DNA of 64,000 nucleotides from Marinobacter sp. es.048. GTDB taxonomy: Bacteria; Pseudomonadota; Gammaproteobacteria; Pseudomonadales; Oleiphilaceae. Of this stretch, positions 1 through 64,000 are shown in pieces. The position numbers were made by a program, and so were the translations under genes. Position 1 is the first letter of the stretch. The number at the start of each line of letters is the position of its first letter. The stretch covers positions 992,001 through 1,056,000 of the forward strand of contig NZ_FYFA01000001.1 of the NCBI RefSeq assembly GCF_900188435.1, given 5' to 3'. The notes below the pieces were generated by a model. It was not told the origin of the DNA. It was given only the letters and a program-made list of their open reading frames with translations, and searched no databases.

Positions 1-492
1 TTCAGCGTGTCGCTCGACTGCCATTCCGGGTTTGGCATGCAGGATCAGATCTGGTTTCCCTACGCCTACCGGCGAAGACCCATGCGCCGGATCGCTTCGG
101 TCATGGCGCTGAAGCTGACCTGGGAACAGGCTTACCCCAATCACGACTACCGCTTCGAACCCCAGTCTCGACATTACCTGACCCACGGTGATTTGTGGGA
201 CTACTTTTATAAGCAGGTCAATCGCGAAAATGCTGGTGTCTTTCTGCCTCTCACCCTGGAAATGGGTTCCTGGCGATGGATCCGCAAGCGCCCACGTCAG
301 CTGCTGAGACTGGACGGCTTTTTCAATCCCCTGGCGCCCCATCGCCACAAGCGGGTTTTGCGAAGCCATCTGACCTTGATGGACTTTCTGGTTAACGCCG
401 CTGCCAGCCACGAAAACTGGTTGCCGGTTCGGGAAGAGGCGTCCATGCTGAGGGAAGCCGCGATCATGCACTGGTATCGCGATTCGCACTAG
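1..492 (+). CDS. M14-type zinc peptidase (DUF2817-like), C-terminal part
   Basis: The reading frame is open at the left edge, so the start and the N-terminal zinc ligands lie outside the window; about 163 residues are visible. The segment contains DCHSGFG, like the histidine ligand region of M14 carboxypeptidase-type enzymes. LTLEMGSW matches the position of the catalytic glutamate in the DUF2817 branch. It ends with a basic, His-rich tail (PHRHKR). Members are predicted to cleave peptide or amide bonds, and the physiological substrate cannot be read from the sequence. The next gene begins 42 bases downstream on the same strand and may be co-transcribed. The family call is fairly sure; the substrate is unknown. 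Confidence 0.7.
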   Translation, partial: FSVSLDCHSGFGMQDQIWFPYAYRRRPMRRIASVMALKLTWEQAYPNHDYRFEPQSRHYLTHGDLWDYFYKQVNRENAGVFLPLTLEMGSWRWIRKRPRQLLRLDGFFNPLAPHRHKRVLRSHLTLMDFLVNAAASHENWLPVREEASMLREAAIMHWYRDSH

Positions 493-533
493 CGATTCAG
501 TGGGTCTGGGCATTCATCAAACGGAACACTTGT

Positions 534-1268
534 ATGCACTGGATTCTGTTGCGGGGGCTGGCGCGGGAACACGCGCACTGGGGAAGCTTTCCGGACCGCC
601 TGCGGGAAGTATTTCCGGGTCACCAGTTCCACATGGTCGATCTGCCCGGCACGGGCGTGCGCTATCGAGAGGACAGCCCGGGAACGGTGGCGGCGATTCG
701 GGAGGTCGTCTCCCGGCACGTCAGCCATATTCCCGGTCCTTTCAGTATCCTGGCAATCTCGATGGGTGGCATGGTGGCACTGGACTGGGCCCAACATGCC
801 GCCGAGGGCCAAATCCAGAATCTTGTCCTGATCAACACCAGTTTCGGCTTCAGCCCTCCGTGGCAGCGCATGCGGCCAGGAGCCTGGCCCAGGGTGCTGA
901 GACTATTGGGTCGCCGGGAACTGTTCGATCGCGAGCGGGACATTCTCCGGCTCACCTCCAATCGTGAGGTTCCCCTGTCACTGGCAAAACGGTGGTATAG
1001 CATACAACGACAACGGCCCGTCAGTACCCGGAATGCGGTCAGCCAGTTGGCGGCAGCGGCCCGCTACAAGCCCGGCAAAAAGCGCCCGATGTCAGATGCC
1101 CTGATACTGGCGAGCAGGGGTGATCGTATCGTTCACTGGCGCTGCAGTGTCGCGCTGGAAGAGCGCTGGCAATGGACCATGAAATTGCACCCGGATGCAG
1201 GACATGATCTCCCTCTGGACGACCCAGAGTGGATTATCCAGCAGCTTTGCAACTGGTTGTCCCGGTAG
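534..1268 (+). CDS. alpha/beta hydrolase
   Basis: This 244-residue protein has the alpha/beta-hydrolase layout. There is an oxyanion region near the N-terminus (LLRGLARE). The nucleophile elbow is AISMGGM, an A-x-S-x-G variant of GxSxG, at about residues 77-83. The catalytic acid is in SRGDRIVH and the catalytic histidine in DAGHDLP near the C-terminus. No signal peptide is visible, so it is probably cytoplasmic. The long insert between nucleophile and acid would form the lid domain. It follows the M14-like gene closely. The substrate is unknown; BioH- or esterase-like activity is possible but not supported by any specific residue. Confidence 0.8.
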   Translation: MHWILLRGLAREHAHWGSFPDRLREVFPGHQFHMVDLPGTGVRYREDSPGTVAAIREVVSRHVSHIPGPFSILAISMGGMVALDWAQHAAEGQIQNLVLINTSFGFSPPWQRMRPGAWPRVLRLLGRRELFDRERDILRLTSNREVPLSLAKRWYSIQRQRPVSTRNAVSQLAAAARYKPGKKRPMSDALILASRGDRIVHWRCSVALEERWQWTMKLHPDAGHDLPLDDPEWIIQQLCNWLSR

Positions 1269-1359
1269 CGCCGGTTGCTTGACGCAACTGTTCTTTCCGG
1301 TCAGTCTTCTCGTTTTACACCGCCAAAGCCGTTGTTGACAGGAAACGGAGCTGATAACA

Positions 1360-1977
1360 ATGAAAATCTTCGAAACCAAAACCGCCCCCAACCCCCGCCG
1401 TGTGCGGATGTTCATGGCCGAGAAAGGCCTGCTGGACAAGGCCGAGTTCATCGAAATCGACCTGCAGAAGGGCGAAAACCTGACCCCGGAATTTGTCGCC
1501 CGTAATCCGATGAAGAAAGTGCCGGTGATGGAGCTGGATGATGGCACCTCCATCGCCGAGACCATGGCAATCTGCCGCTATTTCGAAGAGAGCTACCCGG
1601 ATACGCCGAGCCTGCTGGGCGATACCCCGTTGGAAAAGGCCCAGCTTGAACAGTGGCTGCGCTGGATCGAGCTGTTCTTCTTTATGCCCACCGGCATGTG
1701 TTTCCAGCACACCACCGGCTATTTCAAGGACCGGATGAACCCCATCAAGGAATGGGGCGAAGAGTGTGGCAAGAGCGTGGAGAAATTCATGCATTTTCTC
1801 GACAAGCAACTCGACGGCAAAGAATACATCTGTTGCGACCGGTTCACCGCCGCTGATATCAACGCCTTCACGACAGTGGCGTTTGCCCGGGTAGTGGGTA
1901 TTCGGATCAAGCCGGAGCAGTCCAATTTGCAGGCCTGGTACGACCGCATCAAGGCTCGCCCCTCTGCCCAAGCATAA
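1360..1977 (+). CDS. glutathione S-transferase family protein
   Basis: The 205-residue length and two-domain layout are typical of cytosolic GSTs. The N-terminal thioredoxin-like half has PNPRRVRMF at the usual active-site position, without Cys. It also has the cis-Pro segment KKVPVM and the glutathione-binding ETMAICRYFE. The C-terminal helical half carries the N-capping motif FTAADIN. A purine-rich site (acaggaaacgg) precedes the ATG. The downstream DUF4202 gene starts 49 bases after the stop, so the two may be co-transcribed. The role may be conjugation or disulfide reduction; the substrate is unknown. Confidence 0.85.
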   Translation: MKIFETKTAPNPRRVRMFMAEKGLLDKAEFIEIDLQKGENLTPEFVARNPMKKVPVMELDDGTSIAETMAICRYFEESYPDTPSLLGDTPLEKAQLEQWLRWIELFFFMPTGMCFQHTTGYFKDRMNPIKEWGEECGKSVEKFMHFLDKQLDGKEYICCDRFTAADINAFTTVAFARVVGIRIKPEQSNLQAWYDRIKARPSAQA

Positions 1978-2026
1978 GACCCTGGCCTGAGGTCCGGGCT
2001 ACCCCAACACTGAAAGAGAGGTCTTA

Positions 2027-2644
2027 ATGACCACAACGGATTCAAGCCTCCAATGTGCGCTGGCTGCTATCGACACGGCGAATCGGGCCGACCCACATCA
2101 GGAGCAATTTGGCGACCAACTCTTGCCAAAGGAGTATGCCTACAGCCTGCACATGACCCGCTGGCTGTTCGAGCTTGAATCCGACCCTTCTGAACGCGTG
2201 CAGATTGCCTGCCGGGCCCAGCACATTGAGCGCTGGACCATGCCTCGAAAAGACTACCCGGAGGGCCGGAAAGCCTATTACCAGTGGCGACAGGCTTGTG
2301 GCCGAATGCACGGCAGGCGGGCCGCCGAGATCATGGCTGATTGTGGTTATCCGCAGGTGGAGTGCGAGAGGGTGGAGACCATCCTGACCAAGCGGGAGCT
2401 GAGGCAGGATGCTGACACTCAGCTTCTGGAAGACGTGGCCTGCATGGTCTTCCTTGAACGATATTTCGCGGATTTCTACGAGGAAAAAGTCGACTACGAC
2501 CGTGACAAGTGGCTACGCATCGTCCGCCGAACCTGGGGCAAGATGTCGCCCCGTGGGCACGAGGCGGCACTCAGGCTGGCGGAGGGCATGCCGGTTCATC
2601 TCCTTGAGCTTCTGCAAGAAGCTTTGGCTGAGCCTGGGGAATGA
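2027..2644 (+). CDS. DUF4202 family protein
   Basis: A 205-residue soluble protein that I recognise as DUF4202. It is mostly helical with conserved His, Trp and acidic positions (SLHMTRWLF, ACRAQHIERW, ERVETILTKR, LEDVACMVFLERYF). The family has no established function. The spread of His, Glu and Asp is reminiscent of HD-type metal-binding helical bundles, but that is inference. A good ribosome site (gaaagagagg) lies upstream of the ATG. The gene follows a GST on the same strand and ends about 60 bases before the convergent trpC stop. Confidence 0.7.
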   Translation: MTTTDSSLQCALAAIDTANRADPHQEQFGDQLLPKEYAYSLHMTRWLFELESDPSERVQIACRAQHIERWTMPRKDYPEGRKAYYQWRQACGRMHGRRAAEIMADCGYPQVECERVETILTKRELRQDADTQLLEDVACMVFLERYFADFYEEKVDYDRDKWLRIVRRTWGKMSPRGHEAALRLAEGMPVHLLELLQEALAEPGE

Positions 2645-2703
2645 CTCCTGCTGCATGCCTTGGTGCAGAAGCCATTGGGGCACCGCCTTTCCAAGCTTGT
2701 CAG

Positions 2704-3525
2704 TTAGCCTTCCGAAAAGAACAGTTCTTGGAGTTTCAGGCCGGGTTCTTCCGCCCGCATAAACGATTCGCCCACCAAGAAACCGTAGATCCCACGGTTA
2801 GTCATGGCCTCGACGTCACTGCGGGTCATGATGCCACTTTCTGTAATAGTCAGCCGGTCCTGTGAGATCCGCTCGTGCAGATCGAATGTGGTGTCCAGCG
2901 ACACATCGAAGGTGTGCAGATTGCGGTTGTTGATGCCGACCAGAGGCGTCGTCAGCGTCAGTGCATCGTCGAGTTCCTCGCCATCATGCACCTCTACCAA
3001 CACATCCAGTCCGATCTCATGGGCAATGCCTTCCAGCTCCTGCATCTGGTCTTTGGTCAGGCAGGCGGCGATCAGCAGAATACAGTCGGAACCGATGGCC
3101 CGGCTTTCGTAGACCTGATAGGGAGCGACCATGAAGTCCTTGCGGATCACCGGCAGACTACAGGCATTGCGGGCGGCGACCAGATAGTCCTCGTGGCCCT
3201 GGAAGAAGTCGCGGTCGGTGAGTACCGACAGACAAGCGGCGCCGCCGTTCTCGTAGCTCTCGGCAATCACTGCCGGCTCGAAGGGTTCCCGTAGAATGCC
3301 CTTGCTTGGTGAAGCTTTTTTGATTTCTGCGATAACAGCGGGAGCCCGGTGTTCAATTCGGCTGCGCAGAGCGTTGGCAAAGCCTCTGGCTGCAGGTTGA
3401 TCCCCAGCCATGGCTTTCAGGTCAGCAACCGAAACCTTACGCTTGCGCTCTTCGATCTCTTCCCACTTCCGATCAACTATTTTCCGAAGAATAGTGGGTG
3501 TCTTATCCAAATGTCTGTCAGTCAT
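2704..3525 (-). CDS. trpC: indole-3-glycerol phosphate synthase
   Basis: TrpC closes 1-(2-carboxyphenylamino)-1-deoxyribulose 5-phosphate to indole-3-glycerol phosphate in tryptophan synthesis. The 273-residue TIM barrel shows the phosphate and catalytic segments [47 protein letters not shown] and FLVGESFM. The frame is open further upstream, but that extension is just translation of an inverted repeat, so the ATG at 3525 (MTDRHLDK) is chosen. It is the last gene of trpG-trpD-trpC on the minus strand. A 150-base gap holding the repeat separates it from trpD, which is unusual within a trp operon. No trpF fusion is present. Confidence 0.95.
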
Positions 3526-3552
3526 TACAGGCCTGCAAATAGTTAGCGATGG

Positions 3553-3642
3553 CCGGTGGGGCAGGGCTTTCCAAAACTGGCTGCAGCCAAGCCCTACAGG
3601 GACGTATTTATGGGCGTGTTTTGGAAAGCCCTGCCCCACCGG
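3553..3642. repeat. inverted repeat with 25-bp perfect arms between trpD and trpC
   Basis: The arms 3553-3577 and 3618-3642 are exact reverse complements and enclose a 40-base loop. The arm core is GGTGGGGCAGGGCTTTCC. Transcribed from either strand it would form a very stable hairpin. There is no run of T after it on the minus strand, so it is not a standard terminator. It looks like a dispersed intergenic repeat (REP- or MITE-like). The centre (CAGGGACGTATTTATGGGCGT region) resembles the centre of the other element at 24477-24572. Confidence 0.8.
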
Positions 3643-3675
3643 GTCGTCCTGCCGAAATCCGGCAGGCTTATCCGA

Positions 3676-4704
3676 TCAAAAGCACTGAGAAAAATCAGCC
3701 AGCTCAGACATCTTGCCGGCGGCGAGACCAGAGCCAATAGCGTCCAGGGCCATATCCACGCCCTCTTTGGCGTTGCTTGCCAGTCCAGCAACGTAGATCG
3801 CAGCGCCGGCATTGAGGGCAATCAAGTCACGCGCCTTCTCGGCCATCTCGTCGTGGCTCCGGCCGAAGGCCGCCCGGATCAGCTTCAGGGATTCCTCCGA
3901 GGAGTCCACTGTCAGGTCGACCAGGGTCTGACTCTTGATCCCGAGATCCTCGGGTGTGAGATCGTACTCACTGATCTTGCCGTCCTTCAGCTCGGCCACG
4001 TGGGTGGCGCTGGCCAGGCTGATTTCATCCAGCCCGTCTTTGGAGTGCACCACCATGATGTGTTCCGCGCCCAATCGTTGCAGCACCTCCGCCATCGGAC
4101 GGCAAAGTTCCTTAGTGAACACACCGATCAGTTGGCGTTTTACGCCCGCCGGATTGGTCATAGGGCCGAGGATGTTAAAGATGGTGCGGCAGCCCAGTTC
4201 CTTGCGGGGGCCGATGGCGTGTTTCATGGCGCCATGATGGGCCGGAGCGAACATGAAGCCAACGCCAATTTCTTCGACGCAACGGGCTACTTCTTCCGGT
4301 TTCATGCTCAGGTTGATACCCAGCTTTTCCAGCAGGTCGGCACTGCCGCTTTTGGAGGAAACGCCGCGGTTGCCATGCTTGGCCACGAAACCGCCTGCGG
4401 CTGCAACCACAAATGAAGCGGCTGAGGATACGTTGAACAGGTTGGCGCCGTCACCGCCGGTGCCAACGATATCGATCAGCGGTTCGGCGTTAACGGACAC
4501 GCCGGTGGCCAGTTCACGCATGACTTCAGTGGCACCGATGATTTCATCAATGGTTTCGCTCTTCAGACGCAACCCCATGAGAAACGCGCCGATCTGGGCG
4601 TCCGTGGCCTCGCCGTTCATGACGATGCGCATCACGTCCTTCATTTCTTCCCGGGACAGGTCCAGGTTGGAGGCAATGCGGTTGAGAGCTTCTTTCATGT
4701 CCAT
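3676..4704 (-). CDS. trpD: anthranilate phosphoribosyltransferase
   Basis: TrpD transfers phosphoribosyl from PRPP to anthranilate. The 342-residue protein shows the family's signature sites: the PRPP loop [16 protein letters not shown], the anthranilate/phosphate segment [15 protein letters not shown], and GPMTNPA further on. The length is normal and there is no glutaminase fusion, consistent with a separate trpG 11 bases upstream. The short spacing indicates co-transcription and likely translational coupling with trpG. The start at MDMKEALNR follows directly after trpG. Confidence 0.96.
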
Positions 4705-4715
4705 GTGTCGGCCTC

Positions 4716-5297
4716 TTATTGGCTTCTCAGAAAGTTGCGCAGCAGTTCATGGCCCTGTTCCGTCATAATAGACTCCGGATGGAACTGCACGCCCTCAATG
4801 GGCAGCGTTTTGTGGCGAACCCCCATAATCTCCTCGATTGAGCCGTCGTCATTGCGGGTCCAGGCGGTCACTTCCAGGCAGTCGGGCAGGGTCGTCTTGT
4901 CGATCACCAGACTGTGATAACGGGTCGCCTGCAGCGGGTTGCTCAGGCCGCGGAATACGCCGGTGTCCTTGTGGAATACCGGAGACACCTTGCCGTGCAT
5001 GACCCGACCGGCGCGGATAACGTCACCGCCGTAAACCTGACCGATGGCCTGGTGGCCCAGGCAGATCCCGAGGATCGGCAACTTGCCGGCAAAGTGCCGG
5101 ATGGCCTCCATGGAGATGCCGGCTTCGTTCGGTGTGCAGGGGCCGGGGGAAATCACCAGTCGTTCCGGGTTCAGGGCCTCAATCTTTTCGATGGTGATTT
5201 CGTCGTTCCGATAAACCTTTACGTCCGCGCCCAGTTCCGCCAGATACTGCACTACGTTGTAGGTGAAGGAATCGTAGTTATCGATCATTAGCAGCAT
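4716..5297 (-). CDS. trpG: anthranilate synthase component II (glutamine amidotransferase)
   Basis: This is the class I glutaminase subunit that feeds ammonia to TrpE; in many bacteria it also serves 4-amino-4-deoxychorismate synthase. The 193-residue protein has [10 protein letters not shown] at the N-terminus, the nucleophile elbow GICLGHQ (Cys near residue 79) and the His-Glu pair in FHPES. It heads the trpGDC unit. The partner trpE is on the same strand 3.7 kb upstream and not adjacent. I found no Trp-rich leader peptide in the 377 bases before it. Confidence 0.96.
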
Positions 5298-5600
5298 ATC
5301 AGTGCCAACCTTTTGAAATTGAATTGATCGTTTCCGCTGATGCTGCCTGAATACCCGATTGTTTCATTACTTGATAGCTTCCAGAACAGATGTCCGCACA
5401 AGCAGACCCAACTTCATAGGGACAGGAAAAACGCCGGAATTGATTTTGTCATAAATTGCCGAGCGGCGTAATGCGACCTCGGCTATCCCTTGGGTAAATC
5501 CTGAAAAAACGGTCATCAGCCGGAATGTTGTTCGGAGGTCACTGACAGCTTTATCTGTATATAGAGGAGGTGGCGTTGTCCCCGCGCTCTACAAGTTTGT

Positions 5601-5675
5601 TGCCTGCCTGCCTGCCTGCAAAAAAAGCTACACTCACCAGTAACAAAACAAACTATATTCACCAGTAACAAAACA
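5601..5675. repeat. tetranucleotide run and 17-bp direct repeats in the trpG upstream gap
   Basis: The 5298-5704 gap holds no convincing gene. At 5601-5619 TGCC is repeated four times plus TGC. At 5634-5650 and 5659-5675 the 17-mer TCACCAGTAACAAAACA is repeated exactly, 25 bases apart, ending at an ATG at 5675. The rest of the gap should contain the trpG promoter on the minus strand, but I could not pick a convincing -35/-10 pair. Confidence 0.6.
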
Positions 5676-5704
5676 TGCTCAGAGCATGTGAGGCCGCAGC
5701 CGCC

Positions 5705-6871
5705 ATGGAAGAGCGTAAAAAAACTGAAGCTGGAAGGGTACTCCCGTTAAACGATTATCACTCGACGGCCGCGCTGATCGAGGCGATCAGCATCCGAAGT
5801 ATGTCGTTGGTGGTGTTAGCCGTTATCGCAACTCTTTATTTCATCAACTGGGCTCAAGCAGTTTTGCTGCCACTGGTTGTTTCCCTGCTCGTCAGCTATA
5901 CGCTCGACCCTATCGTATCGGCTCTCCAACGCTTCAAAGTGCCCCGGCCCCTCGGAGCCGCGGTCGTGCTATTCGCATTATTGGGCATTTCGGCAGCATC
6001 GAGCGTTCCATTAAAGCAAGAGGCTATGGAAATGCTTGATAAAATCCCCCGAGCAATGGACAAGCTCCAATACAAACAAGCCCATTCTGTCGAGGAAGGT
6101 GAGGGCATCGTGGAAAAGGCCCAAACGGCCGCGAAGGAGATCGAAGAGACAACCGACCAGGACAAGGGGGAACCAGGGCCGTCGACTCGTGGCGTGAGGC
6201 AAGTTCAGGTCATAGACAAGCCCATGGACGTGCAGGAGTATATCATCGAGGGCTCACCAACGTTGCTGGTTTTGATCTCACAGTTGTTCTCCGTACTCCT
6301 GTTAACCTACTTTTTGCTTTCTGCTGGATCGCTCTATCGGCGCAAGCTGGTAACGCTTTCAGGGCCTTCATTCCGGCGCATGCGCAAAGCGGCCAAGCTC
6401 ATGAAGGAGTTCCACCGCCAGGTGCGACGATTCCTTTTCGTCATGGTGGTCGGGGCGGTTTTTGTTGGCGTGGCCACATGGATGGCTTTCTGGGCGCTTG
6501 GGGTAGAGCAGGCCTTATTCTGGGGAGTGGTCGCCGGGGTAGCGAGCGCAGTTCCCTATCTGGGGCCATTTCTGGTTCTAATAGGGACCGGTGTCGCCGC
6601 CTTTCTGCAGTTCGGCGACGTCGGGATGGCGTTATTCGTAGCCTTGGTGTCACTCTTGATCACCAGCATCCAGGGCAACCTGCTAACCCCGTTGCTCACC
6701 AGTTATGTATCAAGCCTTAATCCTGTCGCGATCTTTATCGGCCTCTTATTGTGGGGCTGGCTGTGGGGCCCGATCGGGTTAATTGTTGCAACACCGATAC
6801 TGATGATTACCAAAACGCTCTGTGATCACATCGTTAACTTGCGGCCTGTGGGTGAGTTGTTGGGCAAGTGA
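5705..6871 (+). CDS. AI-2E family (PerM-like) transporter
   Basis: A polytopic inner-membrane protein of about 388 residues. Hydrophobic segments at the N-terminus are followed by a charged cytoplasmic loop (about residues 120-180, Lys/Glu rich). At least four further membrane segments follow, including the conserved ASAVPYLGPF and GNLLTPLL region. This matches the AI-2E/PerM exporter family, whose substrates range from autoinducer-2 to ions. The ATG at 5705 is preferred because the earlier ATG at 5675 overlaps a direct repeat and has no ribosome site; this choice is uncertain. It lies inside the split trp region, on the opposite strand, followed by a DUF1206 gene. Confidence 0.8.
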   Translation: MEERKKTEAGRVLPLNDYHSTAALIEAISIRSMSLVVLAVIATLYFINWAQAVLLPLVVSLLVSYTLDPIVSALQRFKVPRPLGAAVVLFALLGISAASSVPLKQEAMEMLDKIPRAMDKLQYKQAHSVEEGEGIVEKAQTAAKEIEETTDQDKGEPGPSTRGVRQVQVIDKPMDVQEYIIEGSPTLLVLISQLFSVLLLTYFLLSAGSLYRRKLVTLSGPSFRRMRKAAKLMKEFHRQVRRFLFVMVVGAVFVGVATWMAFWALGVEQALFWGVVAGVASAVPYLGPFLVLIGTGVAAFLQFGDVGMALFVALVSLLITSIQGNLLTPLLTSYVSSLNPVAIFIGLLLWGWLWGPIGLIVATPILMITKTLCDHIVNLRPVGELLGK

Positions 6872-6931
6872 ACCGCAGCGCTGACATTCAGTGATCCGAC
6901 GCAGGGTGGCTAAAAACCAGGGAGGTTGTCC

Positions 6932-7723
6932 ATGTTCGATACTGAATCCGCGATCACCGTTATGGCCCGCCTGGGTTATGCAGCCCGCGGTGTTGTTTAT
7001 CTTCTGATCGGTGGTCTGGCCGCGGTGGCGGCCTTTGGCGAAGGGGGCCAGACCACCGGAAGCCGGGGTGCTCTGGAGCGAGTCTTAACCGCACCTATGG
7101 GTGATTTCCTGCTGATTGTGCTAGCGGTAGGGCTGATCGGATATGCAATGTGGCGGACCATCCAGGCCGTCCAGGATACCGATCATCACGGTACAGATGT
7201 GAAAGGTGCTGCAATTCGGGTTGGCTTGATGGTCAGTGCGGTAACCCACACGCTGCTTGCACTCTTCGCTGTCAGGTTGATATTCACCATTGGCGGCTCA
7301 TCCGGTGGGGGTTCGGAGGGCCTTGCTGACTGGTTAATGCGGCAACCTTTCGGCCGCTGGGCAGTGGCGGCGGTTGGCGTGGCGGTTATCGGGGCCGGTA
7401 TCGCCCATGGCGTCAAAGGCGTAAAAGCAAAGTTTGCCAAGCACTTTGCGATGCCCCGGAAAACTCAACAGTGGGCCTACCCGATCTGCCGCTTTGGTTT
7501 GATAACCCGAGGTATTGCTTTTCTGATTGTCGGCGTGCTCTTTATACTGGCTGCCTACCAAATAAATCCCGAGCAGGCGGGCGGAATCGGGGAGGTGTAC
7601 AGCACATTTCGGCGTCAGCCTTTCGGAACCTGGCTGATGGGCCTGGTGGCTCTGGGCCTGCTTGCATTCGGTGTCTATAGTCTGCTCGAAGCCCGATATC
7701 GCCGCGTGGACCCGGCGTCCTGA
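6932..7723 (+). CDS. DUF1206 membrane protein
   Basis: A 263-residue integral membrane protein with three internal repeats of the DUF1206 unit. Each begins with an aromatic/Gly segment (ARLGYAARGVVYLLIGG; FGRWAVAAVGVAVIGAG; CRFGLITRGIAFLIVGV) and contains two membrane helices. The ribosome site GGAGG at 6921-6925 is six bases from the ATG at 6932. A TTG two codons earlier is too close to that site to be the start. The function of DUF1206 proteins is not established. It follows the AI-2E-type gene by 60 bases and may be co-transcribed. Confidence 0.85.
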   Translation: MFDTESAITVMARLGYAARGVVYLLIGGLAAVAAFGEGGQTTGSRGALERVLTAPMGDFLLIVLAVGLIGYAMWRTIQAVQDTDHHGTDVKGAAIRVGLMVSAVTHTLLALFAVRLIFTIGGSSGGGSEGLADWLMRQPFGRWAVAAVGVAVIGAGIAHGVKGVKAKFAKHFAMPRKTQQWAYPICRFGLITRGIAFLIVGVLFILAAYQINPEQAGGIGEVYSTFRRQPFGTWLMGLVALGLLAFGVYSLLEARYRRVDPAS

Positions 7724-7751
7724 CCAGGATGCCAGTGCCTCTGGGTTTGGT

Positions 7752-8855
7752 CTACTCGCCTGGCTCAGGCACATCCTTTTTGCTGGCACCCTGTTCCTGC
7801 GCCAGGCTCCGTGCGTATTCCTGATCACCGGCTTCGGCAGGCAAGGGTTCCTGGTCGCGTCCCCGTTCTGGCGCCAGCATAATGCGGGTCATCAAAGGAA
7901 AGTGGTCGGAACCAATCGATGGCAGGCGCGCCATGAAATCGAGTGTGAAATGCTCGCTGTGGAACAGGTGGTCCAGCGGCCAGCGCAGCCACCAATGGTC
8001 TGCGTGAAAGGTCGCATACAGGCCGCGGCCTACGCGGGGGTCCAGCAACCCGCTTACTTTTCGAAACAGGCGTGTGGTCGGCGACCAGGCGACATCGTTC
8101 AGATCTCCGGTCACGACGATGGGTTCCTCGCTGTCGGCCACGTTTCGGCCGACCATAACGAGCTCCGCGTCCCGCTCCTTGGACTCAGAGTTTTCAGTCG
8201 GGCTGGGTGGCGCCGGATGCAGGAAGTGGATCCGGACCTGATCACCTGTTCGCAGCTCAACCAGTGCGTGCATGGATGGCACGTTTTCCTCGATCAGATA
8301 CCGACACGTCGATTCATGCAAAGGCAGTCGCGAGTACACATGCATGCCATAAAGATTTTCCAGCGGGCATTTGATGGTGAATGGCATCTCGCTCTCCAGC
8401 ACTCCCAGCTGCTCTTCCCACCATCGATTCGATTCCAGCGTCACAAGCACATCCGGGGCATGCTTTTGCACAAGCTGAATAAGGGACTGTGCATCCCGAT
8501 TGGAGGTCAGCACGTTCGAGGTCAGAATAGTGAGGGCATAATCGGGATCAGGCTTCCGTGACGTTTTTACCTGCCGGGGCCAGAGGACGGTGTAGGGGGC
8601 AATCCACCAGAGTTGGCCGACCAGGGCGGCGATCGTCGCTGCGACCATAAGCCAGCTGGCGACACTCTCCATGTTTAGCAGGGTCAGCTGAAGCACTAAC
8701 AGGACAAATGCGACGAAGGCAATTTGCAGACGAGGGAAATCCAGTCCTCGAACCGCCCAGTGAGGGTGGCGCAACAAAGGCAAAAGAGTCGCGAACGCTA
8801 ACACGAACGTCAGCGCGCCAAGCACCCAAAATATGACACCTTCCGTGGTCAGCAT
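7752..8855 (-). CDS. membrane-anchored endonuclease/exonuclease/phosphatase family protein
   Basis: The first ~100 residues hold three hydrophobic helices. After them comes an EEP (DNase I/synaptojanin-fold) domain: ILTSNVLTSN with the metal-binding Asn, VTLESN, HPAPPSP, VTGDLND with the catalytic Asp/Asn, and the terminal SDHFPL. Such membrane-tethered EEP proteins act outside the cytoplasm on phosphodiesters, but individual substrates are mostly unknown. The tail after the domain is charged and low in complexity. It lies downstream of trpE on the same strand, 117 bases away, and may receive read-through. Confidence 0.82.
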   Translation of the reverse strand: MLTTEGVIFWVLGALTFVLAFATLLPLLRHPHWAVRGLDFPRLQIAFVAFVLLVLQLTLLNMESVASWLMVAATIAALVGQLWWIAPYTVLWPRQVKTSRKPDPDYALTILTSNVLTSNRDAQSLIQLVQKHAPDVLVTLESNRWWEEQLGVLESEMPFTIKCPLENLYGMHVYSRLPLHESTCRYLIEENVPSMHALVELRTGDQVRIHFLHPAPPSPTENSESKERDAELVMVGRNVADSEEPIVVTGDLNDVAWSPTTRLFRKVSGLLDPRVGRGLYATFHADHWWLRWPLDHLFHSEHFTLDFMARLPSIGSDHFPLMTRIMLAPERGRDQEPLPAEAGDQEYARSLAQEQGASKKDVPEPGE

Positions 8856-8972
8856 AGTGCCTAAAGCCTCTCTTATCTGTTCCGTGAGAAAGCTGAATCA
8901 TTTGATCAGATTGGTTGTTTGTCCCCGAATTAGCCAGCAGTCACTGCCACAAAGATAGTTTCGTGTTTCATT

Positions 8973-10460
8973 TCAGTGGTCAAAATCATAGTACGTCATG
9001 GCCACCGCGCGGAAAATCGCACGGCCCTTGTTCATGGTTTCCTTCCACTCGAGGCGGGGCACCGAATCGGCCACTACGCCTGCGCCGGCCTGGATGTGCA
9101 GGGTGTTGTCCTTGATCACAGCGGTACGGATGGCAATGGCGGTATCCATGTTGCCGTTGAAGGACAGGTAGCCTACGGCGCCGCCGTAGACCCCACGCTT
9201 GACCGGCTCCAGCTCGTCGATAATCTCCATGGCCCGGATCTTGGGCGCACCACTGAGGGTGCCTGCAGGCAGGGTGGCCCGCAGCACATCCAGGCAACTG
9301 GTGTTGTCTTTCAGCCGGCCGGTGACGTTGGAAACAATGTGCATCACGTGGGAGTAGCGCTCCACGATCATCTTGTCGGTCAGCCGGACTGTGCCGGTTT
9401 CCGACACCCGGCCGGCATCGTTACGGCCCAGGTCGATCAGCATCAGATGCTCGGCAATTTCTTTCGGATCAGCCAGCAGTTCTGCTTCCAGCGCCTTGTC
9501 CTCGGCATCGGTGGCGCCCCGCTTTCGGGTGCCGGCGATCGGTCGAACCGTCACTTCCTCGTCTTCCACCCGGGCCAGGATTTCCGGGGAGGAACCCACG
9601 ATGTGGAAGTCACCCAGATCCAGGAAATACATGTAGGGGGAAGGATTCAGCACCCGAAGCGACCGGTACAGGTTCAGCGGCGGTGCCTCGAAGGGAATCG
9701 ACATACGCTGGGAGATCACCGTCTGCATCACATCGCCGTCGAGCACGTAGCCCTTGATCTTGTCTACCGCGGCTTCGAATTTGTCCTGGCTAAAGCCGGA
9801 GATGAAGTCGCTCTCGTCCACGGCCTTGCCGCGCAGGTGTTCTGGGGTGCGGGGCGCGTCAGCGGTTTGTCGGTGCAGATGGTTCTCCAGCTGATCAATG
9901 CGGCTCTGTGCCTTTTCGAAGGCGCCCTCAATGGCCGGATCGGCATGGACAATCAGATGCAGCTTGCCCCGAAGGTTGTCGAACACTACGATCTCGTTGG
10001 ACACCATCAACAGGATGTCCGGCGTGCCGATTTTGTCCGGCGGACAGCTCTTGCGCAGCCGTTTTTCTATGTAGCGCACGGTGTCGTAGCCGAAGTAGCC
10101 CACCAGGCCGCCGTTAAACCGGGGCAGCTCGTCCAGATCCGGTGCATGGAAGCGTTTCTGATAGGTCTCGACAAAGGCCAGCGGATCGTCCACTTCCTCG
10201 GTTTCGACAACCTCGCCGCCGCGGCTGATCTCCACCCGGTGGTCGAAGACCTTCAGCACTTCGTGACTGGGCAGGCCGATGATCGAATACCGGCCCCATT
10301 TCTCCCCGCCCTGAACGGATTCGAACAGGTAGGAATAGGGTCCGCTGGCGAGTTTGAGGTAGGTGCTCAGAGGCGTGTCGAGATCGGCCAGAACCTCGCG
10401 GTATACGGGGATGCGGTTAAAGCCGGCGTCGGCGAGCTCGGCGAATTGCTCGGGGGTCAT
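8973..10460 (-). CDS. trpE: anthranilate synthase component I
   Basis: TrpE converts chorismate to anthranilate with ammonia from TrpG. The 495-residue protein has the N-terminal regulatory region ([10 protein letters not shown], equivalent to the tryptophan-binding LLES element). The chorismate-binding domain shows [52 protein letters not shown] and [11 protein letters not shown]. The ATG at 10460 (MTPEQF) is preferred to the longer open frame because it gives the usual N-terminus. It follows gph by 31 bases, giving rpe-gph-trpE, an order known from pseudomonads. Confidence 0.96.
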
Positions 10461-10491
10461 GGTGCGGTTTCCTGAAATCGGAGTTGCATCT

Positions 10492-11181
10492 TTACAAAAG
10501 CTCGGCCAGCGAATCAACAACCGCATCGGCACCGAGGGTATCCACTGCGGGTCCGTAGTTGTAGCCGTAACGGACCGCTACGCAGGGAATGCCTGCTGCC
10601 AGTGCGGCATTAATATCCGCCCCGGAGTCGCCCACCATCACCGTGGTTCCCCGGGTTCCGCCCAGGTTTTCCATGGCATAAAGCAGGGGGGCCGGATCGG
10701 GTTTCTTGACCGGCAGGGTGTCACCGCCCACGGTCAGATCAAACCAGTGGTCCAGCCCCATCTGTTCCAGCAGAGGCGCCACGAACTGTTCCGGCTTGTT
10801 GGTGACGATACCCAGTCTGCAGCCCTGATTCTTCAGATGCGTGAGGCAGGCCTCGACACCGGCATAGACCACTGAATGCTGCCCGTTGATGGTGCCGTAG
10901 GCGTGATAGAAAATCGCCAGGGCATCCTTGAAAAGGGCATCGTCTTTCGGCTTCGCCGGTTCCCAGTCCACTTGGCCGGCCAGCGCCCGGCGCACCAGAA
11001 CGCTGGCGCCGTTGCCTACCCAGTTCCGTACCCGATCAATTCCCGCCGGTGAACGCCCCAGATGCTCCAGCATCTGATCCACGGCCGCTGCCAGATCCGG
11101 GGCGCTGTCCACCAGGGTGCCGTCGAGATCGAACAGGGCAACGCCCGGCCAGCGAGGGTTGAACAAACCCGCCAGACTCAT
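10492..11181 (-). CDS. gph: phosphoglycolate phosphatase
   Basis: A 229-residue HAD-superfamily phosphatase. The nucleophile motif is [13 protein letters not shown] (DxDGT), motif II is IVTNK and motif III/IV is KPDPAPLLY and VGDSGADI, with a helical cap between them. The length, sequence and position between rpe and trpE match Gph, which removes 2-phosphoglycolate formed during repair of DNA ends. Its ATG overlaps the rpe stop by four bases, indicating translational coupling. Confidence 0.92.
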
Positions 11182-11864
11182 TGGCTGATCACCCTGCGGG
11201 CCTGCTCCAGTTCTTCGCGCATAGCATCTATGGTGGTTTTGTAGTCGTCGGTGTTAAAGATGGCAGACCCCGCCACGAAGGTGTCGGCACCGGCCTCGGC
11301 GATTTCCCGAATGTTCTCGGTCTTCACGCCACCATCGATTTCCAGGCGGATATTGTAGTTGCTGGCATCAATGCGCTTGCGGGCTTCCCGGAGCTTGTCG
11401 AGGGTGCCGGGAATGAACTTCTGGCCACCAAAGCCGGGGTTTACCGACATCATCAGCACCATGTCCAGCTTGTCCATCACATGATCCATGTAATGCAGTG
11501 GCGTGGCCGGATTGAACACCAGGCCTGCCTGGCAGCCGCCGTCGCGAATCAATTGCAATGAACGGTCAATGTGGTTGGTCGCTTCCGGGTGGAAGGTAAT
11601 GTAACTGGCCCCGGCGTCGATAAACTTACGTATGAGATCGTCGACCGGCGATACCATCAGGTGTACATCGATGGGGGCGGTCACGCCATGCTTGCGCAGC
11701 GCCTCGCAGACCATGGGGCCAATGGTGAGATTGGGTACATAGTGATTGTCCATCACATCAAAGTGCACGACATCGGCGCCGGCGGCCAGTACGTTGTCGA
11801 CTTCCTCGCCAAGGCGGGCAAAATCGGCAGACAGGATGGATGGGGCAATCAGGTAAGGATTCAT
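11178..11864 (-). CDS. rpe: ribulose-phosphate 3-epimerase
   Basis: Rpe interconverts ribulose 5-phosphate and xylulose 5-phosphate in the pentose phosphate pathway. The 228-residue TIM barrel shows [13 protein letters not shown], the metal site [26 protein letters not shown], and the second metal/phosphate segment EIDGGVK, all complete. It is the first gene of rpe-gph-trpE. It diverges from the DUF3530 gene; the 117-base gap should hold both promoters. Confidence 0.96.
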
Positions 11865-11981
11865 GACGGCTCTCTCACAACAATGGATAATGGCGTGGTC
11901 AGCGGTCCCTGCCGCACATTCAGAATGGCTGCTAGTCTAACAGCTCAGTGGCGTTTTTTCGCAGTCAAAGGATCAGTATCT

Positions 11982-12941
11982 GTGCAGAGATTCGAGATTT
12001 ACCGGCCCGGCGTGTTCTGGTTTTTCATCCTGGCGCTGATGTCTGTCATGCCGTCCACCACCTTCGGGCAGGCGGAGGGTGAGCCGGCCGGCGAGACGGG
12101 AGACACGGCGGCGCCGGCTTCGGAGTCTGCGAGTCGGGCCCTGGTCTGGACGGGCACCGGCGAACGCTCCCTGACCCAGAGCTTTCCCGAGTCAGCGGTA
12201 TGGCTGGAGCTTGAGGAGGGCGACCGGGCGCTTGGGCTGTTCTATCCGGAAGCCAGGTTGCCGGCCCGCGGCGCGGTGCTGGTTCTGTCAGATGAAGGCG
12301 AAACTGCTGCTTCCGGGTTGACCGGGCCACTGGCGGCGGGGCTGGCTTCCCGGGGCTGGGCCGTATTCTCGCTGGGTCTGGAGTCGCCCTCGCCGGTTCT
12401 GAGTGAGGTCCTGATGCGGCCGGTGGTCGAGAAGCCGGCGACTGAAGCGGGCTCGGGTGAACAGGAAGCATCAGAATCGGTAATGATCGATGTCATGGCT
12501 TCCGAGGGTGCCGATGATCTTGAGGCGCGCTACAGAAGCCGGATCAACCAGATGCTCCAGGCAGGGCTGGCCCTGCTGGTTGAGCGGGGCTATGAAACAC
12601 CGGCTGTTCTCGGTGTCGGGCGAGCCAGTATACACGTGACCAACCGGGTATTGGATGGCGCCGATGCCTCTGCGCTTGTCTGGGTGGCTCCCGAGTTTTA
12701 TCCCGTTGACCGGTCAGATCTGCCGGAACGTCTGGCATCGCTGGGCATGGACCTGCTGGAGCTGTATCCCTCCGGACTCGTTGATGATAAATCGGACTGG
12801 AGTATTGGCATGAGGTTGCGTCGGGCCGGGATGAGTGGTTTCGAGCGACAACCGATTCCCTGGGTCAGTCCTGCGCCTGAGTCTCTGGGCGATGGCGTGG
12901 CCAGTCGTGTTGCCGCCTGGCTGGAATTCCGCGAGCGTTAG
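11982..12941 (+). CDS. DUF3530 family exported protein
   Basis: A 319-residue protein with a hydrophobic N-terminus (VFWFFILALMSVMPSTTFG) that looks like a cleaved signal peptide. I recognise the DUF3530 pattern: AVWLELEEGDRALGLFYPE, then AVLVLSDEGETA, then a segment with conserved Trp and Ser. It has an alpha/beta-hydrolase-like topology without a clear GxSxG triad. The GTG at 11982 is chosen from AAAGGA nine bases upstream; the longer open frame overlaps rpe antisense. The function is unknown; the export signal suggests the periplasm. Its stop overlaps the convergent J-domain gene by four bases. Confidence 0.72.
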   Translation: MQRFEIYRPGVFWFFILALMSVMPSTTFGQAEGEPAGETGDTAAPASESASRALVWTGTGERSLTQSFPESAVWLELEEGDRALGLFYPEARLPARGAVLVLSDEGETAASGLTGPLAAGLASRGWAVFSLGLESPSPVLSEVLMRPVVEKPATEAGSGEQEASESVMIDVMASEGADDLEARYRSRINQMLQAGLALLVERGYETPAVLGVGRASIHVTNRVLDGADASALVWVAPEFYPVDRSDLPERLASLGMDLLELYPSGLVDDKSDWSIGMRLRRAGMSGFERQPIPWVSPAPESLGDGVASRVAAWLEFRER

Positions 12942-13699
12942 GGGCGGAGGGTGTTGTGGCGCTTTATCAGTTCCCAGGCCTGTTGGTAGTGGAGCAGGCG
13001 TTCCTTGGCCAGGCTTCGGTCGCGGTCACTGACCTGCTGTTGGGCAAGCTTGTCCGGGTGGCACTCGGATATCTTCTTGCGATAGGCCCGTTTGATCACT
13101 TCCAGGGAATCCCGGCGGGTAACCCCTAGAAGTTCACAGGCCTGCTGATAGCTGGTGGGTCTGGAAAGGTTCTCGCTGTGCCGGATCCAGACCTTGCTGG
13201 CATAACTGTCGAAAATGTCCTCGCTGATTCTTACCGGCAGACCAATCTGGTCAATGGCGTCCTCACAGCGATAACGTCTGGGTTTGCCGGGGCGGCCGTT
13301 AAGCTGGCTGGCGTGGCAGAGACAGATGGCGGTTTTCAACGCGGGAGCTGGCCAGAGACGGTGGGAAAGGCGCATGGCCAGCCCACGGATAAACGGCAGC
13401 TGCCCGGCCGACTTGCCCTGCTGGAACCAGCCAATGGCCCGTCTGCGCTGGCGTTTCGACAGCCTCATGGCCTTGATCAGCGATTCGGCATAGCCAATGT
13501 CGGCCTCGGTCACCCGTCCGTCTGCCTTGGCGATATAGCCGAGGAAGAAAAACAGAGAATGTCCGCACCAGCGGGGCAGGCGTGCGCGCTCGATCAGCGC
13601 AGGGGCCTGATGACCACAGGCCGAAAGTTCCCGCATCAGGCTGGAGAACTCGGCTTCCATCCGGGCCGGCAGCGCCGGTTGCCTGTTACTGCCCGCCAT
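12938..13699 (-). CDS. TerB/J-domain co-chaperone (DjlA-like)
   Basis: Residues about 45-130 form a TerB-like helical domain (FFFLGYIAKADGRVTEADI), and the last ~65 residues form a J domain with HPDK. This combination is that of DjlA, the DnaK co-chaperone. E. coli DjlA has an N-terminal membrane anchor, which is not evident here, so a soluble variant is likely. The start overlaps the murU stop on the same strand (13686-13699), suggesting an amgK-murU-djlA-like operon. The J domain should stimulate DnaK ATPase; the client is unknown. Confidence 0.8.
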   Translation of the reverse strand: MAGSNRQPALPARMEAEFSSLMRELSACGHQAPALIERARLPRWCGHSLFFFLGYIAKADGRVTEADIGYAESLIKAMRLSKRQRRRAIGWFQQGKSAGQLPFIRGLAMRLSHRLWPAPALKTAICLCHASQLNGRPGKPRRYRCEDAIDQIGLPVRISEDIFDSYASKVWIRHSENLSRPTSYQQACELLGVTRRDSLEVIKRAYRKKISECHPDKLAQQQVSDRDRSLAKERLLHYQQAWELIKRHNTLRP

Positions 13700-14384
13700 G
13701 GCTCTCGGATTCCCTGTTGCCCAGTTGCCTGTCCAGTGCCTGCAGGCGTTCCGGGGTGCCCACGTCTACCCATTGTCCCGGATGGTAAAGGCCTTTCACG
13801 CGGCCTTCGCCCATGGCATTGCGCAGCACCGGGCCCAGCTTTCCCGCCCGGTCAGTCAGGCCTTCGAACAGCCGCCGGTGCAACAGGCTGATGCCGGTGA
13901 ACGTCAACTTGTCCGGCCCGTCGCCAATGAGCCGTCCCTGATCGGTCAGGTGAAAGTCGCCTTCTGGATGGTGTGGCGGGTTGTCGGTGACAACCAGCAA
14001 GGCGTCCGCTTCAGTCGGCGGTGTCAGTTGTGACAGGTCGAAATCGCTCCAGATATCGCCGTTGATCACCAGAATCCAGTCAGACTTGTCATCGGCAAGC
14101 AGAGGCAGGGCGCGCACTATGCCGCCGGCGGTTTCCAGCGGTTCGCCTTCCCGGGAATATTCAATGGACAGTCCGAACTGCTCGCCATTGCCCAGGGTTT
14201 CCTCGATCTTGTCACCCAGCCAGGCGTGGTTGATCACCACCTCACAGACTCCTGCCCGCCGTAGGTGGTCCAGATGGTAGCTGATCAGAGGCTTGCCGGC
14301 AGCCCTTAGCAGGGGCTTTGGTGTGGCCAGCGTCAGTGGCCGCATGCGTTCACCTTTGCCGGCAGCGAGAATCATGGCCTTCAC
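13686..14384 (-). CDS. murU: N-acetylmuramate alpha-1-phosphate uridylyltransferase
   Basis: MurU makes UDP-MurNAc from MurNAc-1-phosphate, bypassing de novo synthesis and the fosfomycin target MurA. The 232-residue protein is a nucleotidyltransferase with MILAAGKGERMRPLT, KPLL, the metal site VINGDIWSDFD and WVDVGTPERL. The GTG at 14384 is chosen because it overlaps the amgK stop (GTGA) and starts the conserved KAMILAAG segment. It is paired with amgK as in pseudomonads, where the two enzymes act in sequence. Confidence 0.92.
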   Translation of the reverse strand: MKAMILAAGKGERMRPLTLATPKPLLRAAGKPLISYHLDHLRRAGVCEVVINHAWLGDKIEETLGNGEQFGLSIEYSREGEPLETAGGIVRALPLLADDKSDWILVINGDIWSDFDLSQLTPPTEADALLVVTDNPPHHPEGDFHLTDQGRLIGDGPDKLTFTGISLLHRRLFEGLTDRAGKLGPVLRNAMGEGRVKGLYHPGQWVDVGTPERLQALDRQLGNRESESHGGQ

Positions 14385-15439
14385 TGGGGCAGGTGCTCCT
14401 GACCCGGGGCCGGGCCGATGCTCGCCTCGATCCGGGGCATAACCATATCGCTGAGCCATTCGTGGAAGTGGCGAAGGGCCGGCTGCCGGCTGCTGGCAAC
14501 GATCAGGTACTGAACGGTTCGGGGAATATCCTTGAGGTAGCCGTGCTTGCCATCGCGGATCGACAGCCGGGCGAAAATCCCGGCGGCCTTCAGGTGCCGC
14601 TGCATGCCCATCAGTTCAAACCACTGTCGGAAGGTCTCCCGGTCGGCGCGGTGTAGGCCCGCATCGAGACTGCTCTGGCGGTAGTCTTCCAGCCACTCGC
14701 AGATGCGTTCCTCCGGCCATTGGATGTAGCAGTCCTTCAGCAGCGAGACCACATCGTAGGTGACCGGCCCGGCAACCGCGTCCTGGAAATCGATGACACC
14801 CGGGGGCGGTTGATTCGGGCGAACCAGAAGGTTTCGGGAATGGTAGTCCCGATGAACCGTCACTTCCGGTTGCGCCAGAGCGCTTTCCCGCAGCATGGAA
14901 AAGGTGGTGTCCAGCAGAGCCCGCTCGCTGTTTTCAAGGCTCATGCCCAGATGCTGCTCCAGCAGCCAGTCCGGAAACAGCGCCATTTCCCGCTCGAGCA
15001 GGGTGGCATCGTAGGGTGGTAGCGGGTAATCCCTGGGTGAAGTCTGGCGGGCAATCAGGGTCAGCTCCTCCAGGGCGTTCCGGTAGAGCTGGTCTGCGGA
15101 GTCGTTGTTCAACTGGCCAAGCATCAGCTGGTCACCAAAATCCTCCAGCAGCAGGAAGCCCTGTTTCAGATCGGCCTGGACAATGTTCGGCACGGCAATG
15201 CCCTGCTGGTGCCAGTGCCGTGCGATGGCCACGAAGGGTTCGCAGTCTTCATGTTCCGGGGGCGCATCCATAACGATAAACGGCACGCCGTCACCGGGAG
15301 CCGTCGCCTGATTGGCGTGCGGCCAGACCCGGAAATAGCGGCGAAAACTGGCATCGCCGGAAACAGGTTCGGCTTCGCTCTGTTCGAAGCCGGGGAACTG
15401 TCTGACCCAGTTGGTCAGCAACTGCAGGCGGGTGTCCAT
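14381..15439 (-). CDS. amgK: anomeric MurNAc/GlcNAc kinase
   Basis: AmgK phosphorylates recovered N-acetylmuramate or N-acetylglucosamine at C1. The 352-residue protein has an aminoglycoside-phosphotransferase-like kinase fold. GDASFRRYFR forms the nucleotide region, LLLEDFGD the hinge, VHRDYHSRNLLV the catalytic loop and GVIDFQDAVAGPVTYD the Mg site. The ATG at 15439 (MDTRLQLL) gives the family N-terminus; the longer open frame has no ribosome site. It diverges from lptD across 182 bases and heads the amgK-murU unit. Confidence 0.93.
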   Translation of the reverse strand: MDTRLQLLTNWVRQFPGFEQSEAEPVSGDASFRRYFRVWPHANQATAPGDGVPFIVMDAPPEHEDCEPFVAIARHWHQQGIAVPNIVQADLKQGFLLLEDFGDQLMLGQLNNDSADQLYRNALEELTLIARQTSPRDYPLPPYDATLLEREMALFPDWLLEQHLGMSLENSERALLDTTFSMLRESALAQPEVTVHRDYHSRNLLVRPNQPPPGVIDFQDAVAGPVTYDVVSLLKDCYIQWPEERICEWLEDYRQSSLDAGLHRADRETFRQWFELMGMQRHLKAAGIFARLSIRDGKHGYLKDIPRTVQYLIVASSRQPALRHFHEWLSDMVMPRIEASIGPAPGQEHLPQ

Positions 15440-15621
15440 AGCTCGGGTTGCGATCCTGTAAATTAAGTTGTCGCTGACAGCGAAAGTTAGCAGACGAGTA
15501 TAAAGAGGGTAAATCGGTTTTGCAGCGGAGTTTCCGTTAACAACCCCGGAGGGCACGTGTAAACTAGACGCCGGTAAATATTGCCCGTCCTCCAATTCAC
15601 CCGGAACAGGATCCAGCCACC

Positions 15622-18006
15622 GTGCCATGTCCCGAACGCCCACTGCAATCGCCGGAAGCCCGGTGGCAGAGCCGGTATGGCCGTTTGTTGCTGGCCGCGC
15701 TTCTGGGTTTGGTGGGGGCGGCAGGTCACGCTCAGACAGCACCATCAGCGGCGGAAATTGACTGGCGGCCCAGGGCGGAACTGCCAACCGAGGTGCGGTC
15801 TTCGTTGCCCCTGTTCTGTGACGGTGGTTATTTGCCGTCCGGTAGAAGCAATGGCGTTGACAGTGCGTTTGCCAATGGCGCTGATGCCGAACAACCGCTG
15901 GAGGCTAGAGGCCTGAATGCCCGGTATGAAATTGACCGCGAGTTGTTTCTCCAGGGCGATGTCCGGATCCGCCAGGGTGGCTTCCAGGTAACCGGTTCAG
16001 AAGCCCGTTACAGCCAGCAGCAGGGCGCAGTGTCGGTTCAGGGGCCACTGGTCAGTCGAGGCGAGGGCTTCCTCCTGACCGGTGAGAACGCGAATTATGA
16101 TGTGGATACCGGCCGCCTGGATATCAACACCGCGACGTTTCTTCTGCACGGCCCCGAAATGCGCGGTAGCGCCGGCAGCCTGGCACGTATCAGCGAGGAG
16201 CAGGTCGTCATTGAAGATGGCTTTCTGACCACCTGCGGCCCCAGACAGAATGACTGGGCCATCGTTGCCTCGGATATCAGGCTGGATCGGGCGCAAGGAT
16301 TCGGTACCGCCAAACACGTTCGATTGGAAGTCCTGGATGTGCCGGTGTTCTACTGGCCGTGGGCGAGCTTTCCCATTGATGATCGCCGCAAGTCCGGTTT
16401 CCTATACCCGCAGTTCGGCTCTTCCAGTGCCGGCAGCGGCGGCTTTCTCGCCGTGCCCTATTACTTCAACCTGGCACCCCATTACGACGCGACGCTGATG
16501 CCCCAGTACATTCATGGCCGTGGCCTGTTCAACGAAGTCGAAGGCCGGTACCTCAGCTCTCTCGGGGAAACTACCCTGCAGCTTGGGTACATCGGCAATG
16601 ATTCGGCGTTCCAGGAAGAAAATCCCGGTGAATCCGGTGAGCGCTGGGCCCTGGATGCCACGACCCGGGCTGCCTTCGGCCTTGGCTGGCGGGGCTATGG
16701 GGATTTTTCCGCGGTGAGCGATGAGGACTATCTCAGCGACCTGAACCGCAGCCTGGAGATCAATCAGGCAACCCACCTGCAGAGAAAAGGCGGGGTGACC
16801 TACCGAAGCGATCAGCAGTATTTCGATGCCTACCTCAATGATTACCAGACCATCAGTGACCGCATCGCTGATGTGGACAAGCCCTATGCCCAGTTGCCAG
16901 AAGTGATCTACGCAGGCCAGACTGGTGCGGGGATTGTCGAGGCCAGCCTGGAAAGCCAGTACACGGTGTTTTACCGGGATAACGAAGCACTCACCGGTCT
17001 GGACCGGGCCAACGGCCAGCGTTTCCGTGCCCGACCGGAACTGGCGTTGCCAATGCGGGCATTGTGGGGTTTCAGCCGGCCTTCGGTGAGCGTGGATTAC
17101 ACCCGCTATGATCTGGAGGACTACACACTGGGCGATGGCACCTTTGACCGTACTGTGCCGGTTGCCGAATGGGATAACGGGTTGTATTTCGACCGACAGA
17201 GCAGCCTGTTTGATGTGCCTTACAACCAGACTCTGGAGCCCCGGCTCTATTACGCCTGGGCCGATGCCGATCCGGATCAGAACGACATTCCGGATTTCGA
17301 CACCGACCTCCAGACCTTTCGTTTTGAGCAACTGTTTCGCCCGGACCGCTTCACCGGAGGTGACCGGGTAGGCGATGCCAACCAGTTGACCGTTGCCCTG
17401 ACCAGCCGTTTCAATGACCTGCTCACTGGTTCCGAGCGTGCCCGGTTCAGTATTGGTCAGGTCCAGTATTTTGAGGATCGCGAGGTGACCCTGTTTGGCG
17501 AGGGTGCCGGTACCCGGAGCCGTTCTCCGCTGGCGGGTGAAGTCGTGCTTAACCCGTTTGATACCCTTGAGATCCGCTCCTCCGGCCTGTGGGATCCCGA
17601 CACCGGCGATACCGAAGAGGGCCGGAGCCAGTTGACCTTTCACTCCAGGGACTACCGGTACCTGGCCAGTGTGGGGCACACCTACAGCCGGGACGAACTG
17701 GAACAGTCGGATATTGCGGCGGTTTTCCCGGTGTCGGACCGTGTTAGTCTGATCGGCCGCTGGGTCTATGATTCGGAACTTGACCGAACCGTCGGATCCC
17801 TGGCCGGGCTCGAATACAATAACTGTTGCTGGAGTGTTCAAGTGGTTCACCAGAACTACCTGACCGACGACCGGGAGCTTGAAAGCCGCATACTGTTCCA
17901 GATTCAGCTGAAGGGCCTCGGTGGCAGCGATGGTGCCTCATCAAGTATTTCCGAGGCCCTTTACGGTTTTGATGAAAGGGAGCGTCGTCGTTTTGGAACT
18001 CCCTGA
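15622..18006 (+). CDS. lptD: LPS-assembly protein LptD
   Basis: LptD is the outer-membrane barrel that inserts lipopolysaccharide with LptE. The 794-residue protein has a signal peptide (LLLAALLGLVGAAGHAQ) and a periplasmic OstA/LptA-like jellyroll (about residues 85-220). A large barrel follows, with alternating aromatic strands. Four cysteines match the essential disulfide pattern: LFCDGGY, TTCGPRQ and the adjacent pair in NNCCWSV. Only a GTG at 15622 fits the frame; a purine patch lies about 11 bases upstream. It begins the lptD-surA-pdxA-rsmA-apaH block. Confidence 0.95.
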   Translation: MPCPERPLQSPEARWQSRYGRLLLAALLGLVGAAGHAQTAPSAAEIDWRPRAELPTEVRSSLPLFCDGGYLPSGRSNGVDSAFANGADAEQPLEARGLNARYEIDRELFLQGDVRIRQGGFQVTGSEARYSQQQGAVSVQGPLVSRGEGFLLTGENANYDVDTGRLDINTATFLLHGPEMRGSAGSLARISEEQVVIEDGFLTTCGPRQNDWAIVASDIRLDRAQGFGTAKHVRLEVLDVPVFYWPWASFPIDDRRKSGFLYPQFGSSSAGSGGFLAVPYYFNLAPHYDATLMPQYIHGRGLFNEVEGRYLSSLGETTLQLGYIGNDSAFQEENPGESGERWALDATTRAAFGLGWRGYGDFSAVSDEDYLSDLNRSLEINQATHLQRKGGVTYRSDQQYFDAYLNDYQTISDRIADVDKPYAQLPEVIYAGQTGAGIVEASLESQYTVFYRDNEALTGLDRANGQRFRARPELALPMRALWGFSRPSVSVDYTRYDLEDYTLGDGTFDRTVPVAEWDNGLYFDRQSSLFDVPYNQTLEPRLYYAWADADPDQNDIPDFDTDLQTFRFEQLFRPDRFTGGDRVGDANQLTVALTSRFNDLLTGSERARFSIGQVQYFEDREVTLFGEGAGTRSRSPLAGEVVLNPFDTLEIRSSGLWDPDTGDTEEGRSQLTFHSRDYRYLASVGHTYSRDELEQSDIAAVFPVSDRVSLIGRWVYDSELDRTVGSLAGLEYNNCCWSVQVVHQNYLTDDRELESRILFQIQLKGLGGSDGASSSISEALYGFDERERRRFGTP

Positions 18007-18070
18007 GTGGATCCCGGACTAAGGCCCCCAAAACGCCAGAAAAGCTCAAATTCTATTTGCAGAGGTGATT

Positions 18071-19411
18071 ATGAAGGCGACCCTTCGCCATGGTGTACAA
18101 GCGTTACTGGTTCTTCTTGCCGTTCTGGCCCCGTTGTCTGTTCAGGCCGAGCGAAAGCTGCTGGACCAGGTAGTGGCCATCGTCGACGAGGATGTCATCC
18201 TGCAGACCGAGCTGGAGGCGCGAATCAGTACCATTACAAGCAGGCTCAGTGCACAGGGCACGGCGCTGCCGCCGAGGCAGGTCCTGGAAGAACGGGTGCT
18301 TGACCAACTGATTACCGAATCGATCCAGATGCAGATGGCGGACCGTGCTGGAATGCGTATCAGCGATAACGAGCTGAATGAGACCATGGCCAACATTGCC
18401 GACCGCAATGGCATGAGCCTGGCGCAGTTTGAAAACCAGCTCGAAGCCGAAGGCGTGTCCTACAACCAGGCCCGCGAACAGATCCGCAAGGAGATGCTGA
18501 CCAGCCGGGTTCAGCAGCGCCAGGTCGGCAACCGGGTTCGGGTGACCGATCGGGAAGTTGAAAATTATCTGGAGAGTCTGGAAGCCCGTGGGGGCAATAA
18601 CGCCCAGTACAGGTTGGCGTACATTTTTGTGAGCGTTGATGACCCGTCCGACGAGGCGGAGGTGGATGCGGCTCGGGGAAAAGCTGAGCGTCTGCGCAAC
18701 GAGATTGCCAGTGGTCGTGATTTCCGCGAGGTGGCTGTTGCCGAGTCTGATGCCAGTAACGCCCTGGAAGGTGGGGATATGGGCTGGCGGGCCGAAGGCC
18801 AGCTGCCGTCTCTGGTCGCCCCGGTTGTGCCGGAGCTGCCGGTGGGTGAGCCGTCGGAAGTTCTGGAAAACAACAGCGGCTTCCACCTGGTGATGGTTAT
18901 GGACAAGCGCGGCGGTGAGCAGCAGCAGATGATCCAGCAGCATCGTGTCCGTCACATCCTGGTCCGGCCCTCCGAGGCAACCACCGACAACCAGGCCGAG
19001 ACCTTGATCCGCGACCTTTACCAACAGCTTCAGAACGGAGCCAGCTTCAGTGCCCTGGCCAGGGAGTATTCTGACGATCCGGTGTCCGGTTCCGACGGCG
19101 GGAATCTGGGCTGGGTAAGCCCGGGTCAGATGGTGCCGGCGTTTGAACAGGCCATGCTGGATGCCGACATTGGCGAGTTGCGCGGGCCGTTCCGTTCCCA
19201 GTTTGGCTGGCACATCCTGCAAGTCCAGGAGCGCCGCCAGAAAGACATTAGCGGCGATGTGCGCGACGCCGAAGCCCGCCAGGCCATCTATCGGCGCAAG
19301 TTTGAAACCGAATTGCAGAACTGGCTTCAGGAGATCCGTGATGAGGCCTTTATCGAGTTCAAGGGCGAGTACGCCAAGGACGAGCCTGCAGACGAAGAGC
19401 CGGTATCCTGA
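18071..19411 (+). CDS. surA: periplasmic chaperone/peptidyl-prolyl isomerase SurA
   Basis: SurA escorts unfolded outer-membrane proteins, including LptD, through the periplasm. The 446-residue protein has a signal peptide, the N-terminal SurA domain ([15 protein letters not shown]) and two parvulin domains (about residues 170-270 and 285-385). The second has [21 protein letters not shown] and FGWHILQV. The ATG at 18071 is chosen because GAGG lies just upstream; a GTG two codons earlier overlaps that site. Its stop overlaps the pdxA start by one base. Confidence 0.95.
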
Positions 19412-20421
19412 TGACTGATCCCGTGGTGCTGGCGCTTACCGCCGGCGAACCCGCCGGCATTGGCCCGGAGCTGTGTCTGCAGCTGGCGCTGGAGGCCAGG
19501 ACCGCGGGAGTGGTGGTGGTTGCCAGCAGGCCATTACTGGAAGCCCGGGCGAAGGAAATGAATCTGGCGGTTGAACTGCGACCCTGGCAGCCCGGAGAAG
19601 CGCCAGAAATGGAAGCAGGCCTGCTATCGGTGCTGCACGTGGACGGTTGCGCCAATCACCAGCCGGGCACCGTGGATACTGGCAGCAGTGCCTATGTGCT
19701 CAGAACGCTGGAAGTTGCCGCCAACGGCTGCCTCAATGGCGATTTTGACGGCATGGTGACGGCACCTGTCCACAAAGGCGTTATCAACGATGCCGGCATC
19801 GCGTTCAGCGGCCATACCGAATTCCTGCAGGAGCTTTGTGGCGTGGAGCGGGTGGTCATGATGCTGGCAACCGAAGAACTGCGGGTTGCGCTGGTAACGA
19901 CCCACCTGCCGCTAAAGGACGTTTCCGCCGCCATTACCCCGGCGCGCCTGACTCAGGTGACGCGGATTCTCGATGCCGATCTGAAAAAGTTCTTCGGCAT
20001 TGCCCGGCCCAGGATACTGGTGGCCGGCCTGAACCCCCATGCCGGTGAATGTGGTCATCTCGGTCGGGAGGAAATCGATACCATCGAGCCAACCCTAGAG
20101 TCTCTGCGTGCCGAAGGCATTTCTCTGACCGGACCTTTACCTGCCGATACCCTGTTTACCCCGCACTGGTTAAGCCAGGCGGATGCGGTTCTGGCCATGT
20201 ACCACGATCAGGGACTGCCGGTACTCAAGTTCCAGGGATTTGGACGGGCCGTTAACATTACCCTTGGACTGCCGATTGTGCGCACGTCCGTGGACCATGG
20301 CACGGCTCTGGATCTGGCGGGAACCGGCCGGGCCGATGGCGGCAGTCTGAATACAGCCTTGAAGGTGGGCGAGCAAATGGCTCGTTGTCGCAAATCTGCA
20401 ATTGAAGAGACCCGTTCGTGA
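19411..20421 (+). CDS. pdxA: 4-hydroxythreonine-4-phosphate dehydrogenase
   Basis: PdxA acts in the DXP-dependent pathway to pyridoxal phosphate. The 336-residue protein shows [11 protein letters not shown], the substrate/metal region [21 protein letters not shown] and [16 protein letters not shown], all as in E. coli PdxA, with the three metal-binding His positions present. ATG at 19411 overlaps the surA stop; the gene ends with a GTGA overlap into rsmA, so surA, pdxA and rsmA are very likely translated from one message. Confidence 0.96.
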
Positions 20422-21248
20422 GCAACAAAGCCGGCCACCAGGCCAGAAAACGGTTTGGCCAGAATTTCCTCCATGATCCGGGGGTCATAGAGCAGATCAT
20501 CCGCGCCATTAACCCGAAACCGGATGACGCCATCGTGGAAATTGGCCCCGGCCTGGGTGCGCTGACCGAGGAAATACTGGCGGTGAATCCGAAGCTCCAG
20601 GTAGTGGAGCTGGATCGGGATCTGATTCCGGTGCTGCGCACCAAGTTCTTCAACTATCCCGAGTTCCGGATTCACGAGGCGGACGCGCTCAAGTTTGATT
20701 TCAGCCAACTGATGGTTGACCGGCCTCTGCGAATCATCGGTAATCTGCCTTACAACATCTCCACGCCCCTGATCTTCCACCTTCTGTCCCAGGCCGGTGT
20801 TGTGCAGGACATGCACTTCATGCTGCAGAAAGAGGTGGTTCAGCGGATGGCAGCGGTGCCGGGTGACAACAATTACGGGCGCCTTGGCATCATGACCCAG
20901 TATTTCTGCAAGGTTCAGCCGCTCTTTGAAGTTGGGCCTGGCGCTTTCCGCCCGGCGCCCAAGGTGGATTCGGCGATTGTCCGATTGGTGCCTCACGAGA
21001 CGCTTCCGCACCCGGCGAAGGATCTGACGACACTTCAGGCCGTGGTCCGCACGGCGTTCAATGCACGGCGGAAAACTCTGCGCAAGGCACTCGGCGGTAT
21101 GGTGTCGGTCGAGCAGCTCCAGAGCCTGGGCATCAATGATGGCCTGCGCCCCGAGAATCTTGGACTGGCCGATTTCGTGGCCATCGCAGACCTGCTGGTT
21201 GACGAGAAGGGCTCAGCAAATCCGGCAATCGAGGTAAGTGATGACTGA
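20418..21248 (+). CDS. rsmA: 16S rRNA (A1518/A1519) dimethyltransferase
   Basis: RsmA (KsgA) dimethylates two adjacent adenosines near the 3' end of 16S rRNA during 30S maturation. The 276-residue protein begins with GTG and has [10 protein letters not shown], the SAM loop [14 protein letters not shown], and the catalytic NLPYNIS. Length is normal. The start overlaps the pdxA stop by four bases and the end overlaps the apaH start by eight. The gene order differs from E. coli in lacking apaG before apaH. Confidence 0.96.
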
Positions 21249-22041
21249 CTACGCCATAGGCGATATTCAGGGCTGTTACGAGCGTTTGAGGGATGTCCTG
21301 GACAAAGTGAATTTCTCTCCCTCCCGTGACCGTTTGTGGGTGGCCGGAGACCTGATCAATCGTGGACCGTCCTCACTGGCAACTCTGAGGTATATCGAAA
21401 CCCTCGGTGATTCAGCGGTAGTGGTGCTCGGCAATCATGACCTGCATCTGCTGGCGGTGTCTCTGGGTGGTCATCAGACGCGCCGCAAAGACACCCTGGC
21501 GGACATTCTGGAAGCACCGGATCACGACCGGCTGGTGAACTGGCTTCGGCAACAGAATCTGTGCGTTCACGATCCGGACCGGAATCTGGTGATGACCCAC
21601 GCCGGTTTGCCCCATATCTGGACGGTCAGCCAGGCCATGGCGCGCGCTCAGGAAGTGGAAGCTGTGATCCGGGGCGATGCCGCCGAGGAATACTTCACCC
21701 ACATGTACGGCAACCAGCCCGAGCGCTGGGATGAAACCCTGCAGGGTATGGACCGCTGGCGGGTCATTACCAACTATTTCACCCGCATGCGCTTTATTGC
21801 CGAGGATGGCACCCTGGAGCTGGCGGCCAAGGAAGCCGTTGACAGCGCCCCGGAAGGTTTCGAACCGTGGTTTCATTTCCCTCGTGCTGACGATGTCCGT
21901 GTGGTGTTTGGTCACTGGGCAGCCCTGGAAGGAAAAACTGGCAGCGACCGGTTTATCGGTCTGGATACCGGGTGTGTCTGGGGTGGAGCATTAACTATGA
22001 TGAATCTTGATACGGGAGAAAAGATCCACTGTGACTGCTGA
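21241..22041 (+). CDS. apaH: symmetrical bis(5'-nucleosyl)-tetraphosphatase
   Basis: ApaH splits Ap4A into two ADP and can remove Np4 caps from RNA. The 266-residue metallophosphatase has [38 protein letters not shown] and the late His in FGHWAAL. The ATG at 21241 is preferred to the preceding GTG; it overlaps the end of rsmA by eight bases. The DUF423 gene starts inside its 3' end. Catalytic residues are complete. Confidence 0.95.
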
Positions 22042-22444
22042 GTCCGTATCACCGGCCGCGAGCCGGGTCCTTGCATTACCCCTGGTTGCGGGTGCTTTTC
22101 TGGCGCTCCTGGCGGTGATGGCTGGCGCCTTTGGCGCACACGGCCTGCGTAGCCTGGTCAGTGAGCGAGGGCTTGAAGTTTTCCAGACCGCCGTCACATA
22201 TCAAATGTACCATTCCATAGCGCTGGTTCTATTGGCGTTACTGGCCGGACAAGGGCTGTCCAAAAATTTGCTGGGTTGGTCAGCCGGATTTTTTCTGGCC
22301 GGCATCCTGTTATTCAGTGGCAGTCTTTACTTGCTGGTGCTGACGGATATCCGCTGGATCGGCCCGATCACGCCCCTTGGTGGGGTGTGCTTCATGGTGG
22401 GCTGGGCGCTGTTAATAACCTCCGGTCTCCGCCGGAACAAGTGA
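22031..22444 (+). CDS. DUF423 (TMEM256-like) membrane protein
   Basis: A small membrane protein of about 137 residues with four predicted helices. The conserved DUF423 segments are GAFGAHGL, YQMYHSIAL, FSGSLYLL and ITPLGG. The function is unknown. A GTG at 22031 overlaps the apaH stop by 11 bases and follows GGGAGA; an upstream TTG is possible but less likely. It is in the same direction as apaH and thiS and probably part of one transcript. Confidence 0.83.
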   Translation: MTAESVSPAASRVLALPLVAGAFLALLAVMAGAFGAHGLRSLVSERGLEVFQTAVTYQMYHSIALVLLALLAGQGLSKNLLGWSAGFFLAGILLFSGSLYLLVLTDIRWIGPITPLGGVCFMVGWALLITSGLRRNK

Positions 22445-22469
22445 AGAATACAGAGGTTCAAGAGTCACG

Positions 22470-22670
22470 ATGCAGGTTCAGGTGAATGGCGATGCAATGG
22501 AGCTGCCGAATGGCGCAACCATAGCCACGCTGATTGAAAAGATGGCTCTCGCGGGCAAGCGGCTGGCGGTTGAGGTTAACGAGGACATTGTGCCGCGGAG
22601 CCGGCACCCGGAATTTACCCTGAGCGATGGCGACCGTGTAGAAGTCGTTCACGCTATTGGCGGTGGCTGA
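22470..22670 (+). CDS. thiS: sulfur carrier protein ThiS
   Basis: ThiS carries sulfur as a C-terminal thiocarboxylate for thiazole formation in thiamine synthesis. The 66-residue ubiquitin-fold protein starts MQVQVNGDAMELP and ends with the required Gly-Gly (HAIGGG). It lies 72 bases before thiG, its partner. There is no thiF or thiO in this window, so the adenylyltransferase must be elsewhere. Confidence 0.94.
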   Translation: MQVQVNGDAMELPNGATIATLIEKMALAGKRLAVEVNEDIVPRSRHPEFTLSDGDRVEVVHAIGGG

Positions 22671-22742
22671 ATTGGCCGGTCCGCCGAACATACCGACCAC
22701 GGCAGTTTCCATCCTCCAGTATTCAAATTATTCAGGAACACT

Positions 22743-23552
22743 ATGACAGAGACATCCGAACTCCAGCTTCCAGAAGACAGACCGCTCGAAATTGCCGGAC
22801 GGGTTTACCAGTCCCGTTTGCTCGTCGGGACCGGCAAATATCGTGACATGATGGAAGCCGGTCATGCCATCGAGTCCAGCGGTGCCGAGATTGTTACCGT
22901 TGCGGTGCGCCGCACCAACCTCGGCCAGAACCCGGATGAGCCGAACTTGCTGGATGTGATTTCCCCAAGCAGTTATACCATTTTGCCCAACACGGCAGGC
23001 TGCTATACCGCGAAAGACGCCGTACGCACCTGCAAGCTGGCCCGGGAGCTTCTGGACGGTCATGATCTGGTGAAGTTGGAAGTCCTGGGTGAGGAGAAGA
23101 CCCTTTACCCGAACATGACCGAAACGCTCATGGCCGCCGAGGAGCTCATCAAGGATGGCTTCAAGGTTATGGTTTACTGCTCGGATGACCCGTTGCTGGC
23201 CAAGCGCCTGGAAGACATGGGCTGTGTCGCCATTATGCCCCTCGGCGCGCCGATCGGTTCCGGCCTGGGGATCCAGAACCGGTACAATATCCGGCTGATT
23301 GTGGAAAACGCCAAGGTACCGGTACTTGTGGATGCTGGCGTCGGCACTGCATCAGACGCCACCATCGCCATGGAACTGGGCTGCGACGGCGTGCTGATGA
23401 ACACCGCGATTGCCCAGGCCAAAGATCCGATCAGGATGGCCAATGCCATGCGTCTCGCTATCGAGGCGGGCCGCGAAGCCTACCTGGCGGGCCGGATGCC
23501 CAAGAAGCTCTATGCCAGCGCATCCTCGCCCATTGATGGCACCTTCTTCTGA
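22743..23552 (+). CDS. thiG: thiazole synthase
   Basis: ThiG joins DXP, dehydroglycine and ThiS-borne sulfur into the thiazole phosphate of thiamine. The 269-residue barrel has LLVGTGKY, the Schiff-base lysine region [38 protein letters not shown] and MNTAIA. The length is normal. It is preceded by thiS and followed, after 90 bases, by slmA. I saw no TPP riboswitch before thiS, which sits in a long upstream transcript. Confidence 0.95.
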
Positions 23553-23642
23553 TCTCGGGCACAATCCTGACTAACGATAACCGAGGGCCGGCCCTGAACA
23601 ACCGGTCCCGACAACGATAAATCAGAGCGCTGCTGTCCTGTC

Positions 23643-24230
23643 ATGACTGATCAGAAACCTAGTCGCCGAGAGGCGATTCTCCATGCTCTTGTGGAACTCC
23701 TGGAGACAGATCCGGGTGCCCGCATCACCACCGCGGGCCTTGCAAAATCCGTGGGCGTCACCGAGGCGGCTTTGTATCGGCATTTTCCCAGCAAGCGGAA
23801 AATGTTCGAGGCGCTTATCGAGTTCGCCGAAGATGCCGTGTTCTCCCGCTGTCAGGTGATCCTGCAGGAGCAGGAGGACGTGCGGGTACGCCTGCAGCAG
23901 CTGGTCCACCTGGTACTCGTATTCGCAGAGCGCAATCCGGGGTTGTGTTGTGTGCTGACTGGAGACGCCCTGATGGGCGAGGATGACAGCCTTCGGAAAC
24001 GTGCCTCCCAGTTCTTCGAGCGCCTGGAAACTCAGGTACGCCAGACTCTCAAGGAAGGCGAAATCCGACAGGGCCTGCGGCCCAGAACCACGTCTGCCCG
24101 CGGCGCCGATTTTGTCCTGGTGTTCGTGGAAGGCCGGATTCAGCGGTTCATCCGCTCCTCGTTTTCGCGGTTGCCCTCCACTGACTTCGACGAGAGTTGG
24201 GGATTGGTTGCCGAGGGTGTTTGGGGCTGA
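23643..24230 (+). CDS. slmA: nucleoid occlusion factor SlmA
   Basis: SlmA binds specific chromosomal sites and blocks FtsZ assembly over the nucleoid. The 195-residue TetR-type protein has the HTH ITTAGLAKSVGVTEAALYRH followed by FPSKRKMFEALIEFAED. The C-terminal dimer part has ERNPGL and LTGDALM, which match SlmA rather than metabolite-binding TetR proteins. The start follows thiG by 90 bases. It is followed by about 400 bases of repeats. Confidence 0.9.
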   Translation: MTDQKPSRREAILHALVELLETDPGARITTAGLAKSVGVTEAALYRHFPSKRKMFEALIEFAEDAVFSRCQVILQEQEDVRVRLQQLVHLVLVFAERNPGLCCVLTGDALMGEDDSLRKRASQFFERLETQVRQTLKEGEIRQGLRPRTTSARGADFVLVFVEGRIQRFIRSSFSRLPSTDFDESWGLVAEGVWG

Positions 24231-24300
24231 ATCTTTCGTTCGCCGCTAAGAAATCCGTTCCTGGCCCCGCCTTTCCGGCCTTTTCGATATCTCCCCTCAA

Positions 24301-24425
24301 TCCAACCATTTCTGTTGGACCGGCGCTTCAAGCTGTAGGTTGGATTAGGCGAAGCCGTAATCCAACAAGACACTTTGGGAATGCCTTCACTGTGTCGGAT
24401 TACGACTTCGTCTAATCTGACCTAC
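24301..24425. repeat. REP-like inverted repeat, 33-bp imperfect arms
   Basis: The 24231-24634 gap has no convincing gene. Arms 24335-24367 and 24393-24425 are inverted copies matching at 28 of 33 positions around a 25-base loop. Each arm contains a smaller palindrome of type GGATTA-GGCGAAGCC-GTAATCC. A short piece TCCAAC/GTTGGA at 24301-24319 repeats the arm end. The GTAGGTTGGATTA...AATCCAACA type is a widespread proteobacterial REP-like unit. The mismatches mostly preserve pairing, consistent with a hairpin element. Confidence 0.78.
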
Positions 24426-24476
24426 CAAATTCCCTACGATAGATTCGCGATATCACCACAGCAATGCCGGCAGGGG

Positions 24477-24572
24477 ATGGGAACCTTCTTCCCGGAATGT
24501 CGACGGCCAAGGATGGTAGTCGCCAAGCGCACATGGACGTGCTCGTAGCGGTTCCTGGAAGAAGGTTCCCAT
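24477..24572. repeat. inverted repeat, 21-bp arms
   Basis: Arms 24477-24497 and 24552-24572 match at 20 of 21 positions in inverted orientation (core GGGAACCTTCTTCC). The 54-base centre contains AAGCGCACATGGACGTGCTC, which resembles the centre of the repeat between trpD and trpC (AAGCCCTACAGGGACGTATT). I therefore regard both as members of one dispersed family with diverged arms; this is inference from two copies. No open frame or transposase is present. Confidence 0.7.
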
Positions 24573-24634
24573 TCCGTGCCCGCCCCAAAGCTGTAAGGCT
24601 AGGGAGCACACTCTGAAGGCAAGCACTAACGCAA

Positions 24635-25459
24635 TCAGTCGTAGCCGGAGGCAGACCGGAGGATGGACCGAACAGGCTCCCAGACAGCCGGCGCCGAGAT
24701 CAGGATATCGCGGCCCCAGAGGTCGGCAGGATAGCCTTCAGGCACTTCACTGAAATGGCCGGCCGTGGCACCTGCTTCGAGGGCAATCAAGCGGGCGGCG
24801 GCGAAGTCCCAGGGGCTGACGTTCTCGTAGTAGATATCCAGTCGGCCACAGGCCACCCAGCAGATATCCAGTGCTGCGGAACCGATACGGCGCAGGTCGC
24901 GGCACTGATGGATCATGGCGTCCAGGCGTTTGACCAACTGCTCAAGGCTGTCCTTGGTGTAGGGGAAGCCGGTGGCAAACAGGGCATCACGGGGCACGGT
25001 GGCGCCACTGTGCCGGATCGGACGGCCATTCAGGGTTGCACCTTCGGAACGGGTCGCCCGGAAGGTTTCCCCGGGAAACGGCGCATGCACCACTCCGGCC
25101 TGAACGCGGCCTTTTTCGGCAAAGGCAATGGACACCGCCACCTGCGGGTGGCCGTAGGCGTAATTCACCGTGCCATCGATAGGGTCGACGATCCAAAGCG
25201 GTGTCTCGAGTTCTTCCGCCTGGCTGAGATCAGGCATGGTTTCTTCGGAAAGGATGCGATGGCCGGGGAAGCGTTTGCGGATGGCGCCGGTGATGAATTC
25301 GTCCGCCATGACGTCGGCGTGGGTTACCAACTCGGTCTGGTGCTTGTAATCGGTGCGCAGGGCGTTGTTGTCCCGTTCGCGGCGAATCAGTTCTCCGGCC
25401 TCGCGGGCCAGATTTTCGGCAAAGTCAGTAATCTCGAGCTGAGAAACAGAATCAGACAT
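24635..25459 (-). CDS. inositol monophosphatase family protein
   Basis: A 274-residue Mg-dependent sugar/inositol phosphatase. It has the metal site SEETMPD in place of the usual GEE motif, the core DPIDGTVNYAYG (WIVDPIDGT), and SPWDFAAARLIALEAGA near the C-terminus. The sequence resembles IMPase-like enzymes generally and is not clearly SuhB. It is followed after 56 bases by an aminotransferase on the same strand in upstream position, so the two may be co-transcribed. The substrate is uncertain. Confidence 0.85.
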   Translation of the reverse strand: MSDSVSQLEITDFAENLAREAGELIRRERDNNALRTDYKHQTELVTHADVMADEFITGAIRKRFPGHRILSEETMPDLSQAEELETPLWIVDPIDGTVNYAYGHPQVAVSIAFAEKGRVQAGVVHAPFPGETFRATRSEGATLNGRPIRHSGATVPRDALFATGFPYTKDSLEQLVKRLDAMIHQCRDLRRIGSAALDICWVACGRLDIYYENVSPWDFAAARLIALEAGATAGHFSEVPEGYPADLWGRDILISAPAVWEPVRSILRSASGYD

Positions 25460-25515
25460 GGCGCCCCCGTTGATATCCCGTAAGAGATTGAGGGCGCCAG
25501 TCTAACACGGCAGAA

Positions 25516-26811
25516 TCAGAGGCTGGTCAGCCACTGCTCCATGTTTTCCATAGCCTTGACCAGTCGTGGGCATGCCTGTTTGACGAAGTCGTCGCCCAGC
25601 TCCTGTTCTGCATAGTCGCCGCCGGCGAGCGCCAGGGATTCGGCACCGTCGAAGTCGACGAAGGCCAAGCGCGCCGCCAGATGATCCGGTACGAAACCGA
25701 AGTCGCTGGCAGGCAGGATGGCCACGCCGGTGTTTTCCAGCAGGGCCTGGCAGAAGGCCTGGCTGGTCTTGATGTCTTTGCTGGCCAGCTGTTCCCGGAA
25801 CCCGGAGAAGTCCGGGAACAGGTAGAACGCACCTTCTGGTTTCTGGACCACCGCGCCCATGTCGCTCAGTCGACGATGCATGTACTCGCCAACAACCTTG
25901 AGCACCCGACGAGACTGTTTGAGGTATTCGTCGATGTCGTCACCGCCATTGAACGCTGCAATGGCCGCGTGCTGGATCGGTGCGCTCGTCGCCGTGTAGG
26001 TTTCACTGGCGATGATGGCCATGGCGTCCTGCAGCGGCCTCAGTTCCCGGGGGAAAATGAATGTGCCAAGACGCCAGCCGCCGGCACCTGCCCATTTACT
26101 GAGGCCGGTACTGATGATGGTGCCTTCCGGGTAATACCGGGCAATTGATTTGTGCCTGCCCTCGAAATGTACCTCACCGTAGATCTCATCGGAGAGCAAG
26201 ATCAGCCGGTATTTGCGGGCCACATTGGCAATGGCCAGGAGCTGGTCGTCGGTGTAGGTGCAACCGGTGGGGTTGGACGGATAGTTCAGGATCAGTATCC
26301 GGGGCCGCGAGGGATCATCCCGACAGATGATGTCGAGTTCTTCGGCGGTGAGCTGCCAGTTGTTCTCGGCATGGGTCGGCAGCCAGTGAACCGAGCGGCC
26401 GATGATCCGGGCCTGCGGGGCATAGGAAACCCAGCTCGGGCGCGGGATCAGCAGGTCACCATAGTAGGCCAGTTGGAGCATGAACAGCAGTTCCTTGGAG
26501 CCCGGGCCAATCAGCACGTCTTCCCAGGTGCAGTGCATGCGCTCACTACGGCGAATATAGCCGGCGATTGCCTCGCGTAAGCCCTTAAGTCCCTTTACCG
26601 GCAGATAGTCCTTTTCGTGGGCGTGCTCCTTGAGCGCTTCCACCACGCGATCAGGAACCGGGAAAGGGGACTGCCCCAGCCCGAGTTTGATAATGTCCTT
26701 GCCCTCGGATTTGAGATGATTGCTCAGCTCGTTGATGCGAAGGGTGGCCGAGGGCTGAATGCCCCGGACGTTCAGGTTGATTGCGTAGCGGTGGTCGTTA
26801 TGGATGTCCAT
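25516..26811 (-). CDS. PLP-dependent aminotransferase (class I/II)
   Basis: A fold-type I aminotransferase of 431 residues. It has LGLGQSPFPVP, the substrate/cofactor segments NYPSNPTGCTYT and LLSDEIYGEVHF, and the Schiff-base lysine region STGLSKWAGAGGWRLGTF. It ends with a normal small domain (EGAFYLFPDF, RLAFVDFDG). It resembles aspartate/aromatic-type enzymes, but the substrate cannot be read. The gene precedes the IMPase-like gene on the same strand. Confidence 0.85.
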   Translation of the reverse strand: MDIHNDHRYAINLNVRGIQPSATLRINELSNHLKSEGKDIIKLGLGQSPFPVPDRVVEALKEHAHEKDYLPVKGLKGLREAIAGYIRRSERMHCTWEDVLIGPGSKELLFMLQLAYYGDLLIPRPSWVSYAPQARIIGRSVHWLPTHAENNWQLTAEELDIICRDDPSRPRILILNYPSNPTGCTYTDDQLLAIANVARKYRLILLSDEIYGEVHFEGRHKSIARYYPEGTIISTGLSKWAGAGGWRLGTFIFPRELRPLQDAMAIIASETYTATSAPIQHAAIAAFNGGDDIDEYLKQSRRVLKVVGEYMHRRLSDMGAVVQKPEGAFYLFPDFSGFREQLASKDIKTSQAFCQALLENTGVAILPASDFGFVPDHLAARLAFVDFDGAESLALAGGDYAEQELGDDFVKQACPRLVKAMENMEQWLTSL

Positions 26812-26940
26812 TGTCCCTGTCTGTTGGTTGGAAATGACCCCGACAGTATAGAAAACCCGAACATATCCGTGATGGTGTGGCAGATAGGTGATTGCCGCAG
26901 TTTGGCGTCAGACTTTGGTGGTGGCAACCCGCTTGCTTGC

Positions 26941-27255
26941 TCAGGAAAACCGGTGGGGTTCCAGCTCCATATGCTGGATGCGCTGGCCCAGCATGATGAT
27001 ACGGCCGGTGTAGCGTTCCTCGCCCGTGGATGTGAAATCGAACAGGAACCGGCGCCAGACTCGGATCCGCCCCTGATCGTCGCGTTTGAACCAGAGACCA
27101 CGGAGGAATACCGCATCATCCAGCAGCATCACGTCCATGCTTTTGCAATAGCGACGCGCGGCCTGAAGCACGAAATCCTTGATGGCTTTGGCGCGCCACC
27201 AGTACCAGACGGCGAATCCGGCCACGAACAGCCAGAACAGGGTTCCAAGAGTCAC
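26941..27255 (-). CDS. DUF3301 domain protein
   Basis: A 104-residue protein with one N-terminal membrane helix (LFWLFVAGFAVWYWW) and a small cytoplasmic domain. It matches DUF3301 in WWRAKAIKDFVLQAARRYC, LLDDAVFL, VWRRFLFDFTSTGEERYTG and the terminal MELEPHRF. The function is unknown. It is a single-gene unit between the aminotransferase promoter region and the chemoreceptor on the same strand. Confidence 0.82.
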   Translation of the reverse strand: MTLGTLFWLFVAGFAVWYWWRAKAIKDFVLQAARRYCKSMDVMLLDDAVFLRGLWFKRDDQGRIRVWRRFLFDFTSTGEERYTGRIIMLGQRIQHMELEPHRFS

Positions 27256-27305
27256 GGTTGCAGCGATCTTCCACGGTTAATCAGAGGGTTGATCGCCAGA
27301 CTACC

Positions 27306-28937
27306 TTATTGCGTCGGCCCGGGGAATCGTTGCCGGTTCTCCGGCGCTGTCGTCGGCAACAGTCGATCACACAGCATCTGCAGGAAATGGCTGGTCAGTA
27401 ACTGTGCCTGGTCCACGTTATTGCCGAGGTGTTCCGACTCTTCCCGGGCGTTTTCGCTGCTCTCGACCGAGCGGTTACCGAGCTCCAGGAGCCGTGCTGC
27501 CTGACGTTCCACCTGAACACTCAATGCCGCCTGTTGTTCCGTAGCGCCGGCCACCTCATGGGTGCAGGACGTAATGACATCTACATCACTGAGGGTCGCT
27601 TCCAGGGTTTCGCTGACTTCATTGGCGATGCCTGCAGTCTGTTGACAGCATTGGGTGCCGTTGTTGATCACGTCAACGACTTCCCGGGTCTCGGTCTGCA
27701 GGGCACCAATCATCTCATCAATCTTGCGGGTGGATTCGTGGGTTCTCCGGGCCAGCCCCCGAACCTCATCGGCAACCACGGCGAATCCGCGACCATATTC
27801 GCCAGCTCGCGCGGCTTCGATGGCGGCATTCAGAGCCAGCAGGTTGGTCTGTTCGGCGATGTCGGAGATCACGTCCAGAACCATGCCTATGGCATCGCTT
27901 TTTTCAGACAGCGCCTGCATGCGTTCATTGGCGACGGAAAGCTGCCCGCCGAGCCCGGACAGCGACTGGTTCATGGAGGTCATCTGGCCGCGACACTGGC
28001 CGGCTGACTGGCGCGCATCGTCTGTTGCGTCGTGGGTCCGAGCTGTCAGTTCGCTGACCCGCCGAACGCTTTCTGACAGTTCCTCAAAAGCCCGGGTTAT
28101 GTCCTGGATATCCCCTTGCTGGCTGCGGATGCTGGCCACCGAGTTGGCGACCCACTCGACGGTTCGCTGTTTCCGGCCGTGGAGCTTGCCGACATTGGCA
28201 TGCATGCGGGCGGAAACGGCCCGAAGTACAGCATCCCGTTTCTGACGATCGAATTCGATCCAGGCGCCCTCATCGCGGCGGCCGGTATAGATCCAGGGCA
28301 TGGCCGGGTGGGCCTCCGCACAAGCCGCCCTGGCGCTGCGCATCATGGGAAGGGTGAGCCAGACCAGTACCGCGAATACGGCCAGCAGCAGTCCTTGCAG
28401 TACCAATAGATGGGGCAGGGCCAGTTCTGACAGGCCGAACCAGAGAAACGTCAATGCCAGCAGTCCATACAGGCAGCTGAGTTTCAATGACAAGGGAGGA
28501 CTGACTGCGAGATACCGGCGGGGTACTTTGCCTTGCCTCCAGGCCGAATACAGTTTCTCCGCCCGGGTAACCTGATCTGGTCGGGGGCGTGTGCGAACCG
28601 ACTGAAACTCGACAATTTCGCCGTCTTTTCGTATTGGCGTAACAAAGGCGTCCACCCAGTAATGATCGCCGTTCTTGCAGCGATTCTTGACCATACCCCG
28701 CCAGGATTCTCCGGACTTGATGGTTTGCCAGAGATTCTCGAAAGCCCCCGGCGGCATGTCCGGATGCCGTATCAGGTTGTGGGGCTGGCCGACCAGTTCG
28801 TCAATCGTATAGCCAGCCACTTCGGCAAACTCTTCGTTAGCAGCGGTAATCTTGCCCCTAAGGTCGGTGGTGGTAATCAGGTGATAGTGTTCCGGGTATC
28901 CCCGTTCTTTTTGGCTGACGGGTTCGTTGATTCGCAT
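27306..28937 (-). CDS. Aer-like methyl-accepting chemotaxis protein with PAS domain
   Basis: About 543 residues. The N-terminal PAS domain has [38 protein letters not shown] and [20 protein letters not shown], as in Aer, where it binds FAD. A hydrophobic hairpin follows (about residues 155-205). The signalling domain has [37 protein letters not shown]. No periplasmic domain is visible, so the signal is internal, likely redox or energy state. The ATG at 28937 starts a normal Aer N-terminus; the longer frame overlaps the divergent gene. Confidence 0.9.
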
Positions 28938-29173
28938 GAAGTGTCCTCGGCTTTCTAGCGTTGGTAATCGCGTTAACCAACTATCGGCTGCCTTGGGACC
29001 TTTCGATATCCGGTTATTGCAATAATTGAACGTTACTTCACGTTCTCTTGTGTTTTGGTCGTAACGATCGTGTTTTTGCAATATGTGGCTAGGTTGGCGA
29101 CAGATACTGATTATGCTGGGGACTGGAACTTGTCTGACCAGGTTCAGGGCTGCGAAAAGGGAGTGAGCAGTGT
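28938..29173. promoter_or_regulatory. divergent intergenic region with TTATTGCAATAA palindrome
   Basis: The 236-base gap separates the Aer-like receptor (minus) from the PAS-GGDEF-EAL gene (plus), so both promoters should be here. A perfect 12-base palindrome TTATTGCAATAA lies at 29014-29025, in an AT-rich part. TTGCAATA recurs at about 29074. No convincing -35/-10 pair was identified; the palindrome is a candidate regulator site only. Confidence 0.35.
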
Positions 29174-30853
29174 ATGCAGGCATTACAACAACAAGATTTC
29201 AGGGCCCTGGTAGATAGCCATCCAAGGGCAATCATGCTGTCGACAACGGAACCCAGAATTGCCTACGTCAACCGGATGTTCCGCTCGGTGACCGGTTACC
29301 AGGCCGAGGAAGTGGTCGGTCAGGCGCCGTCAGTGCTCAGCTCCGGGCTGCACTCCCCGGAGTTCTATCAAACCATGTGGAAAAGCCTGGACGATCACGG
29401 GCGCTGGGAAGGGTTGATCTGGAACCGGCGCAAGAATGGCGAGACCTATCCCCAATGGTTGACCATATATCCTGTTCAGCGGGATGGGCGACAGTTCTTT
29501 GCAGGGATCTTCACGGATGTCGGGGATATCGCAGCCGGCGATGAGCGCCTGGCCTCTCTGGCTTATTACGATCCACTTACGGAGCTGCCAAACCGTTCGC
29601 TGTTCCAGGAATTCCTCAAGGCTCGCGTGGCCCCGCGGGAGCCAGACGGCGGATGTTTCGCGGTGCTGTACGTCGATCTCGACTTTTTCAAGTCGATAAA
29701 CGATTTGCACGGTCATGAATGCGGCGATCAGGTGCTCCAGCAGGCCGCCCAGTGTATTCAGAGTGTTCTGCGAAAGGGCGATGTAGTTGCGCGACTGTCT
29801 GGGGATGAGTTCGCGGCCATCATTGAACTGCAGAATGATGAGGACCTGGAGAGCCTATGTCAGCGTATGACGCAGATTTTCCAGGCTCCAATCATCGTGG
29901 GTGACAGGGAGTATTTCCTGTCAGCGTCGGTTGGCGCTGCCGTCTACCCGGACCATGGCCGAACTGGCGCCGAGCTGTTGCAGAATGCAGATCGGGCCAT
30001 GTACACGGCCAAGATGGCAGGGCGGGCCTGCTACCGGTTTTACAGTGCTGTCGACACCGAAAGGGGGCGGCACCGACAGCGTCTTTCCGAGGCGCTGATC
30101 GCCTCGGTGAAGACAGCTCCTGAGGAATTCAGTGTGGTCTATCAACCCCAGTACCACCTCGCGACTGGCAAGGTCGCCGGGTTGGAGGCACTTTTACGCT
30201 GGAATCACCCGGAATTCGGCCCGGTATCACCCGGTGATTTTGTTGCCATCGCCGAGCAGCGGGGCCACATTCACGAACTGACCGAGCACCTGGTGCGATG
30301 TGTGCTTGCCGACCTCCCAAGCGAGTCGGAGAGGTTGCCTGAGGGGCTTGGCCTGGCGATCAATATATCGGCTCGCCAGATTGCCGATCCCCGGCTGGAG
30401 GCCTTGCTGAGGCCTCTGTTTGAGCGCATCCGCAGTGTGGGTTGGGTGCCTGAAATCGAGATTACCGAAACCCACCTGATGAACCTGTCAAGGCAGTGCC
30501 TGAACCGGCTGCGGGAATTCGGTGAGCAGGGAGTGGTTGTCGCGATCGACGATTTCGGAACCGGCTACTCCTCGTTGGCGTACCTGCACGCGTTGCCCGT
30601 GCAGGTGTTGAAGATTGATCGGCAGTTTATCTGGCGGCTCGGCGGCAAGTCCCGTGATTCTCGCATCGTCTCGGCGATCCTGGGGATTGCCGAGGCGCTG
30701 GATCTGGAGGTGGTGGCCGAGGGAATCGAGACCGAAGACCAGCACGACAAACTCCGGGAGTTGAAATGCCACCGGGGCCAGGGTTTCCTGATGGCCAGGC
30801 CAGCGCCCTGGCAGGAACTTAATCGAGTATTTATTGATCGAAATCAAGGTTAG
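29174..30853 (+). CDS. PAS-GGDEF-EAL cyclic-di-GMP enzyme
   Basis: The 559-residue protein has a PAS domain (about residues 10-120; [25 protein letters not shown]). Next comes a GGDEF domain with the signature LSGDEF, a variant commonly active, plus [17 protein letters not shown] full EAL domain follows with [44 protein letters not shown] and VVAEGIET. Both catalytic cores look intact, so it may make or break c-di-GMP; PAS probably decides. No membrane helix is seen. It diverges from the Aer-like receptor. Confidence 0.92.
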
Positions 30854-30950
30854 AGGAGTCGGATGCCTTTCCAGGGGTATTTTGCAAGATTTGGCTAGGT
30901 CCGAGGCCCCGTTTGATTTATCAAGGGGCAAATCTCTGCCCCGGAACTCT

Positions 30951-31928
30951 ATGCGAACTACTGCGCCAGACCTGGAACTCGATTCCTACCTGCGACTCAA
31001 TCGTGCCTCCCTCGTTGAGTGGCTTGCTGCAATTCGCGAATTGTCCGGTTGTGATGACATGGATTGTACCCTGTTCGAGGGCAGCGGCCATCAGGTAGGG
31101 GCCCTGTCGACGCTGATCACTGAGCGTGGCCGACTGATCTGTCTGTATGCCGCTGAGGGCATGGAAATTAAGGGCTGCCAGGCGAGTGCACCTGTCTTCC
31201 TGTTGCCGAGGGCCGGCACCCCGGAGATCGCAACACGGGATGAGCACTGGCAATGCCTGAACCAGCTGTTCCTTGCATGGCCGGAGGACCGATTTCGATT
31301 GCGTTTGCCTCCGGAAGCGAGGGTGTTGATTCTCAGACTGGAACCGGGCACTTCGGCCCCGCTCGTCCCCGATTGTAGTGACGACCATCTCTCGAGCTAC
31401 GAGGAGCTCATCACCTGTTATCTCCATCGGTCACCCTTCTTTCGGGATGACGCTCATGCCATCGGGGTTACGAATGAGCTTTTCCTCAACCTGACCCGGT
31501 CTGCAAAACAATCGACCCACACCTGCCAGTGCCCGAAACTCGATCGTCGGTTGCTCAGGGCCATCGAAAAAATCAGGCATGAACCGGGCTGGGACTTCAA
31601 CCTCCAGGAACTGGCCAGCCACTCCGGTGTCAGCGAGCGGAATCTTTACTATCTGATGAAACGTGAAACCGGTATGACGCCTTATCGGTTGTACCAGCGT
31701 AACCGGCTGCTGAGGGTCCGGCAGCGTCTGGTGGATTGCCAGTGCGAAGTGCCGCACATCTCCTGGTATGCCGCCGACGCAGGTTTTTCTCACCTTGGGC
31801 GGTTTGCGGCCCTGTACCGGGAGCATTTTGGCGAATTGCCCAGCGAAACGGTTCAGTGGCGGCAAAGCCTGCAGAAGAGTGGAGTTGGCAAGCAGATTGC
31901 TGACGAGCCCGATCTGCTGATGTCCTGA
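30951..31928 (+). CDS. AraC-family transcriptional regulator
   Basis: About 325 residues. The N-terminal ~210 residues resemble AraC-type ligand/dimer domains. The C-terminal ~100 residues form the double HTH: FNLQELASHSGVSERNLYYL, then GMTPYRLYQRNRLLRVRQRL and a second helix region SWYAADAGFSHLGRFAALYR. A Cys-x-Cys pair (HTCQCP) lies in the linker. ATG at 30951 is chosen from the start of similarity; the frame opens further upstream into the previous gene. It converges on an RND pump, with a terminator between, so a regulatory link is not shown. Confidence 0.85.
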   Translation: MRTTAPDLELDSYLRLNRASLVEWLAAIRELSGCDDMDCTLFEGSGHQVGALSTLITERGRLICLYAAEGMEIKGCQASAPVFLLPRAGTPEIATRDEHWQCLNQLFLAWPEDRFRLRLPPEARVLILRLEPGTSAPLVPDCSDDHLSSYEELITCYLHRSPFFRDDAHAIGVTNELFLNLTRSAKQSTHTCQCPKLDRRLLRAIEKIRHEPGWDFNLQELASHSGVSERNLYYLMKRETGMTPYRLYQRNRLLRVRQRLVDCQCEVPHISWYAADAGFSHLGRFAALYREHFGELPSETVQWRQSLQKSGVGKQIADEPDLLMS

Positions 31929-31937
31929 TCTGCTCAA

Positions 31938-31974
31938 CAAAAAAAGCCCGACTCACGTTGCCGTGGCCGGGCCT
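31938..31974 (-). terminator. rho-independent terminator after the RND permease gene
   Basis: A hairpin with arms around GCCCG/CGGGC at 31946-31972 is flanked on the low-coordinate side by a run of A (31939-31945), which reads as a U-run in the minus-strand transcript. It lies just beyond the stop of the minus-strand permease gene. It may also stop the convergent AraC transcript partly. Confidence 0.7.
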
Positions 31975-31990
31975 GAGACCTTGCATCTGA

Positions 31991-34900
31991 TCAGTGGGCC
32001 GGAGCTGATTTTTCCTCAGGTCCGGAGCCGTTGCCATATTGCTCGGAGGCTGAACCGTGGTGATCACGGCCCAGCAGGATATAGAACGCTGGCAAGACAA
32101 AGATGGTGAACAGCGTGCCGATACCAAGACCTGCGCTGATGGTCAGGCCGATGGCAAAGCGGCTCTCTGCACCGGGGCCTATGGCAATCAGCAGAGGCAC
32201 CATGGCGAAGATCAGCGCCAGTGATGTCATGATGATTGGCCGCAGACGAATGGCTGCCGCCTCGATTACCGCATCCACCTTGTTCAGCCTACGTTCCTTT
32301 TGCAACTGGTTGGCAAACTCGACAATCAGGATGCCGTTCTTGGACACCACCCCGATCAGCGTGATCAGACCCACCTGGGTATAGATGTTCATGGTGGCAA
32401 ACCCGAGCACGATGAATGCCATCGCGCCCGCCACCGACATGGGCACCGATACCAGGATAATGAACGGATCCCGCCAACTTTCGAACTGGGCTGCCAGAAC
32501 CAGGTAGATGACCAGCAGAGACAGGAAGAAGGTCACCATCAATGCGCTGCCCTGGGTGGCCAACTGTCTTGTCTGGCCGGTGTAGTCGTAGGTGTAACCC
32601 TGCGGGAACACCTCGGCCGCGGTCTGCTCCATAAAGTCCATGGCAGTGCCTGCGGCCACCCCGGGCATAACCACACCCTGAATGGTCAGAGAGTTCTGCT
32701 GGTTGAACTGGGTCCGGTTGGACGGTTCAACATCCTGGGTGAAGCTGACGACGCTGCCCAGCGGCACCAGTTCGCCGTTGTCTGCGCGAATGTAGTACTC
32801 ATTGAGCGCCTGGGCATCCAGCCGGAACTGCTGATCAACCTGCGGAATAACCTGGTAGGAACGGCCCTCCATGCTGAACCGGTTGATGTAGCCACCTCCG
32901 AGCATGCTCGACAGGCTCTGGCCGACGTCCTGCATCGACAGGCCGAGGTCCGCCACACGGTCCCGATCAACGTTGATGCGCGTTATGGGACGATCAAAGT
33001 TGATAGATTTCTGCAGGAACATGAAGTTACCGCTGCCCATGGCTTTGCCCAGCAGTTCGTCAGCCACCTGGTCCAACTGCTCATAATTGTTGCCGGTGGT
33101 AATCACGAACTGGAACGGCAGGCCGCCGCCAGAGCCTGGCAGGGAGGGGCGCGGGAACACGGCGGTTTGCAGTCCGGTGACGTTCTTCAGCTCGGCATCC
33201 AGCTTGGGCTGGACTTCAAACTGACTGATGTCCCGCTCACTCCAGGGCGCAAGCTTGAAGCCACCGAACACGGCATTCGGGCCGGTGATACCGATGATCA
33301 TGAAGTCTTCGTTGTAGCCCGGAACCGTCGACATACGCTCCTGGATTTCATCGCCGTGCTCCAGCAGGTAATCCAGGGTCGACGTCTGTGGGCCAAGGCC
33401 CTGATAGAACAGAATGCCCTGGTCCTCGGTGGGAGCCAGCTCGTTCTGGCTCATGGAGACCATGAAATAGATGGAGCCCAGCACCACGACGGCGAAGAAA
33501 ACGACGACCGACTTGGTTTGCATCAGCGAGCTCAGGGCCGACTTGTAGGTGGCGGCGAGGCCGTTGAAGGTTTTTTCTACAGCGTTCTCGAATTTACCAG
33601 GGTTGCCATGAGGTTTGAGAACTTTGCCCGACAGCATGGGCGAGAGTGTCAGAGCAACAATGCCGGAAATAACCACAGTTCCTGCGAGCGTGAAAGCAAA
33701 CTCGGTAAATAGCGACCCAACAAGTCCGCCCATGAAACCGATAGGTGCGTATACCGCCACCAGGGTGGTGGTCATGGCAATGATGGGAACCGCCATCTCA
33801 CGGGCGCCATTGATCGCGGCGTCAAAACGGGATTCGCCCTGCTCAATATGCCGGTGAACGTTCTCTACCATGATAATGGCGTCATCCACCACGAGGCCGA
33901 TGGCGAGAACCATCGACAGCAGGGTGAGCAGGTTCAGCGAGAAGCCGAACATCAGCATGATGAAGGCGCCGCCAATCAGTGACAGCGGAACCGCAACCGA
34001 AGGAACAATAGAAGCTCGAACCGAACCGAGGCAGAGGAACACGACCACCAGAACGATGATCATGGCTTCCAGCAGTGTCTGGATAACCTCGTTGATGGAG
34101 TCTTCGATAAAGTCCGATGCGTCGTAAGCCAGGCGTACATCCAGGCCGGACGGTAGCTGGTTTTCGATATCCGGCAGCTCGTCTTTCACCAGGCCTGCGA
34201 CCGTCAGCGGGTTGGCCCCGGGAGCCAGTTCAATGGCGACATAGGTGGCCGGTTGCCCCTTGTAAAGAGCCAGCTGATCGTAGGTTTCTGAGCCCAGCTC
34301 GACCCGGGCGATGTCTTGCAGGCGGATCTGGGTGCCTTCGGACTGTTTGACGACCAGGTTGCGGAACGCGTCCGGATCAGCGACGTCGGTGTCGCTGGTC
34401 ATGCTGATCTCGGTGTAGGTGCCTTTGGTGTTGCCCACGGCAGCCTGATAGTTGTTGGCGCGGAGCTTTGCGACCACCTCCTGGGGTGTCATGTCCACGG
34501 CGGCCAAACGCTCCGGATCCAGCCACACCCGCAGGGCAAATTTACGACCCAGCAGTTCGGCCTTGCCGACACCGGAAAGTGCCTGCAGTCTGGGCTGGAC
34601 AACGCGGGTCAGGTAGTCGGTGATCTCAGGCACCGCCAGCTCGTTACTGTAGAAGGCGATGTACATCAGGGCGGTTGAGTCACCGGTGGTGGAGGTGATT
34701 ACCGGGTCCTGGGCCTCCGCCGGCAGCACATTGCGCTGGCTCGCTACCTTCGCCTGGATTTCCGCAAGGGCTGCGTTGGCGTCATAGTTCAGCACCATCT
34801 TGGCTTCGATGGTGGAGGTGCCCTGGGAACTGGTGGACGTGAGATAGTCGATACCACTCGCCTCGGCAATTGCCTGCTGCAGTGGCGTGGTAATGAAACC

Positions 34901-35080
34901 TTTGATCAGATCGGAGCTGGCGCCGGGATAGGCCGTTGTCACGGTCACCGTGGTGCTTTCAAGCTCAGGGTACTGCCGGATTTCCATTTCCATGGCGGCG
35001 CGGGCACCCAGAAGCAGGATCAGCAGGCTGACCACCGTCGCCAGTACGGGACGGTGGATAAAAATGTCGGTGAAGCGCAT
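31991..35080 (-). CDS. RND multidrug efflux permease
   Basis: A full-length 1029-residue resistance-nodulation-division pump of the hydrophobe/amphiphile exporter type (MexF/AcrB-like). It has 12 membrane helices. Key sites are the TM4 proton relay GLVVDDAIIMVENVHR with paired Asp, and PTEDQGILF at the second porter half. PIIMTSLALIFAMVPL lies near the C-terminus. It works as a trimer with the adaptor encoded just upstream; the two genes overlap by one base (TAATG). No outer-membrane channel gene is near, so a TolC-type partner must be elsewhere. The substrate is unknown. Confidence 0.93.
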   Translation of the reverse strand: MRFTDIFIHRPVLATVVSLLILLLGARAAMEMEIRQYPELESTTVTVTTAYPGASSDLIKGFITTPLQQAIAEASGIDYLTSTSSQGTSTIEAKMVLNYDANAALAEIQAKVASQRNVLPAEAQDPVITSTTGDSTALMYIAFYSNELAVPEITDYLTRVVQPRLQALSGVGKAELLGRKFALRVWLDPERLAAVDMTPQEVVAKLRANNYQAAVGNTKGTYTEISMTSDTDVADPDAFRNLVVKQSEGTQIRLQDIARVELGSETYDQLALYKGQPATYVAIELAPGANPLTVAGLVKDELPDIENQLPSGLDVRLAYDASDFIEDSINEVIQTLLEAMIIVLVVVFLCLGSVRASIVPSVAVPLSLIGGAFIMLMFGFSLNLLTLLSMVLAIGLVVDDAIIMVENVHRHIEQGESRFDAAINGAREMAVPIIAMTTTLVAVYAPIGFMGGLVGSLFTEFAFTLAGTVVISGIVALTLSPMLSGKVLKPHGNPGKFENAVEKTFNGLAATYKSALSSLMQTKSVVVFFAVVVLGSIYFMVSMSQNELAPTEDQGILFYQGLGPQTSTLDYLLEHGDEIQERMSTVPGYNEDFMIIGITGPNAVFGGFKLAPWSERDISQFEVQPKLDAELKNVTGLQTAVFPRPSLPGSGGGLPFQFVITTGNNYEQLDQVADELLGKAMGSGNFMFLQKSINFDRPITRINVDRDRVADLGLSMQDVGQSLSSMLGGGYINRFSMEGRSYQVIPQVDQQFRLDAQALNEYYIRADNGELVPLGSVVSFTQDVEPSNRTQFNQQNSLTIQGVVMPGVAAGTAMDFMEQTAAEVFPQGYTYDYTGQTRQLATQGSALMVTFFLSLLVIYLVLAAQFESWRDPFIILVSVPMSVAGAMAFIVLGFATMNIYTQVGLITLIGVVSKNGILIVEFANQLQKERRLNKVDAVIEAAAIRLRPIIMTSLALIFAMVPLLIAIGPGAESRFAIGLTISAGLGIGTLFTIFVLPAFYILLGRDHHGSASEQYGNGSGPEEKSAPAH

Positions 35081-36180
35081 TACTCAGACGCCCCCTGCTT
35101 CTGCTCTTCGTCCTGAATGGCAACCTTCTGGCCTGCTCGCAGACGCAGCAAGCCCTTCTCGACAACGGTTTCGCCGGCTTCCAGCCCGGACAGAACGGCA
35201 ACACGGGTGTTGCGGGTTTCGCCGGTGGTTACCGTGCGACGATTAACGACCAGATTGCCCTCTTCGTTTTCTTCAACCACAAACACAAAGTCGCCGTAAG
35301 TGTTGTAGGAGATGGCGGTGCGCGGCACAGTTACCACTTCGTTGTCTTCCGGTTGCTGTGTCAATACGGTGGCAAACATGCCCGGACGCAGCAGGTTGTC
35401 CGGGTTCGAGAGCGTGGCGCGAACGCGTACAGTCCGGGTCTCCGGGTTAACCGAGGTGTTGATCGCGCTGACGGAGCCCTCGAAATCCTCTTCCGGAACA
35501 GCCGCAACGGTGGCAACCACGGGGTAGCCTGTCGCTACGTTCGGAAGGTTTTTCTCGGAAAGGGTATAGTCGATATAAATCGGGTCCAGCATATTGATCT
35601 CTACAATCGCGGTGCCGGTGGCAACGTACTCGCCCTGGTCGACCATCCGGATACCGAGCGTACCATCGAACGGCGCCCGAATGATTTTCTTGCTCAGCTG
35701 GGCTTCGGCCTCGTTTACCCGTGCGCGAGCGGCGTCGAAATTGGCCTTGGCTTCATCGTACTGGGACTGCGATACTGCGCGTTTGGGCAAAAGGTCGGAT
35801 ACCCGTTTGAATTCCTGCTCGGCCAGTTGCGCCTCGGCGCGGCGTGTGCGAAGAGCAGCCTCATCAATGGCGGCGTCAATGCGGATTAATACGTCGCCCT
35901 GTTTGACCACGTCGCCGGATTCGAAATTGATGGTTTCGATCACGCCAGGCACCTCATTGGCCACCTGGATACCATTAATAGCTTCAACACTGCCCACGGC
36001 CTTGATGGCCGGTGTCCAGGCTTCGTTCTGGGCCTCAACCGCGGAAATCTGGGCCGGCGGTTGGGGCTGGGACATCTGCTCTTGCATCTGGCCAAACTGG
36101 TAGAACTTGTAGCCGAAGATGCCTCCGAGCACTACGCCGAGAAATATAATGACGATCAGAAAGCGGGAAGCAGTGCGCAT
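35080..36180 (-). CDS. RND periplasmic adaptor (membrane fusion protein)
   Basis: The 366-residue adaptor has a single N-terminal membrane anchor (FLIVIIFLGVVLGGIFGY) and no lipobox. A lipoyl half-domain (VPGVIETINFESGDVVKQGD) is followed by an alpha-hairpin (about residues 100-165). Then come the returning lipoyl part IIRAPFDGTLG and the beta-barrel (RTVRVRATLSNPDNLLRPGMF). It links the RND pump to an outer-membrane channel. It is the first gene of a two-gene operon; no regulator gene is adjacent on the upstream side. Confidence 0.92.
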   Translation of the reverse strand: MRTASRFLIVIIFLGVVLGGIFGYKFYQFGQMQEQMSQPQPPAQISAVEAQNEAWTPAIKAVGSVEAINGIQVANEVPGVIETINFESGDVVKQGDVLIRIDAAIDEAALRTRRAEAQLAEQEFKRVSDLLPKRAVSQSQYDEAKANFDAARARVNEAEAQLSKKIIRAPFDGTLGIRMVDQGEYVATGTAIVEINMLDPIYIDYTLSEKNLPNVATGYPVVATVAAVPEEDFEGSVSAINTSVNPETRTVRVRATLSNPDNLLRPGMFATVLTQQPEDNEVVTVPRTAISYNTYGDFVFVVEENEEGNLVVNRRTVTTGETRNTRVAVLSGLEAGETVVEKGLLRLRAGQKVAIQDEEQKQGASE

Positions 36181-36407
36181 GGTTCGTGTCCTGAGGATCT
36201 GTGTCAGATTTGGAGAAGCATAGCATCCTACAAAATCAGGGTCGCTATTGTCACCGGGTTGTAAGTATTTCTATCTAGACTCCGGGCTTGCCGGACTTGA
36301 TAAACATCATGGTTGTTTTCGTGGCGGGCGTTTTTCCGCGCAGGGCACTGGCAATGTAACAGGCGTCGGTGACAGAATTACGACGGTATTCAGGGTGAGG
36401 ATCAACC

Positions 36408-36914
36408 ATGCAGTGGATTCTGGGAATCGCGTTGGCAGCCGCCGTGTTTGTGATTCTGAAACAGTGGGGCGCGTTGTCCGCCGAAAAGAAAAAGGCGGCC
36501 ACCTGGAAAGTTGTTCTTGTGATCGGTGGCGCCTTGCTGGTTTTCATGGTTCTGACCGGTCGAGTCCATGTACTGACGGCAGCAGTGGCGGCCGTGATTC
36601 CCCTGTTGCGCAAGCTGCCCGCGCTGCTGAAATTTGCCCCGGTCATCAGCCGGTTCATGGGCGAAAAACAGCAGGGAGCAGAGCAGGAGCAGGCAAACCG
36701 TCAATCCGGCCAGCGCACGGATCTGACTGGCCAGATGTCAGAACGCGAGGCCTGCGATATCCTTGGGGTGAAAGCCGGCTGTGCTGAAGAAGAGGTCGTG
36801 ATGGCCCATCGCCGGCTTATGCAGAAGCTTCACCCGGACCGGGGTGGCAATGACTACCTGGCGGCCAAACTGAATGAGGCCAAGCAGATTCTCCTGGGCA
36901 AACGAAACGCCTGA
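36408..36914 (+). CDS. membrane-bound J-domain protein
   Basis: A 168-residue protein with two N-terminal hydrophobic segments (about residues 1-20 and 34-66), a short Gln/Glu-rich linker, and a C-terminal J domain ([32 protein letters not shown]) that keeps HPD. The layout is like Tim14/Pam18-type DnaJ proteins. It should recruit DnaK to the inner membrane. The start is ATG 36408 after a purine-rich patch. It converges on the secretin-N-like gene with two bases between the stops. Confidence 0.83.
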
Positions 36915-36916
36915 GG

Positions 36917-37705
36917 TCAGGGCAGAAGGTCAACCCGCACTTCAAAACTCCGGTTCTCGGAGCGGCTGCTGTTTACCTGGTAGGTGATGCCACTGCGCTC
37001 CTGGCTCGAACGGGTTGCTGTGCTGCCCAGCGACACCCACTGTCCTGGCTCAACCCGCCGAATGGTGACCACCGCCTCCGTTTCATAACCGTCCAGGTTT
37101 GCCGGCTCCTCCTCGAACGAGACAATGTTCAGTTCCACCGCCTGATCAGAAATCACCTGTGGGCTGACCAAAAAACCGCTACGGGTTTCGACTTGTTGAA
37201 GGAAAGCTGCAGGATTCCGTCCGCCGCGAACGGCGACTGGAATCGTCCGGATCTGGCCCGAGGTAATATGCGCCGACTGGCCATCCTGCATAACCAGTGT
37301 TCGTTCCTGGGCGCTGCCGGTCGTGGTAATGCGGCGTTCCGCTGATATTTTAGCCTGGCCTCCGGACGCGGAAATGCCGGCGCCTGAGCGTTTGCCGCCG
37401 CTATCTGTTCTGGAGCGAACGGTGATGCGGATCTGGACTGGCGCCACGTCCAGAGTTTCGACAAGCCGTCCGATTTCGTCCAGCAAGTCTGGCTCACCGC
37501 GCACCACCAGTTGTTGGCCACGGGCGGTCACGGTCACTGGCGAGCCCTGGTAAAGCTCGCGAATTTGCACGGCCACATCGTCGCCCGGTCTGTTATCAAG
37601 CTGGTAAACGCGGGACTCCGCTTGGGCCAGAGTCTGGCTGGAAAAAAGCCCCAGCAATAGAACCAGGAAAAGCTGCGGAGGGTATCGTCGGACAAAAACG
37701 GCCAT
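36917..37705 (-). CDS. exported secretin-N-domain-like protein without a secretin barrel
   Basis: A 262-residue exported protein with signal peptide (LFLVLLLGLFSSQTLAQA). Next comes a segment like the N domains of secretins: VYQLDNRPGDDVAVQIREL, LVVRGEPDLLDEIGRLVETL, and the typical PVQIRITVR. The rest is beta-rich (GQSAHITSGQ, EAVVTIRRVEPGQWVSLG) but I see no complete secretin multimer-forming barrel. ATG at 37705 has GGGAG nearby. The frame upstream is open by chance across the DAHP synthase region. It diverges from the aromatic leader ORF. The function is unknown. Confidence 0.62.
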   Translation of the reverse strand: MAVFVRRYPPQLFLVLLLGLFSSQTLAQAESRVYQLDNRPGDDVAVQIRELYQGSPVTVTARGQQLVVRGEPDLLDEIGRLVETLDVAPVQIRITVRSRTDSGGKRSGAGISASGGQAKISAERRITTTGSAQERTLVMQDGQSAHITSGQIRTIPVAVRGGRNPAAFLQQVETRSGFLVSPQVISDQAVELNIVSFEEEPANLDGYETEAVVTIRRVEPGQWVSLGSTATRSSQERSGITYQVNSSRSENRSFEVRVDLLP

Positions 37706-37755
37706 TGAGTGCTCCCAATCCTTCCGTCGGCATTGAAAAAACTCCGACACACGGG

Positions 37756-37785
37756 TTGCCAAGGTGAAAACCAGGGGTATATATT
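37756..37785 (+). promoter_or_regulatory. candidate sigma-70 promoter for the DAHP synthase leader
   Basis: TTGCCA at 37756-37761 and TATATT at 37780-37785 are separated by 18 bases; TATATA at 37778-37783 gives a 16-base spacer. A start about 7 bases downstream would fall almost on the leader ATG at 37793, implying a leaderless or very short 5' end. The site is weak evidence by itself; its position before the leader ORF is the main support. Confidence 0.45.
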
Positions 37786-37792
37786 GAAAAGC

Positions 37793-37930
37793 ATGAAGAC
37801 GACACACGCGACCTGTCAATTGAATGTTTTGCAAGCTTTCGGCACCAAGCCGGCGGCTGCAGTCGCTGCTGTGTTTTTTTGGTGGTTTGGTTATGGCTTT
37901 TATTTTAGCCAGAGCCGGGGCCGCCCATAG
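37793..37930 (+). CDS. aromatic-rich leader peptide of DAHP synthase
   Basis: A 45-codon ORF that ends FFWWFGYGFYF-SQSRGRP. Residues 28-38 contain five Phe, two Trp and two Tyr in eleven positions. The stop TAG (37928-37930) is followed by a GC-rich hairpin and then a terminator, before a DAHP synthase gene, the first step of aromatic amino acid synthesis. This is the layout of ribosome-mediated attenuators such as trpL and pheL. The mixed Phe/Trp/Tyr composition would let all three end products be sensed. There is no good ribosome site for the ATG at 37793; translation could start later in the same frame (for example GTG 37871). The peptide itself need have no function. Confidence 0.75.
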   Translation: MKTTHATCQLNVLQAFGTKPAAAVAAVFFWWFGYGFYFSQSRGRP

Positions 37931-37957
37931 CATCTTCATCGAACGAATAACGAGGAA

Positions 37958-38031
37958 GGCAGCCCGGCAGAAAACCCAGGCTGCCACCGGACTCAAAAAG
38001 CCCCGACTGGTAGCCCAGCCGGGGTTTTTTT
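37958..38031 (+). terminator. attenuator: hairpin plus rho-independent terminator before DAHP synthase
   Basis: GGCAGCC (37958-37964) can pair with GGCTGCC (37979-37985). Then a terminator stem CCCCG-A-CTGG (38001-38010) pairs with CCAG-C-CGGGG (38015-38024), loop TAGC, followed by seven T (38025-38031). Alternative pairings exist: GCCGGG in the leader (37914-37919) with CCCGGC (37963-37968), and CGGGGC (37916-37921) with GCCCCG (38000-38005). The latter would disrupt the terminator when a ribosome stalls earlier. Which alternative operates needs folding analysis. Confidence 0.78.
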
Positions 38032-38062
38032 GATTCTGACGCAGGGAAACGGAAACACTGAC

Positions 38063-39115
38063 ATGAACATGCCCTTGAACACTGAACTGACACAACAGGA
38101 TGAGGAGTCTCCGGTCGTCCACCGACAGGAAGTGGTTCTGCCAACGCCGGCGGAGCTCAAGCAGCAGATGCCGGTGAGCGACTCTGTCCTCCGGCAGGTG
38201 GAAGAGCAGAGGCAGTCGATCCGGCGGATTTTGCAAGGTACGGACGCCAGAACCCTGATCGTGATGGGACCCTGTTCCATCCACGATGAGGTGGCTGCCC
38301 TGGAATACGGGGAGAAGCTGAAGGCGCTGGCGGATGCGGTCAGCGACCGCTTCCTGATTGTTATGCGGGCGTACCTGGAGAAACCACGAACCACCGTGGG
38401 CTGGAAAGGGCTGCTGTACGATCCCGAGCGCACTGGTGCAGGCGATCTGCATGAGGGGCTGCGTCGCTCCCGCCGCCTGCTGCTGAACCTGGCTGCCATG
38501 GGACTGCCACTGGCCACTGAAGCCCTGAGCCCATTCGCTATGGATTACCTCGGGGATCTGGTGAGCTGGACGGCTATTGGTGCTCGAACCACCGAGTCTC
38601 AGGTGCATCGGGAGATGGTCAGTGGGCTACCCATGCCGACCGGCTTCAAGAACGGCACCGATGGCGGTATCGCCGTGGCCACCAATGCCATGAAGTCGGC
38701 CTCCCATTCCCATCATCATCTTGGGGTTTCGGCCACAGGCGCGCCGGTCATGATTACCACCCGGGGGAACCCCGACACCCACCTGGTGTTGCGCGGTGGC
38801 CGCGGCATTACCAACTACGATGCGGCAAGTGTCGAGCAGGCCGTCGGCACCCTGGGAAATGCCGGCTTGTCCACGGCTGTAATGGTGGACTGCAGCCATG
38901 ACAATGCCTGCAAACAGGCCGAGCGCCAGATGGATATCGCCCGTGAGGTGATGGCCCAGCGCCGTGCCGGCAACCACCATATCCGTGGTCTGATGCTGGA
39001 AAGCTTCCTGGAGCCGGGCCGCCAGGACGACGGTGACGATCTGAGTTACGGCTGTTCGATTACCGATCCGTGTCTAGGATGGGCGCAGACGGAGGCTCTG
39101 ATCCGCTCACTGTAG
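38063..39115 (+). CDS. 3-deoxy-7-phosphoheptulonate (DAHP) synthase, class I
   Basis: This enzyme condenses PEP and erythrose 4-phosphate, the entry to the shikimate pathway. The 350-residue protein has the class I (AroF/G/H type) motifs GPCSIHD, RAYLEKPRTTVGWKG, GARTTESQ, GFKNGTDG and VDCSHDN. ATG at 38063 follows GGAAAC about eight bases upstream; a second ATG is two codons on. Which aromatic acid inhibits it cannot be told from sequence. It lies behind a leader/attenuator. Its 3' end overlaps the convergent LysE-type gene by 56 bases. Confidence 0.94.
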   Translation: MNMPLNTELTQQDEESPVVHRQEVVLPTPAELKQQMPVSDSVLRQVEEQRQSIRRILQGTDARTLIVMGPCSIHDEVAALEYGEKLKALADAVSDRFLIVMRAYLEKPRTTVGWKGLLYDPERTGAGDLHEGLRRSRRLLLNLAAMGLPLATEALSPFAMDYLGDLVSWTAIGARTTESQVHREMVSGLPMPTGFKNGTDGGIAVATNAMKSASHSHHHLGVSATGAPVMITTRGNPDTHLVLRGGRGITNYDAASVEQAVGTLGNAGLSTAVMVDCSHDNACKQAERQMDIAREVMAQRRAGNHHIRGLMLESFLEPGRQDDGDDLSYGCSITDPCLGWAQTEALIRSL

Positions 39116-39731
39116 ACAGTAGCAGCTGGCCGGCCAGCAACAGGAGTACACCGCCCATCAGCCGGTCCAGCCAGTGGCCAAACCGGTTAAACCCCCGGCG
39201 AACCCGTGGCAGGGTAAAGAAGACGGCAACCATGGCAAACCAGAGCCCGGTGGCCATGGCCATGTAAAAGCCGTAGCCGGCCTGGAGTGCGATGGGCGTG
39301 CCGGGGCTGATTACAACGGAGAACAGGGAGACAAAAAACAGCGTCGCCTTGGGGTTCAGGGCATTGGTCAGAAAGCCCAGGCGCAGGGCTGCGATACCGG
39401 ATTGCCCACCTGTTGGATCCTGTTCCACATGAACGCCTCCGGCCCTTGCCCGCAGGCATTGCACAGCAATCCAGGCGAGGTAAATTGCCCCCAGCACCTT
39501 GAGGACATTGAAGAGCATGATCGATTGCTGGATCAGCAGGCCAATCCCCAGGAGAGAGTAGCAGATATGCACCAGAATTCCGCCACCGATACCGATGGCC
39601 GTCAGCAGCGCATTCCGCCGGCTCTGGCATAGAGCCTGTCTGAGCATTACGGCAAAGTCCGGCCCGGGGCTTGCCACTGCCAGCAAGTGTACAAGGGCGA
39701 CCGTCAGAAATTCCGGCCAGTAACTCTGCAT
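39060..39731 (-). CDS. LysE/RhtB family amino-acid exporter
   Basis: A 223-residue inner-membrane protein with about six helices. Motif SPGPDFAVMLRQAL near the N-terminus and NALNPKATLFFVSLF in the middle are typical for the LysE/RhtB exporters. The start ATG 39731 is taken from similarity. Substrates of the family include basic and neutral amino acids, homoserine and threonine; the one here is unknown. Its last 18 codons overlap the DAHP synthase gene in antisense. Confidence 0.88.
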   Translation of the reverse strand: MQSYWPEFLTVALVHLLAVASPGPDFAVMLRQALCQSRRNALLTAIGIGGGILVHICYSLLGIGLLIQQSIMLFNVLKVLGAIYLAWIAVQCLRARAGGVHVEQDPTGGQSGIAALRLGFLTNALNPKATLFFVSLFSVVISPGTPIALQAGYGFYMAMATGLWFAMVAVFFTLPRVRRGFNRFGHWLDRLMGGVLLLLAGQLLLSTVSGSEPPSAPILDTDR

Positions 39732-39905
39732 ATTCCCAACTCCTCTCCTGCGCCTGCCGTTGGCTGAAAAGTCTGACAGCATAGGCTGAATCCATGCTTT
39801 TTTCACGGTGTGGGTGAAACTAGCCATGGCCTCTATAATGAGGTCACACCCGTTCGAACCTTCCCTGTTCCCCGATGCCGGGAATGCCTTTCAGGAGACC
39901 CTTGT

Positions 39906-41348
39906 ATGGAAAAGCGAGCCGTAGATGTTGCCATTATCGGCGCTGGTACCGCCGGTATGGTGGCGTATCAGCGTGTGCGCAAAGCGACCGATAAGGTGGT
40001 GTTGATCGAGGGCGATCAGTACGGAACGACCTGCGCCAGAGTCGGGTGTATGCCAAGCAAGCTTTTGATTGCGGCTGCCGAAAAGGCGCATCAGATGCAA
40101 CTAGGCGACCTGTTTGGGGTGTCTGCCGCAACCATCAGAGTCGATGGCAGACGGGTTATGGAACGGGTCCGAACCGAACGGGACCGTTTTGTGTCTTCCG
40201 TAATTGGTTCGGTAGAGAAGTTTCCGGAAGCGCACCGTCTGAAGGGGCACGCCCGGTTCGTCGGGCCGAATCGTTTGGTGGTGGGCGGCAATCTGGAAGT
40301 TCAGGCCGAGCGGATCATCATCGCGACCGGTTCCCGGCCCAATATTCCCGGGTTTCTGAAAGAAGCCAAGGACCGTCTGGTGGTGAATGATGATATTTTC
40401 GAATGGCAGGATTTGCCCGGTTCGGTGGCGGTCTTCGGCCCGGGCGTGATCGGACTGGAGCTCGGGCAAGCCTTGAGTCGGCTTGGGATTCGGGTGCGAA
40501 TGTTCGGAGTAGGCGGGGCGGTCGGCCCGCTCCAGGACGACTCGATTCGGGAGTATGCCCTTAATACCTTTAACGAGGAGTTTCCGCTTGATCCGGAGTC
40601 AGATGTAAGGAAAGTTGAGCGGGTTAATGACGGTGTTGCCATTACTTTTGTGGATGGGGATGCCGGTGAAAAAACAGAAACCTTCGATTACCTGTTAGCG
40701 GCAACCGGGCGTCGACCCAACATCGACGGGCTGGATATCCAGAATGCCAATATTGACCTGGATGAAAAGGGAATGCCCCTGTTTGATCCCCATACCCTTC
40801 GCTGTGGACAGAGTCACATATTTATTGCCGGCGATGCCAATAACAGTTTGCCCCTGTTGCACGAGACGGCCGACGAGGGGCGAATAGCAGGCGACAACGC
40901 TGCCTCATACCCGGACGTGCGAACAGGGCTTCGCCGCACGCCGTTGGCAGTGGTCTTCACCGATCCGCAGATTGCGACAGTCGGGCTGACGATTCATCAG
41001 GTGGGTGAGCGTTGTCGCGGCTGTTTCGCCGTTGGCGAGGTGTCTTTCGAGGATCAGGGCCGCAGTCGGGTGATCGGCAAAAACAGAGGCTTATTGAGGG
41101 TTTACGGTGAGCATGGAAGTGGGCTGTTTATGGGAGCTGAGATGTTTGGTCCAGCGGCGGAGCACATTGCCCATCTGCTCGCCTGGTCTGCCCAGCGAAG
41201 ACTGACCGTAACCGAAATGCTGGAAATGCCGTTTTACCACCCGGTCATTGAGGAAGGGCTCAGGACTGCTCTCAAAGACTTGAACCGCAACCTGAATATC
41301 GGGCCGGCTCCCGAAGAAGGCTGCACCGATTGTGGGCCAGGCATCTGA
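39906..41348 (+). CDS. dihydrolipoyl dehydrogenase-like flavoprotein
   Basis: A 480-residue class I pyridine nucleotide-disulfide oxidoreductase. It has the FAD site IIGAGTAGM and the redox pair CARVGC (TTCARVGCMPSK). The NAD(P) site is VFGPGVIGLELG, the second FAD site FIAGDANN, and the dimer domain carries the catalytic FYHPVIEEGL (His-Pro...Glu). It resembles the stand-alone Lpd-like group rather than Lpd from a 2-oxoacid dehydrogenase operon; no E1/E2 genes are near. AGGAGA precedes the ATG at 39906. The substrate is uncertain. Confidence 0.85.
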   Translation: MEKRAVDVAIIGAGTAGMVAYQRVRKATDKVVLIEGDQYGTTCARVGCMPSKLLIAAAEKAHQMQLGDLFGVSAATIRVDGRRVMERVRTERDRFVSSVIGSVEKFPEAHRLKGHARFVGPNRLVVGGNLEVQAERIIIATGSRPNIPGFLKEAKDRLVVNDDIFEWQDLPGSVAVFGPGVIGLELGQALSRLGIRVRMFGVGGAVGPLQDDSIREYALNTFNEEFPLDPESDVRKVERVNDGVAITFVDGDAGEKTETFDYLLAATGRRPNIDGLDIQNANIDLDEKGMPLFDPHTLRCGQSHIFIAGDANNSLPLLHETADEGRIAGDNAASYPDVRTGLRRTPLAVVFTDPQIATVGLTIHQVGERCRGCFAVGEVSFEDQGRSRVIGKNRGLLRVYGEHGSGLFMGAEMFGPAAEHIAHLLAWSAQRRLTVTEMLEMPFYHPVIEEGLRTALKDLNRNLNIGPAPEEGCTDCGPGI

Positions 41349-41366
41349 GCCGGCCCCTGATCGGGC

Positions 41367-41642
41367 TTAACAGGTGTGAGGCTGGGTGTGGGTTAGAGTT
41401 CCAGCTGTCGCCTCTGCATTTCGCAGGCGCCGGGCCCAGATTTTTTCATGGAAAAAATAGGCAACAGTGTTAATTGCGGGTTCCACCATGGCGATCAGGC
41501 TTCCGATGAGGATGTCGCCGGTGAGAAGGTAAGCCACGGTAAAGGCGACGGTAAAATGGGTGAGGGCGAACGTTACCGTCTTGATCAGCGACTGATCGCC
41601 ATTCGTGCCATGGTTATGTACGAACAGTTTTAACGCGCTCAT
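41367..41642 (-). CDS. DUF2061 membrane protein
   Basis: A 91-residue protein with two membrane helices. The DUF2061 pattern is visible in KTVTFALTHFTVAFTVAYLLTGD, then SLIAMVEPAINTVAYFFHEKIW. The function of the family is unknown. It converges on the flavoprotein gene and diverges from dps. Confidence 0.82.
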   Translation of the reverse strand: MSALKLFVHNHGTNGDQSLIKTVTFALTHFTVAFTVAYLLTGDILIGSLIAMVEPAINTVAYFFHEKIWARRLRNAEATAGTLTHTQPHTC

Positions 41643-41747
41643 GGTTCTCTCCGGTTTCGTTCGTGGATAGTTATATTTAATGCCGGTTGAGAATGATTGT
41701 TAAATGAATTGTATCGAGAATTGCGATAGCGTTTAGCTATATTTTGT

Positions 41748-41777
41748 AGGGGTTGCATAGCGTTATGCAACGCCCCT
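41748..41777. promoter_or_regulatory. palindrome in the DUF2061-dps intergenic region
   Basis: TTGCATA (41753-41759) and TATGCAA (41764-41770) form a perfect inverted repeat around GCGT, extended outward by AGGGG/CCCCT with a two-base bulge. It lies about 100 bases before dps in a 229-base divergent gap. It may be an operator or a hairpin; no specific regulator can be named. Confidence 0.4.
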
Positions 41778-41871
41778 ATCGCCGAGATTAGCAAACTAAA
41801 CTTCCCGGCGTCTGACGATCGGGCGTATAGTTTTAGCTAGATTGACGTCATAACTGCCAAGGAGACGCATT

Positions 41872-42345
41872 ATGGGTAAGAATTTTATTGGTCTTGATAC
41901 CGAGAAAGCAGCAAAGCTTGCAGATTCTCTGAACGATCTGCTGTCCAACTATCAGATCTTCTACATGAACGTCCGGGGTTATCACTGGAACATCAAGGGC
42001 GACAATTTCTTTGAGCTGCACGTGAAGTTCGAGGAGCTGTACGACGATCTGCTGCTTAAAATTGATGAGATTGCAGAGCGCGTGCTGACTCTTGGCCATC
42101 GGCCGGCTCACGCCTACAGCACATACATAGAGCGCTCTGAAGTGCCTGAGCGTAAGGATGTTTCTGACGGCAAGGAAGCGATGGAGAACATCGTCGAAAG
42201 CTTTGCCAAACTGATCGGCAAACAGCGGACATTGCTCAGTATGGCCGGCGAAGCGGAAGACGAGGGCACCGTTGCCCTGATGAGTGATTATATCTCCCAG
42301 CAGGAAAAGACGGTGTGGATGTATCGCAGCTATCTCGGTCACTGA
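41872..42345 (+). CDS. Dps-family ferritin-like DNA/iron-binding protein
   Basis: The 157-residue protein forms a four-helix bundle of the Dps/MrgA type. The intersubunit ferroxidase motif is clear: YHWNIKGDNFFELHVKFEELYDDL has the His, Asp and Glu ligands. It should assemble as a 12-mer that oxidises Fe(II) with peroxide and may shield DNA. A strong ribosome site (AAGGAG) precedes the ATG. It is a single-gene unit with its own terminator. The N-terminus lacks the long Lys-rich tail of E. coli Dps, so DNA binding is not certain. Confidence 0.92.
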   Translation: MGKNFIGLDTEKAAKLADSLNDLLSNYQIFYMNVRGYHWNIKGDNFFELHVKFEELYDDLLLKIDEIAERVLTLGHRPAHAYSTYIERSEVPERKDVSDGKEAMENIVESFAKLIGKQRTLLSMAGEAEDEGTVALMSDYISQQEKTVWMYRSYLGH

Positions 42346-42363
42346 GTCGAGCGAACTGAATGA

Positions 42364-42390
42364 ATGGCGACCTCCGGGTCGCCATTTTTT
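42364..42390 (+). terminator. rho-independent terminator after dps
   Basis: ATGGCGACC (42364-42372) pairs with GGTCGCCAT (42377-42385) around a short loop and is followed by six T. This ends the dps transcript. The convergent FAD gene ends 11 bases further on. Confidence 0.85.
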
Positions 42391-42400
42391 GTTCCCGGTC

Positions 42401-43525
42401 TCAGACAGCGACTTGCAGCGGCGGCACCTCCTGATGGAGGAACCATTTCTCCGTAACCACTTTTCTTGTAAACCAGTGCGACCGCATCAGGCTGCTGGCC
42501 AGTGGCATCTTGACCCAGTCCGGCACCTGCCAGCCCTGGTCTGCCACGGAGGCGCGAGTGCCGAAGCGTTCGGCAATGGCATCACCGTAGATCTGCAGGG
42601 AGGAAGCTGAATAGTCGGTGGCCTGGCGAATCACATCGGCCGCCAGCAGGGCCGATTCGACCGCTGGCCGAATGCCTTCGCCGCTCTGGGTATAGGCGAG
42701 GCCGGCGGCGTCGCCAATCAGCATCACACCATCGTCTACCAGCGGCCTGTCGGCATGGGCGTAGAGCAGATAGGCATGGCCCTTGAATCGCCCGGGCAGG
42801 TCCTCTGGAATGCGACCGGCGGATTTCATTTCCTCAACAAACGCCTCCAGATGCCCTGTCAGCTTGTGGTTGTCTTCCCGGCCCAAGCCAATATTAAGGA
42901 AATTGCCCTTACGGAAAACCCAGGCATAGCCCTTGAGGTCCCGACAGAACCAGAGTTCGGGCGTATCGCCCCGGGCCTGGCAGGCTGAAGCCTGTTCCGG
43001 TGTCATCTCAAATTCAACCTCTTTGGCCGCCACAACGGTTTCATGGCCACCGGGGCCATCCCCCAGCAATCGCGCAACCGGGCAGAAGTGACCGCCGGCA
43101 CCGACAATAAGAGGCGCTTCCCAGGTGTCATTGACGACCCAGTTGCCGTCTTTACGAACGATGGATTTGACCGGCGTGGCCAGCTGTTTCGGAGTGTTGA
43201 CGCGGCTGAGAAGGTAGTCGTCAAACTCACACCGGCGAATACCGTAGCTGACCACATCGCCGTGATCGTTCTCGACGGCCGGCTGGCCCATCATCCCGAT
43301 GCGGAAACGCCGAATCGGCTGAAGAGTTCGGCCGTTTGCATATTCTTCAGGATCAATCTTCAGGGTCTCCATCACGGCAGGCGTAACCCAGCCTGCGCAG
43401 GTTTTGTCCCTGGGAAAGTCCTGTTTATCAATGATCAGAACCTTTTTACCGCTTTTCTCAAGGGCGCTGGCCAGGGTGGATCCCGCAGGGCCCGCCCCAA
43501 CGATGATCAGGTCGTAGTAATCCAT
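42401..43525 (-). CDS. geranylgeranyl-reductase-type FAD oxidoreductase
   Basis: A 374-residue flavoprotein with the FAD site IIVGAGPAGSTLA, DKTCAGWV, and the second FAD motif LIGDAAGLAYTQSGEGIRPA as in geranylgeranyl reductase-like and related lipid-acting reductases. It starts with TGATG overlap directly after cfa, with GGAGG ahead. Such an intimate pairing with a cyclopropane synthase-type methyltransferase suggests action on the same membrane lipid acyl chains; that is inference. The exact reaction is unknown. Confidence 0.8.
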   Translation of the reverse strand: MDYYDLIIVGAGPAGSTLASALEKSGKKVLIIDKQDFPRDKTCAGWVTPAVMETLKIDPEEYANGRTLQPIRRFRIGMMGQPAVENDHGDVVSYGIRRCEFDDYLLSRVNTPKQLATPVKSIVRKDGNWVVNDTWEAPLIVGAGGHFCPVARLLGDGPGGHETVVAAKEVEFEMTPEQASACQARGDTPELWFCRDLKGYAWVFRKGNFLNIGLGREDNHKLTGHLEAFVEEMKSAGRIPEDLPGRFKGHAYLLYAHADRPLVDDGVMLIGDAAGLAYTQSGEGIRPAVESALLAADVIRQATDYSASSLQIYGDAIAERFGTRASVADQGWQVPDWVKMPLASSLMRSHWFTRKVVTEKWFLHQEVPPLQVAV

Positions 43526-44838
43526 CAGGCCTCCTCGGGTGATGCAGGAAATTCGTAAAGATCCCGTCTGTTCTGAGGCAGCTTGTTATTGTCACCATGG
43601 CTGAAGACTACCTGGAACAGCTGCAGGGAACCGGCCCGGAAGGCGGCGATGGATCCGGCCAGATAGATGCGCCAGGCCCGGGTGAAGTGGCCGTCATACA
43701 TGGCAGTGACCTTGTCTTCGTTCTGGTTGAAGCGTTCCATCCAGTCGTTCAGGGTCTGGGCGTAATGCAGGCGCAGGTTCTCGACGTCCAGGACTGAAAA
43801 ATCACCGTGCTCACAGATCTGCATGAATTCGCCGATGCTTGGTGGATAGGCGCCCGGGAAGATGCGTTTCTCGATCCATGCGTTCATCAGCATCGGGCGG
43901 TTGCGGCCAATGCTGTGCAGCAGGGCAATGCCGTCGGGCTTGAGGCTGCGTTTGATGAGTTCGGACAGAGCCTCGTAGTTTTCCTTGCCCACATGTTCCA
44001 GCATGCCGATGGAAACAAAAGCATCGTACTGTCCGCTGATGTTGCGGTAATCGTCTTCGACGTATTCCACCAGATGATCCAGGCTCTGCTTGGCAGCCTC
44101 TTCCCGGGCATAGGCCAACTGTTCTTTCGAGATGTTGTAGGAGTGAACCTTTACGCCGTGGTTGCGGGCCATATAGCGGGCCAGTCCGCCCCAGCCACAA
44201 CCAGCCTCGACCACGGTCATTCCGGGCTTGAGCCGGAGTTTGCGACAGACGTGTTCCATTTTTGCGAGTTGGGCCTGCTCAAGGGTCAGGTCCGGGCTCT
44301 CGTAATAGGCGCAGGTGTACTGCATTCCAGCGTGATCGAGCCAGAGCTGGTAAAACTCATTGCCCAGATCGTAATGGTGGTGGATGTTTTCCCTGGCCTC
44401 AGAGATACCGGTGGCGCGGGGGTTATGATTTTTCCACAGCGCTTCCAGCCATTTGGGCCATTTCTGGCGCGCACGGTGAACCGAGCGATAAAGAACTTCC
44501 ATCAGATCCGGCAAGTTGCCCTCCACCTCAAGACGGCCGGCGCTGTAAAGATCGCCAAATGCAAGGTTAGGGTTTGCGACCAGTGCATAGAGGGCTTTGG
44601 GGTCGGTCAGATGCAGAGTAAATTGCGCGAGTTGACCCTCCGGTTCGATCATATCCCCGTTCCAGAGCTGGAACCGAACCGGTGGCGAGCCTGCCATACG
44701 CATCAGCTTGGCAATCAGCCAGCGCTCGTACGTGTGCGGTGACCGGTCCACGTGGGCATTTTCCAGTGGCAGGGTCAGAAAATGGTTTTTGGATTCTTGC
44801 CCGCTTTCACGGACTTTCTGGGCAGTGCTCTGGTTCAT
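43525..44838 (-). CDS. cfa: cyclopropane-fatty-acyl-phospholipid synthase family protein
   Basis: A SAM-dependent methyltransferase of 437 residues. The Cfa signature is present: HYDLGNEFYQLWLD, YTCAYYE, the SAM site VVEAGCGWGGLARY, SIGMLEHVG and the C-terminal FNQNEDKVTAMYDGHFTRAW. An N-terminal ~100-residue lipid-binding domain precedes it. Cfa enzymes methylenate unsaturated acyl chains in phospholipids; relatives instead make methyl-branched chains together with a reductase. Stop/start overlap with the FAD reductase gene links the two. Confidence 0.9.
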   Translation of the reverse strand: MNQSTAQKVRESGQESKNHFLTLPLENAHVDRSPHTYERWLIAKLMRMAGSPPVRFQLWNGDMIEPEGQLAQFTLHLTDPKALYALVANPNLAFGDLYSAGRLEVEGNLPDLMEVLYRSVHRARQKWPKWLEALWKNHNPRATGISEARENIHHHYDLGNEFYQLWLDHAGMQYTCAYYESPDLTLEQAQLAKMEHVCRKLRLKPGMTVVEAGCGWGGLARYMARNHGVKVHSYNISKEQLAYAREEAAKQSLDHLVEYVEDDYRNISGQYDAFVSIGMLEHVGKENYEALSELIKRSLKPDGIALLHSIGRNRPMLMNAWIEKRIFPGAYPPSIGEFMQICEHGDFSVLDVENLRLHYAQTLNDWMERFNQNEDKVTAMYDGHFTRAWRIYLAGSIAAFRAGSLQLFQVVFSHGDNNKLPQNRRDLYEFPASPEEA

Positions 44839-45025
44839 GGACTCCGCTCTCCCTTGATAACCTCAACATCAATGTTTTGCCGATGTGCGCGCGCCAGGGT
44901 TCCCGAATACCAGTCTGAGAATCGCCGGTTGTCCGTTCAGTATAGAAAACAGTGAGATTTTGTCAGGTTGACAGAAAATAGAGGAAAGCTATCGGAAGGA
45001 TAGTGAAAAGCGAAAATGGAGCGGT

Positions 45026-45056
45026 AAAAAAAATGCCGGGCCCTTTGGCCCGGCAT
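45026..45056 (-). terminator. terminator after the TRAP transporter operon
   Basis: ATGCCGGGCC (45033-45042) pairs with GGCCCGGCAT (45047-45056) around CTTT, and eight A on the low side (45026-45033) give a U-run for the minus-strand message. It lies eight bases after the dctM stop. Confidence 0.88.
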
Positions 45057-45063
45057 TCTCGGG

Positions 45064-46359
45064 TCAGTATGAAGAGCTCATACCAAACCATTCTGGGAAA
45101 ATCACAATCAGTGCCAGCACAAACATCTGTATCAGGATGAAGGGCAGCACGCCTTTGTAGATATCCGTTGTTCGCACCTGGGGCGGTGCTACCCCCTTCA
45201 GATAGAACAACGAGAACCCGAACGGTGGCGTCAGGAAGCTGGTTTGAAGGTTCATGGCGATAAGAATCGCGAACCAGAGCATATTGATGCCCATGGCTTC
45301 CGCCACTGGCGCAAGGATCGGCACGATGATGAAGGAAATCTCCACGAAGTCGATGAAGAAACCCAGCACCAGGATGACAGCCATGGCCAGAATGATGAAG
45401 CCCCACTTTTCACCGGGCAGCTGAAGCAGCCATTCTTCCAGAAGGTAGTCGCCGCCGGTGTAGCTGAACACCATGGAGAAGGCGGTGGCGCCGATCAGGA
45501 TAGCGAAGACCATGGCGGTCACCTTGACCGTGTCCTTGGACGCATCCCATACCATCTTGAAGGAGAACTGGCGGTAGATGATGGCCAGAACCACGGCGCC
45601 AACGCCACCCAGAGCGGATGACTCGGTTGGTGTGGCAATGCCGGTGAAGATCGAGCCCAGAACCACCACAATTAATGCCAGCGGCGGAATGATCGCCAAC
45701 AGCGCATTGAAGATTTCCTTCTTCCGGGACACGCCCGGCTCCTCCGGCATGGCCGGGGCGGTCTCCGGCTGGAGTCTTGTGAGAATCAGAATGTAGGCGA
45801 TGTAAAGACCCACCAGCACAACGCCGGGCCAGACCGCGGCCTTGAACAGATCCCCAACCGGAAGGCCGAGGACGTCGCCGAGGATGATAAGGATGATTGA
45901 GGGAGGAACAATCTGACCGAGGGTGCCGGATGCGCAGATGGTACCGGTTGCCAGACGCTTGTCGTATTTATGGGCGAGCATGACAGGTAACGAGATCAGA
46001 CCCATGGCCACCACGCTGGCGCCCACGACCCCGGTAGAGGCTGCCAGCAGGGCACCAACCAGAATCGTCGAAATGGCCAGGCCGCCAGGCAGGCCGCCAA
46101 AAAGCCGGCCCATGGAGGTCAAAAGCTGTTCCGCCAACCGCGTCCGCTGGAGCACCACGCCCATGAAAATAAACAGGGGGACCGCCATCAGAACGGTGTT
46201 CTGCATCACGCTCATGATGCGATAGGGCATAAAGGCAAAGAGATCCATGCCCTCGGCGAAAATCCCGAAAAACAGGGCAACGCCACCGAAGGTGAATGCA
46301 ACCGGGAAACCCAGCATCAGCATCAGCAGGGCCGCACCGAACATAATCATACCGATCAT
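45064..46359 (-). CDS. dctM: TRAP transporter large permease
   Basis: A 431-residue 12-helix inner-membrane protein of the DctM family. It has GFPVAFTFGGVALFFG at the start, PLFIFMGVVL, ASTGVVGASVVAMGLISLP, and ICASGTLGQIVPPSIILI typical of the sodium-coupled permease. With DctQ it forms the channel that takes substrate from DctP. It overlaps dctQ by four bases (ATGA). It is the last gene of the operon. Confidence 0.94.
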   Translation of the reverse strand: MIGMIMFGAALLMLMLGFPVAFTFGGVALFFGIFAEGMDLFAFMPYRIMSVMQNTVLMAVPLFIFMGVVLQRTRLAEQLLTSMGRLFGGLPGGLAISTILVGALLAASTGVVGASVVAMGLISLPVMLAHKYDKRLATGTICASGTLGQIVPPSIILIILGDVLGLPVGDLFKAAVWPGVVLVGLYIAYILILTRLQPETAPAMPEEPGVSRKKEIFNALLAIIPPLALIVVVLGSIFTGIATPTESSALGGVGAVVLAIIYRQFSFKMVWDASKDTVKVTAMVFAILIGATAFSMVFSYTGGDYLLEEWLLQLPGEKWGFIILAMAVILVLGFFIDFVEISFIIVPILAPVAEAMGINMLWFAILIAMNLQTSFLTPPFGFSLFYLKGVAPPQVRTTDIYKGVLPFILIQMFVLALIVIFPEWFGMSSSY

Positions 46360-46901
46360 GCGAGGCCTCCTGCGCTGTGCTCACCAGCATAAGCTTTCTC
46401 CCCGGACATGACCCGAATCGCATAGGTGACCATGTTCAGGCCGGCTACGCCGATGAAAAAGGCGCTGATCGGGATCACGGATTTAATGATCCATCGATGG
46501 GGCAGCCCGCCGGGATCGCCGCTGCCTTCACCCATCTGGTAGGAGTCAATCGCAAAGTCATAGCCGTAAATGCCGATCAGGTAGGCAAACGGAATGACGA
46601 AAATGATAGCCCCAACCAGATTAATCCAGGCTTTGGTTTTATTGCTCCAGCGGGTATAGAAAACGTCGACCCGAACATGACCATCCGTGCGTAGTGCGTA
46701 AGGAATGCCCAGCAGGAACACCACTGAATAGAGGTGCCATTCCATTTCCTGCATACCGATAGAGACGTTGTTGAAGGCGTAGCGGGCTACTACGTCGTAA
46801 AAGACGTTGGCTGCCATCAGTATCATCGCGACACAGGCAACCCAGCCACAGAATGTGGACAGGCGCGAAAGCCCCTCGTCCAGTTTGATAATCCACCGCA
46901 T
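46356..46901 (-). CDS. dctQ: TRAP transporter small permease
   Basis: A 181-residue four-helix DctQ-type subunit: WVACVAMILMAANVFYDVVARY, GMQEMEWHLYSVVFLLGIPY, RTDGHVRVDVFYTRW. It pairs with DctM and is coupled to it by overlap. It starts 102 bases after the dctP stop; a hairpin with a short U-run in between probably reduces read-through so that the binding protein is made in excess. Confidence 0.93.
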   Translation of the reverse strand: MRWIIKLDEGLSRLSTFCGWVACVAMILMAANVFYDVVARYAFNNVSIGMQEMEWHLYSVVFLLGIPYALRTDGHVRVDVFYTRWSNKTKAWINLVGAIIFVIPFAYLIGIYGYDFAIDSYQMGEGSGDPGGLPHRWIIKSVIPISAFFIGVAGLNMVTYAIRVMSGEKAYAGEHSAGGLA

Positions 46902-46952
46902 TGATGATCCCCCGCCAACTGAATTGGCGCTTTTTCAGTTGCTATAAACGAC

Positions 46953-46983
46953 AAAACCGGGATCACTCATAGAGCGATCCCGG
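46953..46983 (-). terminator. intra-operon hairpin between dctP and dctQ
   Basis: CCGGGATC-A-CTC (46957-46968) pairs with GAG-C-GATCCCGG (46972-46983) around ATA, an 11-bp stem with one mismatch. AAAA on the low side gives UUUU in the minus-strand transcript. The weak U-run suggests partial termination or protection of the dctP message 3' end. Confidence 0.72.
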
Positions 46984-47002
46984 CTCCGTTACAGCCTATA
47001 TC

Positions 47003-48079
47003 TTACTCGACTTCGGCCATGGTGTTGAGGTAGGCACGCTCGGAAATGTTGGTGTAAGCGCGGCTCTTCTCAAGATAGTCGTGCTGGGACTCGATGATCT
47101 TGGCGGCCATGTCGCTTTCGGCCGCTGCTTCATCAAGCAGTTTGTTATTGGCCGCGTACATCGCGTCAAAGATATCGTCCGGGAAACGCTTGATCTGGAC
47201 ATTCGGATGCTCTTCGCGAATGTTTGCCCAGGCTTCTGCGTTGGCGTGCTGGGAGTGGACCAGCATATCGTAGGAAGCTGTGCGCATTGCAACACGCATG
47301 ATTTCCTGCAGGTCTGCCGGAAGCTTTTCCCAAACCCGCTTGTTCACCAGGAACTGAAGCTCGGTAGCAGGCTCGTGCCAGCCGGTGTAGTAGTAGTCAG
47401 CAATCTGCTGGAAACCAAGGCGCAGATCCAGCGCCGGGCCTACCCACTCGACGGCGTCGATGGTGTTGCGCTCGAGGGCTGTGTAGAGTTCGCCCGGAGC
47501 GATGTTGGTAGGGTTAACGCCAACTTCTGCGAATACTTCACCGGCGAAACCGGGGATGCGCATCTTGAGACCCTGAAGGTCTTCCAGTGAGTTGATTTCC
47601 TTGCGGAACCAGCCACCCATCTGGACGCCGGTGTTACCGCCCGGGAAAGACAGCATGTTGTGAGGCTCGTAAACCTCCTGCATCAGCTCCATGCCGCCGC
47701 CGTGGTAGAACCAGGCGTACTGCTCCATGGCGTTCATGCCGAACGGCATGCTGGTGAAGAACAGGGTCTCTGGAACCTTGCCCTTCCAGTAGTAGGAAGC
47801 GGAGTGGCCCATGTCGTACTGACCAGCCTTGACCATATCGAAGATGCCAAGGGGCGCTTTGTGCTTGTTCGACGAATCGATACGGACTTTCAGGCGTCCA
47901 TCAGACATTTTCTCTACGGTTTCGGCAAAGCGCTTGGTGGTATCACCAAAAATCGGGAAGTTTGGCCCCCAGGTTTCTGCGAGGCGGAGTGTAAAGGTGT
48001 CTTGGGCGAGCGCCTGTGTGGAGGCAAAGGTTGTTGCGACAGCCAACACAGCCGCGGAAAGAACAGAACGGATCTTCAT
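47003..48079 (-). CDS. dctP: TRAP transporter substrate-binding protein
   Basis: A 358-residue periplasmic protein with signal peptide (SAAVLAVATTFASTQALAQ). It has DctP-family segments: LAETWGPNFPIF, MVKAGQYDMGHSASYYW, GGWFRKEINSLEDLQGLKMRIPG, EVGVNPTNIAPGELYTALERNTIDA and VEWVGP. The conserved Arg in KMRIPG binds the carboxylate of the ligand in the family. EWVGP fits the group that binds aromatic or 2-oxo acids, but the ligand here is unknown. It is the first gene of dctPQM. Confidence 0.93.
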   Translation of the reverse strand: MKIRSVLSAAVLAVATTFASTQALAQDTFTLRLAETWGPNFPIFGDTTKRFAETVEKMSDGRLKVRIDSSNKHKAPLGIFDMVKAGQYDMGHSASYYWKGKVPETLFFTSMPFGMNAMEQYAWFYHGGGMELMQEVYEPHNMLSFPGGNTGVQMGGWFRKEINSLEDLQGLKMRIPGFAGEVFAEVGVNPTNIAPGELYTALERNTIDAVEWVGPALDLRLGFQQIADYYYTGWHEPATELQFLVNKRVWEKLPADLQEIMRVAMRTASYDMLVHSQHANAEAWANIREEHPNVQIKRFPDDIFDAMYAANNKLLDEAAAESDMAAKIIESQHDYLEKSRAYTNISERAYLNTMAEVE

Positions 48080-48200
48080 TGCTCTTCTATCCTCTTATCT
48101 TTTTTGTGGGTCGAGGGTTCCCCTTTTGGGGAAAAACCACTCTTGATGCTAGTTCACGTTAGCAATTATCGTTAACAAACGAAATCAAAAACCGCTGGTT

Positions 48201-48218
48201 GTACGACCTTGGTCGTAC
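48201..48218. promoter_or_regulatory. 18-bp perfect palindrome upstream of dctP
   Basis: GTACGACC-TT-GGTCGTAC at 48201-48218 is a perfect inverted repeat in the 145-base gap between the ferritin-like gene and dctP. It is about 120 bases upstream of the dctP ATG and six bases after the stop of the gene before. It could be a dimeric regulator site for dctPQM; no U-run follows it, so it is a poor terminator. Confidence 0.5.
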
Positions 48219-48224
48219 TGAGGA

Positions 48225-48683
48225 TCAGAGGTCTTCCATTCGACCAATCTGGCTGGCCAAACGCATCGCCTCGTGCTCTTCCAGAGCCAGAAGGTCTTCC
48301 AGCAGTGACTTGGCTTCGGGGATTTCCGCCTTCCCGATCAGGGAATCGTAGAGATCCATCACCTGGTCGTGGAAACTGAATACCTCTTTGGCGATGTCAG
48401 CGAACGACATTGAGGCGTAGTGACTATATGAATCAGCACTGGCCCTGATCGGTTTGTGGTTCAGGTAGTCATACATGCGGGTATGCATGGCTTTGTAATC
48501 AGCCTGCTTCTCGAATTCAGTGACGGCTTTTTCAAGCGTGGCTTCGTGGCCAGCAAGATAGTCAAGCAGCGCGCTGGCACGTTCGTCGTTGTTCAGTTTG
48601 GCGGATTCCTTCAGGCACCGTGACAGATGCGCGTGCAGCTGTCGGGTCCATTCGATAAGGTCTTCGAACGTTTTGATCTCCAT
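48225..48683 (-). CDS. ferritin-like/hemerythrin-like helical protein
   Basis: A 152-residue soluble, all-helical protein with metal-ligand-like positions spread over four helices: His in RQLHAHLS, GHEATLEKAVTEFE, FSFHDQVMDLYD and ALEEHEAMRLAS. This resembles ferritin-like or rubrerythrin-type diiron bundles, without the rubredoxin domain. I do not recognise a named family. It precedes the TRAP operon on the same strand, but a palindrome lies between. The role may be iron or stress related; this is inference. Confidence 0.5.
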   Translation of the reverse strand: MEIKTFEDLIEWTRQLHAHLSRCLKESAKLNNDERASALLDYLAGHEATLEKAVTEFEKQADYKAMHTRMYDYLNHKPIRASADSYSHYASMSFADIAKEVFSFHDQVMDLYDSLIGKAEIPEAKSLLEDLLALEEHEAMRLASQIGRMEDL

Positions 48684-48801
48684 CGCATTGCTCCTTGCCG
48701 GGCAGATTGTTTGTAGTTGGCTTTACCGATAAGTCTAGTCAAAATTAGAGGTTATAGGGTACCTCACTCGGACTCGGGAAGCAGCGGAGCGGAAATTGGC
48801 C

Positions 48802-49869
48802 ATGACAACGACACTCGGCATCATCGAAGGATTCTACGGCCCCATGTGGACCTGGCAGGAGCGACGGCAGCTGGTCCGCACCCTTGCGCCCCACGGTTAC
48901 GGGTTCTATCTCTATGCCCCCAAGGCCGATGCCTTCCTGCGTCGAAAATGGCAGCAACCACATCCGCCAGCCATGGCCTCGGAGCTGGCTGAGTTCTCCC
49001 GATTCTGCCGGCATGAAGGGGTGCGTTTCGGGGTAGGGCTGAGCCCGTTCGAAGTATTCAATCGGTTTGATGACGAGGCTCGTGCAGCTTTGGCAGACAA
49101 ACTCGCCTTGCTGGAACGCATCGGGATAGACGAGTTGGCGATTCTGTTCGACGACATGCGGTCCGATACTCCGGACCTTGCCACTGCCCAGGCGGACATT
49201 GTGCACTGGATCTGTGATCGCACCTCGATCAAACAGCTGAGTGTCTGCCCCAGCTATTATTCCGATGATCCGGTTCTCGACCGAGTGTTCGGGGAGCGTC
49301 CGGCGGATTATCTGGAGACGCTCGGGCGCAAGCTGGACCACTCGGTGAACGTGTTCTGGACCGGGGAGGAAGTGTGTTCCCGGGAAGTGTCACCCGGCCA
49401 TCTGAAACGTGTCGGAGACCTGCTTGGCCGCAAGCCGGTGCTCTGGGACAATTACCCGGTCAACGACGGCGACCGGATGTCGCAACATCTGCATCTGCGA
49501 GCCTTCACCGGACGACCGGCGGCCAACGCGGCGCACCTTGCCGGCCATGGTATCAATCCGGCTCTGCAGCCCACGCTGACGGCCATCCCGGCTATCACGC
49601 TGGCGGAGTCCTATCGCCTGGGGCCCTCTTATCAATATGGACAGGCGTTCCGCCATGTCGCCCGCGAGGTGCTGGGCAGGGAGTTGGCAGCGCAGCTGCA
49701 TGCGGATCTACTGGTCCTGCAGGACGCCGGGCTTGGCCGGATCAGCGATGAAAAGCGACAGAGTCTGCAACATACCTACGATGCGTTTGACCACCCTGCA
49801 GCCAACGAGATCCTGCGCTGGCTGGCGGGTGAATATCAGGTGACCGATGAGATGGTGGCCACGCAGTAG
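48802..49869 (+). CDS. GH84-type beta-N-acetylglucosaminidase (O-GlcNAcase-like)
   Basis: A 355-residue protein consisting of the catalytic NAGidase barrel alone. It begins with LGIIEGFYGPMWTWQERRQL, the diagnostic GH84 start. Next come YLYAPKADAFLRRKW, and the catalytic Asp pair in ILFDDM (about residues 117-120). VFWTGEEVCS and LWDNYPVNDG are further GH84 segments. No signal peptide, so likely cytoplasmic. Substrate-assisted cleavage of beta-GlcNAc is expected. Substrates in bacteria are poorly known. ATG at 48802 is preferred over a TTG two codons earlier. Confidence 0.88.
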   Translation: MTTTLGIIEGFYGPMWTWQERRQLVRTLAPHGYGFYLYAPKADAFLRRKWQQPHPPAMASELAEFSRFCRHEGVRFGVGLSPFEVFNRFDDEARAALADKLALLERIGIDELAILFDDMRSDTPDLATAQADIVHWICDRTSIKQLSVCPSYYSDDPVLDRVFGERPADYLETLGRKLDHSVNVFWTGEEVCSREVSPGHLKRVGDLLGRKPVLWDNYPVNDGDRMSQHLHLRAFTGRPAANAAHLAGHGINPALQPTLTAIPAITLAESYRLGPSYQYGQAFRHVAREVLGRELAAQLHADLLVLQDAGLGRISDEKRQSLQHTYDAFDHPAANEILRWLAGEYQVTDEMVATQ

Positions 49870-49878
49870 GCGGGTGGA

Positions 49879-50589
49879 CTATCGAAGGTAATATTCGACA
49901 GTTGAGACCACCCGAACGGTTTTTACCGGCTGTTGTTGCTCCATGATGCCCGGCGCCTGATCCCGGGCCAGAATCTGGAAAACGCCCTGGTTGGCGCGTC
50001 GCAGCCCCCCGAGTTCCGCTTTCGCATCCTGGGCGAACTGGTCGGCAGCTTCCCGGGCCGATGCCGTGGCCTCGGCAATCATCTCCGGCTTGATGTCGTT
50101 GAGCCCGTTAAATACGTACGTCGGGCCGGACGGGCCGTAGTCCGAAGACAGCACTACTCCGGAGTCCACCAGTTCACTGACACCCTGGGCTGCCTGCCGG
50201 ATTCGGTCGATGTCAGTACTGCGCACCATCAGCGTCTGGCTGATGATGAACTTCTGCTCTCCGTTGTTGGCCTGGTAGGGGTTGGCCCGGGTATCGGTGA
50301 CATCCAGACGCTGGAGTTCGACCGCATTCTGGTCAATGGCCTGCAGTTTGAGGAACGCCATGATCGCGTCCCGGCTGCTTCTGGCCCTTTCCTGGGCCTC
50401 ACTCAGGGACGCGCCGGTGGCGACAAAGCGGATGGGCCACAAGGCCAGATCGGCATTCACTTCCCGTTCAGCCACGCCTTTAACGGTCACGTAGCGGTCG
50501 CCCGTGCGCAGATCGGTCAGGCCATTGCCAATCAGGACGGCAGAAATGATGGCACTGACGCCTAGAATCACTGAGGCAAAAAGTTTCAT
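49879..50589 (-). CDS. SIMPL domain (DUF541) exported protein
   Basis: A 236-residue protein with an N-terminal hydrophobic segment (ILGVSAIISAVLIGNGL) that acts as signal peptide or anchor. The SIMPL domain follows: VTVKGVAEREVNADLALWPI, then ANPYQANNGEQKFIISQTLMVRS, GPTYVFNGLNDIKPEMIAEA and EYYLR. The function is not established beyond periplasmic localisation of family members. It converges on the GH84 gene and diverges from the macro-domain gene. Confidence 0.85.
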   Translation of the reverse strand: MKLFASVILGVSAIISAVLIGNGLTDLRTGDRYVTVKGVAEREVNADLALWPIRFVATGASLSEAQERARSSRDAIMAFLKLQAIDQNAVELQRLDVTDTRANPYQANNGEQKFIISQTLMVRSTDIDRIRQAAQGVSELVDSGVVLSSDYGPSGPTYVFNGLNDIKPEMIAEATASAREAADQFAQDAKAELGGLRRANQGVFQILARDQAPGIMEQQQPVKTVRVVSTVEYYLR

Positions 50590-50705
50590 GGGGTGTCCCT
50601 GTGTTAAGTCACCGGAATGTTCCGGAAAGCGTCCGGTGTCTGGCTGCTATCCTGAGGTCATGGTCAAGATTAGCGTTTCACGTCCCAAGCGAAAAGGAAG
50701 GAAGC

Positions 50706-51245
50706 ATGACGGTTGTGAAAGTTGAGTGTGTCAGAGGAAACATTGCTGAACAGCGGGATATGGATGTGATCGTCAATGCTGCCAACGCCGAACTGTTACC
50801 AGGTAGTGGCGTGGCAGGTGCCATACACAGCGCCGCCGGAACGGGGCTGGCAGAGGAATGCCGAGCGCTGGCTCCGATCAGGCCGGGGCAGGCTGTCATA
50901 AGCTCAGCTCACCAGCTACCAAACCAGCACGTGATCCACTGTCTGGGGCCGGTGTACGGGGTCGACGAGCCATCCGACCGTTTGCTGGCCGAGTGCTTCA
51001 GAAATGCCCTGTTGCTGGCAGATCGGCATGAGCTGACGTCCATCGCCTTTCCTGCCATCTCCACCGGGGTTTTCGGCTATCCATTGCGGGATGCGGCGGA
51101 AGTGGCCATGAAGGCTGTGGTCGACACCCTTGAGGACCTCAACTGCGTTCGCTTTGTCCGGTTCGTGCTGTTCAGCGATCAGGATCTTTCGGTGTTTAAT
51201 AAAGCCCTCGGGGTTGAATCGAGACTGTCTGGCCGTCAGCGGTAG
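50706..51245 (+). CDS. macro-domain ADP-ribose hydrolase (YmdB-like)
   Basis: A 179-residue macro domain. It shows CVRGNIAEQRDMDVIVNAAN, GSGVAGAIHSAAG (the loop around the distal ribose), CLGPVYG and AFPAISTGVFGYPL for the phosphate loop. These are the residues of O-acetyl-ADP-ribose deacetylases or mono-ADP-ribosyl hydrolases. GGAAGG lies before the ATG at 50706; the longer frame is not needed. The nearby genes give no clue to a partner ADP-ribosyltransferase. Confidence 0.88.
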   Translation: MTVVKVECVRGNIAEQRDMDVIVNAANAELLPGSGVAGAIHSAAGTGLAEECRALAPIRPGQAVISSAHQLPNQHVIHCLGPVYGVDEPSDRLLAECFRNALLLADRHELTSIAFPAISTGVFGYPLRDAAEVAMKAVVDTLEDLNCVRFVRFVLFSDQDLSVFNKALGVESRLSGRQR

Positions 51246-51248
51246 TTT

Positions 51249-52247
51249 TCAGTCACAGGCCGTGTCGGTCGATCGACGAAAACGGGCTTTCATGGCTTCG
51301 CGCTCCCGCTCGGCATCCCGGAATTCGTCAGGCAGTGGCTGAATGAAGTAGATGAAGTCGCCCTTCGAGCGATTCTCTTCCAGGGGTGGATCGTTGTCTT
51401 CTGGCGACCAGAATGCCGGGCTGATTACGACAATAGAGAGTTTCGGCTCCCGCTGTTTCAGCAGAGCGACGGTGCCCAGGCCATCTTCACTGTGAAACGT
51501 GCCGGTCAGGTGCAGAACCTGATACTCCGGGTGCTCTGCCCGCGCCTGAAGAATACGCGTTGCCATGGTGTTGTCCCTGAGCAACTGGGCTTTGTAGGTG
51601 TTCTCCATCCGCTCGCTCATGGTGTTGTCAGCCTGGTGGCTGGCGCCGATGGCAGCCATAAACTTCTCCCGGTAGGCGGGGGTGTCCATGAAGGGATCGG
51701 CCGGTAACTTCTGCTTCAGGGTGTCGGAAATACGATCGAGGTAATCCGGGCCTTTGCGGCCAACACAGCGGACAACGTTTGCTGGCGCATTGGCCGCTAT
51801 TACCAGCAGAACCTGCCGGCGCGCAAACTCCACCAGTGGTCGATAGGAGGCGCGGTAATTGTCCCAGGCTTCGGCGTCTTCGATCATTTCAGTTTCGCCG
51901 ATCTCTCCCTGCAGATAGTGGTTCAGCTCGTCCTGACGATCCAGATTGAACTGCTCCATGCTGAGAACCTGCTGCGGCTGCTGTCGAAACAGGGCCATCT
52001 GAAGCCGGGATTGCAGGAGGTGTGAGCCATGGTGCCCGTGGTATTCTCCGACGACCACAACATCGACGTCGGCGAGTTGCTGCGCCAGTTCTTCCGGAGA
52101 GAGGACGGTATTGTTTTCCGGTTGTACCAACCGGGCATCGTACTGGGTTTGCGGTGCCGTCAGTGTTACTTCCGGGGCTTTTGAAGAAGGCATGGCGGTG
52201 CATCCGTTCAGAGCAGCAATTAGCAGGGCTGGCGCGTAAAGTTTCAT
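51249..52247 (-). CDS. ChaN-family haem-related lipoprotein
   Basis: A 332-residue lipoprotein with lipobox LIAALNGC (Cys16). The ChaN-type domain shows DVVVVGEYHGHHGSHLLQ, LSMEQFNLDRQDELNHYL, and HLTGTFHSEDGLG, with the conserved His/Glu positions. Family members bind haem as dimers in Campylobacter. The outer membrane is the likely location. It converges on the macro-domain gene with three bases between. Confidence 0.85.
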   Translation of the reverse strand: MKLYAPALLIAALNGCTAMPSSKAPEVTLTAPQTQYDARLVQPENNTVLSPEELAQQLADVDVVVVGEYHGHHGSHLLQSRLQMALFRQQPQQVLSMEQFNLDRQDELNHYLQGEIGETEMIEDAEAWDNYRASYRPLVEFARRQVLLVIAANAPANVVRCVGRKGPDYLDRISDTLKQKLPADPFMDTPAYREKFMAAIGASHQADNTMSERMENTYKAQLLRDNTMATRILQARAEHPEYQVLHLTGTFHSEDGLGTVALLKQREPKLSIVVISPAFWSPEDNDPPLEENRSKGDFIYFIQPLPDEFRDAEREREAMKARFRRSTDTACD

Positions 52248-52272
52248 GGTAGTCCTTACGTTTCGAGCGCTG

Positions 52273-52452
52273 TCAGGATCTCTTTTTGCGTTCTTCGCGC
52301 CAGTCTGGCCCCAATCGTTCTTCCACGTATTCCCGAATAAATTGGCGCACTCTCTGGGAGGGCGTTACATCCTCCAGTTTACACAGTTCTTCAAAGGCGG
52401 ACTTTTTTTCCGGGTCGATCAGCAGCGTCAGGCGGGCAGTGCGTTTTTCCAT
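52273..52452 (-). CDS. small ribbon-helix-helix (CopG-like) protein
   Basis: A 59-residue protein of RHH type: a beta strand (ARLTLLIDP), helix (EKKSAFEELCKLEDV), turn TPSQRV, and helix (RQFIREYVEERL). It lacks an adjoining toxin gene and may bind DNA as a dimer. A GTG at 52467 would add five residues; neither start has a strong ribosome site. It lies just upstream of the ChaN-like gene (25 bases) on the same strand. Confidence 0.65.
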   Translation of the reverse strand: MEKRTARLTLLIDPEKKSAFEELCKLEDVTPSQRVRQFIREYVEERLGPDWREERKKRS

Positions 52453-52564
52453 GGGGTTGTTCTTCACTTCCGGTGATTTGCGGGCATGTTAATCAAATTA
52501 ACATTGAATGAATATAATATGAGCATATAATTTACAGGCATCAGTTGCAATTAACGAGTTCTTC

Positions 52565-54316
52565 ATGCCGCATCGCGCCCACCTGTTTTCACTCCGGATG
52601 GCCCACGCATTCCGGGAAGCCTGTATTGATGAGCCCTATCGGGGCCGCCGTTTCCTGCGCGACCTGATGGCCGGTGTAACCGTGGGCATTATTGCCATAC
52701 CACTGGCCATGGCGCTGGCGATCGCCAGTGGTGTTGCGCCGCAATACGGGCTCTATACCGCCATTATTGCCGGATTTGTGATTGCGCTGACCGGCGGCAG
52801 TCGGTTCAGTATCTCCGGCCCCACCGCCGCCTTCGTTGTCATTCTGTACCCCATTGCCCAGAGCTACGGCCTGGGTGGTTTGCTGCTGGCCACCCTGATG
52901 TCGGGCGTTTTGCTGATTCTCATGGCACTGATGCGGCTGGGGCGCTTCATTGAATACATTCCCGAGTCGGTAACTCTCGGGTTCACCGGGGGCATTGCAG
53001 TGGTGATTGCCACTCTACAGATACGGGATCTTCTGGGTCTCCCGGTTGGCGATATGCCTGAACACTATTGGGACAAGCTGGCCCTGCTGGCAGGTGCGCT
53101 GCCGGAATTTGATGGCATGAGCACACTCGTGGCAGGCGTTACCCTTGCCTGCATGTTGCTCTGGCCACGTTTGAAAACACCGGTGCCACCGCACCTGCCG
53201 GCGGTGGTGATCGGAAGTCTGCTTGCGCTCTGGTTGAATGCCCAGGGCGCTGTTATCGATACCATTGGTTCAAGGTTCAGCTATCTCCTGCCGGACGGCA
53301 CCGAGGGCGCGGGTATTCCACCTTTTTTGCCGGAATTCGCCTGGCCGTGGCAGCAGGCAGGGGCATCGGGCGAACCTGTAGGATTGTCATGGTCTTTGGT
53401 CCGGGATCTGCTGCCGGCAGCCTTTGCCATCGCCATGCTCGGCGCGATCGAGTCCCTCCTGTGTGCCGTGGTGCTTGATGGCATGACCGGCAAGCGCCAC
53501 AGCGCCAACAGCGAGCTGATGGGGCAGGGTCTTGGCAACATCATCACGCCGTTTTTCGGCGGTATTACCGCGACGGCCGCCATTGCTCGCTCGGCCGCCA
53601 ATTACCGTGCCGGCGCCGAGTCCCCGGTCTCCGCAATGGTTCATTCTCTGGTGGTGATGCTGGCACTGGTTTCGCTGGCGGGCCTTCTGGCGTATCTGCC
53701 CATGCCAGCCATGGCGGCTCTGCTGATTGTGGTGGCCTGGAATATGAGTGAGGCGCCCAAGTCGCTGCACCTGCTGAAAACGGCTCCACGCAGCGACATT
53801 CTGGTTTTTGTCACCTGCTTTTCGCTCACGGTGTTGCTGGACATGGTGATTGCCATCACCACCGGGATTTTGCTGGCGGCGGTCCTGTTCATGCGGGAAA
53901 TGGCGCAGATGACCAGGGTCACGGATATTACCCTCAGCAAGCGAATTGCTGGCTCCCGTCTGCCCGAGGGCTGGCAGGTGTTCAAGATCAACGGCCCACT
54001 GTTCTTTGCTGCTGCCGACCGGATTTTCGGGGAGCTGGCGGTGCTGTCCCGGAATGCCCGGGGATTCATTCTCTACATGGACGGCGTTACGATTCTTGAT
54101 GCCGGTGGGCTGTCTGCCCTGAACAAGCTCATTGCCACCTGTGAAAGGGACGGCACGCAGATGGTCATTGCCGATCTCCAGTTCCAGCCGCTGAGAACCC
54201 TCGCCCGCGCCGGTGTCACACCGGTGCCTGGCGTTAGCCGCTATACTTCCTCCCTGGAAGACGCCTTGCGCCTGATCAGTCAACCCGCCCCTGAATCTGA
54301 TCAGTCCTCCAGATAA
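52565..54316 (+). CDS. SulP family inorganic anion transporter with STAS domain
   Basis: A 583-residue SLC26/SulP protein. The membrane part has LMAGVTVGIIAIPLAMALA, SRFSISGPTAAFVVILYPI, PESVTLGFTGGIAVVIA and further helices up to about residue 440. The cytoplasmic STAS domain (about 455-570) shows INGPLFFAAADRIFG and DGVTILDAGGLSALN. Members move sulfate, bicarbonate or other anions, often with sodium. The substrate is not clear. The gene is followed after 71 bases by the channel gene. Confidence 0.92.
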   Translation: MPHRAHLFSLRMAHAFREACIDEPYRGRRFLRDLMAGVTVGIIAIPLAMALAIASGVAPQYGLYTAIIAGFVIALTGGSRFSISGPTAAFVVILYPIAQSYGLGGLLLATLMSGVLLILMALMRLGRFIEYIPESVTLGFTGGIAVVIATLQIRDLLGLPVGDMPEHYWDKLALLAGALPEFDGMSTLVAGVTLACMLLWPRLKTPVPPHLPAVVIGSLLALWLNAQGAVIDTIGSRFSYLLPDGTEGAGIPPFLPEFAWPWQQAGASGEPVGLSWSLVRDLLPAAFAIAMLGAIESLLCAVVLDGMTGKRHSANSELMGQGLGNIITPFFGGITATAAIARSAANYRAGAESPVSAMVHSLVVMLALVSLAGLLAYLPMPAMAALLIVVAWNMSEAPKSLHLLKTAPRSDILVFVTCFSLTVLLDMVIAITTGILLAAVLFMREMAQMTRVTDITLSKRIAGSRLPEGWQVFKINGPLFFAAADRIFGELAVLSRNARGFILYMDGVTILDAGGLSALNKLIATCERDGTQMVIADLQFQPLRTLARAGVTPVPGVSRYTSSLEDALRLISQPAPESDQSSR

Positions 54317-54387
54317 GACATTGATTCTTAAACTTTCCGGATGGTTTACCCTTAGGCGATGAGAATGCTCCGAAAAAGAGGAATACC

Positions 54388-56334
54388 ATGCTGCCTTTCC
54401 GGCTGATCGACCGAATGAAATTCATACTGGAGCGACAACTCGTAAAGGGAGCGGGGTTTCAGCTCCTTGTGGTCGGTGTGTTTATCGGCCTGATCTCGCT
54501 GATCGGCGGCCTTTTGGTGGTTCCCCAGGGCGGGGACTTCGAAGAGCCGGGCTCGGCCATCTGGTGGGCTTTCCTGAGGCTGACCGACCCCGGGTATCTG
54601 GGGGACGATGTGGGGACCTGGCAGCGCTTTGTCTCCACCCTGCTGACCATCAGTGGTTATGTGGTGTTCATGGGTACCCTGGTGGCCATCCTGACACGGT
54701 GGTTGATTGCCAAAATGGCGGACCTCGAGCGGGGTCTCACACCAGTGACTCTTAAAAACCATGTGGTGGTGCTGGGCTGGACCAGCCAGACCCTGCCGCT
54801 GCTCTCCGAGTTGTTGGGTTCCAGTGGCCGGATGAAACGTTTTTTGGAAAAACACGATGCCCAGAAGCTGAACCTCGTCGTGCTGTCGGAAGACGCCTCT
54901 GCGGCCCAGGTGCATGAGCTGCGCAGCGAACCGGGTATCGGGCGCAGAGCCCGCCAGATCATCCTGCGTTCAGGGTCGGCAATCCAGCCGGATGCCCTGC
55001 ATCGGGTAGCTTGCCTGGATGCTGCTGCGGTTATCGTGCCCAGCGCAGCTCATGAGGCTGGCAGCCTGGTGACTTCGGATGTGGAAACGGTCAAGGCACT
55101 GCTTTCCATTGCCGCCCAGGCCAGGCACTTTCAGGCTTCTTTGCCTTTCGTCGTGGCTGAGATCCAGGACGTGCGTAAGCTCCCCGTGATTGAGCGGGCC
55201 TATCCCGGAGCAGTAGAGGTTGTGGCCGGCGATGCCACCATCAGTCGACTGATGGTTCAGAACATTCTGCATCCCGGTCTGTCGGAAGTGTTCAACGAAC
55301 TGCTAACCGCCGGTGAGGGAAATGAAATCTATATCCGGGGCGGAGAATCGCTGGCGGGGATGACACTTGGCGAGCTGGCCGCGGCCCGGCCCGAGGTTAT
55401 TGTGCTGGGGCTTCTGAAACGGCGTGGTACAGGCTGGGACGTCCAGCTGTTGGCACCATCACACTCACCCATTGAATCGGCCGATCGAGTGGTCATCATG
55501 GCCCGGGACTACTCAGAGACGGAGCCAAATCCCAAAAAGGTAGCCTTGCCAGAGCTGGTGAGAGGGCAAGCGGTGCGCGTTGACCGGCCTGCCGTCCAGA
55601 TGAATCACCGGGTTCTGGTGTTGGGCTGGAACCGACGGGTGCCCAGCCTGATCGCGGAATTCCTCAGCTACGGACACCGTCATTTTGAAGTGGATCTGGT
55701 TTCCGTGGTTCCGAAAACTGAACGGGAACAGGCCATTGCCCAATACGTTGATAATGCTGAACGCCTGACCTGTCGGCATATCGAGGCGGATTACATGGTG
55801 GAGGGCGAGCTCCGCCGGATAGGGCCGGCGGGCTACGATACCGTGATCCTGCTGAGCAGCGACCGACTGGCCTCAGGCGAAGAGGCCGATGCCCGGGCGA
55901 TGGTGGGTTACCTCCAACTTGAGGACATCCTGGCCGATTTTGCCCGGAGGCCACAGCTGATTATGGAACTTAGCGATCCTGACAACCGGCACCTGTTGGA
56001 TGGACGCCAGAGTGAGATGATGATCAGCCCCATGATTCTGAGTCATGTTCTGGCTCAGGTGGCGTTGCGGCGGGAGCTCCGCATCGTGCTGGATGAACTG
56101 TTCACCGTTGGCGGTGCCGAGATCCAGTTCCGGGACCCGGCAGATTATCCCTTGCCGGCCAGTGCGACCTTTCAGGTGCTGGAAAAAACGGTAGCGTCAG
56201 AAGGTGAGCTGGCACTCGGGATATTTCGGAACAGTGCCAATGAACATGGACGCCACCTGCAGCTGAACCCGCCCCGAAAGGACTACATGGAGTTACAGCC
56301 GGGTGACCGGCTGGTGGTATTGTGCCTGACCTGA
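54388..56334 (+). CDS. CASTOR/POLLUX-like ion channel with two RCK domains
   Basis: A 648-residue protein with two hydrophobic helices (about residues 22-45 and 82-108) flanking a pore-like segment AFLRLTDPGYLGD. Two RCK/TrkA-N-like Rossmann domains follow (HVVVLGWTSQTLPLL and HRVLVLGWNRRVPSLI), with TrkA-C-like parts (SLAGMTLGEL, MELQPGDRLVVL). The double RCK and pore resemble CASTOR/POLLUX nuclear channels. The filter differs from the K-channel TVGYG, so ion selectivity is open. AGAGGA precedes the ATG. Confidence 0.83.
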   Translation: MLPFRLIDRMKFILERQLVKGAGFQLLVVGVFIGLISLIGGLLVVPQGGDFEEPGSAIWWAFLRLTDPGYLGDDVGTWQRFVSTLLTISGYVVFMGTLVAILTRWLIAKMADLERGLTPVTLKNHVVVLGWTSQTLPLLSELLGSSGRMKRFLEKHDAQKLNLVVLSEDASAAQVHELRSEPGIGRRARQIILRSGSAIQPDALHRVACLDAAAVIVPSAAHEAGSLVTSDVETVKALLSIAAQARHFQASLPFVVAEIQDVRKLPVIERAYPGAVEVVAGDATISRLMVQNILHPGLSEVFNELLTAGEGNEIYIRGGESLAGMTLGELAAARPEVIVLGLLKRRGTGWDVQLLAPSHSPIESADRVVIMARDYSETEPNPKKVALPELVRGQAVRVDRPAVQMNHRVLVLGWNRRVPSLIAEFLSYGHRHFEVDLVSVVPKTEREQAIAQYVDNAERLTCRHIEADYMVEGELRRIGPAGYDTVILLSSDRLASGEEADARAMVGYLQLEDILADFARRPQLIMELSDPDNRHLLDGRQSEMMISPMILSHVLAQVALRRELRIVLDELFTVGGAEIQFRDPADYPLPASATFQVLEKTVASEGELALGIFRNSANEHGRHLQLNPPRKDYMELQPGDRLVVLCLT

Positions 56335-56341
56335 TCGTGCT

Positions 56342-56731
56342 TCAGTCGATGCTGTCCAGCAGTGCTGCCATGATGTCGTCCATGACCACAAAGCCTTTCA
56401 GGTCATTGTCGGCCAGCACCAGAAGACGCTTTACCCGGTATTTGCTCATCAGGCTGGCCGCGTGTCGGACGTTCAGATTCTCGCCAACGCTGATGACGGG
56501 CTTGGCGCAGGCGTCGTAAACGTTCAGAAGGTCGATGTCGCCGTCTTCTGCGATCACGGTTTTCAGCACGTTGGTATAGGTGATCAGGCCCCAGGCATCG
56601 TGCTCGCTTGTCTTTTCCACCACCAGCGATTTTACAGAGTGCTGTTTCATCTGTGACAGCGCCTCACGGATGCTGGCAAACGGAGAGATGGTCATTACAT
56701 CGCGCACCATTACATCTTTGACCAGTTTCAT
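56342..56731 (-). CDS. CBS-domain pair protein
   Basis: A 129-residue protein made of two CBS repeats: VRDVMTISPFASIREAL...VEKTSEHDAWGLITYTNV, and VYDACAKPVISVGENLNVRHAA...LADNDLKGFVVMDDI. Such Bateman modules bind adenine nucleotides. It ends the three-gene minus-strand operon DUF1538-PII-like-CBS, 13 bases after the PII-like stop, and probably acts as the energy sensor for the transporter-like DUF1538 protein; that is inference. Confidence 0.88.
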   Translation of the reverse strand: MKLVKDVMVRDVMTISPFASIREALSQMKQHSVKSLVVEKTSEHDAWGLITYTNVLKTVIAEDGDIDLLNVYDACAKPVISVGENLNVRHAASLMSKYRVKRLLVLADNDLKGFVVMDDIMAALLDSID

Positions 56732-56744
56732 GGCTGTTCTCCGG

Positions 56745-57095
56745 TTACAGTGAATCTTTCAGGTGTTGTTCGAATTTCTCGACCTGGGACATGTCGATCC
56801 CGCCCAGGTGTTCCAGGGGAAGCGTGAACACCAGTCCCTTTGAATCCTTATGCTCGGGCATGAGTATCTTCTGGATGACTTTCAGAATGTCGAGCGAGAG
56901 GCCCTTCTCCAACACCATCAGCAGAACGCTCTGGCTGCCGTCGTAGGTCAGGCCGAAGAAGGTTTTCTTCGCGGTGTTACTGATACCGCGACCGGGAAGC
57001 ACCGTGATACCGCCGGCGCCAAGGTCTCTCGCGGCATCAACGCAGTCCTGCTCCTGATTCTCGGGAACAATTGCAACCAGAACCGAAAATTTCAT
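56745..57095 (-). CDS. PII-like signalling protein
   Basis: A 116-residue protein with the ferredoxin-like beta-alpha-beta fold of PII relatives: MKFSVLVAIVPENQEQDCVDAARDLGAGGITVLPGRG, then SVLLMVLEKG and the C-terminal segment. It lacks the canonical PII uridylylation T-loop tyrosine context and so is not GlnB/GlnK. Its ATG overlaps the DUF1538 stop by four bases (ATGA), so the pair is translationally coupled. This recalls transporter-PII pairs such as AmtB-GlnK and SbtA-SbtB. Confidence 0.78.
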   Translation of the reverse strand: MKFSVLVAIVPENQEQDCVDAARDLGAGGITVLPGRGISNTAKKTFFGLTYDGSQSVLLMVLEKGLSLDILKVIQKILMPEHKDSKGLVFTLPLEHLGGIDMSQVEKFEQHLKDSL

Positions 57096-58585
57096 GAGTC
57101 TGTTTTCCTCTGCTTGGCAAGCATTTCAACAATGATGGCGTAGCTCATCACCGTCACAATCGGAAAGATGGAGGCGAAGGCAATCAGTCCGAACCCGTCG
57201 ATCAGCACGTTACGGCCTTCAATGCTGCTGGCCAGCCCAATCCCCAGTGCGGTCACCAGAGGTACGGTAACCTCGGAGGTGGTAACCCCGCCAAGATCGT
57301 ACGCCAGTGGGATAATGTATCTCGGGGCCAACGCCGTCAGGATGATGACCAGAATATAGCCGCCAATAATGTAATGGTGAATGGAATCGCCACTGATAAT
57401 CCGGTGGACACCAAGGGTGATCCCCACAGCGACACCGACCGCCACAATAATCCTGATGGCGTTGCCGTTTATGGTACCGGCGGCTGCCTGTTCAGCCTGG
57501 TGTCCGATTGCGATCAACGCGGGTTCGGCCATGGTGGTAGCGAATCCGATCATGAAGGCGAAAAGATAGACGAAGACGAAGCCCTCCATGCTCATCAACT
57601 GCCGGGCCATACTGGTGCCGATCGGGAACAGGCCGAGTTTCAGGCCGACCACGAAGGCGTAGAGTCCCAGCACCACCAGCGCAAAACCGAACAGGACCCT
57701 GCGAGGGTTGGTCAGCCCCCGGCGCAACACCAGGTACTGGAAGAACAGAATAGTGAGAATGATGGGTAGTACATCCCGGATCATGCCGGCAAGGTCGAGG
57801 AGCATGGTCAGCAGAACGGGAGTCTGATCGGCTGTCCCATCCTGGATCAGGGTTGGCACCGTGGTCGGATCGGCGGTCATACCGGAGTAGACAACAATCC
57901 CGTAAAGCTGAACGGTGATCATGGGAACCATCACAGCGAGGGCAACCAGTCCGAAACCGTCCAGCAGGGGGTTGCGGCCCCGAATGGAGGCTGCCAGACC
58001 AATGCCCAGGGCTGCGATCAGGGGAACGGTAACAATGTTGGTGGTCACGCCGCCGGAATCGTAGGCAAGGCCGACAATCTCGGGCGGCGCGAACCAGGTG
58101 ATCACCACCACCACGATGTAGCCGATGATCATGAACCAGTGCAGCGGGTAACCAAAGATGGTTCTGAATACGCCCAGGGCAACTACCAGCCCGACAGAAA
58201 CCGCCACGAGTATCCTGAGCGTCAGGGCCTTTATCTTGCCCTCACTGATTTCCTCCGCCTGTTGGGCCACGGCAATCAGCGCTGGCTCTGCCACCACGGC
58301 AGAAAAGCCCATTGCGAAGCCGAACGACAAGAGAACCGGCACAGAGCCCTTGCGGGCAAACTGATTGGACAGGCTTTTGCCGACCGGGAATATGCTCAGT
58401 TCAAGACCCTGGAGGAAAAGGGCAACACCGACAGCCACGATCAGCAGACCTGCTGCCATCGCAAGCGTGTTGTCCGGCATTTGCCGGAGAATAACGAGCT
58501 GGAAGAAGGCAACGACGGCGATGATCGGAAACAGGTTCTTCAGGGCGTGCAAAAGGGAGTGACTGAAAGCTCGCAGATAGAACAC
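57092..58585 (-). CDS. DUF1538 membrane protein (duplicated)
   Basis: A 497-residue polytopic protein with two copies of DUF1538 (about residues 1-235 and 255-490). The repeats share GVALFLQGLELSIFPVG / GLYAFVVGLKLGLFPIG, AEPALIAVAQQAEE / AEPALIAIGHQAEQ, and YDSGGVTTNIVTVPLIAALG / YDLGGVTTSEVTVPLVTALG. The inverted or tandem duplication and buried Glu/Asp positions suggest a transporter, but none has been assigned with certainty here. It heads an operon with PII-like and CBS genes. Confidence 0.85.
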   Translation of the reverse strand: MFYLRAFSHSLLHALKNLFPIIAVVAFFQLVILRQMPDNTLAMAAGLLIVAVGVALFLQGLELSIFPVGKSLSNQFARKGSVPVLLSFGFAMGFSAVVAEPALIAVAQQAEEISEGKIKALTLRILVAVSVGLVVALGVFRTIFGYPLHWFMIIGYIVVVVITWFAPPEIVGLAYDSGGVTTNIVTVPLIAALGIGLAASIRGRNPLLDGFGLVALAVMVPMITVQLYGIVVYSGMTADPTTVPTLIQDGTADQTPVLLTMLLDLAGMIRDVLPIILTILFFQYLVLRRGLTNPRRVLFGFALVVLGLYAFVVGLKLGLFPIGTSMARQLMSMEGFVFVYLFAFMIGFATTMAEPALIAIGHQAEQAAAGTINGNAIRIIVAVGVAVGITLGVHRIISGDSIHHYIIGGYILVIILTALAPRYIIPLAYDLGGVTTSEVTVPLVTALGIGLASSIEGRNVLIDGFGLIAFASIFPIVTVMSYAIIVEMLAKQRKTDS

Positions 58586-58626
58586 TGTTTGCGCCTGGTG
58601 GGTTCGGGTGGGACGTGCTCACTGAT

Positions 58627-58648
58627 AACAGTAACAATAGCTACTGTT
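58627..58648. promoter_or_regulatory. inverted repeat in the DUF1538-aceA intergenic region
   Basis: AACAGTA (58627-58633) and TACTGTT (58642-58648) form a perfect inverted repeat with an 8-base spacer. The 278-base gap separates divergent transcripts for DUF1538 and aceA. The lower part (58700-58745) is AT rich, with AAATTT repeated around ATTATA. It is a candidate site for a dimeric regulator; no family is assigned. Confidence 0.4.
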
Positions 58649-58863
58649 CCGGTGTTGATCCAACTCAAAAATGAGGCTTTCTGAGCATTCACCAGAAAAA
58701 TGCTGAAAATAGATCATATAAATTTCAATTATAAATTTGAAACCACTAAAGTAACCATCAACGTCAGCGCTTAGCTCAAAAAGTGAGCAGGTGGTTGGCT
58801 TCGGAAGTGGCCGTACGCTTCTCCGCATCGACTTTGAAAACCAACGTAGAAAGGATTGAGACC

Positions 58864-60456
58864 ATGCCCTACGCACAAGACGTTGACCAGATCGCTTCCC
58901 TGTTGAAGCAGCATCCGACCTGGAACGCCATCAACCCGAAGCACGCCGCTCGCATGCGCGCCCAGAACAAGTTCAAGACTGGTCTGGACATCGCCAAGTA
59001 CACCGCCAAGATCATGCGCGAAGACATGGCGAACTACGACAACGACACTTCCCAGTACACCCAGTCCCTGGGTTGCTGGCACGGCTTCATCGGTCAGCAG
59101 AAGATGCTGTCCATCAAGAAGCACTTCGGTACCACCAAGCGTCGTTACCTGTACCTGTCTGGCTGGATGGTTGCTGCACTGCGTTCCGAGTTCGGTCCGC
59201 TGCCTGACCAGTCCATGCACGAGAAGACTGCCGTATCTGGCCTGATCGAAGAGCTTTACACCTTCCTGCGTCAGGCGGATGCCTGGGAACTCAACCATCT
59301 TTTCCGCGCGCTGGAAGAAGCCGAGAATGCTGGCGACAACGCCAAGGCCGAAGAGCTGATCAAGCAGATCGATAGCCATGAAACTCACGTTGTGCCGATC
59401 ATCGCCGACATTGACGCTGGTTTCGGCAACGCCGAAGCGACCTACCTGCTGGCCAAACAGATGATCGAAGCGGGTGCCTGTTGCATCCAGATCGAGAACC
59501 AGGTCTCTGACGAGAAGCAGTGTGGTCACCAGGACGGCAAGGTAACTGTTCCCCACGCCGACTTCCTGTCCAAGATCAACGCCGTTCGTCTGGCGTTCCT
59601 GGAGCTGGGTGTGGACGACGGTGTTATTGTTGCCCGTACCGACTCCCTGGGCGCTGGCCTGACCCAGAAAATTGCCGTGACCAACGAGCCGGGCGATCTG
59701 GGCGACCAGTACAACAGCTTCATCGACGGTGAAGTGATCGAGAAGGCAGAAGACATCAACAACGGGGACGTTGTGATCAAGCAGAACGGTCAGCTGGTTC
59801 GTCCGAAGCGTCTGGCGTCTGGCCTGTTCCAGTTCAAGCCTGGCACTGGCGAAGACCGTGTTGTTCTGGACTGCATCACCAGCCTGCAGAACGGCGCAGA
59901 CCTGCTGTGGATCGAGACCGAGAAGCCTCATGTTGGCCAGATCGCGGCCATGGTTAACCGAATCAAGGAAGTCGTTCCCGATGCCAAGCTGGTTTACAAC
60001 AACAGCCCGTCTTTCAACTGGACCCTGAACTTCCGTCAGCAGGTATTTGACGCATGGAAGGAAGAAGGCAAGGACGTTTCTGCCTACGACCGCGCCAAGC
60101 TGATGAGCGAAGAGTACGACAACACCGAGCTGGGTCAGCTGGCTGACGAGTGGTGCCGTAACTTCCAGCGTGATGGTTCACGCGAAGCAGGTATCTTCCA
60201 CCACCTGATCACGCTGCCGACCTACCACACCGCAGCCCTGTCTACCGACAACCTGGCCAAGGGTTACTTCGGTGACGAAGGCATGCTGGCCTACGTGGCT
60301 GGTGTACAGCGCAAGGAGATCCGTCAGGGTATCGCCACCGTCAAGCACCAGGACATGGCTGGTTCCAACATCGGTGACGACCACAAGGAATTCTTCGCTG
60401 GTGAAGCGGCTCTGAAGGCCGGTGGTAAAGACAACACCATGAACCAGTTCGGTTAA
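58864..60456 (+). CDS. aceA: isocitrate lyase
   Basis: This enzyme splits isocitrate into glyoxylate and succinate, opening the glyoxylate shunt for growth on acetate or fatty acids. The 530-residue protein has the catalytic KQCGHQDGK (Cys near residue 220), IIADIDAGFGN, CCIQIENQVSDEKQ, and the NNSPSFNWT segment. The length and CGH context match the long Pseudomonas-type enzyme, not the ~430-residue E. coli type. The codon use looks biased toward C-ending codons, as for a highly expressed gene. ATG at 58864 (MPYAQDV) is preferred. The gene is monocistronic with its own terminator. Confidence 0.95.
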   Translation: MPYAQDVDQIASLLKQHPTWNAINPKHAARMRAQNKFKTGLDIAKYTAKIMREDMANYDNDTSQYTQSLGCWHGFIGQQKMLSIKKHFGTTKRRYLYLSGWMVAALRSEFGPLPDQSMHEKTAVSGLIEELYTFLRQADAWELNHLFRALEEAENAGDNAKAEELIKQIDSHETHVVPIIADIDAGFGNAEATYLLAKQMIEAGACCIQIENQVSDEKQCGHQDGKVTVPHADFLSKINAVRLAFLELGVDDGVIVARTDSLGAGLTQKIAVTNEPGDLGDQYNSFIDGEVIEKAEDINNGDVVIKQNGQLVRPKRLASGLFQFKPGTGEDRVVLDCITSLQNGADLLWIETEKPHVGQIAAMVNRIKEVVPDAKLVYNNSPSFNWTLNFRQQVFDAWKEEGKDVSAYDRAKLMSEEYDNTELGQLADEWCRNFQRDGSREAGIFHHLITLPTYHTAALSTDNLAKGYFGDEGMLAYVAGVQRKEIRQGIATVKHQDMAGSNIGDDHKEFFAGEAALKAGGKDNTMNQFG

Positions 60457-60508
60457 TCGACGGTTCAGATGTTGCTGAGGCGGGCCCGAAGGTTCGCTTC
60501 AATCCAAA

Positions 60509-60540
60509 AAAACCCCGCCTTGAGCGGGGTTTTGTTTTTT
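60509..60540 (+). terminator. rho-independent terminator after aceA
   Basis: CCCCGC (60513-60518) pairs with GCGGGG (60524-60529) around CTTGA, extended by A/T pairs (60509-60512 with 60530-60533), and followed by a T-rich run. It ends aceA transcription. The A-run on the other side makes it potentially bidirectional. Confidence 0.9.
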
Positions 60541-60619
60541 TTGACACCGTGTATTTCGTGTATGTTTCTGTAATGACGGCATAATCCGCTTGTGTCCTGC
60601 TTTTTGTTTACCCTCCCTG

Positions 60620-60641
60620 TTTCATTCCTGAAACAGTTTCA
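60620..60641. promoter_or_regulatory. overlapping GTTTCA/TGAAAC palindromes, possible enhancer site
   Basis: GTTTCA-TTCC-TGAAAC at 60620-60635 overlaps TGAAAC-A-GTTTCA at 60629-60641, giving three half-sites in 22 bases. They lie about 110 bases upstream of the predicted sigma-54 start, the usual distance for an enhancer-binding protein. An AT-rich stretch at about 60670-60705 between site and promoter could bind IHF. Function is inferred from spacing. Confidence 0.45.
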
Positions 60642-60722
60642 CCGGTACCGGGGCCGGTTGGTTTTCGACCGAAATAAAGAAAATCTTTTAAAAACAAGCA
60701 CCTGATTCCAGTTTCTCAATTG

Positions 60723-60738
60723 TGGCACGGGAATCGCT
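60723..60738 (+). promoter_or_regulatory. sigma-54 (-24/-12) promoter for the amyloid-like cluster
   Basis: TGGCACG at 60723-60729 and TCGCT at 60734-60738 give TGGCACG-N4-TCGCT, differing at one base from the consensus TGGCACG-N4-TTGCW. The invariant GG and GC are exactly ten bases apart. Transcription should begin near 60749, leaving a leader of about 85 bases before the ATG at 60834. This leader contains inverted repeats (TTGGCTT/AAGCCAA at 60763-60811, inner ACCCG/CGGGT). Confidence 0.7.
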
Positions 60739-60833
60739 CCTCTGTTCTGGCGGGTCTGGACCTTGGCTTACCCGGAGGCTAGCGGGTTGGGTCGGATCCC
60801 TTAAAAGCCAATACTCGAAAAGGAAGCGATATC

Positions 60834-61742
60834 ATGAATACCAAAAAAACACTGCTAGCAGCTGCCATCGCAATGAGTCTGGGTGTTTCCGGTTTTGCCT
60901 ACGCTGACCAGGGTGGTGATGGAGATCCGAATACCAACGCGGACAATACCTCCACGGCTAACAACGACCAATCCGGCAATACTGACTCCGGTAATGACAA
61001 CTCGGATAACACCAATAATTCGGACAATTCCGATAATTCCGATAACAGCACTGATGTGGCCGACTCGTTCAAGATCGCCGACAGTGGGAATGACAATTCG
61101 GACAATACAGACAATTCCGACAACTCGGACAACTCGGATAACAGCACCGATGTTGCCGATGCATTCAAGATAGCGGATACCGCCAACGATAAATCAGACA
61201 ATTCGGATAACTCCGATAATTCGGACAATTCGGATAACAGCACCAGTGTGAACGATTCCTTCAAGATCGCTGACAGTGGTAATGACATGTCCGACAATTC
61301 CGATAATTCCGACAACTCAGATAATTCGGATAACTCCGACAACTCTGATAATTCGGACAACTCGGATAACTCCCTCAACGTAGCGGATAGCGGAAATGAC
61401 AGTTCCGACAATTCCACCAACGTTGCGGACAGTGGAAACACCACTGTGTCCGACAGCGGCAACGACAGTTCCGATAACTCTCTGGCACTGGATCTGGATG
61501 TGTTCCTGAATAACGCAGATCTGGATGGAAGCGTATCGGGTACTGCAACCACCTACGGTGATGCCAATGGCCGAGCTTCCTACACCGAGGTTCGCAACAG
61601 CAACGAAATCTCCGGTGGCTCCGCGAACTACACCGGTGTCGGCGCGTTCGCCCAGAACGCAGGCAATGGCAGCGTTACACAGGCGAACGTCAGTGTAATG
61701 TCCAATCTGTCCACCGGTGGCGACGGTGGCGGCACCCAGTAA
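60834..61742 (+). CDS. exported Asn/Ser/Asp-repeat protein, amyloid or fibre candidate
   Basis: A 302-residue protein with a signal peptide (LLAAAIAMSLGVSGFAYA). The middle (about residues 40-215) is made of NSD tripeptide runs separated by three copies of a FKIAD segment (DSFKIAD, DAFKIAD, DSFKIAD). The longest run is nine SDN units. The C-terminal ~85 residues are different: SGTATTYGDANGRASY, SGGSANYTGVGAFAQNAGNG, then SVTQANVSVMSNL. This tail resembles those of exported repeat proteins in Fap-like clusters. Strongly acidic. GGAAGCG precedes the ATG. It is the first gene after a sigma-54 promoter. Fibre formation is inference; calcium binding by Asp/Asn repeats is an alternative. Confidence 0.7.
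   Translation: MNTKKTLLAAAIAMSLGVSGFAYADQGGDGDPNTNADNTSTANNDQSGNTDSGNDNSDNTNNSDNSDNSDNSTDVADSFKIADSGNDNSDNTDNSDNSDNSDNSTDVADAFKIADTANDKSDNSDNSDNSDNSDNSTSVNDSFKIADSGNDMSDNSDNSDNSDNSDNSDNSDNSDNSDNSLNVADSGNDSSDNSTNVADSGNTTVSDSGNDSSDNSLALDLDVFLNNADLDGSVSGTATTYGDANGRASYTEVRNSNEISGGSANYTGVGAFAQNAGNGSVTQANVSVMSNLSTGGDGGGTQ
61290..61370 (+). repeat. 9-bp coding minisatellite (Ser-Asp-Asn x9)
   Basis: Nine consecutive 9-base units encode SDN, from 61290 to 61370, with synonymous variation between units (TCC/TCG/TCA/TCT and GAC/GAT, AAC/AAT). Shorter runs of the same unit occur at about 61006-61046, 61093-61145 and 61195-61242. Variation in codons indicates selection on protein sequence, while the tandem layout allows unit gain or loss. 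Confidence 0.85.
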
Positions 61743-61796
61743 GGAATCCAGGCCGTGCCCTAACGGGTGCGGCCCGGTTATTCCGGGAGAACTGCC

Positions 61797-62147
61797 ATGG
61801 GTCGCGTTAACAGATGGAAACTGAAGGCTGCCTTGTTGGCGTTATTGTTCACGGCAGCGGGATTGGTTTCAGCCGAGGAGTGGCTGGATGCCGCACCTAT
61901 GTCGGCGGATCAGCTGGCGGATTCAAGTGGTCGCCAGGGAATCCCGATGCAGTGGCAGATTAACGACAACCAGCAAAATGCAAATGTGTCCGATAACCTG
62001 CTGTCGGGAAATGTTGTCACAGGCGATAACAGTATTTCCGACAACGCGTTCGGCAATATGAGCGGGGTTGCCACGGTTATCCAGAACACCGGCAACCAGG
62101 TGGTCATTCAGGACAGTACCCAGATCAACATACTGATCAATCACTGA
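61797..62147 (+). CDS. small exported QN-rich protein
   Basis: A 116-residue protein with signal peptide (ALLALLFTAAGLVSA) followed by EEWLDAAPMSADQLADSSG. The mature C-terminal half is rich in Asn, Gln, Val and Ile: NDNQQNANVSDNLLSGN, then GVATVIQNTGNQVVIQDS and the terminal INILIN. The pattern of alternating hydrophobic and polar residues with spaced Q/N looks like a beta-solenoid or amyloid repeat. GGGAGA precedes the ATG. It lies between the repeat protein and the C39 peptidase. It may be a minor fibre subunit or nucleator; I cannot assign a Fap letter. Confidence 0.68.
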   Translation: MGRVNRWKLKAALLALLFTAAGLVSAEEWLDAAPMSADQLADSSGRQGIPMQWQINDNQQNANVSDNLLSGNVVTGDNSISDNAFGNMSGVATVIQNTGNQVVIQDSTQINILINH

Positions 62148-62159
62148 CGGAGGTGGGCC

Positions 62160-62852
62160 ATGACCACGAGGGTTCTTGTTGCAGTCTGCGCGAGCACTGG
62201 TCTGTTGTGGTCCACCGCCTTTGCCGGCTCGGTCATGTTGCCGGGCATTGGCGGTGATGTTCGGGTAAACGTTACCAGTTTTGAGAACCGCCGGTTTGAG
62301 ACTGTGATGCGACAGCAATACGACTTCAGTTGCGGCTCCGCAGCGATTGCTTCCTTGTTGTCCTTCCACTACCAGGACCAGGTGACAGAGCACGATGTCT
62401 TCGTTGAAATGTTCGCCCTGGCGGACGAGCAGAAAGTGCGACAGGACGGCTTCTCCATGCTTGATATGAAGCGCTATCTGGAGGCCAGAGGCTATCAGGC
62501 CGACGGTTTCCGCATGCCGCTGAGCGGCCTGAAGGAGAAAGTGCGCCTACCCATGATTGTATTGTTGAACATTGATGGCTTCCGGCATTTTGTCCTGATC
62601 AAAGGGATCAGTGACGATGAGGTCCTGGTGGGGGATCCGGCGCGGGGGTTGAAGGTTTATTCCTACTCAAAATTCAGCGAGTACTGGAACGGTACCGCCT
62701 TTATTATTCGCAGTCATCTTGAACAGGGTCGGGGCGGATTTCTCGGCGAGGGACAGTGGCCGCAAGTGGCCAGGGCGCCGGTACAGAATGGCTTGAGTGG
62801 TCCTTCGCTCGGGCACACATTGCCTTACTGGCCCTCTACAAGGGAATGGTGA
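62160..62852 (+). CDS. exported C39-family peptidase (FapD-like)
   Basis: A 230-residue protein with signal peptide and a C39-type papain-fold domain: QQYDFSCGSAAIASLLSFHY carries the oxyanion Gln and Cys58. FRHFVLIKGI carries His143 and VGDPARGL carries Asp159, giving a complete triad. No ABC transporter is fused, in contrast to bacteriocin exporters. FapD of Pseudomonas is of this kind and serves amyloid secretion. The ribosome site GGAGGTGG precedes the ATG by three bases. It probably processes or assists the neighbouring exported proteins; this is inference. A Gly/Pro-rich tail follows the domain. Confidence 0.83.
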   Translation: MTTRVLVAVCASTGLLWSTAFAGSVMLPGIGGDVRVNVTSFENRRFETVMRQQYDFSCGSAAIASLLSFHYQDQVTEHDVFVEMFALADEQKVRQDGFSMLDMKRYLEARGYQADGFRMPLSGLKEKVRLPMIVLLNIDGFRHFVLIKGISDDEVLVGDPARGLKVYSYSKFSEYWNGTAFIIRSHLEQGRGGFLGEGQWPQVARAPVQNGLSGPSLGHTLPYWPSTREW

Positions 62853-62857
62853 TAATC

Positions 62858-63352
62858 ATGATGCCCCGGATGTCAGCCATAGCGTTACTGGTTGTTTCAT
62901 TTGCAGCGGTGTCGCCATCGGTCCAGGCAGAGCTGACGCTTGGTGTTGCACCACTGAGTGATCCGGAACTGTCTGAATATCGGGGTGGTTTCCTGATGGA
63001 TAATCTGGAGATCAGTATCGGTCTGGAGCAGGTTGTCGGTATTAACGGTGACACCCTGGTGGTCAATCGTCTGACCATTCCCAATCTCAACCAGGCGGTC
63101 AACGGCGGTCTGGTGGACCACCAAATGGACACCGTACTCGAAGTAATCAGCGCGAACCGCAGTGGCGGTGCGCGGGTAGCCAGCAAGATGGCGGGGCCTA
63201 ACGGCTGGATGACGGTGATTCAGAATAACCTCGATAGCACTGTGATACAGAATATGAACCAGCTGAACATTGAGTTGAACAATCTGGGTGTCGCCGGGAA
63301 CCAGTTCCCGGCAAGGTTCAGTGATCAGTTGATCCAGTTGCTTGGTCGCTGA
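62858..63352 (+). CDS. second small exported QN-rich protein
   Basis: About 164 residues with signal peptide (SAIALLVVSFAAVSPSVQA). The N-terminal mature part has PLSDPELSEYRGGFLM, comparable to MSADQLADSSGRQG in the smaller neighbour. Then LEISIGLEQVVGINGDTLVVN and TIPNLNQAVNGG. The C-terminal part has MTVIQNNLDSTVIQNMNQLN and IELNNLGVAG, the same VIQN pattern. Several in-frame starts exist (ATG 62846, 62858, 62861, 62870); 62858 is preferred from spacing to AGGGA, though uncertain. The first overlaps the C39 gene. It may be an accessory or fibre component. Confidence 0.66.
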   Translation: MMPRMSAIALLVVSFAAVSPSVQAELTLGVAPLSDPELSEYRGGFLMDNLEISIGLEQVVGINGDTLVVNRLTIPNLNQAVNGGLVDHQMDTVLEVISANRSGGARVASKMAGPNGWMTVIQNNLDSTVIQNMNQLNIELNNLGVAGNQFPARFSDQLIQLLGR

Positions 63353-63371
63353 TAACCCCGTCGGGCCCTGC

Positions 63372-64000
63372 CTAGAGGCTGATGGGAAGCTTGAGCGTGA
63401 TCTCGCTGTTCGGGGCGTTTTCCGTAACCCCGATACTCACCGTAAGGTTCAGCGATGTGGACTGCGACAGACGCTGGGACAGGCCGAAGGATAGCGACCC
63501 GATCTGGATACGGTCGAAATTGGATTCAAAAAGATCAACGTTCCTCTCGAATGTGGTTTTTCGGATGATCGAGTGATCATAGCCCAGGCTGAAGGACGTC
63601 CGGTCGTTAAACGCAAACCCCATCCCGAAGCCAAAACGCACGATGTCGCCGGGATCGACTGTGCCTCCATTATCAAAGCCTTGCTCCTCTTTCAGGGTCC
63701 AGACATAGCTCAGGTTGCCGAACAGCACGGCCGGGTCGGTCGGGTAGATGAATGAGAGTCCGGGTTCGAATGCCCAGAAACCGGACCCCGTCGGCCGGCT
63801 TTCCAGCTCGATGCCAATCGGATTGCCCTGATTATCCTCGATGACCCTCTGGTCAACGTCGTAGGGACCCTCGCCGGTGGGCGCTCTCACTCGCAGCGCA
63901 CCAATCACGTAGGGCCAGCCACCCAGGCCATCGGTTAACTGATAGCGAGCTGAAACCTCAACATCACCGAGACCCTCTCCAGAGGATTCACGCAGAGTAT
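63372..64000 (-). CDS. outer-membrane beta-barrel protein (partial, transporter/MetA-like)
   Basis: The frame is open at the right edge, so only the C-terminal ~209 residues are seen. Alternating strands with aromatic girdles are visible: DVEVSARYQLTDG, GALRVRAPTGEGPYDVD, WAFEPGLSFIYPTDPAVLFG, NLSYVWT, FGFGMGFAFNDRTSFSLGYD, and a short C-terminal strand EITLKLPISL. It resembles the Phenol_MetA_deg/'transporter' barrel family. The gene converges on the QN-rich cluster with 19 bases between. FapF of Pseudomonas is also a barrel exporter, but a relation to it cannot be shown here. Confidence 0.7.
   Translation of the reverse strand, partial: TLRESSGEGLGDVEVSARYQLTDGLGGWPYVIGALRVRAPTGEGPYDVDQRVIEDNQGNPIGIELESRPTGSGFWAFEPGLSFIYPTDPAVLFGNLSYVWTLKEEQGFDNGGTVDPGDIVRFGFGMGFAFNDRTSFSLGYDHSIIRKTTFERNVDLFESNFDRIQIGSLSFGLSQRLSQSTSLNLTVSIGVTENAPNSEITLKLPISL

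Follow-up and report, generated by a model that had tools for sequence, protein, structure and literature searches.

The DAHP synthase gene and its leader

In Marinobacter sp. es.048, a short open reading frame (ORF) lies just upstream of a gene for DAHP synthase, which is the entry to the synthesis of phenylalanine, tyrosine, and tryptophan. Both are in a 64-kb stretch of DNA that we analyzed as a whole (the window), and all positions are counted from its first nucleotide. The features that matter here are:

37756..37785, + strand: sigma-70-type promoter from a promoter scan (-35 TTGCCA at 37756-37761, -10 TATATT at 37780-37785)
37793..37930, + strand: leader peptide ORF, as read from the sequence (ATG at 37793, TAG at 37928-37930, 45 codons)
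37874..37906, + strand: control codons F28-F38, FFWWFGYGFYF (5 Phe, 2 Trp, 2 Tyr, 2 Gly)
37881..37898, + strand: segment A, an arm of the anti-antiterminator hairpin; overlaps the control codons and pairs with B
37907..37925, + strand: segment B, partner of A or, in the antiterminator, of E
37958..37985, + strand: segments C and D, a GC hairpin that separates the two switches (7 bp and 2 further pairs inside)
37995..38010, + strand: segment E, the terminator 5' arm; 38000-38010 can pair with B instead
38015..38031, + strand: segment F, the terminator 3' arm, and the T-run (seven T at 38025-38031)
38063..39115, + strand: DAHP synthase of the AroF/G/H type, from profile matches; the putatively regulated gene
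8973 to about 10460, - strand: trpE

The DAHP synthase matches TIGR00034 of NCBIfam (427.7 bits, with a cut-off of 173.2) as well as DAHP_synth_1 of Pfam. The peptide encoded by the leader ORF is MKTTHATCQLNVLQAFGTKPAAAVAAVFFWWFGYGFYFSQSRGRP, and nine of the 11 residues at F28-F38 are aromatic. Across all six frames of the window, this is the sole 11-residue stretch with at least nine aromatic residues; 27 stretches have at least six, counting overlaps and including the DAHP synthase leader. The leader thus has what is looked for in an attenuator, namely a short ORF with several codons for the end products of the pathway. Both the run within its 45-codon ORF and the order of the elements (the stop codon of the ORF, the GC hairpin, the terminator with seven T, and the ATG of DAHP synthase) are as described in the original prediction, which had been made from the bare DNA. 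The promoter TTGCCA-18-TATATT was the one match in a scan of 37300-38400; the mean for shuffled sequences was 0.3.

We did not find such a leader upstream of the second DAHP synthase of the es.048 genome (52% identical), nor an aromatic leader before pheA. In the window, trpE begins 31 nt after the preceding gene and has no Trp leader. The gene preceding trpE resembles phosphoglycolate phosphatase, as judged by eye. The divergent neighbor of the leader (36920-37705, - strand) encodes a small protein with a match to Secretin_N and a match to Secretin that is below the cut-off.

Conservation and folding of the leader in the genus

We searched 58 genomes for the locus, 37 of them from the same genus (including es.048). 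An orthologue of the DAHP synthase (at least 70% identity) was present in 36 of the 37 genus genomes, and the other one (G015) had only the paralogue. The orthologue in G027 begins at the end of a contig, which leaves 35 genus loci with upstream DNA. All 35 have the leader, with an ORF of 43-49 codons. A search of the order added four more genomes of the genus, again all with the leader, for a total of 39 of 39. The original prediction had staked itself on the leader ORF and terminator being conserved next to DAHP synthase in relatives, and at each of these 39 loci the ORF, the aromatic run, and the terminator lie beside that gene.

The leader is also constrained as a coding sequence. In an alignment of 40 leaders (the 39 from the genus and one from a sister genus), every gap spans whole codons. 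The ORF as a whole has a pN/pS of 0.47; upstream of the run the ratio is 0.54, within the run it falls to 0.19, and downstream it is 0.82. The ratios for frames +1 and +2 are 1.15 and 0.68, and both frames are interrupted by stop codons in all 40. Phe, Trp, and Tyr codons are all present in the run of every one of the 40 leaders.

The spacing of the promoter is similarly fixed. At all 39 genus loci (the sister-genus locus was left out, with too little upstream DNA), the -10 box ends 6-7 nt 5' of the leader ATG. Its sequence is TATATT at 24 loci and TATAGT at the other 15, and a -35 box resembling TTGC[CA]A lies at a spacing of 16 or 18 nt. Just one of the 39 has a Shine-Dalgarno-like tetramer before the ATG. 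This geometry suggests that the es.048 transcript starts on the leader ATG or within about 3 bases of it. Because the -10 box is so close to the ATG, translation of the ORF probably begins with few or no nucleotides 5' of the start codon. The suggestion that the promoter leaves almost no 5' leader was part of the original prediction, and the conserved near-leaderless geometry bears it out.

As RNA, the region 37793-38036 is more stable than its own shuffles (z of -3.74). The fold of 37878-37930, with A paired to B, has a free energy of -23.2 kcal/mol. Both sequence and folding predict an intrinsic terminator between the leader ORF and DAHP synthase: CCCCG A CTGG pairs with CCAG C CGGGG, giving 9 bp around an A.C mismatch, in a stem at about 38000-38025 that is extended by G.U and A-U pairs. 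The alternative pairing that had been proposed, 37916-37921 with 38000-38005, does exist in the folds, and it extends further (37908-37912 with 38007-38011).

We then folded the es.048 transcript with a ribosome on it. The A-site was placed codon by codon, and the RNA was covered to 12 nt past the first base of that codon. The transcript ended before the 3' arm of the terminator (F), and B:E pairing was scored at the core of E (38000-38005). With the A-site at codons 28-38, which are the aromatic run, the probability of B:E was 0.73-1.00. It was 0.35 at codon 27, 0.00 at codons 21-26 and at codons 39-46 (stop included), and 0.0002 without a ribosome. The original claim was that stalling at aromatic codons frees the alternative pairing; in this model of es.048, the antiterminator indeed forms at the aromatic codons and is absent at the stop.

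For the genus as a whole, we aligned 35 loci by their distance to the stop codon and used footprint edges of 10, 12, and 14 nt. With the 12-nt edge, the mean probability of B:E was 0.55-0.61 at W31-G35; in es.048, these positions include a single codon for each of Trp, Phe, and Tyr. The aromatic codons on either side had means of 0.20-0.29. With the 10-nt edge, the effective stretch came one codon later (0.25 at W31 and 0.50 at F36), and with the 14-nt edge it shifted by about a codon (0.32 at both G35 and F36). Given where the effective stretch falls with the 12- or 14-nt edge, its most effective part therefore holds one codon each for Trp, Phe, and Tyr. At the stop codon, the mean was 0 with all three edges. 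B:E reached at least 0.3 within the run at 31 of the 35 loci (12-nt edge), and there was little B:E at the other four (L012, L029, L030, and L035). Three loci (L017, L019, and L037) also formed B:E at the first codons after the run.

When the complete es.048 transcript was folded at equilibrium, the terminator formed with a probability of 1.00 in every state that we tried. The switch must therefore be kinetic, with the antiterminator trapped during transcription. Classical attenuators are generally held to switch kinetically. A shuffle control sets B:E apart from chance only modestly: among 300 dinucleotide shuffles of B, 14 matched or surpassed the actual sequence in pairing with E, and for 70 the probability was above 0.5.

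Across the alignment, 98.5% of the cells for A:B, C:D, and E:F together are paired, as compared with at most 61.5% in slid controls, and 90.2% for B:E, as compared with at most 51.8%; slid controls favor a structure that was derived from one of the aligned sequences. The nine pairs of the C:D hairpin are paired in 100% of cells, with no double changes among 38 distinct sequences, and the E:F helix is paired in 98.8%. Just one of 41 pairs, which is in E:F, has two double changes, and 181 of 500 shuffles reached as high a covariation score as the alignment. Within B:E there are no double changes, and 30 of the 38 sequences lack one of the 11 pairs (37917/38004). The original prediction would have counted both a conserved run of aromatic codons and a stem with covarying bases in relatives as support. 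The run is there at all 39 genus loci; with so little variation in the element, almost no covarying bases are seen.

Related leaders and the Rfam P15 family

Rfam catalogs P15 (RF00627) as an sRNA gene of Pseudomonas. With cmscan, the es.048 leader gave a weak full-length match to P15 (37869-38025, 22.8 bits, E of 0.0071). The cut-off is 70 bits, so the es.048 leader is not a member of the family and is alike in place and design only. Other Rfam matches in the window, such as SNORA77, sar, and His_leader (on the other strand), were far below their cut-offs, and we took them as chance.

What P15 and the es.048 leader have in common is their place before DAHP synthase, a similar codon run, and a hairpin and terminator. 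At an E value of 0.01, RF00627 matched 10 of 369 genomes of the class; es.048 was not among them under the stricter filters of this search. In five of the 10, the match is directly before DAHP synthase and contains an aromatic leader. At L057, L059, L061, L062, and L063, no DAHP synthase was matched downstream, and we took these five as chance.

With a search pattern that covers the core and terminator of P15 and fixes the codons Gly-Tyr-Trp-Phe in advance, we found at least 119 loci (L065-L183). Among the 119 matches listed, 103 carry a Pseudomonas title, and the others include Stutzerimonas, Halopseudomonas, Alcanivorax, Alloalcanivorax, Denitrificimonas, Salinisphaera, and Pantoea. Examples of P15-type leaders before DAHP synthase outside Pseudomonas are L174 (Salinisphaera), L102 (Alcanivorax), and L171 (Alloalcanivorax). 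Another locus, L166, has a Pseudomonas-type P15 leader and DAHP synthase on a contig titled Pantoea sp. Ap-967, and this organism name may be wrong.

A DAHP synthase starts 55-350 nt past the terminator 5' arm in 111 of the 119 matches listed (75 of 80 in a first pass). In the remaining eight, the sequence ends 16-492 nt past that arm. All eight of the pattern loci that we tested with cmscan exceed the P15 cut-off. In one genus group, presumed to be Pseudomonas, P15 was over the cut-off in 25 of 25 genomes, and all 10 loci that we fetched from this group have DAHP synthase downstream. Because DAHP synthase is directly downstream at P15 loci, P15 is very probably an attenuated leader of DAHP synthase, which would give this Rfam family a testable function. 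The accessible part of an earlier paper states that P15 shares synteny with the TPP riboswitch of Listeria and suggests a riboswitch (PMC2527527). In the literature that we searched, which covered few subscription journals and parts of the listings, we found no report of P15 as an aromatic attenuator or of any leader of this kind in Pseudomonas and its relatives.

In the search of the order, we read the best 60 upstream regions by score, and 33 of them have such a leader. These include 5/5 regions from family f1, 3/3 from f217, 8/8 from f20, 1/1 from f7, 8/10 from f222, and 8/12 from f24. Both misses in f222 are second DAHP synthase copies; of the four misses in f24, two are second copies and two are not. 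We did not recognize a leader in any of the 10 regions from f207 or in 11 from other families. Several of the f207 and other-family regions have stretches with 5 or 6 aromatic residues, which we took as chance. In a set of 20 upstream regions, the leader was present in five from the genus and in L039 and L040, and was not seen in the other 13. The leaders of f7, f24, and f217, which were found without the P15 pattern and read by eye, hold Phe, Trp, and Tyr. A short ORF at L239 (genome G630, family f23), ..MLRIHRFFSAFYYAFI, has 6 of 11 aromatic residues and lies some 125 nt upstream of where the DAHP synthase match begins; it could be a chance stretch or an independent aromatic leader of another family.

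P15-type leaders differ from that of es.048 in their Shine-Dalgarno start, their lack of B:E, a suggested relay of B:C and D:E, and a second ORF. An in-frame start behind a Shine-Dalgarno tetramer is present at 78 of 80 loci, taken from the 119 listed, by a loose test with no chance control. On the es.048 plan, P15-type leaders mostly do not fold into B:E, and a model with B:E alone failed on them. Instead, folds of five P15-type loci suggest a relay in which B, once freed, forms a helix with C, and D forms one with E. In the genus of es.048, B:C, on which such a relay would depend, is seen in some members only, and without D:E. Across 80 P15-type loci, we scored the sequestering of E at A-site positions counted from the GGG of GGG-TAT-TGG. 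The mean was 0.76-0.82 at positions between 9 nt upstream and 9 nt downstream of this GGG, and 0.25-0.39 at 15-24 nt past it. When the A-site held the stop codon, the mean was 0.60, and one codon further on it was 0.78, which argues against a clean switch in the relay model. At 22 of the 80 loci, sequestering of E exceeds its value at the stop by more than 0.3, and at none is it below by that much. An alignment of the P15 terminator (40 of the at least 119 loci) has some covariation, with both sides changed in 7 of 40 rows at one pair and in 2 of 40 at another.

A second ORF with W[RK]F lies between the terminator and the gene at 107 of the 111 P15-type loci listed (no chance control). In a first pass, such a reading frame was seen at 73 of 75 loci. 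L054, L078, and L060 are examples of P15-type loci with the second ORF. At the loci listed, the second ORF mostly reads MNYATYYRYD..AWRF[ST].LRSGQPAASDR or MT..YY..YRYDWRFS, and it is often rich in Tyr. It looks like a second aromatic leader and is a candidate tandem leader peptide. ORFs related to it are also present in f24 and at two f222 loci. The match at L113 is short and dubious. In es.048, there are 31 nt between the T-run and DAHP synthase, with no second WRF ORF.

A proposed attenuator for three amino acids

We propose that the es.048 leader controls DAHP synthase by ribosome-mediated transcription attenuation, with a probability of roughly 0.83. This reading builds on the ORF, the promoter match, the terminator, the conservation, the in-frame constraint, and the match, within the fold model, between the control codons and the antiterminating positions. 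For the transcript start, the stalling, the kinetics, and the action of each of the three amino acids alone, we infer the following. RNA polymerase would start at the leader ATG or a few bases from it, and a ribosome would translate the leader. With enough charged tRNA-Phe, tRNA-Trp, and tRNA-Tyr, the ribosome would pass the run, reach the stop codon, and cover B (37907-37925); E would then pair with F, and transcription would end near 38031. When charged tRNA for any one of the three amino acids runs low, the ribosome would wait in the run, melt A:B, and free B, which could pair with E as it emerges. The terminator would then not form in time, and DAHP synthase would be transcribed. Without translation, A:B would form, and so would the terminator. 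If this is correct, a single leader that reads three charged tRNAs would serve as an OR-gate for the shared step.

It may be that the leader is an attenuator that depends in the cell on just one or two of the three, such as Trp and Phe at W31-F32, with the rest of the codons as bystanders. We consider this a real possibility, although we lean against it. In the genus model, W31-G35 are effective, and the Phe, Trp, and Tyr codons on either side reach means of just 0.20-0.29 with the 12-nt edge. There is also a precedent: the accessible part of a study of Corynebacterium glutamicum reports that its F-Y-F leader, AroR, responds to Phe and not to Tyr (PMC11802643). However, codons for all three amino acids are kept in 40 of 40 genus-type runs. 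All three are also in the 119 P15-type runs listed (the pattern fixed one codon for each in advance) and in the leaders of f7, f24, and f217, which were read by eye and without that pattern.

Another explanation is that the nascent peptide itself stalls the ribosome. It would then be an arrest peptide similar to TnaC, and the signal would be a free aromatic amino acid instead of the codon supply. The N-terminal part, MKTTHA.CQLNVLQAFG, is largely conserved across the genus (pN/pS of 0.54), and many distant leaders share GY[GWY]F followed by S. However, the N-terminus is not recognizably shared with the leaders of other families, and the residues after the run, which fall in B, have a pN/pS of 0.82, so we view an arrest peptide as quite improbable. 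The short transcript might also be a trans-acting small RNA, with the link to DAHP synthase being secondary, given that RF00627 lists P15 as an sRNA gene and that, from what is accessible of PMC7298713, the terminated leader rnTrpL of Sinorhizobium meliloti can act in trans. This seems very improbable: besides the short distance to DAHP synthase (55-350 nt past the terminator 5' arm in 111 of 119 matches listed, and 10 of 10 fetched loci with the gene downstream), a trans role for P15 was already doubted in the accessible part of PMC2527527. Finally, the aromatic run could have arisen by chance, in a leader that is not translated and that ends in an unremarkable terminator. Stretches with at least six of 11 aromatic residues do occur 27 times in the 64 kb (counting overlaps and this locus), and a few upstream regions in which no leader was recognized reach 5 or 6. 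But the conservation, the in-frame constraint, and the repeated occurrence at DAHP synthase genes make a chance origin hardly credible.

Taking the attenuator reading together with the P15-type loci, there may be one old F/W/Y attenuator at the first committed step of aromatic synthesis, in several families of the order of es.048 and in Salinisphaera, with P15 as its terminated leader. The codon run would have been kept while the RNA was rebuilt: direct B:E and a leaderless start in the genus of es.048, and a his-like relay of six segments with a Shine-Dalgarno start in Pseudomonas. At Pseudomonas-type loci, the second aromatic leader (..YYRY..WRF[ST]..) would add another checkpoint downstream of the terminator. 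We give this joint scenario an even chance. If the attenuator reading is correct, it would point to a regulatory site that is conserved widely among Pseudomonas and its relatives, and two RNA designs that serve a similar codon sensor could be compared.

Neshat, in 2014, reportedly found the aroR transcript of C. glutamicum to be leaderless. Attenuation of a DAHP synthase by an aromatic leader peptide is already known from this bacterium, where, according to the accessible parts of three papers, the aroR leader peptide (Phe-Tyr-Phe) attenuates aroF (PMC4046766, PMC11802643, PMC7356990). By analogy, this is the closest precedent of the es.048 leader: in both, a DAHP synthase gene is preceded by a leader peptide that contains aromatic codons and is subject to transcription attenuation, which in es.048 is predicted. 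AroR is actinobacterial and its motif lacks a Trp codon, whereas the es.048 run has nine aromatic codons for all three amino acids.

The trp and pheA attenuators of E. coli likewise have end-product codons in the leader peptide, competing stems, and a terminator, as described in the accessible part of PMC11802643. They respond to one amino acid each; the es.048 leader would respond to three, at a shared first step, and has no Shine-Dalgarno sequence. The E. coli trp and pheA leaders have a ribosome binding site. In S. meliloti, the 5' end of rnTrpL starts with the ATG of trpL, according to the accessible part of PMC7298713. The start that we propose for es.048 is of the same kind, and the S. 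meliloti leader differs in that it precedes the trpE(G) operon. The S. meliloti leader is not known to sense an amino acid other than Trp. If our reading is correct, es.048 would provide a further attenuator that starts without a ribosome binding site. For Shewanella aroF, the accessible part of PMC2659441 has the entry "Attenuator sensing tyr-tRNA," which cites an E. coli study of 1980. As in es.048, this is a suggested attenuator at DAHP synthase, and it differs in sensing Tyr only.
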